From a virus: DNA of 29,196 nucleotides. Numbering within the stretch: position 1 is the stretch's first letter; each line of letters begins with the position of its first letter. A program made the position numbers and the translations under genes. Under the pieces are notes generated by a model. It was given only the letters and a program-made list of their open reading frames with translations, had not been told where the DNA came from and ran no database searches. The DNA is taken from the IMG/VR virus record IMGVR_UViG_3300009431_000737, positions 1 through 29,196 of that record. The stretch is one strand, 5' to 3'. Positions 1 to 29,196 of this stretch are shown here, piece after piece.

Positions 1-1
1 G

Positions 2-451
2 ATGAGGCCACGCGTCTTATATCACTGCACGACCCCAAAGAAGTTGGCCAGATATGCGGCTAGCGGGCACACCATATTTCCCCCAGTGAGGGGCTTTGAC
101 ACGATGGGAGGCGCAATGAATCACGGGCTGGCGCCGTGCCCGAGCTGTGGTTCGGCTGACGTCAGACTGATAGCGCCGTCCGGCGATGCCGTCAACGGCC
201 CATTCACGGTGCAGTGCCAGCGCCACAACTGCTATATGAATGGCCCACAGTTGCCCGACCAGGCGGCAGCGGTGCGCCTGTGGGGTGAGCTGGGGGGAGG
301 GTATCCCGAGATGCCTTGTGATCCTGACGATGGGTCATGGGTGGGGCACGTTGGTTCTGAAGACCGTCGTTCCTACAATGCGGCTCGCCAGCGTCTTCAC
401 AGCCAGGGCAAATCGGGGACGGCTTACTGGATGGAGGCAGGCCATGCCTGA
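2..451 (+). CDS. Lar-like zinc-ribbon small protein, possibly fused to an upstream fragment
   Basis: The part from residue 39 on (ATG at 116) has the layout of the Lar / restriction-alleviation-like zinc proteins common in phages: a PCPSCGS knuckle, a second Cys pair (C..HNC), then a GP and an AAAVRLWGEL helix close to the family's usual W-N/G ending. The first 38 residues (VLYHCTTPKKLARY...PPVRGF) look like the start of a different small phage family and read straight into the zinc protein in the same frame. A good GGAGGC Shine-Dalgarno sits just before the ATG at 116, so the true gene may be 116-451 (111 aa) with the front being the fused remnant of another gene. The window starts one base before the first ATG, so the gene may also extend upstream. 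The role in DNA or restriction biology is inferred from the family only. Confidence 0.55.
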   Translation: MRPRVLYHCTTPKKLARYAASGHTIFPPVRGFDTMGGAMNHGLAPCPSCGSADVRLIAPSGDAVNGPFTVQCQRHNCYMNGPQLPDQAAAVRLWGELGGGYPEMPCDPDDGSWVGHVGSEDRRSYNAARQRLHSQGKSGTAYWMEAGHA

Positions 452-692
452 CCCAATCGAGACCTTGCGTCGTCCCCTCGAGGCCGCCGATGGAATCCTC
501 GTCCAGATGGGGAAACTGATCCGATTCGCCGGGAAGCTCTATCGCCTTGGCCGGCGCGCCCATGCGGAGCATCGCGCCCGGAAGGCCCTCGACCGGGCGG
601 TCCGGGCCATGAAGTCCCCTGACCTGACCACTGAGGCACTCCGACACTTGATGGCTGACGCGGGGGTGGGGATCGAGGAGGTTCGTCGATGA
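444..692 (+). CDS. Small basic hypothetical protein
   Basis: 82 residues, starting at the ATG that overlaps the previous stop (ATGCCTGA) with GGAGGC just upstream. It is helical and Arg-rich in the middle (LYRLGRRAHAEHRARKALDR) and ends in a short acidic helix that reads GVGIEEVRR. I do not recognise a family. The start I chose is much further in than the longest open frame, because the longer version would overlap the whole zinc-protein gene. Its 3' end overlaps the next gene by ATGA, so the run is translationally coupled. Confidence 0.55.
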   Translation: MPDPIETLRRPLEAADGILVQMGKLIRFAGKLYRLGRRAHAEHRARKALDRAVRAMKSPDLTTEALRHLMADAGVGIEEVRR

Positions 693-982
693 AGGTGACC
701 TGGGCGGACCTGATGACCATGCTTGCAGCCCTCGTCGTCCTCGCAATGGCCGGAGCGGCCCTGACGAGCTGTCCAGCCCGGACGGTGGTCATGCCGCCCG
801 ACAGCTTAGAGATGTGGACGGACCACCCCGGCGAGCCGGACGCGCTGGAGCGCTGCCAGGCAGTGACCCAGGGGGAAACAAGGTGCGTCGTGATGACTGC
901 CGACGCATTGGCTTGGTGGATGCAGCGCTGGGAGACCTGCGCCGAGGACCTCGCCCGCTGCACGAGCAGGACGGAGGAATGA
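689..982 (+). CDS. Small predicted lipoprotein
   Basis: 97 residues. The N-terminus has one Lys, a long hydrophobic stretch (about residues 8-27) and a lipobox-like L-T-S-C with Cys28 as the candidate lipidated residue. The mature part is short, with four further Cys and Trp-rich segments (AWWMQRWETC). It could be an outer-membrane lipoprotein of the spanin type (Rz1-like) or a superinfection-exclusion lipoprotein; neither can be decided, and an integral membrane anchor rather than lipidation is also possible. It starts in an ATGA overlap with the gene before. Confidence 0.5.
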   Translation: MKVTWADLMTMLAALVVLAMAGAALTSCPARTVVMPPDSLEMWTDHPGEPDALERCQAVTQGETRCVVMTADALAWWMQRWETCAEDLARCTSRTEE

Positions 983-985
983 GTC

Positions 986-1342
986 GTGTCCGGCCTCGCA
1001 GCGTACAGACGTCGGGTCCGCGCCTTTCTCCGGCGCCACCGCATCCAGGACCCGGACGACTGGCTCCTGGTGATCCGAGAGCTGCGACGGTATGTGCTCG
1101 ATACCTACCTGGTCGGAATGTCGCTGGATCAGGTCTGCCGGATCCGGAGGCTGCCCCGCGGCCCTATGGCGCGGGCGCTCTACGAGATCGAGGCCGAGGA
1201 CGGCCGCCGCTCTCCTCGGCCATCTTATCTGCTGAAGCTGTGTCAGCTTATGGGCTGGAAGGATGCGGACTTCCGGGCCTGGCTGAGGTCGTCTGGAGTT
1301 GCTCCCATGTGCGACGACGACTCGGTACGGTACGATGGGTGA
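986..1342 (+). CDS. Helical hypothetical protein, HTH-like
   Basis: 118 residues with a GTG start, supported by GGAGG at 973-977, nine bases upstream. The protein is strongly basic and helical; YLVGMSLDQVCRIRRLPRGPMARALYEIE has the spacing of a helix-turn-helix (GMSLDQVCRI as helix 2 and PRGPMARALYEIE as recognition helix). The C-terminal part (YLLKLCQLMGWKDADFRAWL) is another helical unit. It lies in a run of small regulatory-looking genes ahead of the packaging genes. DNA binding is an inference; no family is recognised. Confidence 0.5.
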   Translation: MSGLAAYRRRVRAFLRRHRIQDPDDWLLVIRELRRYVLDTYLVGMSLDQVCRIRRLPRGPMARALYEIEAEDGRRSPRPSYLLKLCQLMGWKDADFRAWLRSSGVAPMCDDDSVRYDG

Positions 1343-1354
1343 TCGGAGGGGGCT

Positions 1355-1582
1355 ATGACGTTGCATGAGTTCGCTCACAGGTATCACACCAACCTGGCGG
1401 CCATGGCGCGGGCCTGGGGTATCCCGGTGCAGACCATGAAGATGTACGGCATGTACCAGCGCGGGCGGCTCTCGACCGCCGGCGCTCGACGGCCGTCTGT
1501 GGAAAGGATAGCTCATATCGAGATGAAGAGCGGCGGCCTGATCACGGCGGCCGACTGGCAGCCCCAGGCGGGAGGGTCTTGA
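1355..1582 (+). CDS. Small YdaS/Cro-like DNA-binding candidate
   Basis: 75 residues. It opens with a helical segment (MTLHEFAHRYHTNLAAMARAWGIP) and ends with VERIAHIEMKSGGLITAADW, which resembles the ending of the YdaS/Cro-like family, where an IE..tgG.vt..dL segment follows the helix-turn-helix. The start has a GGAGGG upstream. It follows another small HTH-like gene by 12 bases. Assignment rests on the C-terminal resemblance and size, so repression of a phage promoter is a guess. Confidence 0.45.
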   Translation: MTLHEFAHRYHTNLAAMARAWGIPVQTMKMYGMYQRGRLSTAGARRPSVERIAHIEMKSGGLITAADWQPQAGGS

Positions 1583-1644
1583 TGGCGGGCACACATGGGG
1601 CCAGGGTAGTGCACGAGGGCCGCCGGCTCATCATGCCGGAATAG
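1582..1644 (+). CDS. Possible 20-residue micro-ORF
   Basis: An ATG overlaps the stop of the preceding gene (TGATG) and is preceded by GGAGGG about six bases upstream. It encodes a 20-residue basic peptide ending at TAG. The tight overlap and ribosome-binding site fit the coupled style of this window, but the peptide is too short for sequence evidence. It may be a leader whose translation only keeps ribosomes on the transcript. Confidence 0.3.
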   Translation: MAGTHGARVVHEGRRLIMPE

Positions 1645-1739
1645 GATGGATTCGATCTTGGAGCGCTGCGATCATCGTAACCCCCCGCCGGACTTCCAGG
1701 AGGCCTGGCGCTGGCGGGACATCACGAACGGAGGAAACA

Positions 1740-1916
1740 ATGAACGTCGCAACGAAGCTGCACATCCAGACGCTGCAGTCCGTGGTCGAGGACCTGAAGG
1801 AGAAGCTCGCCGCCAAGGAGGAGGAGCTCGCCGCCAAGGAGGAGGAGCTCGCCGCCAAGGAGGAGGAGCTCGCCGCCAAGGAGGGGTCCAGGGGGTCCGC
1901 GGAAAAGGAGGGCTGA
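1740..1916 (+). CDS. Repeat-built coiled-coil micro-protein (58 aa)
   Basis: The gene starts at ATG 1740 after a GGAGG Shine-Dalgarno. Residues 1-20 are an ordinary helix; residues 23-46 are the heptad LAAKEEE repeated, which forms an ideal charged coiled coil with Leu at one position and Ala at the next two. The DNA behind it is a near-perfect 21-bp tandem repeat. A longer open frame (1646-2002) covers the same bases but would read the repeat as Arg/Gly-rich low complexity; I prefer the 1740 frame because of the ribosome-binding site and the sensible coil. Function is unknown; self-association is inferred. Confidence 0.6.
   Translation: MNVATKLHIQTLQSVVEDLKEKLAAKEEELAAKEEELAAKEEELAAKEGSRGSAEKEG
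1806..1889 (+). repeat. 21-bp tandem repeat, four copies
   Basis: The unit CTCGCCGCCAAGGAGGAGGAG occurs three times exactly (1806, 1827, 1848), and a fourth copy (1869) diverges in its last bases. Since the unit is seven codons long, copy-number change keeps the reading frame and adds or removes one heptad of the coiled coil. It is a likely site of slippage. Confidence 0.9.
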
Positions 1917-2059
1917 GCGTGCCTGTCGCTGGAGACGGGAATGCTCGGGCCTATGCCCCCCCCCATGCAAGGGAACCGGCTCTCCGGTCACCTTCAAGTT
2001 GACGTCGTTTTTCGTGAAAAGACGGCCTCAGCGTATACGCCCTAAGGAGGGTCTGAACC

Positions 2060-2542
2060 GTGCCTGATGATCGTCGCATTTCGGTGCCCCGGGACGTCGC
2101 CCGACGGAAGGCTCTGGCGGACCGGAAATACAGGGCCAAGAAGAAGGCCGAGAAGGCACGGAAGGCGACGGTAAAGCTGCTCATTGCGCATCTCGACAGG
2201 GAACAGCAGCGGACGTTCAGAGCATTGTCGGACGAGTTCGACCTGTCGATCCTCTACAGAGTTGCGCTGATGGACCTGGCTGTCCTCAGCGAGGCCTACG
2301 CCGGCGGGCTGCTGGACCCGGCGGACTATGCGAACAAGCGCCTGAAGTACCTTGAGCAGCTCCGCAAGATCGCCGCCACGGCGAACGATATCGCTGCGGT
2401 GCCCGTCTCTGAACTCACGTGTCACATGCCCCCGCTCGAGGAGACGGAGGCTTGGTTCTTTGATCCCGATTCCGGGGATGTCGTCGACCCGGCCGACCTC
2501 AATCCGGACGTGGAGGCTGTCGCCGCGGAGGAGGCCGGCTGA
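2060..2542 (+). CDS. Putative small terminase subunit
   Basis: 160 residues from a GTG start with AAGGAGG ten bases upstream. Residues 8-38 are extremely basic (KYRAKKKAEKARKA), fitting DNA binding; residues 40-110 are helical and could form the oligomerisation core; the C-terminus is acidic. It directly precedes the large terminase with a TGATG overlap, which is where the small subunit, the DNA-recognition ring of the packaging motor, normally lies. No diagnostic sequence motif is visible, so the call is mainly from position and charge. A gap of about 140 bp upstream separates it from the accessory genes. Confidence 0.5.
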   Translation: MPDDRRISVPRDVARRKALADRKYRAKKKAEKARKATVKLLIAHLDREQQRTFRALSDEFDLSILYRVALMDLAVLSEAYAGGLLDPADYANKRLKYLEQLRKIAATANDIAAVPVSELTCHMPPLEETEAWFFDPDSGDVVDPADLNPDVEAVAAEEAG

Positions 2543-4029
2543 TGGTGCGGCCGGTCACCGTCTACCCCGCCGGCGGGGTAGACCAGGCACAGCTCCCCTG
2601 GCTGCCGATACAGGATCGGCCCCACACTCGCGATCGGGGAATCGTCGGCCGGTGCGCGGCGTTCCCGCAGCAGCTCGCCTTTATCCAGGCTCCATACCGG
2701 AACACACTTTTCTGTGGGGGCAGCGGCTCGGGCAAGACCGCCGCGGCGGCGTACAAGTTCATCCATCACGGCCTGGCCATCACGAACGGGATCGGCCCGG
2801 TCGTAGCGAAGGACCGGAACATGCTGCGCACGGTCCAGTGGCGGGCAATCAACGATCTGCTCGACTGGTGGGCCAAGGTCAACGGCTTCTCGTTCGTCCG
2901 GACGCGCTCATACCACGACCTGACCATCACGCTCATCAACGGGTTCGAGATCCGCTTCCGGCCAGCGGATGACGCTGACAAGTTCATTGGCGTGAACGCT
3001 GATATCGTGTGGGCCGACGAGGTGTCGGTCTGGCCGGACCAGATCAATCTCTTCCAGAAGCTGCAGGCCCGCCTCCGGGGCTCCAGGTTCGGCACGTCGC
3101 AGCGCTTCATCGCATCGACTACGCCCAAGGGCCCCTATGGAATCGTCGGTCTCTTTGCGCAGGAGTGTACGCTGGAGATCCGGCCCGACGCGTGGGTGTC
3201 GTCCACCCCTCGCGCCAAGACCGCGACCGAGGGTTGGTGCATGATCTTCGGTAGCACAGCGGACAACCTGAACTACGACCCGAGCTACGTCGAGGCCATC
3301 CGCCAGACCATGAGCGAGGAGCTGGCCGCGCAGGAGACCGAGGGTAAGATCGTCAACGTCAGCGGCACCGTGTACGCCCGGTACTTCCACCACAGGGACT
3401 CCATCATCGACTGGCATTACCAGCCGGATCGCCACGAGGTGCACTGCTGTATCGACTGGGGGTTCAACCGGCCGTACGCGGCGTTTATCGGGCACGACCC
3501 CGAGGCCAGGGCTGGCGTGGCCGAGCGCCCCGAGGACTGCGTGTTCGCGGAGTACACCAGGGACCGGGTCTCCGGGCACAGGGAGATCTTCACCTGGATC
3601 CGTGAGACGCAGGCCAGGTTCAGGGTGCCGTTCATCAGCGCCTTCCATCCTGACCCTGACGGCAGGGAGGAGATCAAGGCCTTGCGGCGGGAGTTTCCGA
3701 AGGCGAAGGTGAACGCTTTCACGCGCACCGACGACCGCGCCACCAGGTGGGGGGTCGACGTCCTGTGCTCGCGGCTGCTGTCCGCCGACGGCCGCCGGCA
3801 CTACTTCGTCTCCAAGGAGCTCGCCCGCCAGGACCAAAACACGAACCCTCGCGGCCGCGGCGTGGCGCGGATGTTCCTGGGCCTGGCCTGGGAAGAGCGC
3901 CGGGGCGCGGAGGCGGTGTTCAGGGACAAGGTGAAGGACGATGAGTTCTTGATCAACTGCGCCGACGCGCACAGGTACTACGCCAGCCACCAGTACAGGG
4001 AGATCGGGCGCGGCATCTACCTGGTGTGA
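2542..4029 (+). CDS. terL: Terminase large subunit (packaging ATPase and nuclease)
   Basis: 495 residues, the usual family length. The N-terminal ATPase has a Walker A motif GGSGSGKT at residues 59-66, a Walker B DIVWADE ending at Glu160, and a coupling motif STTPKG at 192-197. The C-terminal RNase-H-like nuclease shows the expected acidic residues: Asp305 in CCIDWGF, Asp371/Asp373 in FHPDPDG, and Asp475 in INCADAHRY. All catalytic motifs are intact. It pumps DNA through the portal and cuts the concatemer. The start overlaps the previous stop (TGATG), and the portal gene follows after 30 bases. Confidence 0.95.
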   Translation: MVRPVTVYPAGGVDQAQLPWLPIQDRPHTRDRGIVGRCAAFPQQLAFIQAPYRNTLFCGGSGSGKTAAAAYKFIHHGLAITNGIGPVVAKDRNMLRTVQWRAINDLLDWWAKVNGFSFVRTRSYHDLTITLINGFEIRFRPADDADKFIGVNADIVWADEVSVWPDQINLFQKLQARLRGSRFGTSQRFIASTTPKGPYGIVGLFAQECTLEIRPDAWVSSTPRAKTATEGWCMIFGSTADNLNYDPSYVEAIRQTMSEELAAQETEGKIVNVSGTVYARYFHHRDSIIDWHYQPDRHEVHCCIDWGFNRPYAAFIGHDPEARAGVAERPEDCVFAEYTRDRVSGHREIFTWIRETQARFRVPFISAFHPDPDGREEIKALRREFPKAKVNAFTRTDDRATRWGVDVLCSRLLSADGRRHYFVSKELARQDQNTNPRGRGVARMFLGLAWEERRGAEAVFRDKVKDDEFLINCADAHRYYASHQYREIGRGIYLV

Positions 4030-4059
4030 CGCCCGGCACGAGACTCAGAGGAGGGACCC

Positions 4060-5394
4060 ATGTCCGCAGCGACGATTCTGCAGCTCTTCCGGGAGGTCGA
4101 GCGCAACCATGCCTCGATCTCCCAGTCCTATGACCGGGACTGCGAGAAGCTCTACGACTACTACCGCGGCCGCCACTCGAAATGGATGGACCCGATCATA
4201 GCGGCCACCTATCCCAACGCGGCCAAGAGCGGGATGCGGTCGCTGGCGATGCCGTTCATAGCGCGGATCATCGACTCCACCGCCACCCTCTTTCATCGTC
4301 CCCCGCTCTGGCACCTGAAAAAGGACGGCGAGACGCTGCCGACATCCTCGAAGGACGCCAAGGTATGGGCGGAGATCGACACCATGACTCGCCTGACCTC
4401 CCGCCTGAAGCTGGGCCAGCGGACGGCGCGGCGCGACAAGACCGTCTTCGTCGGTCCGGCGTGGCGCCGGAAGCGGCTGTGTCTCGACGTCTACCGCCCA
4501 TCGCAGGTGTACGTCCTCCCTGACCCGCTTGATCCGTCCGACCTCGACGCAGCCCAAGCGGTCGTGACCCGCAGCGGCGCCGGCTGGATGGTGTGGACAG
4601 CGAAAGAATACGGGTACGTCACGGAGACGTCTACCGACGAGTATGTCTGCTCGGACCCCCTGCGCACGAAACACAAGAACCCATACAAGGAGATCCCGCT
4701 CGTGGCTCTCCACGACCAGCCCGGCGATGATCTGCACGCTCCCCTTGACGACTCGCTCATCACGGGTCAGGAGGCGCTGAATCAGCTCTGGACCGCCAAC
4801 GTGTGGGCGATGGGGCAGGGGTTCGTCCTAAACGTCCTCTACTCCGACAGCGACGTGGACTCGGACGACATGGTCGCAGGGCCCGATCGTGTCGTGGTCG
4901 TGAGCGCCGCCGGCGGGACGACGAAGATGGAGCGCCTGGCCGCGGAGCTCGATCCGAAGGGGATGATCGAGTTCTCGTCGTCGCTCCTGCGGACCTACGC
5001 TGTCCTTCATGCGGCGGACCCGGGGATCTTCAGCATCGACACCGAGGTCTTCGCCAACGCGCTCTCCGGGATCGCGAAGCAAGTGGATCGGATGGACCTG
5101 CAGGCCATCCGTGAGGACTCCGAGCGCGACTGGGAGTACAGCCTCCATTCACTCTTCGCTAAGACGCGGGCGGTCTGGAACTTTCACGTGAAGTCGGCGC
5201 GGCGGCTCAATAAGGAGTTGGAGCTCGAGGTCGAATGGGTTGAGCCGCAGCCGGCCGGGAATGCGCTGCAGGAGGCCCAGGCGGAGCGGCTCCGCCTGGA
5301 GGATGGTACGGCGACCGAGGCGGAGATCCTGGCGAAACGCGAGGGGATCTCCGTCGAGGAGGCAGAGGAGCGACTCAATGGCAAGCGGACTTGA
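4060..5394 (+). CDS. Portal protein (SPP1 gp6-like)
   Basis: 444 residues, preceded by GAGGAGGG. The opening (RDCEKLYDYYRGRH, then MPFIARIIDSTATLFHRPP) is the familiar start of SPP1-type portals, followed by the mixed alpha/beta middle (VYRPSQVYVLPDP), the long helical stem/crown region around residues 290-360, and an acidic helical tail. The portal dodecamer forms the DNA channel at one capsid vertex and docks the terminase. Position straight after the large terminase agrees. The last 17 bases overlap the next gene. Confidence 0.85.
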   Translation: MSAATILQLFREVERNHASISQSYDRDCEKLYDYYRGRHSKWMDPIIAATYPNAAKSGMRSLAMPFIARIIDSTATLFHRPPLWHLKKDGETLPTSSKDAKVWAEIDTMTRLTSRLKLGQRTARRDKTVFVGPAWRRKRLCLDVYRPSQVYVLPDPLDPSDLDAAQAVVTRSGAGWMVWTAKEYGYVTETSTDEYVCSDPLRTKHKNPYKEIPLVALHDQPGDDLHAPLDDSLITGQEALNQLWTANVWAMGQGFVLNVLYSDSDVDSDDMVAGPDRVVVVSAAGGTTKMERLAAELDPKGMIEFSSSLLRTYAVLHAADPGIFSIDTEVFANALSGIAKQVDRMDLQAIREDSERDWEYSLHSLFAKTRAVWNFHVKSARRLNKELELEVEWVEPQPAGNALQEAQAERLRLEDGTATEAEILAKREGISVEEAEERLNGKRT

Positions 5395-5950
5395 GCTGGA
5401 CATCAAGCTGACCGGCGGGAAGAACCTCGCCAAGCTGTCCTTCGGTGACAAGGCCTACCTGAAGGAGGCCCTGGGGATCGCTGCGCGCCGGATCCGCCGG
5501 CGAGGTCGCCAGGGGCGGACCGGCGACGGCCGCCGGATGCCGGCATACAGCGAGAAGTATCGGCGAGCACTCGAGCGCCAGGGCAGATCTACGACCCCGG
5601 ACCTCGAGGACAGCGGCCAGATGTGGCGCTCGATGCGCGGCAAGGTCAACACCAAGCTGCAGGGGAGCGTCGCCTTTTCGGGTGGCCGCCGGACCGCTGC
5701 CGGCGACCGCGCCACCATCAGGCAGCGCAAGAAGAACGGCGAGATCAGGGTGAGGAACCTGACGAACCAGATGCTCGCCTCGATACTCGCCTTCCGTCGC
5801 ACCGGCAAGCCCATGCCGCCCAGGCCAATGAACTTCGTTCCGGACGGCCGCTTCATGGACCTCGGCCGCCGGGCCTGCGAACATCTCGTGAGGCTGTACG
5901 ACCGGTATCACACCAGGCATCTGGCCGGGCTTCCCCCGGCGCTCATATAA
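5378..5950 (+). CDS. Virion morphogenesis / head-tail completion protein (gpG or gp10-like)
   Basis: 190 residues, starting inside the end of the portal gene; the start I use is the first ATG beyond the upstream shadow frame. Residues 57-86 (YSEKYRRALERQG, then PDLEDSGQMWRSM) match the pattern of phage virion morphogenesis proteins: Y-S..Y...R...G, then PDL..tG.M..S. The protein is very basic. Such proteins join head and tail or complete the tail. Finding it between portal and scaffold, rather than after the connector, is unusual but not unknown. Confidence 0.6.
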   Translation: MASGLELDIKLTGGKNLAKLSFGDKAYLKEALGIAARRIRRRGRQGRTGDGRRMPAYSEKYRRALERQGRSTTPDLEDSGQMWRSMRGKVNTKLQGSVAFSGGRRTAAGDRATIRQRKKNGEIRVRNLTNQMLASILAFRRTGKPMPPRPMNFVPDGRFMDLGRRACEHLVRLYDRYHTRHLAGLPPALI

Positions 5951-5971
5951 TCCAAGGCAAGGAGGGAGACC

Positions 5972-6526
5972 ATGCCGCCCGACCCCAACAACCCGCCGCC
6001 CGACCCCGAGCTGGTCCCGGCTTCGCGGCTGCGGGGGCTGATTACGGAGAAGGATCGGCTGACGCAGTCCAACGCCGAGCTGACGGCGCGCATCGAGGAG
6101 CTCGAGGCTGCGAACCTCGGTGACCTCGAGAAGGCGCAGCGGGACGCCAAGAAGGCCGCCGAGGAGAGGGACGCCGCCGTCGCAAGTGTCGCCGATATGA
6201 CCTCGACCCTCGCCGATGTCCAGGTCAGGAGTCACTTCTCGGATGCGACCGATCCCGCCGACGTGGCGAAGCTGGTCCCCGCCGACCTGGTCGAACTCGG
6301 CGACGATAGGACCCTGACAAAGGAGTCGAGGGCAGCCCTTGACAAGTGGAAGAAGGCAAAAGCCTATCTCTTCGGCGATGATGGTCATCCGGAAGGCGGC
6401 GCGCCCGCTCCGAGAGCTTCGGATAGCGGCAAATCCCTCGCCGAACAGTTCCAGGAGGCCATCGAAAAGGGGGACACCGCGACCGCATCAAAGCTGCACG
6501 CGCGCATCATCAAGGGAGAAAAGTGA
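5972..6526 (+). CDS. Capsid scaffold protein
   Basis: 184 residues with a strong AAGGAGGG ribosome-binding site. The layout is that of GP20-like minor structural/scaffold proteins: a Pro-rich start, a coiled coil at about residues 25-75 (EKDRLTQSNAELTARIEELE), a mixed acidic/basic middle, and a Ser/Gly-rich linker before a short basic end. Scaffolds guide assembly of the procapsid and leave before or during DNA packaging. It lies immediately before the major capsid gene, as expected. No separate head maturation protease is visible. Confidence 0.7.
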   Translation: MPPDPNNPPPDPELVPASRLRGLITEKDRLTQSNAELTARIEELEAANLGDLEKAQRDAKKAAEERDAAVASVADMTSTLADVQVRSHFSDATDPADVAKLVPADLVELGDDRTLTKESRAALDKWKKAKAYLFGDDGHPEGGAPAPRASDSGKSLAEQFQEAIEKGDTATASKLHARIIKGEK

Positions 6527-6713
6527 ATTGCTCCCATAGACAGACTCAATTCCTCATTTGTATGCTGTGTGTAGGCGCCGGGAGCGTCGATTGACAACCA
6601 GGTTCTTCCCGCCTTTACGCCCGTCCTGAGCGAAATCAGGGCCACGTTCGGGTTACGAAACAGCCCATGGCCATGCGCCAGCGGGGCTGAACCGTACACC
6701 AAGGAGCGTGATC
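6527..6713 (+). other. Gap before the capsid gene, possible promoter region
   Basis: This is the longest gap within the structural genes (187 bp), and its first 50 bases are clearly more AT-rich than the surroundings. It holds a perfect TTGACA at 6591-6596 with, 17 bp later, a weak TTTACG at 6614-6619. That could be an extra promoter feeding the capsid gene, but the -10 box is poor. An open frame without any start codon runs 6575-6721. Confidence 0.3.
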
Positions 6714-7562
6714 ATGGGTAACGTCACAGTCACCACCGCAGCCAACCTCATCCCCGAAGTGTGGGGTCCCGTCCTCCTGAAGGAGTACGTGGCCGCGCAG
6801 AAATTCCGGCGTCTCGTCACCGACCTCGAGTTCCAGGGTGAGCCGGGCGACACCATCCACGTCCCCATCATCTCCGCGCTCGAGGCCGAGGACAAGACGA
6901 AGGGGACCGATCTGACCCCGGACGCGAACACCGAATCCAAGGTGGACGTCCTCATCGACAAGCACAAGGCCAAGCTGGTCACCATCGAGAAGCTGGCCAA
7001 GGTCCAGGCCGACTTCTCCCTGATGCAGATCTACGCGGCGGAGATCGGGCAAGCCCTGGGGCGCGCCATCGACTCCGACATCGCCGCGTTGGTGGCGAGC
7101 GCCGGCTCCACCATTGACGCTACGGCCACGCTCCCGGCGAACCTCCACCTGAAGGTCCTCGAGGCCAAGGTCGCCCTCGACGCGGCAAACGCGCCGGAGA
7201 ACGACCGCGTCCTGGCGGTGACGCCGCAGTTCGCGGGCGAGCTCATGCAGAACCCGTACTTCATCAGCAAGGACTACGTCGGCGACGCCGAAGCGGTCCG
7301 GAGCGGCGTGATCGGCATGATCTACGGGTTCCTGGTGGTGATGTCGAACGCGCTGCCGGCGTCCGGAGGGACCGACAGCAACTTCGTTTTCTGCCGAAGC
7401 GCGGTCGCCCTGGCGGTGCAGTCGGACATCCAGCTCACCGCTACCCCCCACGCCCGCGGGATCGCCACCGATGTCGTCGGCGACGTCATCTACGGCGTGA
7501 AGGTCCTGCAGAGCGCGGGGACGATCGAGCTGACCAGCGCCACCGCCGGCTACGACGGCTAG
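6714..7562 (+). CDS. Major capsid protein (HK97-fold, P22/N4-gp56-like)
   Basis: 282 residues from the ATG seven bases after AAGGAG. An upstream GTG at 6708 lies inside that ribosome-binding site, so I reject it. Segments typical of the coat family are IPEVWGPVLLKEYVAAQKF near the N-terminus, GDTIHVPI at 45-52, an internal region with VTPQFAGELMQNPYF at 169-183, and the closing GVKVLQSAGTIEL. The protein forms the icosahedral shell. Gene order (portal, scaffold, coat) supports the call. A hairpin follows 12 bases after the stop. Confidence 0.85.
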   Translation: MGNVTVTTAANLIPEVWGPVLLKEYVAAQKFRRLVTDLEFQGEPGDTIHVPIISALEAEDKTKGTDLTPDANTESKVDVLIDKHKAKLVTIEKLAKVQADFSLMQIYAAEIGQALGRAIDSDIAALVASAGSTIDATATLPANLHLKVLEAKVALDAANAPENDRVLAVTPQFAGELMQNPYFISKDYVGDAEAVRSGVIGMIYGFLVVMSNALPASGGTDSNFVFCRSAVALAVQSDIQLTATPHARGIATDVVGDVIYGVKVLQSAGTIELTSATAGYDG

Positions 7563-7574
7563 GCCCGACGAGGT

Positions 7575-7604
7575 GGGCGGGGAGCGAGACCTTCCTCCTC
7601 GCCC
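7575..7604 (+). terminator. Hairpin after the major capsid gene
   Basis: The arms GGGCGGGGAG (7575-7584) and CTCCTCGCCC (7595-7604) pair over ten positions with one G-U wobble and a 10-base loop. There is no clear T-tract. Its place after the most highly expressed structural gene suggests a partial terminator or an mRNA-stabilising hairpin. Confidence 0.4.
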
Positions 7605-7621
7605 TCTTCCAGGAGGAGAGC

Positions 7622-8533
7622 GTGAACGTCCAAGTGCGACAAGACTCGTCTCCGGATCTCGTCTTCGATCCCCAGGAGGGCCGCCCCTCCTCCGCTACGG
7701 TGACAATCCAGACCAACGCGGGCGATGACCTCACGGTGGCGGTGGAGGACGCGGCCGCATCCATCGACAGCGTCGACACGGTTGTCGACCAGGCCTGCGG
7801 CGCTTCGTCGTCGGATCGGCGGGTCGTCTACCTGGCTTCCACGACCAGCGTGGTCGTCGGCAGCGAGTATCTCATGGTCAACGCCGGCGGCCAGCGCGAG
7901 TGGGTGCACGTGGAGGAGGTCAACGCCGGCGTGAGCGTCGCGGTCGAGTCCGACCTCGAGCATGACTATGCCGCAGGCGCCACCTTCCAGGGAACCCGAC
8001 TCACCTATCAGCTGTCCTCGGCAAACACCACCGAGGACGACAAGGCCCTTGATTTCAGGGTGGCCTGGACCTACGTGGTCGACTTGGTCACCTGCACCAG
8101 AGAGACCTACTATGACCTGGTGCGCAACCCCTGGTACCGGGCGGCGACCTCCCGCGGCTTCGAGGCCGCGAACCGGGAGATCTACGCCCGAGCAAAGGAT
8201 GACGGGGCCCCTCTGGGCGAGCTCCTCGACGAGGCGTGGGAGACCGTGCTTCGTCGGATCGACGCCCGGGGCTGGCGTCCCGGGCTCATCGTCGGGATGG
8301 AGCGCCTGGCGCCGCCCACCTACGAGGCGGGCATCCTGATCCTGGCGGAGATGGGCTACAGGCCGGCGGGCTACACGGATCTGGAGACGTGGATCGATCT
8401 CAGGGAGCGGCGACTGCGGGACTCCCTCGACCGCGCCCTGGCCGGCGTGAAGTGGTACGACCAGTCCGACGACGCGGAGAAGAGCGCGGCCGAGACGCGG
8501 CCGGCGCTCGGCTCCACCAGGATGAGGTTCTAG
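7622..8533 (+). CDS. Putative head-tail connector with a beta-rich N-terminal domain
   Basis: 303 residues with a GTG start behind AGGAGGAG. Residues 1-140 look all-beta (alternating Val/Thr/Ser strands, VTIQTNAGDDLTVAVEDAA and similar), while residues 165-275 are helical (VRNPWYRAATSRGFEAANREIY, then LLDEAWETVLRRID). Head-tail adaptors are usually only the helical part, so the N-terminal half would be an added domain, perhaps surface-exposed. The call comes from position between coat and tail terminator; no family motif is certain. Confidence 0.45.
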   Translation: MNVQVRQDSSPDLVFDPQEGRPSSATVTIQTNAGDDLTVAVEDAAASIDSVDTVVDQACGASSSDRRVVYLASTTSVVVGSEYLMVNAGGQREWVHVEEVNAGVSVAVESDLEHDYAAGATFQGTRLTYQLSSANTTEDDKALDFRVAWTYVVDLVTCTRETYYDLVRNPWYRAATSRGFEAANREIYARAKDDGAPLGELLDEAWETVLRRIDARGWRPGLIVGMERLAPPTYEAGILILAEMGYRPAGYTDLETWIDLRERRLRDSLDRALAGVKWYDQSDDAEKSAAETRPALGSTRMRF

Positions 8534-8995
8534 ATGTTTGACGGGATTCTGGATAGCTTTGTCGATGCCATCGAGGCAATCACTCCTCAGACAGAGGAAG
8601 GTCGGCCCTGGCGGCTGTGCACGGCCCTGCCCGACACGGCGCCCAAGACCTCGGCCCGAGAGCGCCGGTTCGCCCTGGAGGTGGAACCGAGGCTCCACCT
8701 CCACGAGTCGGGGCCCATGAGTCGGGAGGTCTGGCTGACGAAGACGGTCGTGGTCGTCACGGCCTATCCGCTCGGCAAGGATGTCCTGGCCGCCACCAAA
8801 CAGATCCAGCGCGACATCGACCTCCTGGTGTACACGTTGGTGCAGCCCGACACCTGGTCATCGTCCAACGACTGCGAGGAGAGATCACGGCTGCCGACCG
8901 GCGAGGTCGAGTTCGATATGGAAGAGGACGATGCGGAGTTCGTCATCGTCAGGTTGCCTTTCGAGACCAAATACAAGCTGACCTTCAGCTCATAA
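8534..8995 (+). CDS. Putative tail terminator protein (gpU-like)
   Basis: 153 residues beginning directly after the previous stop. The fold pattern is alpha/beta: an N-terminal helix, a strand (VWLTKTVVVVTAYPLG), a helix with QIQRDIDLLVYTLVQ, and closing strands (FVIVRLPFETKYKL). This resembles the minor tail/terminator proteins that cap the tube and set its end. Its position right before the tube gene fits. The identification is positional and by predicted fold. Confidence 0.5.
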   Translation: MFDGILDSFVDAIEAITPQTEEGRPWRLCTALPDTAPKTSARERRFALEVEPRLHLHESGPMSREVWLTKTVVVVTAYPLGKDVLAATKQIQRDIDLLVYTLVQPDTWSSSNDCEERSRLPTGEVEFDMEEDDAEFVIVRLPFETKYKLTFSS

Positions 8996-9007
8996 CGGGA
9001 GGACGAT

Positions 9008-10252
9008 ATGGCCTACCTTTTCAACATCGGCGCCCTCAAGGTGGCATGGGAGAGCATCTTCGGCACCAAGTCCGGCGATTCCTTCGACTTCGTCGAGACC
9101 ATCGGGCGGCCGTCCTTCGACCTCCGCCGGGAGGCCTTCGAGGACGACGCGCTTCGTCAGGCCCTCACCGGGCCGTCTCCCATCATCGTTGGTCACCGCT
9201 CGGACTCGACGTTCTCGTTCAGCATGTACATGCACGGGTACACGAGTTCCACCGTGAGCGATGCGCCCGACCTGGCCACCGACCTGCATCCGGACGCCGC
9301 CCTGGTCGGGGCGGCCCTCGGGAACCTCTACGCGGGCGGCTACTCCACGATCAGCGGCGGGACCTCGACGGTGAGCAACCTGGTAGTGGCGGATGCTTCG
9401 TCGTTCGTGGACGGCCAGGCCGTCCAGGTCGGCAGCGAGGTCACCAAGGTCCTCGAGGTGACTACCGACGCGAGCGAAGAGCTCAGCCTGGAGATCCCCC
9501 TCTCCACCGCGCCCACGGACGGGACCAAAGTCTGCGGGACGATCAACGCGTTCCCGATCGACGGGCACGACGCTACCTACGCGAAGCCCGCGTCGTTCGA
9601 GTGGCTGGGCGCGGCCTCCGACGACAAGATCGCCATCCTGGGCAGCCGGACCAACAGCCTCAAGCTGACCGCGGAGGCCAAGGGGTTCCTGACCGCGGAG
9701 TTCGGTCAGAACGTCGTCGACTGGGACCGCGAGGCCTCGGGAGGGACTCCGTCCGGCTTGAGCTATGACTTCCCGTCCAAGGCGGAATGGGTCGCCGGGA
9801 AGATGGTGATCTACAACATCACCACCGACACGCGCACCGAGATCAACTGTTCCAAGGCCGAGCTCGACACGGCCCTGGCGCTGGCCGGCATCACGGACCC
9901 CAATTGGGACGACGGCATCGCGGAGTGGCAGAAGACCGGTCTCCGGCCGGTGCTCACCGTGGATCCTTACCAGAGCACCGAGACGGCGGCCGCAGGGTGG
10001 GGCTACTCCTACTCCCAGGGTCACAAGTTTGCCGTCGTCGTCCAGGTAGGGACCACCGCCGGGCGCGTCGTCTCCGAGATCCTGCCCTACTGCCAGCTCA
10101 TCGCGGAGCCCGGCGAGACCGAGCGCGAGGGCTTCGTCGCCAGGACGCTGACGTTCGGGACCCTGCAGAACACCCGGAACAGCGACCAGACAGGCGACAC
10201 CTACACGGCCGACGACCCGGCCGACAAGGAGCTGCTCGTCGTCTGGTCGTAG
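9008..10252 (+). CDS. Major tail tube protein
   Basis: 414 residues starting with GGGAGGACGAT before the ATG. It has short beta strands throughout, an N-terminal segment with FNIGALKVAWESIFGTKSG, and repeated Ala/Gly/Thr-rich strands that suit a stacked beta-barrel tube ring. At over 400 residues it is longer than many tube proteins, so an extra domain is probable, perhaps the stretch around residues 240-320. It is followed by the slippery-site chaperone pair and the tape measure, the canonical order for a long flexible tail. Confidence 0.7.
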   Translation: MAYLFNIGALKVAWESIFGTKSGDSFDFVETIGRPSFDLRREAFEDDALRQALTGPSPIIVGHRSDSTFSFSMYMHGYTSSTVSDAPDLATDLHPDAALVGAALGNLYAGGYSTISGGTSTVSNLVVADASSFVDGQAVQVGSEVTKVLEVTTDASEELSLEIPLSTAPTDGTKVCGTINAFPIDGHDATYAKPASFEWLGAASDDKIAILGSRTNSLKLTAEAKGFLTAEFGQNVVDWDREASGGTPSGLSYDFPSKAEWVAGKMVIYNITTDTRTEINCSKAELDTALALAGITDPNWDDGIAEWQKTGLRPVLTVDPYQSTETAAAGWGYSYSQGHKFAVVVQVGTTAGRVVSEILPYCQLIAEPGETEREGFVARTLTFGTLQNTRNSDQTGDTYTADDPADKELLVVWS

Positions 10253-10266
10253 TTCCGCCGCCCCCT

Positions 10267-10281
10267 GGCCGCGTTGCGGCC
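10267..10281 (+). terminator. Small hairpin between tube and chaperone genes
   Basis: GGCCGC (10267-10272) pairs perfectly with GCGGCC (10276-10281) across a three-base loop. There is no T-tract. It may lower expression of the downstream chaperones relative to the tube, which is required in high copy number. Low confidence as a true terminator. Confidence 0.3.
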
Positions 10282-10327
10282 GCCTGATAACCCGTCGGCC
10301 CCCAGGGCCATGCAAGGAGGGAGAGCC

Positions 10328-10825
10328 TTGTTCAACGAGAAAACCAGAGGCGTCGGCGGGACCGTCGACTACATCAGCCTGCAGGACCTGGCCGTCGATG
10401 ACGAGGTCCTGTCCGCCAATGCGTCGGCGGAGTACGTCAAGACAGGCAACCTGGACCTTATCGCTGAAGCGCTCCGCAAGGAACCGAAGCCCTGCCGCTT
10501 CCATCTCGCCGAGGAACTGTCCCCAGTCGCACGGAAGTACCTCTTCCAGGCGTCGGCGGATCCTCAGACGGGCGAGATGGACGAGGCCATGCTCGACGGC
10601 CTCCTGGTGGCCATGGGGCTCCACGGCTGGACGAACCCGCCGAAGGGCGCCCCGCCGTGGCGTACGCGGCGGGTCGGGTTCCACCGCTTGGTGGCGCCGG
10701 AGATTCTTGACTTCATCGGTCCGGAGGTCGGCGCCGAGCTCGCTCTGACGATCTACCACCGCCACTTCGGCGCGGAGGAGGCGGCCGGCGACGACCTGAC
10801 GGAGGAGGTAGCGGGAAACTCATGA
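10328..10825 (+). CDS. Tail assembly chaperone, upstream frame (gpG-like)
   Basis: 165 residues from a TTG start seven bases after AAGGAGGG (10314-10321). The in-frame ATG at 10310 lacks a ribosome-binding site, so I prefer TTG. The protein is helical and acidic at its end. Position between tube and tape measure and the overlap with the next frame match lambda gpG. The last codons contain a canonical slippery heptamer (10813-10819); a -1 shift there would give a fused product of about 292 residues, the GT-type chaperone. It likely coats the tape measure before tube polymerisation. Confidence 0.7.
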   Translation: MFNEKTRGVGGTVDYISLQDLAVDDEVLSANASAEYVKTGNLDLIAEALRKEPKPCRFHLAEELSPVARKYLFQASADPQTGEMDEAMLDGLLVAMGLHGWTNPPKGAPPWRTRRVGFHRLVAPEILDFIGPEVGAELALTIYHRHFGAEEAAGDDLTEEVAGNS

Positions 10826-10842
10826 TCGCTCTCCGGCGAGAG
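10813..10842 (+). promoter_or_regulatory. Programmed -1 frameshift site (GGGAAAC plus hairpin)
   Basis: The heptamer G GGA AAC stands in exactly the frame needed for X XXY YYZ slippage: the zero-frame codons are GGA and AAC, and after slipping they read GGG and AAA. The next frame is open through the downstream gene to 11205. A hairpin CTCTC-CGGC-GAGAG lies at 10829-10842, nine bases after the heptamer, a normal spacing for a stimulator. Lambda uses GGGAAAG at the equivalent place. Confidence 0.75.
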
Positions 10843-11205
10843 GCCCTGGAGGCCCGGATACCGTGGACATGCGGGGAGTGCCCCCCGGAGGTCGTCGATG
10901 ACCTCGGGTGTCACCCCGGTGCGACCGCGACCGAGCCTCTGCGGTTTCAGCTCGGAGGGCGTGACTCCCCGTCTGAGATGGAGTTCGACCGCTGTCCGCT
11001 CGCGATCCTGCGGGACGCGTCGCCCGACTCGCTGGCATGGACCGAGTGGGCGGCCCGGATGGCGGTCGCCAAGGGCCAGGGCTGCCTGCGGCTGGAGGAC
11101 TACAGCGCCGGCGAGCTCGAGCTGGTACATATCGCCGAGGACATTCGGGACCAGGCCCGGGCTGAGCAGATCTCCGAGCTCGGCGATGGTCCGGAGGAGA
11201 CGTAG
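10822..11205 (+). CDS. Tail assembly chaperone, downstream frame (T-like extension)
   Basis: 127 residues if started at its own ATG, which overlaps the preceding stop (ATGA). The same frame is reached by -1 slippage upstream, making this the C-terminal extension of the fused chaperone. It has a Cys pair CGEC near the N-terminus and a helical acidic end. Independent initiation is also possible because a GGAGGAGG stretch lies about 13 bases upstream, though that spacing is long. It ends directly before the tape measure start. Confidence 0.65.
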   Translation: MIALRREALEARIPWTCGECPPEVVDDLGCHPGATATEPLRFQLGGRDSPSEMEFDRCPLAILRDASPDSLAWTEWAARMAVAKGQGCLRLEDYSAGELELVHIAEDIRDQARAEQISELGDGPEET

Positions 11206-13560
11206 ATGGCCTCCTACAAGTCCGAGTTTCGGATGGACATCGGCGCCAAGGACGGCACTCGCCAGGTCCTCGGCAACCTCCAGAACAACCTGCGCAAGAG
11301 CGGCAGAGCCGGCAAGAAGTCAGGCGTAGACACCGCGGCCGCCTGGACGAAAGCCATCGGCGTGATGATGGGCATCAAGGCGGTCAAGGGAGCGGTGGAC
11401 AAGGCCTTCGAGAGCGTGCAGGCGGGACGCATGGCCTCGATGGTGGGCGTGGCCTTCCAGAGCATCCATGACGACGCCGACGCGCTCCTGGTGAAGCTGA
11501 AGGAGGTCTCTCGCGGCGCCGGCGACGCCACGTCGCTGCAGGCACTGGCCAACCGGTGGCAGCTGGCCGGCAAGGAGATGTCCGTCCTCATGAGGGCTCT
11601 CCCCGCTGCGTACAAGCTGGCAGCCGCCACGGGAGAGGACTATCTCGGGGTGGCGCAGAAGATCGCCATGGTGATGATCGGCGGCCGCAAGTCGCAGATT
11701 GAACGGTACACCGGGATGCTCGACGAAATCAAGGCATACCGGGCACACGCTCAGGCCATCGGGAAATCGGCGGCAGAGCTCACCATCCTCGACAAGAAGA
11801 CCGCCTTGGTCGAGGCGGGATTCGTCAAGCTCGAGGGCCGCGTGGCGTCCATCAGGGTCGATGTCGAGGACGAGGAGCTGGGCCGCCTCAAGGGCGACTG
11901 GGACGACCTGGTCAGTGATATGGAGGTGCGCTGGAAGTCGTTCGCTTTGTCGCTCGCTCGCGAGGCCCGTACGATCTGGAGTGCGCGGGGAGCAGGGTCG
12001 CAGCCCTGGCTCGCCGGGGTGAACCTCGCCGAGCGGGAGGCCGAGATGATGGCCGCGGTCCGGCGCAAGCTGGGCCGCGCCGAGGAGTGGACCGGCGGGG
12101 TCGGCCCGCTTGATCCCTCCCGGCCTCTCCGCGAGGCCACGACGATCCAGACCAACTGGATAGCCGCGGAGTTCGACCGGCTGAAATCGCACATGGCCGC
12201 CGGCGTCGACGAATGGAAGTCGGCGTTCTCTGAGATGCGGAGGGACGCCGAGACCGCACTCCGGGAGCGTACACGAGCTGAGCAGGACAAGCGATACGCG
12301 GCCGAGGCGAAATACTGGAACCTCCGCAAGGAGCACGCGGCGCTGGCGGTCAGGCAATCCCAGGGCCTGAACTACATCGAGGAGCGCCGCCTCGAGAAGC
12401 TGGACCGAGAGATCAAGGCCCTCGAGGAATCGGGCCGGATCTCCAGGGATATTCAGCGGGGCTGGCTGGAGTTCTCCGCCAGGTCGATGTTCGGCGGCGT
12501 CGTCGAGGGCCTGAGGCAGATGGCGGAGCCGATCAGGGATGCGATCGCCGAGGCCGTCCGGCCGGCGGCGGCGCGCTTCGGTCCAACCAGGGCGGAGCGG
12601 GAGGAGCGGGTCCGCCAGGAGCTGGAGGACCGGATCGAGGTCGGCATGGCCGAGCTCGCCGCCTACCGGGAGGCCCAGGACCGGGCAGCCAAGGAGGATC
12701 TGGCGCGAGTGAAGGCCTCCGTGCGCGAGGAGATGGAGCTCCGCGGCCGCCTCAGGGACGTGGAGGCGCTTATCGCCGGCGAATCGCCCGAGGCTCGTAC
12801 CCAACGCATGGCGGCGGAGGAGATCCGTGGCCTCACCGAGGGCGGCCTGGTCGACCTGAAGCATTTTGAACTCGCCAAGGCGACGATCCAGCTCGAGGCG
12901 GACCAGCGAGTCAGGGAGATCAAGCGGAAGCGGGAGGAGGAGGACTTCCGCCGCAGCCTCGAGCGCACCCGCGAAAACTCGGCCGCCCTGTCCGAGGTCT
13001 TCCGCGGCCTGACGGCCTCGGGGGTCAGGTCCACGTCGCAGTGGTCCCAGGGTCTGGCCGCCACCGGCGAAGGCTTCCGCAGCGTCGGCGCAGCGTTGAC
13101 CAAGACCGACAAGGAGACCGGGAAGCTCACGTCGGCCACCCACAGGTACTCCCTGGCGGGCGCCGGCGCGCTGGGGGCCGCTGCAGCCTGGGTCAAGGGC
13201 GAGCGCAAGAAGGCCGTCATCCTGGCCGCCATGGAAGGCGCCCACGCCGCAGCTACATTCGCCACGCCCTGGGTGTCCGCTGCCCACGGGCTCGCCGCAG
13301 GGCTGTACGGCGCTATCGCGGGCGGAGCCTTCGGTGGCCGCGGGGCGGGCCGCAAATCGAAGACCATCTACCGCGCCCCGGCTGCGGCGACCAGCGCCGC
13401 TGCAGGAGCCGGAGCCGCGAACGTCACCTATATCTTCAACTACCGGGGGCCGACCTCCGGCCGGGACGCAGCGCGGGAGTTCGCCAACTCCCTGAACAAG
13501 CACCAGGCCATCGTGAACCTCGACCCCGGGGTGATGGCGAAGGGCGCCGGGAGGTTCTAG
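11206..13560 (+). CDS. Tape measure protein
   Basis: 784 residues, the second largest protein here. It starts directly after the previous stop with GGAGGAG upstream. The N-terminal region is Ala/Lys-rich (SGRAGKKSG, then an amphipathic helix with MMGIKAVKG), a long charged coiled coil spans about residues 290-610, and a hydrophobic Ala/Gly-rich stretch lies at about 653-712, the expected membrane-active part. It sets tail length by spanning the tube lumen; with the family rule of about 0.15 nm per residue this predicts a tail somewhat over 100 nm. No lytic domain is evident. Confidence 0.85.
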   Translation: MASYKSEFRMDIGAKDGTRQVLGNLQNNLRKSGRAGKKSGVDTAAAWTKAIGVMMGIKAVKGAVDKAFESVQAGRMASMVGVAFQSIHDDADALLVKLKEVSRGAGDATSLQALANRWQLAGKEMSVLMRALPAAYKLAAATGEDYLGVAQKIAMVMIGGRKSQIERYTGMLDEIKAYRAHAQAIGKSAAELTILDKKTALVEAGFVKLEGRVASIRVDVEDEELGRLKGDWDDLVSDMEVRWKSFALSLAREARTIWSARGAGSQPWLAGVNLAEREAEMMAAVRRKLGRAEEWTGGVGPLDPSRPLREATTIQTNWIAAEFDRLKSHMAAGVDEWKSAFSEMRRDAETALRERTRAEQDKRYAAEAKYWNLRKEHAALAVRQSQGLNYIEERRLEKLDREIKALEESGRISRDIQRGWLEFSARSMFGGVVEGLRQMAEPIRDAIAEAVRPAAARFGPTRAEREERVRQELEDRIEVGMAELAAYREAQDRAAKEDLARVKASVREEMELRGRLRDVEALIAGESPEARTQRMAAEEIRGLTEGGLVDLKHFELAKATIQLEADQRVREIKRKREEEDFRRSLERTRENSAALSEVFRGLTASGVRSTSQWSQGLAATGEGFRSVGAALTKTDKETGKLTSATHRYSLAGAGALGAAAAWVKGERKKAVILAAMEGAHAAATFATPWVSAAHGLAAGLYGAIAGGAFGGRGAGRKSKTIYRAPAAATSAAAGAGAANVTYIFNYRGPTSGRDAAREFANSLNKHQAIVNLDPGVMAKGAGRF

Positions 13561-14474
13561 TGGCGCTTCCCGTTCCACACTTCGAGCTCCCCTGGGAGGC
13601 CTCCGAGGACTCACGGCTGACATTCACCTACCCGAGTGGGGGGACCGACTACAACGTCGACATCGACACCGGGGACGGCTTTGACTGTCTGTTCTCGGTC
13701 CTGGTCGAGATCGCCTCCCAGCTCTCGACCCTGGGGGTGACTGCGATCTGGCCGGTCGTCACCGAGGCCGGCCTGGTGCAGTTCTTCTCGACGGCCTCGA
13801 GCTTCGACCTGGACCTCTCTACGTCCGGAGCCGAGGTCCAGGCCTGGCTGGGGTTCACGACCGGGACGTTCGGCAACGTGTCGTCGGCCACCGCCGATGG
13901 TCCCTGCCCGCGGACGTTCTGGCCGGGGACCCACCTCCGGGCCCCGCCGACCATGGCCAGGTCACGCAACCTCCTCCAGGCTCGGGCCGGCGCGCCCAAT
14001 GGGCATGCCTGGCTGAACATCGTCCCGGTACCGGGGGGGGCGGACGGCTTCCTCTCCTCCCGCTTCGGTGTGAACTTCCTGGTAGCGGCCTCCGACTACT
14101 CAGAGACCGACCAGGCCGACACCCAGTGGTATCGCCTGGTCTCGTTCCTCTCCGGCCGCAGGGCCGCGCTCAGCAGCCCCTACGACGGCGGCTGGTACTC
14201 ACAGTCGGACCTGGAGGCGCTGGCCACCTGGGACGAGCTGGACGCCTTGCGGGAGCGCGGAGCCTCTGAGCATCGGTTCGCGTTCTTCAGCGACTGGGCG
14301 GATCCGGACGACTACACGTCCACATTCTACTCCGACTACGCTGCGGCCCAAGAGGCCCTTCGGTCCTATTGGCACCTCCATCCCGATGTCAGACGCATAG
14401 CGTTCTCCAGGACATTCGAGCCTGTAGCGTCTCGCTGGTCCGTCGAGTTCGACGCTTTCCAGGAGGTGTCCTGA
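13560..14474 (+). CDS. Tail protein, first of two paralogues
   Basis: 304 residues from a GTG that overlaps the tape measure stop by one base. The N-terminal domain has the order strand (LTFTYPSGGTDYNVDID), helix (CLFSVLVEIASQL), strand (GLVQFFSTASSFDLDL) and then an AWLGFTTGTFGN segment followed by a Pro-rich link. The same order recurs in the next gene. The C-terminal domain contains FSRTFEPVASRWSVEFDAF. In long-tailed phages this slot holds distal-tail and tip-assembly proteins, so it probably joins the tube to the hub. No specific family recognised. Confidence 0.55.
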   Translation: MALPVPHFELPWEASEDSRLTFTYPSGGTDYNVDIDTGDGFDCLFSVLVEIASQLSTLGVTAIWPVVTEAGLVQFFSTASSFDLDLSTSGAEVQAWLGFTTGTFGNVSSATADGPCPRTFWPGTHLRAPPTMARSRNLLQARAGAPNGHAWLNIVPVPGGADGFLSSRFGVNFLVAASDYSETDQADTQWYRLVSFLSGRRAALSSPYDGGWYSQSDLEALATWDELDALRERGASEHRFAFFSDWADPDDYTSTFYSDYAAAQEALRSYWHLHPDVRRIAFSRTFEPVASRWSVEFDAFQEVS

Positions 14475-15262
14475 TGGCCGCGGTGTGCAAGCTGGAGGCG
14501 ATCTATCAGGCCGACCGCGCGTTGCCGTCATTCCGGATCAAGCTGCCGCACACCGCTCCCTCATACGAGGACGTAACCATCGGGCCCGGGGCGTACCCTA
14601 CCCATCGGCACCTCTGCGCTGCCATCGAGACCGCGGTCGAGAACGCCACGGGATACGGCCCGACGGTCTCCGGCGTGTCCGGCGACTTCTACGCCTACGT
14701 CGCGTCGGACGGGAAGTTCGGCCTGAAGTCCGACACCATGCAGATGGTCGTCGACTTCTCCTCCGCCGAGGGCAACGGGATGGATGACCTGCGGCCCTTC
14801 ATGGGCTTCACGTCCGTGACCTACTCCGCTGCAGCGGTGATCACCTCGGACGAGATCCCCGCGTCGTGCTTCTTCCCCTCCTCTCCGCCGAGAGAGGAGG
14901 AGTGGAGCCTCCGCCTGGACCGCACCGCGAACTTCTCCGACGCCGGCAGGGTCGCAGCGATCCTCGTCGGCAGGGCCGGCGCGTACCGATGCACCCTCCA
15001 GTGGACCAATGCGGACCACGACCAGTGGGCGCGGTTCGCCCGGTGGATGTACCAGGCGCGCAAGGTCGCGCTCTGGCCGGGCTACGACACCGCTGCGTCG
15101 CCCTGGACGGACAACTACAGTCTCAGGCCCTACCCCACTTCCACGGGCCACAGGCTCCTCCTGCTGGACGCGGACGGTCAATCCGATCTGGACAGCCCTT
15201 TCAACGCGCCCGCGGTGATCGGTCACAGGGTCCAGCTCCAGGGGGTGCTTTATGCCCTATAG
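14474..15262 (+). CDS. Tail protein, second of two paralogues
   Basis: 262 residues; the start overlaps the previous stop (TGATG) and AGGAGG lies upstream. The N-terminal half repeats the architecture of its neighbour: FRIKLPHTAPSYEDVTIG strand, HLCAAIETAVENAT helix, KFGLKSDTMQMVVDF strand, then FMGFTSVTYSAAA and a Pro-Ser link. The C-terminal half (WARFARWMYQARKVALWPG) differs in detail but again ends in a strand-rich unit. It is likely a structural component at the tail tip, close in space to the previous protein. Confidence 0.55.
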   Translation: MAAVCKLEAIYQADRALPSFRIKLPHTAPSYEDVTIGPGAYPTHRHLCAAIETAVENATGYGPTVSGVSGDFYAYVASDGKFGLKSDTMQMVVDFSSAEGNGMDDLRPFMGFTSVTYSAAAVITSDEIPASCFFPSSPPREEEWSLRLDRTANFSDAGRVAAILVGRAGAYRCTLQWTNADHDQWARFARWMYQARKVALWPGYDTAASPWTDNYSLRPYPTSTGHRLLLLDADGQSDLDSPFNAPAVIGHRVQLQGVLYAL

Positions 15263-18197
15263 CCCCGAGATGTTCGACTACCTTACCCAGGCCTCAGCGC
15301 CGGATGTCCGGATGTGGTTCGCGGTCACCATCGAGGGGATCCCGTACATCCTCACGACGCCGGGCACCACGAGCCTGCCCACGGTCGCAGCGGACCGAGT
15401 GGGATATTCCGGCGCCACGGTCAAGGACCTGCTCAAGGTGGGACATGGGCTCGATGCCGTACGAGAGGAGGCCTCTCGTCGCCGCGGCGTCGCCGACACC
15501 CAGGAGATCACCATCTCCCTGGGGCCCGACAGCGATGACTTCCTGCTCGAGCTCTTCGCGTACCAGCCATCCGACCTGGTCGAGACGGTCATCACGCAGA
15601 CCGTCGACTGGAGCGACACGACCATCAATGTGCTGGACACCGACGGGTTCAGCGACGGGGACCTGGTGCACCTCGGCAAGGAGGCTATCACCATCGGCAC
15701 CGTGGACGCTGGAAACTCCCGGTTCACGGGCTGCACTCGGGCCGAGCGGGGCTCACACAAGGGACTCTACGTCCAGGACGCTGACCTCTACAAGGGCTCC
15801 GTGAATCTCCGGTCCCGTCCGTCCGCATGGGAGGGCCGCGTGGCCGCGCTCTGGATGGGCATCGCCAGCGCTGAGGGGACGGCCGTCGACCTCCTGGATC
15901 CGGTGTGCGTCTTTCGGGGGCCCATCGCCTCGATGCCGGTTGCCGAGGACTGGGTCACCTGGTCCTTCTCGGTCCGGGACCTGACGGCCCTCCTGGACAC
16001 CGAGCTCGGCGGCTACAAGATCGAGGGCCGCCTCCTCGGTGCGCAGGACTTCTGCCAGCTCGGGCCGGTGGCCGGGTCGGGGTTTCGGTGCATGTTTGTT
16101 CAGGAGGGCGTCAACGACAAGTTCGCTGTCTCGATGATAGCGAACTTCACGGACGGGACGTCCACCCCTCAGGCATGGGACGAGGAGTATGTCGTTACCC
16201 TGGACGACGGATTCCATGCAGACATCATCGATTCCATTCTCACGGGCCTGGAGTCCGCATTGAGCGGGACAGACTTCGACGGCGAGGTCGTCGTGCAGGC
16301 CGGTGCGGATTTCAACTCGGACGACGGATGGACGGAGTCGGCGAAGAACTTTTTCCGGTTCGCTCTGGATCCTACCGCGGGCTTCGACCCCGCCCCCGGA
16401 CGGTTCCAGGTTACGATGCGTGCAGGGGATCCAGACAGCGTCCTGCCGTCCCTGGGCTTCGAAATCAGGTCCCACCAGACAGTTAACGTGGTACCACAGA
16501 CAGGGCCTGGCTGGCGGACCTTCCGTGCCGTGGACTGGCCGACTCTGTACGAATACAGGGCCGGCGAGAGCCGCCTGGTGCCGGTCGTGGTCCCGACCGA
16601 GAGCAAGCAGGTCGTCGACCAGACCATCCCCGCCTCCGGCCTCCTGGCCCTCGGGGGCGTCGAGGTCATCTCCTACGACTCCATCACGGACGTCGACGTC
16701 GAGCTGGCGAACGTCACCGTGTTCACCGTGGACGCACACAACCTCTTCGACTCGCCTTCGCTCGCCTACAAGCTGCAATGGGCCTGGGCTGATGGCTGGC
16801 TGCGTCTGGAGGCCTCCGGCGCCGACGACGACACTGCGAAGGTGATGTGGGGCGTCGGCGGTACGCCGACCGGAGACGAGACCATCCTGGACATCCTGCT
16901 GAAGATGGCGATCTCGACCGGCGGGAACCGGTACCCGTCGGGAGATTACTCGGACTGGGACACGGCCGACATCGGCGAGCACCAGGGAGCGGCCATCCCG
17001 GGCCCGTACTTCGACACCGACTCCTTCGGGCGGTTCGGCGCTGTGCTCTCGGAGATCCTCACGAAGAAGAGCCTGGCCTTCGCCGAGCCACAGCGCCTGT
17101 GGGACCTGTTCAGCGAGGAGCTGGCCCTCCTCGGTCTCTGCCTGGTGTCGAAGCCGACGTCTGGCGGCGAGACCCGGCTCTCCCTGGTGGACGTGTCCAG
17201 CCTGGTCAACCAGACCCTGCTGGCGCTTTCGACCGACACGGCCGGCGCGGTCGAGGTCGACACGACGAACGTGGCCGGCGCGGTCACGCTCACCGGCGAG
17301 GACCCCGAAGACAAGATCAAGGCGGCCCATGACCTGGGCGACGTCATCAACCGCATCACCATCCGGCCTCTCTACGACGTGGCCGGCGAACGGCAGCTCG
17401 ACACGAAGGCCGTCTATAACGAGATGGACAGCCAGATAGAGTACGGCGTCGTCAAGAACTTCGATCTGGACGCGAAGGGATGGGGGGGCAATCGGTCACG
17501 GGCGCTGCAGGCATGCGCCCTCATCGGCCCGGCGATCCTGGCCACCTTCGCCCACCGCCGTCCCTTCTACGAGTGTCAATGCGATCGCCGCGGGTGGGCG
17601 CTGAGCCCCGGGGACCAGGTGGCGCTGACCGCTGACGGCGTCCCCAACGAGTCCGGCGGCCGCGGCCTGGTCAACCAGGTGGCGACGGTCCTCCTGGTGG
17701 AGAAGCGGTACTTTGATCCCGCCGGCGGCGCCCATTGTCGGATTATCGCCGTCGCCAACACCCGCGGCCGCTACTCCTACTACTGCCCAAGCGGCCAGGT
17801 CACCAGCAAGGGCACGGACGGGACGGGCGACTACATCCAGATCGCAGCGAACACCTACAGCGAACCCGTCGTGCCGAATGTCTGGGGACTCTCCGAGCCA
17901 TCCCTGGTCGGCGACATCCTCTGGTTCGTCGGCGCAGCCGTCATCCGTATCTACACCCGCGGCGCTGAGGATGTGGACAACGAGATCATCAGCGTGTCCT
18001 CGGTGGACATCGCCAACCGGAAGATCTACCTCGCCAGCCTCCCGGCCCTGACCGTCGGGGCCAACACGGTCGTCACGTACGCGCCGTACACGGAGGCCCT
18101 GAGTGACTCGCAGCGACAGTTCGCGTACATCTCCAGCAACGCGGGGATCCTGACCGACGACGCCTCGGCCGAGTCGGACGGGAACCGGTACCTGTAG
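15252..18197 (+). CDS. Large tail hub / tip protein
   Basis: 981 residues, the largest gene in the window, starting in an 11-base overlap with the previous one. It opens with VRMWFAVTIEGIPYILTT and contains an EGRVAALWMGIAS segment and a FRGPIASMPVAEDWVTWSFSVRD strand pattern that look like distal-tail and hub folds. A later region (LTGEDPEDKIKAAHDLGDVI and onward) has the feel of a baseplate-hub domain, and an aromatic, Gly-rich end (GRYSYYCPSG) may contact tip proteins. It probably forms the central tail tip to which the receptor-binding proteins attach. Assignment is by size, position and fold impression. Confidence 0.6.
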   Translation: MPYSPEMFDYLTQASAPDVRMWFAVTIEGIPYILTTPGTTSLPTVAADRVGYSGATVKDLLKVGHGLDAVREEASRRRGVADTQEITISLGPDSDDFLLELFAYQPSDLVETVITQTVDWSDTTINVLDTDGFSDGDLVHLGKEAITIGTVDAGNSRFTGCTRAERGSHKGLYVQDADLYKGSVNLRSRPSAWEGRVAALWMGIASAEGTAVDLLDPVCVFRGPIASMPVAEDWVTWSFSVRDLTALLDTELGGYKIEGRLLGAQDFCQLGPVAGSGFRCMFVQEGVNDKFAVSMIANFTDGTSTPQAWDEEYVVTLDDGFHADIIDSILTGLESALSGTDFDGEVVVQAGADFNSDDGWTESAKNFFRFALDPTAGFDPAPGRFQVTMRAGDPDSVLPSLGFEIRSHQTVNVVPQTGPGWRTFRAVDWPTLYEYRAGESRLVPVVVPTESKQVVDQTIPASGLLALGGVEVISYDSITDVDVELANVTVFTVDAHNLFDSPSLAYKLQWAWADGWLRLEASGADDDTAKVMWGVGGTPTGDETILDILLKMAISTGGNRYPSGDYSDWDTADIGEHQGAAIPGPYFDTDSFGRFGAVLSEILTKKSLAFAEPQRLWDLFSEELALLGLCLVSKPTSGGETRLSLVDVSSLVNQTLLALSTDTAGAVEVDTTNVAGAVTLTGEDPEDKIKAAHDLGDVINRITIRPLYDVAGERQLDTKAVYNEMDSQIEYGVVKNFDLDAKGWGGNRSRALQACALIGPAILATFAHRRPFYECQCDRRGWALSPGDQVALTADGVPNESGGRGLVNQVATVLLVEKRYFDPAGGAHCRIIAVANTRGRYSYYCPSGQVTSKGTDGTGDYIQIAANTYSEPVVPNVWGLSEPSLVGDILWFVGAAVIRIYTRGAEDVDNEIISVSSVDIANRKIYLASLPALTVGANTVVTYAPYTEALSDSQRQFAYISSNAGILTDDASAESDGNRYL

Positions 18198-18204
18198 GGG
18201 GGCC

Positions 18205-20079
18205 ATGTCGACGTATTACCAAGCGATATCCCTGGACGGCGGCACGGAGCGGATTGACGTCCCCGACGATCCGACCCTCGACATCACCGACGAGTTTTCG
18301 ATTGCCGCCTGGGTCGAATGTGGCTCCCAGGGGACCGTAGATACGATCGCCATGAAATGGTCCGGAACGACGCAGAGAAGCTGGTTTCTGCGTACCGCAT
18401 CGTATGGGTTTCGCAAGCTGGAGCTGGCTTTTACCGACAACGGGACGACGACCTCGGGCCACTGGAAGAACTGGGCGACTGCGGGGGATGTGCTGCCGAA
18501 TAGTGGCTGGGCGCACGTAGTGGTCACGTTCGCCGCAGGCTCGATCAGGATGTGGGTAAACGGAAATGAAAACACCGGGTGGTCAAAGGCCCATGACGAT
18601 CCGATTACGACCATCTACGCATCCACTTCCGACGTCCAGATCGGCGGCCAGGCCGGCCAGACCCGCACCTGGAATGGTGATATCTGCAACTACTCTATAT
18701 GGGACACGGAGGTCCTGTCGCCGAGCGACGCGGCGGCGCTCTGTAATGGCGGCGACAACCTGGACCCCAACGATCTGGCGCCGACGGGGGCGGCATCCTT
18801 GGTGTCTTCCTGGATCTGGAACGAGGAGCTGCCGCTGGTTCCAGGCGCAAATGACATCCCGGACAACACAGCGTCCAATGATGGTACAACGCAGGGTACT
18901 ATCACCAGCGGCGATGTGGTGGATAGTCCATGGGAGTTACAGGCAGCTCCGAGCTGCCTGTATGTCCCCGATGGATACGTGACGATCCCTGACGCCGCCT
19001 TCTATCCCGGACAGTACATTCGTGAGGGCGAAGACGATCCCACGGACGGATCCGACTCCACAACCAAGGGCCTGGTGGATCTGGCCTGCAACTCGAACTA
19101 CATCCATAAGCGCGTCGTGAAATCACATGTCCGCCAGGATCTCCAGTCCTACTCCGACCCCACGAAGGTCATCGTCACGACAGGAGGGAGCCCGATCCAC
19201 GTGGCCTCCTGGCGGATTGAACGGTTGCCTGTGGACCAGGGCCTCAGGGTCCGCTACGTGGCCAAGACGGCAGACGCCAACGCGGTACAGGTCCTGTGGA
19301 AGCTCTACGACTTCGACACGCACTTGACCTCCGTGACCGAAGAGGACACCTTCTCTGCCGTGGGCTACTCCGAGCGCACCGTGGAGTTCGACTCGTCCGG
19401 CCTGGCGACCTACCTGGCGTCGGTCGGGTATGACGGCCCGCATGTCCTGGAGCTGTGGGTGGCTGAAGAGGATGTCGGCGGGGTTGCGCACCTGAAGACG
19501 GTCCTGGCCGAGTCTACCGACGACGGCGAAAGCGAGGTCGAATCCGGGGAGCGGGACAGCGCCTACTGTCCTCAGTGCTGGGAATCCTGGCCAGCGGACA
19601 GCGCCTATTCCGTGGACCAGGTCAACATCCTGTCGGACAACGTGGCCGCCCTCCGAGCGGACAAGGCCTCCACCCTGATCGCGTTCTGTGACGATCTGCA
19701 GGACCTGACGCACCCCGCCTTCGAGTCGCAGTCGTCGTCGTCGGACTGGCAGGTCGTCGTCAAAGTGCCGATCGAGTATCAGCCGGGGGTGGCTGCCGTC
19801 GGCTTCGCTATCGCAGGGTTTCGCGTCGACAGCAGCGACCGCTTCCGCATCTATACCCGGGAGGAGGTCGACCAGGAGGGACTCGGGAACGTCTCCGAGA
19901 GACAGTTCTCCGGACTCCAGGGATCCTTCGACATCACCGACGCTGCCGACTGGGTGACGGGTTCGCTGCCTGTCAAGCCGACATCGGCGGCGAAAGGGGA
20001 GGACCTGGTCGTCGTCGAGTTCAGGGGCTCAGTGACCCGCGGGGTGACCATGGTCGCTCTGGAGATTTGGGAGGACTGA
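18205..20079 (+). CDS. Tail tip protein with LamG / concanavalin-like lectin domain
   Basis: 624 residues with GGGGGG before the ATG. Residues 1-165 match the LamG/concanavalin-A-like jelly roll pattern: ISLDGGTERIDVPDDPTLD, then FSIAAWVEC, a SGWAHVVVTFAAGSIRMWVNG segment and an IGGQAG...WNGDICNYSIWD ending, as in laminin-G type 3 domains. These bind carbohydrate or protein ligands. The rest is beta-rich, with a Cys pair YCPQC around residues 452-456. It is the best candidate for the receptor-binding protein. The domain call is strong; the receptor is unknown. Confidence 0.7.
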   Translation: MSTYYQAISLDGGTERIDVPDDPTLDITDEFSIAAWVECGSQGTVDTIAMKWSGTTQRSWFLRTASYGFRKLELAFTDNGTTTSGHWKNWATAGDVLPNSGWAHVVVTFAAGSIRMWVNGNENTGWSKAHDDPITTIYASTSDVQIGGQAGQTRTWNGDICNYSIWDTEVLSPSDAAALCNGGDNLDPNDLAPTGAASLVSSWIWNEELPLVPGANDIPDNTASNDGTTQGTITSGDVVDSPWELQAAPSCLYVPDGYVTIPDAAFYPGQYIREGEDDPTDGSDSTTKGLVDLACNSNYIHKRVVKSHVRQDLQSYSDPTKVIVTTGGSPIHVASWRIERLPVDQGLRVRYVAKTADANAVQVLWKLYDFDTHLTSVTEEDTFSAVGYSERTVEFDSSGLATYLASVGYDGPHVLELWVAEEDVGGVAHLKTVLAESTDDGESEVESGERDSAYCPQCWESWPADSAYSVDQVNILSDNVAALRADKASTLIAFCDDLQDLTHPAFESQSSSSDWQVVVKVPIEYQPGVAAVGFAIAGFRVDSSDRFRIYTREEVDQEGLGNVSERQFSGLQGSFDITDAADWVTGSLPVKPTSAAKGEDLVVVEFRGSVTRGVTMVALEIWED

Positions 20080-20684
20080 TGGGGAGCGTCTCCAAGCCCG
20101 ATGTGCTCATGGCCCCCGTGGAGGTCGCCAACGCCTCGAAGACCAGGGGACTGGAGCCTGTGGCCATCGACGACGCACACGACAGGATCGCCACGGCGAA
20201 CTGGCGCGGCGTCGTACCGACGAGCCTCTGTCGAGGGATCGAGGACAACCACCACGAGTCCGACGACGCCGGAAACTGGAAGCTCACCGTGACGGTCCCG
20301 GCCTACACGAAAGCTGTCGGAATTCGAGCCCTTGGTCTCGTGATGAAGGATCCGAACAACGACGCCGCCAATGCCGTCCTGAAGTACAACACGTCCGCCA
20401 CGGGCTTCTCGAAGCAGCTCGCCTTCAACCAGGAGATGCACGGGGCCTCGGGATCGGTATTCAGCCATGAGCACGCCTGGTCGCGACCGTGGGTGTCGTC
20501 GATCGATACAGCTGACCCGTCCTCTACGGACTGGGTCTCCGCACCCCTCGCCGTGCCGGTGTCGAATGGGCCCCAGGAGGTCGAGATCTACCTCGAGGCG
20601 CATTCGGACCTGCCTTTCTTCATCGTCGCAGTCCAGCCCTACGTGATCCCGTACCAGGCCACTGCGTGGCCGGAGCTGCCATAG
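20079..20684 (+). CDS. Tail-tip associated beta-rich protein
   Basis: 201 residues; the start overlaps the previous stop (TGATG). The longer open frame starting at 20067 would overlap more and has no better signal. The protein is beta-rich with no transmembrane segment or obvious enzyme motif. Parts of it resemble the C-terminal half of the upstream LamG protein in style (a DWV motif: SSTDWVSAPLAVPV versus AADWVTGSLPVKPT), hinting that the two share a domain. It is probably a fibre or tip subunit. Confidence 0.5.
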   Translation: MGSVSKPDVLMAPVEVANASKTRGLEPVAIDDAHDRIATANWRGVVPTSLCRGIEDNHHESDDAGNWKLTVTVPAYTKAVGIRALGLVMKDPNNDAANAVLKYNTSATGFSKQLAFNQEMHGASGSVFSHEHAWSRPWVSSIDTADPSSTDWVSAPLAVPVSNGPQEVEIYLEAHSDLPFFIVAVQPYVIPYQATAWPELP

Positions 20685-20693
20685 GAGGCCGAC

Positions 20694-20990
20694 ATGCCCC
20701 GTCTTGCAGATACCCCCTACAGCGCCACGCTCTGCGACGAGCGTCACCAGCGCATCACAGAGGATACCGCCGAAATCAAGACGACCTTGGGGAATCTGCG
20801 GGACGATGTCCAGGCGCTGACGACAGCGCTCTCCGGCGCGGCCGCGTGGAAGCGCATCCTCCCATGGATCGTGGCGGCGCTCCTCGGCGGAGGTGGAGCC
20901 GTCGGCGGCTACCGCATCGCCGCTCCGCAGCCGCTCCAACAGCCCCAAACCTCCCCCGCCGCTTCCCCCGACGCCGGGCCGGCGCGATGA
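20694..20990 (+). CDS. XhlA-like holin-associated membrane protein
   Basis: 98 residues with AGGAGG ahead of the ATG. An N-terminal soluble coiled-coil part (RITEDTAEIKTTLGNLRDDVQ, residues 20-40) precedes one membrane helix at about residues 55-76 (ILPWIVAALLGGGGAVGGY) and a Pro/Gln-rich tail. This is the layout of haemolysin XhlA-like proteins that act with holins in lysis. There is no second short hydrophobic protein next to it, and no lysin follows directly: the next gene, overlapping by ATGA, is a glycosyltransferase. It could instead anchor the downstream enzymes at the membrane. Confidence 0.5.
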   Translation: MPRLADTPYSATLCDERHQRITEDTAEIKTTLGNLRDDVQALTTALSGAAAWKRILPWIVAALLGGGGAVGGYRIAAPQPLQQPQTSPAASPDAGPAR

Positions 20991-22447
20991 TCGTTGTCTC
21001 GTATGGCCGAGAGGGGCGCCCGATCTCCCGCATCGCCGAGCGCCTGGCCAGGGACATCGAATCCGGTCCGGCCGGTCGACCTGTGCGACTCGTCGCCGGC
21101 GACGAGCTCCCGGAGGCGCTCTCCCTCCTCCAGGGAGACGTCGCCGGCGTCGTCGCTCTCTGGTGGCGCGCTGCCGCCCCCGTTCTGCGGGACCTGGGCC
21201 CGGGCGTGCGCCTGATTGTTGCGGTCTACGATCACGAGTCCTGGGTGAGTCGTCCCGCCGAGTTCGAGCGCCTGGCGCAGCGGGCCGCCGTCGTGTTTGC
21301 CTGCAATCGCCGGCTCCTCAGCGAGGTACGAACCTCCCTGGAGCGGTCCAGGGTCGGTGTCCCAGTCCGGCTCCTGGAGGATGGCGTTGACACTGAGATG
21401 TTCTGTCCCGGCCCGGGCCCAGCCGCCCGGGAGTCCGGCCCGCTGCGTGTTGGATGGGCTGGAGATCCGTCTCTGGACAGGGTCAAGCGTACCCGTCTCC
21501 TGCGGTCAGCTGCCGGCGCCCTGGACGACATCGACCTGGTAGGGGTCTCCGGCCTGCCCCACGAGGAGATGCTGGACTGGTACCGCTCCCTGGATCTCTA
21601 CGTGTGTGCATCGAGTGCCGAGGGCACCCCGAACCCCATCCTCGAGGCGGCAGCGTGCGGAATCCCCTTCGTCTCGACCTCCGTGGGGGTGGTCCCGGAG
21701 ATCCACGACCAGACCGGCGGCCGCGCCGGATGGATAGTCGAGGGCAGGAACGAGCGTGAGGCGCTCGTTGACGGCCTGCGGGCTGCAATGGCTGCTGGAC
21801 GTCGAGGCCTGCGTCAGATGGGCCGCTTCGGGCGTGCTGCGATGGTTGAGACGTGGACGTGGGAAAATCGATTCTGCGGCGTCCTGGAGGCTCTCGGCGG
21901 ACATGTCCCGGCCGATCCCGGTTCTCCGCCGCCGGTAGTGGCCCCTGCTCCGCTGCCACCTCCTCTGCATGTCTCGGCTCCGGGGCCCCCGCGGGTCGTC
22001 GTGGTCTATGACCGTGACGGGTGGGCCTTCCACCGCATCGCCCTCCAGATCCAGCGTTATCTGTGCGACGACTACGAGATCGAAATCGTGGCCTACCCTG
22101 ACATCCCTCGGAGGGGACAGCTTTGGGTGCGCGGATTCGATGCCGTGATCAATCTCGCTTATTTCGGTGTCGGAGAGGTCTGCAATTCCATAGGCACTGC
22201 CTCTGGCGGTCCTCCGGTCATCACCTGCGTCTACGACCATTACCTCTGGGCAGGCCGGCATCGCGGTGCCCTGTCGCGTGCCGTAGATAACTCCGCCCTG
22301 GTGATGGCCGCAAATGCCGTCCTCAGGGACCAGGTCGCCAAGGCCTTCGGTGCCAGAGTGACGATTTGTTCGGTTGGCCCTCCTGTCGTCGCTCGCCGTC
22401 CGCGTGGACGCGGCCAGGGAACTCCTGGTCACAGAAAAGATGGATAA
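20987..22447 (+). CDS. GT4-like glycosyltransferase with an extra N-terminal GT-B half
   Basis: 486 residues from the ATG overlapping the preceding stop (ATGA). Residues 1-300 form a complete GT-B enzyme of the GT4 type: an N-terminal acceptor half with VYDHESW at 80-86, the linker LLEDGVDTEMF at 129-139, and a donor half with the EX7E pair Glu212/Glu220 in EGTPNPILE. A Pro-rich linker (about 310-335) leads to residues 336-468, which repeat the N-terminal half (VVVVYDRDGWAFHRIALQI, then VYDHYLW at 415-421) but have no donor half. The gene ends early, shortly before the next one. It likely transfers a nucleotide-activated sugar; donor and acceptor are unknown. Confidence 0.75.
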   Translation: MIVVSYGREGRPISRIAERLARDIESGPAGRPVRLVAGDELPEALSLLQGDVAGVVALWWRAAAPVLRDLGPGVRLIVAVYDHESWVSRPAEFERLAQRAAVVFACNRRLLSEVRTSLERSRVGVPVRLLEDGVDTEMFCPGPGPAARESGPLRVGWAGDPSLDRVKRTRLLRSAAGALDDIDLVGVSGLPHEEMLDWYRSLDLYVCASSAEGTPNPILEAAACGIPFVSTSVGVVPEIHDQTGGRAGWIVEGRNEREALVDGLRAAMAAGRRGLRQMGRFGRAAMVETWTWENRFCGVLEALGGHVPADPGSPPPVVAPAPLPPPLHVSAPGPPRVVVVYDRDGWAFHRIALQIQRYLCDDYEIEIVAYPDIPRRGQLWVRGFDAVINLAYFGVGEVCNSIGTASGGPPVITCVYDHYLWAGRHRGALSRAVDNSALVMAANAVLRDQVAKAFGARVTICSVGPPVVARRPRGRGQGTPGHRKDG

Positions 22448-23330
22448 GTACCGGGCCTGGTGGCTGGAGATGCGCCGGAAAAACGGCGAGGACCCCAGTG
22501 ACGAGGAGGCCGACCGCTTCGCTGTGCAGTACCGAGACTTCGCCCGGCGCGTCGTCAAGGACGGCTACAACCCCGACGACGAGAAGCCTATCAAGATCAT
22601 CATCCAGGCCGACGGCACGCTGGGCTGCAGCGACGGTAACCACCGGCTGTGCGCTTTGGCTGCGGCCGGCGTCGAATTCGTCCCGGTGACCCTGGGGTGG
22701 GTCTCGCCGACGTGGGCAAGGCTGTTGAGGGCGCTGGGGGGCCGGATCTACCAGCCCCACCCTCACCCCTCGTTCTACGGCTGGGTCTGCACGCGCCCCG
22801 ATTCGGCCGCCCGCTACACCGAGATCGGTCGGCGCCTTGTGGAGATGGGATGCAAGTCCGTCTTTGAGATCGGTCCGGCGGCCGGGGTTGGTGTGCAGGC
22901 GATGTCCCGGGCTGGTCTCGCTGTCTCCTGGATAGAGACGGACCCGGACTACGCTCGGCTCTGCAGATCCCTGTCCGTGGTAGGGCTGCCGTCGTCGCAA
23001 GTTGATGCCCTGGAGGAATGCTCGAGGGTCGACGCCGTAGTGGGCCTGGCCGTATGGCACCATGTGGCGACGTCTGTCCTTGCGTTGGCAGACGCAGCAG
23101 ACAGAATGGGTACAGCGAAGGTGCAGGTAGTCGAACTCCCATCGCCGGATGCGCCGAGGTGGCACAAGGCATACGAAGAGGAGGTTGGCACGCCGATCCG
23201 CGAACTCACGGCACATACCCTGGAGGTCATCCGATCGCCGATCACGGGGGCCGGGTATTATAACCGCTGTGAAGTCCTTCGCTCCGAGTCCTATGGCGGC
23301 CGAACCACCTGGATCTTGTGGCGCGACTGA
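22440..23330 (+). CDS. ParB-like domain fused to a SAM methyltransferase
   Basis: 296 residues from the ATG that overlaps the glycosyltransferase stop (ATGGATAA). GTG at 22404 or TTG at 22374 are alternatives, none with a good ribosome-binding site. Residues 50-85 (IKIIIQADGTLGCSDGNHRL, then ALAAAGVEFVPV) match the core of ParB/sulfiredoxin-fold domains, where DG.HR is the signature. Residues 138-260 carry a class I methyltransferase Rossmann fold: VFEIGPAAGVGVQAM as the SAM loop, IETDPD as the acidic end of strand 2, and VVGLAVWHHV. It probably methylates a sugar or small molecule within this cassette; the ParB-like part may bind or sense a substrate. Confidence 0.65.
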   Translation: MDKYRAWWLEMRRKNGEDPSDEEADRFAVQYRDFARRVVKDGYNPDDEKPIKIIIQADGTLGCSDGNHRLCALAAAGVEFVPVTLGWVSPTWARLLRALGGRIYQPHPHPSFYGWVCTRPDSAARYTEIGRRLVEMGCKSVFEIGPAAGVGVQAMSRAGLAVSWIETDPDYARLCRSLSVVGLPSSQVDALEECSRVDAVVGLAVWHHVATSVLALADAADRMGTAKVQVVELPSPDAPRWHKAYEEEVGTPIRELTAHTLEVIRSPITGAGYYNRCEVLRSESYGGRTTWILWRD

Positions 23331-24148
23331 TACCCACGATCGGCATCTGCGGGACATCGTTCTGCGGCTCAACCCTCGTCGGATTTGTCCTCGGTAGCCT
23401 GCCTGGTGTTGCGACGATCGGTGAGGATCACGCCATCATCAGGGGCAAGATCGACCACAGAACAGCCTGCTCGACCTGCCCCCCGGGGACGTGCCCTATC
23501 TGGACCCCAGCGGAGTGCGTTGCCCATGACTATGCGACAGGGTGGGAGCGGTTCGGCTCTCGCGTGGGTGTGCGCACCGTGGTGGCCTCCGACAAGGTGC
23601 CGAGCTTGTACCGTCCGTATTTGGAGGCCAGGCCGGGTAGAGACTTCCGCCCACTGGTCCTGTATAAGTCCCCTGGGGCGTTTGCTGCCTCAGACGCCAA
23701 GCACGGTGGCTTCACGTTGATGGAATCACTTGGGCGATGGGTGAGGGTCTACGAGCGGCTGTTCAAGCTCTGTGTGGAGTTTGGGCTCAACCCCGTCGGT
23801 GTTGATTTCCTCGCCTTCACGAAACACCCCCAAGCTCAGCTCGCCCGCATCTGCGGCCGCTTGGGGCTTCAGTTCGATGCGGCCGCGCTGGACTACTGGG
23901 AGCATGAGCACCATCAGGTGAGGGGGAACAAGGGCCCTCATCTCAATATCTGGGGGCTGCAGCACCCCGGAACGAAGGCCTACATGGAGAGGTACGGGGA
24001 AAAGGCCGAGCCCTACCTGGAGAACTTCCGCCAGTCCATCAGGCCTCTCGGTGGACCATTGCCGTACACGCCGGCGGAGCTGATAGCCATCGAGCAGGAC
24101 AGGAGCGTGCAACGAGTCCTGCGGACGCTGGACGAGATCAGCCGGTAA
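23318..24148 (+). CDS. PAPS-dependent sulfotransferase family protein
   Basis: 276 residues from a GTG start overlapping the previous gene by 13 bases. Residues 9-36 form the phosphosulfate-binding loop seen in this family, CGTSFCGSTL followed by a helix and GVATIGE. A Cys cluster CSTCPPGTCPIW (51-62) and the HHQVRGN element at 198-204 are also typical of bacterial sulfotransferases. The second PAPS contact is probably KSPGAFAAS at 117-125. Such enzymes move sulfate from PAPS onto a hydroxyl of a carbohydrate, lipid or protein. Coupled to a glycosyltransferase and a methyltransferase, a sulfated glycan is the likely product. Tailed phages rarely carry these, so this is notable. Confidence 0.75.
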   Translation: MARLIPTIGICGTSFCGSTLVGFVLGSLPGVATIGEDHAIIRGKIDHRTACSTCPPGTCPIWTPAECVAHDYATGWERFGSRVGVRTVVASDKVPSLYRPYLEARPGRDFRPLVLYKSPGAFAASDAKHGGFTLMESLGRWVRVYERLFKLCVEFGLNPVGVDFLAFTKHPQAQLARICGRLGLQFDAAALDYWEHEHHQVRGNKGPHLNIWGLQHPGTKAYMERYGEKAEPYLENFRQSIRPLGGPLPYTPAELIAIEQDRSVQRVLRTLDEISR

Positions 24149-24359
24149 TACATGATTTGATGTAATAGGATCTGGTTCACTGAACCTGGCAAAAGTGCGG
24201 TGGCCGCGGCCACCCCTGTAGCCACACGTCGGCCACATCCAGCGACTCTCATTGACGTCAGTTTACACCATTGACACAGCGACGATCCCAGGCGGCGACG
24301 TGCACCAAGCGGGCACTGTGCGCTGATGACCTGCGATATCAAGCACTTAGAGATCTGAG
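24149..24359. other. Palindrome-rich left arm of the attachment region
   Basis: No gene is visible. Three dyads follow the sulfotransferase stop: TACAT/ATGTA (24149-24164), GGTTC-ACT-GAACC (24174-24186), and a perfect 16-bp palindrome (24199-24214). GGCCAC elements recur at 24209 and 24231. CATTGAC occurs twice, 19 bp apart (24250 and 24269). This spacing and repetition suit arm-type integrase, excisionase or IHF sites next to an attachment core. One or more dyads may also terminate the late transcript. Confidence 0.4.
24199..24214. repeat. Perfect 16-bp palindrome
   Basis: GGTGGCCGCGGCCACC is fully self-complementary. It lies in the gap between the sulfotransferase gene and the tRNA-derived core, so it is a candidate binding site for a dimeric protein or a cruciform/terminator element. 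Confidence 0.7.
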
Positions 24360-24401
24360 CGTCCCCAAGGGGATTTGAACCCCTGTCGCCGGCGTGAAAG
24401 C
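24360..24401 (-). other. Attachment core: 3' half of a tRNA-Glu gene
   Basis: Read on the minus strand this is the 3' half of tRNA-Glu(UUC): the anticodon loop CTTTCAC, the 3' anticodon stem GCCGG, a complete T arm (AGGGGTTCAAATCCCCT) and the 3' acceptor strand TGGGGAC with discriminator G. CCA is not encoded. Identity with a tRNA stops at the anticodon loop: the bases that should form the 5' stem do not pair. There is no 5' half, so this is not a functional tRNA. A tRNA 3' half ending at the anticodon loop is the standard form of an integrase attachment core. Confidence 0.8.
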
Positions 24402-24682
24402 CCCGCGCCGAGGGCTTGGTCTGCAGGATGCCCTCGGGGGGGACGATCGACGGGGATTACCTGTCCCATCGGTTCAAGCACCACGCCAGGCGGGTCGAGC
24501 TGGGCCGGCTGCGGCTCCACGACCTCCGCCACATCGCGGCGAGCCGCTTCCTGGCTGCCGGTGCGTCCCTCCCCGAGGTGGCCGCCGTCCTCGGCCACCG
24601 GACCCTGGTCATCGCCCGGCGCTACGCCCATCCCCAGTGGGATCGTCTCCGCGCCCTCGCTCAAGGGGCACATGACGGCTGA
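24398..24682 (+). pseudogene. int: Truncated tyrosine integrase, C-terminal catalytic part only
   Basis: The open frame begins right at the end of the tRNA core and gives 94 residues equivalent to the last third of a phage integrase. It keeps the HxxR box (HDLRH, His41/Arg44 of the fragment), the GHRT box (His67), and the nucleophile in RRYAHP (Tyr76). The first catalytic Arg, the core-binding domain and the arm-binding domain are missing, and a TGA at 24395 inside the core closes the frame upstream. A TTG at 24416 could start a short product, but it could not recombine alone. The residues left are well kept, so the loss looks recent or the fragment is half of a gene split by integration. Confidence 0.8.
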
Positions 24683-24740
24683 TTCCGAGGGCATTGCAGA
24701 CCACGGAGGCGGCGGGTAGTCTGGTGAGAGGAGGTGCTCC

Positions 24741-25037
24741 ATGACGATCCGATGTCTTGCGTTGATGGTCGCGCTGCTATGTGCCTGCGAAGACCAGGGC
24801 GTGGTCCTGAGTGGGGAAGGGGAGAGCTGCACCAGGACGGCGGACTGCGAGGCTGGACTGGTCTGCATCGACCTGGTCTGCGAGGCTAAGGAGGTCGAGA
24901 GCGACGTCGTCGAACCGTACTGCCCCCCCGGAGTGACCCAGATTTGCATGTGCGATGCTCACCGGTATGCGACCGGTACCCAGACATGCGACATGTCCGG
25001 GGAGTTCTGGTCGCCCTGCGATTGCGGCTTTGAGTAG
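24741..25037 (+). CDS. Cys-rich secreted lipoprotein
   Basis: 98 residues with AGAGGAGGTG before the ATG. The hydrophobic start ends in a lipobox-like L-C-A-C with Cys16 as the likely lipid site. The mature part holds about ten Cys in two patterns: GESCTRTADCEAGLVC, then CPPGVTQICMC and GTQTC...FWSPCDC. These disulfide-type patterns are frequent in surface lipoproteins of Myxococcota and relatives, so this could be a host-derived or lysogenic-conversion gene next to the attachment site. The codons for the GTQTC-FW part are within a 43-bp repeat found inverted at 26503-26545. Confidence 0.65.
   Translation: MTIRCLALMVALLCACEDQGVVLSGEGESCTRTADCEAGLVCIDLVCEAKEVESDVVEPYCPPGVTQICMCDAHRYATGTQTCDMSGEFWSPCDCGFE
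24968..25010 (+). repeat. 43-bp perfect inverted repeat, left copy
   Basis: These 43 bases match the reverse complement of 26503-26545 without a mismatch. Here they encode part of the Cys-rich lipoprotein (A-T-G-T-Q-T-C-D-M-S-G-E-F-W), which is a natural continuation of its repeat pattern, so this is probably the original copy. Confidence 0.9.
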
Positions 25038-25061
25038 GCTTGCCTGCCCCGAGACGCGGGC

Positions 25062-25107
25062 GGCATGCCTCGCGCGTAACCCGCGCGCATAATGCGCGAG
25101 GGATGCC
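25062..25107 (+). terminator. Long hairpin after the Cys-rich lipoprotein
   Basis: The arms GGCATGCCTCGCGC (25062-25075) and GCGCGAGGGATGCC (25094-25107) pair at 13 of 14 positions, with an 18-base loop. It starts 24 bases after the lipoprotein stop. There is no T-tract, but a stem this strong can terminate or block transcripts in both directions. Confidence 0.5.
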
Positions 25108-25109
25108 AT

Positions 25110-25125
25110 TTCCCGGATCCGGGAA
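25110..25125. repeat. Perfect 16-bp palindrome next to the hairpin
   Basis: TTCCCGGATCCGGGAA is fully self-complementary and starts two bases after the preceding hairpin. It is a possible operator for a dimeric regulator; nothing more can be said. Confidence 0.6.
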
Positions 25126-25309
25126 TCCCCCATCCCGAGACCGTGAAAAGAGTAACCCCCTGAACTCAAAGGCGTTGTCGTAGCTGCGGGGGGGGGGTAT
25201 GCGGGCAGGACGAGGTCTTTCCGGACGGCCGCCATGCGGGGACCAGCGAGATGTAACCCGTTGATAGCGAAAGAGATGTGGGTCGCCCCGGTCTTGCCCC
25301 AGGCGGCAC

Positions 25310-25337
25310 TTGACGGGACAACGGGACAGGCTACTAT
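25310..25337 (+). promoter_or_regulatory. Sigma70-like promoter, likely giving a leaderless mRNA
   Basis: TTGACG (25310-25315) and TACTAT (25332-25337) are separated by 16 bp, close to consensus in a GC-rich context. Transcription would start about seven bases downstream, at or one base before the ATG at 25345. No Shine-Dalgarno precedes that ATG. The -10 region is embedded in the dyad CTAC-TAT-GTAG (25331-25341), a possible operator. Confidence 0.55.
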
Positions 25338-25344
25338 GTAGTTC

Positions 25345-25581
25345 ATGAGTGACCGAGACGACAAGGCACAGAAGCGGGGCGTGGACGATGACACGGCATT
25401 CCGGTCGCGAGTACCAGCCGATCTTGCGCAGAAGTTCACGTTGATTCGCGTCGCGCAGAAGAAGTCGAAGCGCCAAGCCTTCATTGAAGCGATTGAGGCC
25501 TGGGTAGCGAGGAACATGGATTCAGGAATAAGGGGTATACAGGATACGTTGGTCAGTAAACGAGACAGGGATGAAAACTAG
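25345..25581 (+). CDS. Small ribbon-helix-helix-like protein
   Basis: 78 residues. After a charged start, residues 18-24 (AFRSRVP) suit the DNA-binding beta strand, followed by two helices (ADLAQKFTLIRVAQKK and SKRQAFIEAIEAWVARN), which is the order of Arc/CopG-type ribbon-helix-helix proteins. The last 20 residues are polar. Its promoter overlaps a dyad, so autoregulation is plausible. There is no toxin gene beside it. It may be a lysogeny or copy-control regulator. It lies alone between strong hairpins. Confidence 0.5.
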   Translation: MSDRDDKAQKRGVDDDTAFRSRVPADLAQKFTLIRVAQKKSKRQAFIEAIEAWVARNMDSGIRGIQDTLVSKRDRDEN

Positions 25582-25592
25582 GATGTAACGAC

Positions 25593-25624
25593 GAGCGCCC
25601 CGGGGTTGCAGCCCCGAGGCGCTC
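25593..25624 (+). terminator. Strong terminator-like hairpin
   Basis: GAGCGCC-C-CGGGG (25593-25605) pairs with CCCCG-A-GGCGCTC (25612-25624) around a six-base loop with a single internal mismatch. It begins 12 bases after the stop of the ribbon-helix-helix gene. It lacks a T-run but is the most stable hairpin in this region and probably isolates that gene. Confidence 0.6.
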
Positions 25625-25682
25625 TGATAAGCTGCTGGTGTAGCAACCCCACTCGGGTGACAAGTTACACCAGGGGCCGGGA

Positions 25683-25709
25683 GATGTCAATAGATGTCAA
25701 CCGATGTCA
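25683..25709. promoter_or_regulatory. Three GATGTCA repeats, one helical turn apart
   Basis: GATGTCA starts at 25683, 25693 and 25703, exactly ten bases apart, so the same face of the DNA is presented each time. The repeats lie over the start codon of the excisionase-like gene. Cooperative binding by that protein, as with Xis or AlpA proteins, would be one reading. The repeats could also affect translation, because each contains an ATG. Confidence 0.5.
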
Positions 25710-25936
25710 CTGGCGTAAACCAAACGCCCCCCGTCGAGCTCCCTGATCTGCTCACTCCTGGCGACCTCGCCGACCTCCTCCATGTCTCCAGGCAGTACCT
25801 GTACAGCCTGAGGTGTCGACCCGGGGCCGGGCCGTCCTTCATTCGGCTCCCCAGCCGCCGCCCGATCATCCGCTACAGACGTGAAGACGTCCTCGACTGG
25901 ATGACGCGGAACCGCTCCAGCGGGGGGGAGGCCTGA
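25694..25936 (+). CDS. Excisionase / AlpA-like winged HTH protein
   Basis: 80 residues. Residues 18-70 follow the helix-turn-helix 17 (MerR-like, AlpA/excisionase) pattern: LLTPGDLADLLHVSRQYLY as helix-turn-helix, then RLPSRRPIIRYRREDVLDWM as wing and closing helix. Such proteins bend DNA for excision or act as early regulators. It is about 1 kb from the integrase fragment, suiting an excisionase. The ATG lies inside a set of phased repeats, and a weak CGGGAG is about ten bases upstream. A downstream micro-ORF overlaps the stop. Confidence 0.7.
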   Translation: MSTDVTGVNQTPPVELPDLLTPGDLADLLHVSRQYLYSLRCRPGAGPSFIRLPSRRPIIRYRREDVLDWMTRNRSSGGEA

Positions 25937-26031
25937 TGTCCCCCGCATACGTCACGCGCGCACTGCGGCGCCGGAGCAAGGGGGCCGCAGTGGCCTCCGC
26001 TTCCGGGCCGATCACCGGAGGTACGGTATGA
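25936..26031 (+). CDS. Basic 31-residue micro-ORF
   Basis: The ATG overlaps the stop of the excisionase-like gene (TGATG), and the TGA overlaps the next gene start (ATGA), so it joins its two neighbours without a gap. The peptide is basic at its N-terminal half (VTRALRRRSKG) and small-residue-rich at its end. The double overlap suggests real translation; the function is unknown. Confidence 0.45.
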   Translation: MSPAYVTRALRRRSKGAAVASASGPITGGTV

Positions 26032-26375
26032 AGAAGCTCTTGACGATCGCCGGGCTCCTCGTGGCCATCGCCATGCTCCTGGGCTGCGGGAGCGTGGACA
26101 TGGGCTACGTGATGAAGTCCCACAACGCAGCGCTGACCGCGGCGCAGCCCTATTTCGGAGACCACTGCGAGCAGCTCGCTGCCGGCCCGCTCTTCACGGT
26201 GGACTGGGGAGAGCGCGTCACCTACGGGGGCGGCGTGGTCGTCGGCTGCACAGCGCAGGGCAAGCTCCTGCTCATGGAGTGCCACGAGGCCAAGGAGAAG
26301 GGCAAGCCCTTCTACTGTGCGCCCCTCCGCCTCTATTTCGCGGTGGAGACCCCCGACTCAGGGGACGTCCAGTGA
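26028..26375 (+). CDS. Small lipoprotein
   Basis: 115 residues with a textbook lipoprotein signal: MKKLL, a hydrophobic core (AGLLVAIAM), and lipobox LLGC with Cys20. CGGAGG lies nine bases before the ATG. The mature part has four more Cys (HCEQL, VGCTA, MECHE, YCAPL), which could form two disulfides. Phage lipoproteins expressed near the early region often act in superinfection exclusion, which is one reading; no family was recognised. The start overlaps the micro-ORF stop and the end overlaps the next start (GTGA). Confidence 0.65.
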   Translation: MKKLLTIAGLLVAIAMLLGCGSVDMGYVMKSHNAALTAAQPYFGDHCEQLAAGPLFTVDWGERVTYGGGVVVGCTAQGKLLLMECHEAKEKGKPFYCAPLRLYFAVETPDSGDVQ

Positions 26376-26740
26376 GCCCCGGCAAGGAGCCACCGAAGAA
26401 GAACCCGGACGGTGACAGGAAGTCCGCTACGGTCTCGGCGGCCGAGGTCGCCTCGCCCGCGGATGGTCCCTGCGCAAAGGTCGATGTCGCCGCAGAGCTC
26501 CCCCAGAACTCCCCGGACATGTCGCATGTCTGGGTACCGGTCGCACCGGCTCTGCCGGTGACGATCGGTGACCTGCGGAGGGCCATCCGCGGGGCCCCGG
26601 ACGGCGCCACCCTCAGGGTGATGACCTCGGAGACGGGCCCGGGCGACGGGTACCCGGTCTACGAGACGGGCCGGATCACATGGGGCGGCATCGTAGCGCG
26701 GGTCATCCTGTCTACTGTGATCCCGGAGCCCCGGTCGTGA
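26372..26740 (+). CDS. Hypothetical protein carrying the inverted 43-bp repeat
   Basis: 122 residues from a GTG in a GTGA overlap with the lipoprotein stop. The first 45 residues are low-complexity, Lys/Asp/Pro/Ala-rich and probably disordered; the C-terminal half (LPVTIGDLRRAIRGAPDGATLRV...YETGRITWGG) looks folded. The 43-bp repeat (26503-26545) covers about residues 45-58, at the join of these two parts, and is read in the opposite strand sense to the lipoprotein copy. This suggests an inserted or converted segment in the linker. Function unknown. Confidence 0.5.
   Translation: MSPGKEPPKKNPDGDRKSATVSAAEVASPADGPCAKVDVAAELPQNSPDMSHVWVPVAPALPVTIGDLRRAIRGAPDGATLRVMTSETGPGDGYPVYETGRITWGGIVARVILSTVIPEPRS
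26503..26545 (-). repeat. 43-bp perfect inverted repeat, right copy
   Basis: The reverse complement equals 24968-25010 over all 43 bases; identity ends sharply on both sides. In this copy the + strand reads Q-N-S-P-D-M-S-H-V-W-V-P-V in the host gene, unrelated to the lipoprotein reading. Confidence 0.9.
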
Positions 26741-26814
26741 GCGACTGGCACGAGTGGGCGATGCTGGTCGCCCTGGGGATCGCCTTCGGCTTCGTCCTGG
26801 CCGGCGCGGTGTAG
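26737..26814 (+). CDS. 25-residue single-pass membrane micro-protein
   Basis: A GTG overlaps the previous stop (GTGA). The peptide is MSDWHEWAM followed by a run of hydrophobic and Gly residues and ends at TAG two bases before the next ATG. It is short but a clean single membrane helix, and the position leaves no slack. Such micro-proteins in phages can be holin-like, antiholin-like or regulators of membrane enzymes; which is not clear. Confidence 0.5.
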   Translation: MSDWHEWAMLVALGIAFGFVLAGAV

Positions 26815-26816
26815 GG

Positions 26817-27410
26817 ATGGGTCAGCTGCAGCTCACGCCCCATCGCGGCTCTGCGCGCAACTCCCGCCAGGCCTCCTCCAGGATGGACTGGGAGACGCCT
26901 CCCGAGTTCTTCGATCTGGTAAACCGCCATTACGGTCCCTTCGACCTCGACGCGGCCGCTCTTCCGAGCAATTCCCTCTGCCCAAGGTACCTGTCTCCGA
27001 GAGAGGACGCGCTTCAGTCCGAGTGGGGGCCCGTCCCGGCCGGCCGGCGCGGGCGTGACACGCGAGCGGCGCGTGTGTGGTGTAACCCCCCTTACGGGGA
27101 TCTGCTCGGCCGCTTCGTGGAGAAGGCCTGGCACGAGTGGTACCACCGCAACTGTACGGTCACGCTGCTGATTCCGCCGCGGACGGACACCTCCTGGTGG
27201 CATCGCTTCGTCCTGTACGCGTCGGACATCTGGTTCGTCCGCGGCCGCATCTCCTTCATTCAGGACGGCCAGCCATGCACCGGCAACACCTTCCCGTCCG
27301 TGCTGGTCCACTTCGGGCACCACGTCCGCTTTGGGGGCGGCGTCGATGTCGGCACATGGTGCCAGACGTGCGGTCGCCAATGCCATTGCGACAAAGGAGG
27401 TCTTTTATGA
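26817..27410 (+). CDS. dam: Phage DNA N6-adenine methyltransferase (Dam family)
   Basis: 197 residues. I use the ATG at 26817, just after the micro-protein stop, rather than the longer frame. Residues 24-50 (DWETPPEFFDLVNRHYGPFD, then LDAAA) and the catalytic NPPY at 90-93 in VWCNPPYG are the signature of phage N-6-adenine methyltransferases. The end holds a Cys/His cluster (WCQTCGRQCHC) that may bind zinc and is not part of the usual core. It methylates adenine in DNA to evade restriction or to time replication. The stop overlaps the next start (ATGA). Confidence 0.85.
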   Translation: MGQLQLTPHRGSARNSRQASSRMDWETPPEFFDLVNRHYGPFDLDAAALPSNSLCPRYLSPREDALQSEWGPVPAGRRGRDTRAARVWCNPPYGDLLGRFVEKAWHEWYHRNCTVTLLIPPRTDTSWWHRFVLYASDIWFVRGRISFIQDGQPCTGNTFPSVLVHFGHHVRFGGGVDVGTWCQTCGRQCHCDKGGLL

Positions 27411-28387
27411 ACCCCTGGACAGGCACCATTCAGCTCGGCGAGCAGTCGGAGAGAGTGACGGCGCTCTGCGAAGAGCTGATGCGGATCGGGTACTACCTGA
27501 GGCCTGGAGATACGTACAACGACTTCCTGCGGTACGTCGTAATGGCGGAGCAGGAGAACGCGCGGATCGCAGTAGACGGCCTCCCCGGGCCTCACACGAT
27601 GCAGACGCTCATGGCCCAGCCGGATCAGCCCCAACCCATCCTGGACAACACGGCCCGCGGACGTCGGCTGACGAACACCCTGGCTGGCATCTACGACCTC
27701 CGGCTGCGCCGCATGAAGCCGGAGTACCGGTCATCGTCCATAGCCGCCTGGGTTGCGATGGAGGCCGGAGATCGAGAAGAGTACATCATTCCATACGCCT
27801 GCGACGGCAGCGGCCGCCATGGCGCCACCTGCGGCCACGCTGCATGGCTGATAACGGAGTGGTGGTTCAACGGCATGAGTTCGGGTCGCACCCCAACCTG
27901 GCGCACCGGCCGGGGTCCGGCCGGCGGTGACCTGAGGTCCCGCTTCCTGCCTCTCCTGCCCTGTGCAGGGGAGGAGATCCGAGGCAAGGCCCACCGCGGG
28001 CTGCGGGAATACGTGGAGGAGTCCTACGTCGTCGGTGACCTGCGGGACATCTACGACCCCGCGACCTGCGGGGGCGTCGGCAAGGGAGAGCTCTACTACT
28101 GCCAGCGGAACAGCGGGCACATCGTCCTGGTCGTCGTGGCGCGGCCTGGCTGCGGGTTCGTGGATCCGCGTGTCCCGGGGATCCCCGCGCGGCTCGGGTG
28201 CTACCGCTGGGCCGCAGACGGCAGCAAGAAGACCAGGGGCACCCCCTGGACATGGAAGCGGATCAACGGGTCCGATATCGGCGAGTGGCGAGTATGGGAG
28301 ATGGCCCGCCTGACCGATGCCGGATGGCCGCCACCCATCGGACCGCTGTCCCCAGCCCTTCACCGCCCCCTCTTCCTGGAGGACTGA
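27407..28387 (+). CDS. Putative lysin: peptidoglycan-binding plus cysteine-peptidase-like
   Basis: 326 residues from an ATG with an ideal AAAGGAGG. Residues 16-70 (VTALCEELMRIGYY...VDGLPGPHTMQTLM) look like a peptidoglycan-binding type 1 repeat with an insert. Residues 110-300 carry Cys142 at the start of a helix (TCGHAAWLI), His238 in a strand (SGHIVLVVV) and Asp253 (GFVDPR), the Cys-His-Asp order of NlpC/P60 and CHAP-type cell-wall hydrolases. It would cut peptidoglycan for lysis. No signal peptide is seen. The fold call is from motif order only, and the location, away from the XhlA-like gene, is odd. Confidence 0.5.
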   Translation: MNPWTGTIQLGEQSERVTALCEELMRIGYYLRPGDTYNDFLRYVVMAEQENARIAVDGLPGPHTMQTLMAQPDQPQPILDNTARGRRLTNTLAGIYDLRLRRMKPEYRSSSIAAWVAMEAGDREEYIIPYACDGSGRHGATCGHAAWLITEWWFNGMSSGRTPTWRTGRGPAGGDLRSRFLPLLPCAGEEIRGKAHRGLREYVEESYVVGDLRDIYDPATCGGVGKGELYYCQRNSGHIVLVVVARPGCGFVDPRVPGIPARLGCYRWAADGSKKTRGTPWTWKRINGSDIGEWRVWEMARLTDAGWPPPIGPLSPALHRPLFLED

Positions 28388-28388
28388 G

Positions 28389-28742
28389 ATGGCAACGATG
28401 CTCATACAGCGCCCCAAGGTCATCTTCTGCGAAGGATGCGGCCGCCCGACCTCCGAGCCTGCCTCAGCTCCCGGTCCCCAGGGTGGTCGCATCTGCGTCG
28501 AGTGTTACGACCCGGCCCCCATCGTCATGGAGCAGGTGGACAAGCGCTTATGGGAAGCGGCCCTGTGGTGCGTCCAGGCGTTGCGAAAGTACGGGAACGC
28601 GGCCAATTGGGGTCCTGCGTCCGGATCCTCGTCCGAGGTGGAGAGGAAATTGCGCCGGTGGCAACCGCCCGGGCATGGCTACGACCCGGCTCGGCGGATG
28701 GTGGAGAAGTTCGACAAAGTTGCCGAGGAGGTAGGGAGATGA
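28389..28742 (+). CDS. Zinc-ribbon small protein
   Basis: 117 residues, with the start just after the previous stop. Two Cys pairs, CEGC (14-17) and CVEC (36-39), make a short zinc ribbon; the rest is helical and basic, with ALWCVQALRKYGNAANWGP resembling small phage proteins near replication genes. The long frame upstream of the ATG overlaps the lysin and is rejected. Its stop overlaps the next gene start (ATGA). It could bind DNA or a replication protein; function unknown. Confidence 0.55.
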   Translation: MATMLIQRPKVIFCEGCGRPTSEPASAPGPQGGRICVECYDPAPIVMEQVDKRLWEAALWCVQALRKYGNAANWGPASGSSSEVERKLRRWQPPGHGYDPARRMVEKFDKVAEEVGR

Positions 28743-29196
28743 AGCGACTGGAGTCCTGCAGATGGTGGTTCAACGACTACAGAACATCCACCGTGCGTCG
28801 CCGGTGCTCATTGCCCGCCCGCGGCCTGTACATGGACATCCTCATGCTGCTGTACAGCTCCCCGAGGCCTGGCTACGCCTGCGACACTGTTGGTGGCCGC
28901 CTGGTCTATCTGAGCATCGACGAAATCATGGCCGACGTAGGAGCATCCGGTGAGCGAGATCTCTTCGATGAGCTGACGAAGTGGGGCGGGCTCGTGTGGG
29001 ATGAGGGCTGCGAGGGCTGGTACAACGCCAAGGCTGCCGAGGTGGGCGGAAAGGAGCTCAGGTTCAGGGAGGGCTGTGCGGACAGTGGCCGCCGCGGCGG
29101 CCTCCGGAGGGGCAAGGTCAAGTCAAGAGCACAAGCTGAACCTGAAGGGTCGCTTGAAGGGTCGCTTGAAGGGTCGCTTGAAGGGTCGCTTGAAGG
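28739..29196 (+). CDS. Phage replication protein (DUF1376-like), runs off the window
   Basis: 152 residues visible, incomplete at the right edge. The start overlaps the zinc-ribbon stop (ATGA). PARGLYMDILMLLYSSPRPGY and a following LSIDEIMADVG segment resemble the winged-helix replication-organiser proteins of the DUF1376 type, where RGLYMDLL is characteristic. After a basic part (RRGGLRRGKVKSRAQ), the frame enters E-G-S-L repeats encoded by 12-bp units. Such proteins recruit the helicase at the origin. Because the gene continues, its C-terminal domain cannot be judged. Confidence 0.6.
   Translation, partial: MKRLESCRWWFNDYRTSTVRRRCSLPARGLYMDILMLLYSSPRPGYACDTVGGRLVYLSIDEIMADVGASGERDLFDELTKWGGLVWDEGCEGWYNAKAAEVGGKELRFREGCADSGRRGGLRRGKVKSRAQAEPEGSLEGSLEGSLEGSLE
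29144..29196 (+). repeat. 12-bp direct repeats inside the replication gene (iteron-like)
   Basis: The unit GAAGGGTCGCTT repeats four times without a mismatch (29144, 29156, 29168, 29180), and a fifth is cut by the window end. In frame it encodes E-G-S-L repeats. Repeats at this place in an initiator-type gene resemble the iterons in lambda O that form the replication origin. Confidence 0.8.

Follow-up and report, generated by a model that had tools for sequence, protein, structure and literature searches.

Analysis of the 29,196-base window, which is the whole IMG/VR virus record IMGVR_UViG_3300009431_000737 and comes without a host genome, confirmed that the 3' half of a tRNA-Glu gene, serving as a phage attachment-site core, runs straight into the C-terminal coding part of a tyrosine integrase gene, as the original prediction had claimed. 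The locus looks like a normal attachment module whose integrase has been cut short, either by a deletion or by an assembly chimera, and not like a new split-integrase system. The features around the junction are the following:

24149..24359: non-coding stretch between the sulfotransferase-like gene and the core, the attP arm facing the late genes
24360..24400, minus strand: attachment-site core, the tRNA-Glu(UUC) 3' half, nt C32-G73, 41/41 against bacterial tRNA-Glu
24394..24400: presumed 7-bp overlap (strand-exchange) region GTGAAAG/CTTTCAC, corresponding to the anticodon loop and containing a TGA in the integrase frame
24401..24682, plus strand: C-terminal fragment of a phage tyrosine integrase, with HDLRH, LGH and the catalytic Tyr
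24401..24409, plus strand: possible weak pseudo-core site in int, CCCCGCGCC, a 6/9 match to the inverted half-site across the overlap

The minus strand of the core (CTTTCACGCCGGCGACAGGGGTTCAAATCCCCTTGGGGACG) is identical at 41/41 positions to tRNA-Glu(ttc) of genome G011, covering the entire 7-nt anticodon loop through the discriminator, and the identity ends at the anticodon-stem boundary. Since the runner-up match of this 41-mer within the window is 23/41, the core match is not due to chance. Anticodon-loop cores are among the subsites that islands have been described to use in tRNA genes (PMC4383910), and the extent of identity to a bacterial tRNA, the 3' half from the anticodon loop on, is that of an attP for such a gene. 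In the window, neither a second copy of the core nor an intact tRNA (ARAGORN) was found, and no convincing set of arm-type repeats flanks the core. The exact 41-base core occurs in one of 195 genomes from the phylum of genome G001 (a 'Deltaproteobacteria' MAG). Among the IMG/VR contigs, the same core turned up in one further record, IMGVR_UViG_3300014656_000039, as a 38-nt match; unlike the window, this contig carries an ordinary attP with an intact 355-aa integrase upstream of the core and belongs to an unrelated AT-rich phage. A whole tRNA or tRNA-like RNA across the junction was also considered, given the good fold of minus strand 24355-24450 (z=-3.3) and a GTCCCC acceptor-like segment, and was rejected: ARAGORN reported none, the Rfam tRNA score was 16 bits against a gathering threshold of 29, the D-arm is non-canonical, and the sequence is accounted for by integrase coding.

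Beside the core, where an attP would be accompanied by a complete integrase gene, the window holds only the C-terminal 94 aa. This open frame (24398-24682, frame +2) matches Pfam PF00589 with E=4e-10 over profile positions 110-169 of 172, and its homology to the family is clear. HDLRH, LGH and the RRY tyrosine are kept, while the first Arg and the Lys region of the active-site series R...K...HxxR...H/W...Y are absent, together with the whole N-terminal two thirds of the protein (roughly 250-300 codons). A profile of 120 related full-length integrases aligns from fragment residue 2 (24401) on, and as the first dozen residues are weakly conserved, integrase coding begins at the end of tRNA identity or a few codons off. 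The original prediction had let the integrase frame start at the very base where tRNA identity stops, which agrees with the profile alignment, whereas the frame formally opens after the TGA at 24395-24397, inside the core. The earliest possible starts are TTG 24416 and ATG 24428, with no convincing ribosome-binding site. When 143 N-terminal regions were used as queries, no credible integrase N-terminus appeared elsewhere in the window (scattered hits, E above 0.1); a matching N-terminal fragment, which the original prediction had expected elsewhere if the integrase were split, is thus absent from the record, and the claims that the integrase boxes are present with nothing upstream and that a whole enzyme cannot be made from this locus are confirmed. 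Judged from its sequence, the phage as assembled cannot make a working integrase. The fragment itself carries no frameshift and has lost no catalytic residue, suggesting that the truncation is either recent or unreal.

Comparison with relatives of the integrase, collected as loci from integrase scans of viral contigs and bacterial genomes, revealed how such modules are usually built. An antisense T-arm motif outside an intact tRNA and 5' of the homologous codon was present in 24 full-length relatives. After one locus (L040) with the motif inside its gene was left out, 23 relatives, both phages and bacterial loci, carried the 3' fragment of a tRNA, in antisense, immediately 5' of an intact int; a number of the loci nearly duplicate one another, so they do not amount to 23 independent cases. 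Nearly all 23 motifs start at the CCA-like end and lose tRNA identity near the anticodon loop, and several of the loci are phage contigs with phage genes flanking the core on both sides. The distance from the T-arm to the homologous codon is 809-1160 bp in the 23 relatives (median 1065 over all 24 hits) versus 27 bp in the window, and a T-arm or tRNA motif at the homologous codon was seen in 0/155 relatives. Temperate-phage attP sites with an anticodon-loop core 5' of int (L006, L028, L045 and L047) share with the window the core type, the orientation, the core-int order and the integrase family; they differ in that the window is without the arm and the N-terminal part of int and has tRNA-Glu as its target. 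The order and orientation in the relatives, combined with the 27 bp here, indicate that the window contains the usual core-then-integrase module from which about 0.8-1.1 kb is missing, the gap having one of its ends at the crossover edge of the core. Two MAG contigs (L110, Acidithiobacillus sp.; L111, Proteobacteria bacterium) carry an identical stand-alone 95-aa integrase C-terminal relic with differing upstream flanks, which suggests a mobile or repeatedly truncated unit; these were dismissed as a parallel to the window, being relics without a tRNA core.

The reading that we tentatively prefer, as the most plausible of several, is that the window shows the attP of one temperate phage, targeting the tRNA-Glu anticodon loop, in which about 0.8-1.1 kb was lost and the core became fused to mid-int. 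A deletion of about 1 kb between the core and mid-int is the explanation with the best support from the relatives, and it is missing among the options of the original prediction. In its normal form, the module would consist of an antisense tRNA 3'-half core, then a short arm, then a complete int of about 350-450 codons; the arm, the promoter and the N-terminal two thirds of int would have been lost here. The position of the breakpoint exactly at the strand-exchange edge suggests a tyrosine-recombinase event, in which the core may have exchanged strands with a weak pseudo-core inside int, located either on the same phage molecule, giving a deletion, or in the int gene of a co-resident relative. 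The int-side flank lends this weak support with its 6/9 match to the inverted half-site, a level that about 4% of window 9-mers also reach. Beyond what the core, the fragment, the missing part and the layout of the relatives display directly, we infer that the junction is real and that an integrase made it. The outcome would be a dead 94-aa remnant and a phage that needs a helper integrase to integrate. An integrase-less phage in excised order should not easily be expected unless it is lytic, helped or in tandem. The undeleted parent has not been seen, and searches of viral contigs with the terminase, major head protein, Dam and sulfotransferase genes returned no close relative of the phage; its terminase was likewise absent from 193 genomes of the phylum of genome G001.

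The overall gene layout bears on whether the two sides of the junction belong together. The main components are as follows, the tail and methyltransferase-like assignments being based on gene order and sequence reading:

left 24 kb: late-gene module with terminase large subunit, major head protein, tail genes, XhlA-like protein and cargo
20990-24148: cargo cassette that follows the tail genes and precedes attP, comprising a glycosyltransferase (PF13692/PF00534), a methyltransferase-like protein and a protein with a weak match to sulfotransferases (PF13469)
23318-24148: sulfotransferase-like gene
right 4.8 kb: right module with the integrase fragment, a small lipoprotein-like gene, a small DNA-binding-like gene, an HTH_17/excisionase-like gene, a Dam methyltransferase and an endolysin-like protein, the latter containing a peptidoglycan-binding domain
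25694..25936, plus strand: HTH_17/excisionase-like DNA-binding protein

The left and right gene sets are complementary and their codon usage is alike (RSCU r=0.93), which fits a single temperate phage in virion order with attP between the late and early genes; this is supportive of one phage and not proof, as two phages sharing a host could look alike. These features also bear on the view that the fusion arose by deletion or decay without the integrase, either through illegitimate recombination or because an old integrase remnant at tRNA-Glu was joined by accretion, so that the left phage and the right element would be distinct members of a tandem. Integrase C-terminal relics do occur among the relatives (the 95-aa relic of L110 and L111), and 125 tandem arrays at single tRNA genes have been documented (PMC4383910). 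We nevertheless consider this view unlikely, because it does not predict an exact breakpoint, the gene sets resemble one phage, and the fragment is undecayed. Tandem elements at one tRNA, an option raised by the original prediction, are possible but not needed: a tandem alone leaves the truncated integrase unexplained, and left and right genes complement each other as they would within a single phage. Two elements would each bring a core and an integrase of their own; one core is seen in the contig, which is incomplete.

Several repeats were observed in the right part of the window. An exact 43-bp inverted repeat (24968-25010 and 26503-26545, arms 1,492 bp apart) has one arm in the small cysteine-rich lipoprotein-like gene and the other in an unrelated small gene; each arm contains the perfect dyad GACATG-CGA-CATGTC, which a dyad search located nowhere else, and no copies of the 43-bp repeat were found in other viral contigs. 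It may be an artefact of assembly, or it could mark the borders of a segment capable of inversion. Between a small gene and the HTH_17 gene lies a near-perfect, terminator-like palindrome of 16+16 bp (25593-25624, GAGCGCCCCGGGGTTG/CAGCCCCGAGGCGCTC), and just upstream of and into the HTH_17 gene at 25694 there are three head-to-tail 10-bp direct repeats (25682-25711; AGATGTCAAT, AGATGTCAAC and CGATGTCACT), which are possible excisionase or operator sites. At the contig end, a 12-bp tandem repeat, TGAAGGGTCGCT, occupies 29143-29190 and probably stopped the assembly.

A chimera of assembly or amplification, to which the false contig join among the options of the original prediction belongs, would account for the locus differently: the int of the phage would be intact, and the join between the core and mid-int would be confined to the contig or to a chimeric molecule. 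The undecayed state of the integrase remnant speaks for this explanation, as do the 43-bp inverted repeat as a second oddity in the region and a contig end that lies in a tandem repeat, with no terminal repeat in the 29,196-base record. It is less easily reconciled with the junction itself, where no shared sequence that could have caused the join is visible, and with a breakpoint exactly at the core crossover edge, which random chimerism would not be expected to produce. On balance, we regard a chimera as rather doubtful and yet as a serious competitor.

The original prediction had also proposed an integrase split by integration, as in SSV-type archaeal viruses. SSV-type integrases carry attP within their own gene, are split upon integration, and have been described as exclusively archaeal (PMC8371274). 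In bacteria, an attP inside int is known for the Myxococcus phage Mx8 (PMC6070905, PMC4701971); our analysis placed its antisense tRNA core within the open int frame, downstream of the catalytic domain. If the integrase gene of the window likewise spanned attP, the contig would be a product in which int(C) sits beside a host half-site. Such an origin would explain the exact boundary without any accident; as in SSV-type integrases, the integrase C-terminal part abuts a tRNA half-site, and as in Mx8 (PMC6070905), a bacterial temperate phage, the tRNA core is antisense to int. However, the presumed overlap contains an in-frame TGA (24395-24397), 3 bp from the junction, so that attP does not lie within an open integrase frame, and neither int(N) nor recognisable host DNA is found across the core, where tailed-phage late genes are located instead. 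The left side would need to be another prophage. In Mx8, the core follows the catalytic domain and the phage carries a full-length int, whereas the junction here precedes HxLRH; attP also lies 5' of int in the 23 relatives, and the archaeal restriction of self-splitting integrases weighs further against an SSV-type origin. An integrase gene spanning attP, whether SSV-type 'suicidal' or Mx8-type, is therefore very improbable, and the SSV-type proposal was not borne out. Even less credence is given to a bacterial int that spans attP upstream of HxLRH, is split on integration and now leaves int(C) bordering a resident prophage. Rescuing this reading requires that the left side be resident-prophage DNA and that the core of the phage itself differ at the TGA base, which are two extra assumptions against the layout of the relatives.

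Taken together, off-target strand exchange or another deletion is inferred to be the best reading of the locus, with a chimera as its live rival. General views would be altered by none of these readings except the unlikely one of a split integrase, because self-splitting integrases are described as confined to archaea. A real junction would represent a natural attP/int fusion, in which off-target integrase recombination or a deletion disarmed a temperate phage. In the case of a chimera, the locus would serve as a warning against reading split integrases from single metagenome contigs.

Follow-up and report, generated by a model that had tools for sequence, protein, structure and literature searches.

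A 12-bp repeat, GAAGGGTCGCTT, runs head to tail within the last gene of the viral contig IMGVR_UViG_3300009431_000737 and reaches the end of the record. The question raised by this locus is whether the repeat serves as DNA, as a set of protein-binding sites, or as the peptide that it encodes. The window analysed is the whole of this record, 29,196 bases of about 65% GC; near its left end lie genes for the terminase large subunit and the portal. The reading favoured here, at a probability of roughly 0.7, is that the array would constitute intragenic iterons of a lambda-like origin, placed within the gene of the initiator.

The first-pass annotation had described four exact copies and a cut fifth. 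The four copies were confirmed on the plus strand at 29144–29155, 29156–29167, 29168–29179 and 29180–29191, and the record then closes with GAAGG, ending at 29196. Tandem Repeats Finder delimits the array at 29143–29196, with a period of 12, 4.5 copies, 100% match and a score of 108. The proposed iterons are in frame with the ATG at 28739 and encode EGSL four times plus E, which correspond to residues 136–152 of an open-ended reading frame; the frame-keeping E-G-S-L linker that had been claimed was found as such. The record is classed as linear and the periodic stretch of 54 bases runs to its end, so that the copy number of the array is not fixed by the window. Elsewhere in the window, no copy of the unit with zero or one mismatch was found, and two places, 14350 and 21817, match it with two mismatches. 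The exact doubled unit is absent from all other IMG/VR contigs searched. Cumulative GC skew simply rises to the contig end, and is uninformative on an origin there. Another 12-bp array at a contig end was observed in L005:1-110 (IMGVR_UViG_3300025849_003245), upstream of a large ORF of portal-like appearance, and contig breaks at such 12-bp arrays may be general.

Tandem Repeats Finder scores just one other array of the window higher, an unrelated 21-bp repeat at 1798–1884. It comprises 4.1 copies, and the ORF 1740–1916 reads EELAAKE heptads. This is a protein-level coiled-coil repeat, in contrast with the array at the other contig end.

The array-bearing gene occupies 28739–29196 on the plus strand, where the contig end truncates it after 152 residues. 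Its start codon overlaps the TGA stop of the preceding small gene (ATGA; 28389–28742, plus strand), which has no family match over the cut-off when scanned within the ORF 28317–28739. Upstream in the same region lies a DNA adenine methylase gene (Dam, PF05869, E 1.3e-28; 26754–27410, plus strand). For comparison, Rhizobium phage RHph_N28_2 has an annotated DNA methyltransferase a few genes upstream of its DUF1376 gene. Also upstream of the initiator-like gene, the product of 27407–28387 has a peptidoglycan-binding domain at its N-terminus and a C-terminal half without assignment. Other genes of the window include one for a glycosyltransferase family 1-like protein among phage genes (20666–22447; PF13692, E 5.8e-15), and one for a protein with a concanavalin A-like (Laminin_G_3) domain (18205–20079), for which a role in the tail or in capsid decoration is possible. 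Sequence searches for relatives of the neighbours of the initiator-like gene gave none.

The identity of the gene product was addressed with profiles and with structure prediction. No match was found in Pfam, PHROGs or NCBIfam (none in Pfam up to E 5). This includes the RepA_N plasmid initiators (PF06970), for which no sequence match appeared in Pfam up to E 5, and the curated DUF1376 model (PF07120), which gave no match over the cut-off. Searches of IMG/VR, GTDB genomes, and phage and plasmid records yielded no close relative. Weak matches to a DUF87 protein in Vibrio plasmids proved unrelated, and lysozyme matches at E 0.1 or worse were taken as chance. A first profile made from nine DUF1376 domains gave no signal for the window protein (E 0.14). 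A wide profile was then made of the domains of at least 90 residues from the 125 DUF1376-type genes presented below. With hmmsearch, the window protein ranked first with this profile (E 0.0011) among 280 sequences, namely 279 window ORFs and itself; the second was the same ORF, and the third, an unrelated ORF, had an E of 2.5. Alignment with hhalign covered residues 6–118 (P 3.2e-5) with a score of 31.2, to be compared with 18.5 for the best of 100 decoy ORFs and 25.4 for the best of 100 shuffles of the window protein. The comparison of profiles thus supports the window protein being a distant relative of the phage DUF1376 "primosomal" proteins. As the curated Pfam model fails, the gene is termed DUF1376-like rather than a DUF1376 member; in the wider sense of the term, there is significant similarity to the profile over the whole domain, and in the model a winged helix precedes the linker that bears the repeats.

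A model was calculated with AlphaFold2 from an alignment with 39 rows of DUF1376-type proteins (mean pLDDT 83.6). The fold predicted from the single sequence without relatives (pLDDT 43.1) was set aside as useless. In the model, residues 8–96 (28760–29026) form a predicted winged-helix DNA-binding domain, with helices 8–16, 25–39, 60–66 and 73–82, strands 48–51 and 54–57, and a wing at residues 85–96. A long basic helix follows (residues 97–132, 29027–29134, plus strand like the domain) and runs into the linker, and the EGSL tail is modelled without structure. DUF1376 proteins lead the fold matches among viral structures, with three matches at E under 0.001, an agreement that is partly circular because the alignment behind the model was built from DUF1376-type proteins. 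Foldseek against the PDB returned no match under 0.001 for the window model. A second structure comparison with the PDB placed the N-terminal domains of initiators on top, with middling Z-scores of 5.8 to 6.9: 4pql (Z 6.9, r.m.s.d. 3.8 over 89 residues), 5kbj, described as a "Rep-DNA complex" (Z 6.5), 4pt7 (Z 6.3) and 4pta (Z 5.8). These four are presumably pSK41-type RepA proteins, that is, RepA_N plasmid initiators. The gene had been said to resemble a replication organiser. It has no library match, yet the resemblance is backed by the purpose-built DUF1376-type profile and the confident winged-helix model. Regarding a lambda-type intragenic origin, tandem direct repeats are present inside the gene, and the initiator role is drawn from the profile and the model.

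A degenerate scan for EGSL-like repeats returned 9 contigs, most with the repeat in other reading frames or of unrelated appearance, one of them adjoining a portal-like gene. One contig (L003/L012) carried a DUF1376 gene and was the starting point of a survey. The survey gathered 220 DUF1376-type loci: two IMG/VR sets (80 kept of 592 and 80 kept of 231), 51 of 51 from GTDB genomes, seven phages, E. coli K-12 and L012. A gene was obtained from all 220 loci, and 125 were left after dropping 90% identical DNA. The L012 clade is a biased sample, as the L012 gene was found through its repeat; the YdaU-type sets (80 of 592 in IMG/VR; 51 in GTDB) were picked by protein alone. Tandem arrays were counted when they had a score of at least 40 and a period of at least 4.

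The linkers were found to be rich in arrays, with 113 in 25.6 kb (4.42 per kb) in 76 of the 125 genes. Outside the gene, there were 74 in 534.0 kb (0.14 per kb; 49 of 125 loci). The domain-coding parts contain 34 arrays in 37.4 kb (32 of 125 genes) and the C-terminal parts 11 in 39.3 kb (8 of 125 genes). After thinning to 50% protein identity, an array was present in 19 of 23 linkers versus 18 of 420 outside windows of equal length; at 70% identity, the figures were 35 of 48 and 28 of 871. At the cut-off used, no linker array was detected in 49 of the 125 genes; E. coli K-12 ydaU from the cryptic prophage Rac (L011:5120-5977) is one of these 49 and, unlike many relatives, has no tandem array. 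The first-pass annotation had named random, unrelated linkers in relatives as the contrary outcome. What was found is that the peptides differ and the DNA repeats persist, though 49 of 125 genes are without an array. In the window gene, 405 bases precede the array, and in the relatives the linker arrays begin 318–381 bases into the gene; by alignment, the window domain has an insert of roughly 15 residues relative to these proteins.

The window array might instead be a protein-level repeat, a flexible EGSL linker that replication slippage would have expanded, the DNA itself having no function. From the window alone this is possible, because the period of 12 is in frame; the copies are identical, as in a recent slippage array, and the 21-bp units coding for EELAAKE heptads, also in this window, clearly repeat at the protein level. 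The relatives argue against this explanation. The commonest periods of their linker arrays are 11 (36 arrays) and 12 (26), and those of their domain arrays also 11 (21 arrays) and 12 (10). Since 11 is not a multiple of 3 and breaks the reading frame, the arrays are often out of frame. The autocorrelation of the linker bases peaks at a lag of 11 (0.403 versus 0.257 outside), with echoes at 22, 23 and 33. The spacing of one and the same motif is 11 bp in L125 and 12 bp in L124 and L128, which are relatives of L125. Moreover, motifs of the linkers recur exactly in the domain-coding parts: 10-mers common to both were found in 67 of 122 genes, more than in any of 200 synonymous shuffles preserving the protein and the codon use (mean 25.0, maximum 39). 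With 9-mers, the count was 83 of 122 genes versus 52.2 and 63 in 50 synonymous shuffles. The 473 shared 9-mers comprise 161 that keep the reading frame, 119 that are shifted to a different one and 193 that occur on the opposite strand, so that 312 differ in frame or strand. In L012, the motif is translated as EPPF within the linker and as TTLA within the domain. It is therefore the DNA word that is conserved as the peptide varies, given that the motif recurs across frames and strands, and beyond what synonymous shuffles produce. With this, a mere expansion of the linker peptide is considered unlikely. The guess that the repeats are iteron-like draws backing from these comparisons, as 11/12-bp linker arrays occur at the same place in relatives, often out of frame, with a motif reused across frames and strands.

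Some DUF1376 linkers, those of L017, L018 and L012, have low-complexity peptides (NQEPRTK, QKPEARS and SLQSSVF) that arise incidentally from the translation of 7-bp DNA repeats in every frame. The idea of one iteron core common to the whole family was considered and dropped: enrichment of pentamers finds no motif common to all clades, and the iterons differ by clade.

The window unit itself resembles the repeats of some of the relatives only, the likeness being in brief GAACGGTCG-TT versus GAAGGGTCGCTT. On the other strand, it aligns with iterons from Pseudomonas and enterobacterial loci, as GAAGGGTCGCTTGAAGGGTCG against GAACGGTCG-TTGAACGGTCG (L183, L030), and it also aligns with AAGGGT-GGTTGAAGGGT in L125. 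The agreement was compared with that of permuted units. With domains and linkers together, 0 of 60 permuted units did as well, both in a group of 41 genes and in one of 83. With linkers alone, 3 of 400 (119 linkers) and 2 of 400 (46 linkers) did as well, and a marginal 42 of 1000 with the 22 linkers left after thinning to 50% identity. These figures are suggestive only of the window unit and the iterons of relatives being the same motif. A 12-bp in-frame array, TATAGTTGAAGG, is also present in L197, where it is translated as EGIV EGIV and precedes TCACCT repeats. In the winged-helix-coding part of the window gene, no second copy of the unit was found, and near matches are even fewer there than in the rest of the window. 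This missing domain copy counts against a full likeness of the window gene to the relatives.

The surroundings of the arrays in the relatives follow a common order. In all 30 genes having both kinds, an array with a period of 5–8 bp lies downstream of an array with a period of 10–13 bp; the units of the former include AGAAG, ATACAG, CTTCAGT, AAGCCAG and TCACCT. Between 60 and 120 nucleotides after the domain, the GC content is about 10 points under the mean of the locus (5 to 9 after thinning). It is in this tract that the gene melts most easily, and the tract has a strong purine/pyrimidine strand bias. Representatives of the 23 clusters at 50% identity were examined for their downstream neighbours; 3 had no suitable ORF, and 6 of the other 20 neighbours are DnaB, DnaC or DnaA-like according to Pfam. 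All five DUF1376 proteins tested are labelled primosomal by PHROGs. The lambda-like arrangement that had been claimed thus stands in part: iterons followed by an easily melted tract occur in the relatives, and the window itself ends within the array. On balance, the data incline towards a layout shared by DUF1376-type initiators of tailed phages and prophages, which would carry the origin in their own gene: a cluster of iterons in the winged-helix-coding part, a cluster of 11/12-bp repeats in the linker, then strand-biased repeats of 5–8 bp in the easiest-melting stretch. The motif would have drifted together with the protein, in any frame and on either strand, and the window would belong to an outlying branch in which only the cluster of the linker has been retained.

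The repeats could also be sites for the protein of the same gene that serve in control (autorepression, copy control or incompatibility), the origin being elsewhere. Autoregulation also fits a winged helix that reads repeats in its own gene. Against this, the sites are about 400 bp inside the window gene rather than at a promoter, and in the relatives they are followed by the easily melted, strand-biased tract and, in 6 of 20 cases, by the DnaB, DnaC or DnaA-like neighbours. A purely regulatory function is thus judged quite improbable. An assembler circling a short repeat might have padded the contig end, whose last 54 bases are perfectly periodic, as at places where assembly graphs loop, so that the real array would be shorter or longer; this is very improbable, as such a loop requires a real tandem repeat, the arrays of relatives are real at the same place in long contigs and sequenced isolates, and an artefact would touch the copy number, not the presence of the array.

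With the array taken as iterons, a mechanism can be proposed, modelled on the accounts of lambda O and pSK41 Rep (PMC7466680, PMC5703833). The protein would bind the repeats in its own gene, and these would mark the replication origin of the phage. The N-terminal winged helix would bind successive 12-bp sites, one about every helical turn. The bound molecules may stack along the DNA, straining and opening an easily melted tract close by; judging from the relatives, this tract is expected within about 100 bp downstream of the window array. The C-terminal part of the protein, past the contig end, or a neighbouring loader would bring the replicative helicase. The DNA of the array would also be translated as a floppy linker between two protein domains, so that its amino-acid sequence would matter little. 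Binding by the own protein, unwinding, helicase loading and origin activity at the window array are inferred.

For most uncultured phages, the replication origins are not known. If the layout holds, the origin would be readable from the sequence in hundreds of phages and prophages, with the initiator beside its cognate sites, and the recognition code of this winged-helix class would become testable. The odd low-complexity peptides in phage replication proteins would be by-products of DNA repeats, and DUF1376, a large and uncharacterised class, would gain a concrete proposed function.

The closest of the known systems are compared here. In lambda and Stx phages, the origin lies in the middle of the O gene, with iterons and an AT-rich tract, and the number of iterons changes the length of the protein (PMC7466680); the lambda iterons are about 20 bp long (PMC8022706). 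As with lambda O, the window has its repeats inside a putative initiator gene; unlike those of lambda, they are 12 bp long and head to tail, and the window protein has no match to O-type families in Pfam or PHROGs. Gene 18 of Salmonella phage L has six imprecise 11-bp repeats within the initiator gene, proposed as the origin (PMC8022706). They are annotated as a putative origin at positions 397–473 of the gene, and the window array starts at position 406 of its own. Tandem Repeats Finder detects two clusters in gene 18, with the unit TGTCCAACGGA, and then an AT-rich stretch. The protein is of a different family from that of the window, the PHROG "replication initiation O-like". Gene 38 of Bacillus phage SPP1 (oriL) contains direct repeats within the gene of the origin-binding protein, together with an AT-rich unwinding element (PMC6316719); the likeness to the window is one of layout as described. 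In pSK41 Rep, the N-terminal domain is a winged helix that binds four boxes situated midway along the rep gene itself, the part encoded by the origin is a linker, and Rep without this linker still rescues a plasmid that has a functional origin (PMC5703833). The window protein differs from it by middling Z-scores and no sequence match, and pSK41-type initiators belong to plasmids of Gram-positive hosts. The origins of PICIs are located after the gene, not inside it (PMC6092414).

The window gene is like the DUF1376-type proteins of the YdaU kind in its distant profile match, its winged helix, the position of its 11/12-bp array and, for some of them, the similarity of the unit; it is unlike them in failing the curated Pfam model and in having no cluster in the domain-coding part. 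In the open-access literature, no published description was found of repeats in DUF1376 genes or of a DUF1376-wide layout, which is new as far as searched; five papers listed there mention DUF1376, each a single time. Iterons inside an initiator gene are an already known kind of arrangement, represented by lambda, the Stx phages, SPP1 gene 38, phage L gene 18 and pSK41 rep, and the window is one more case.
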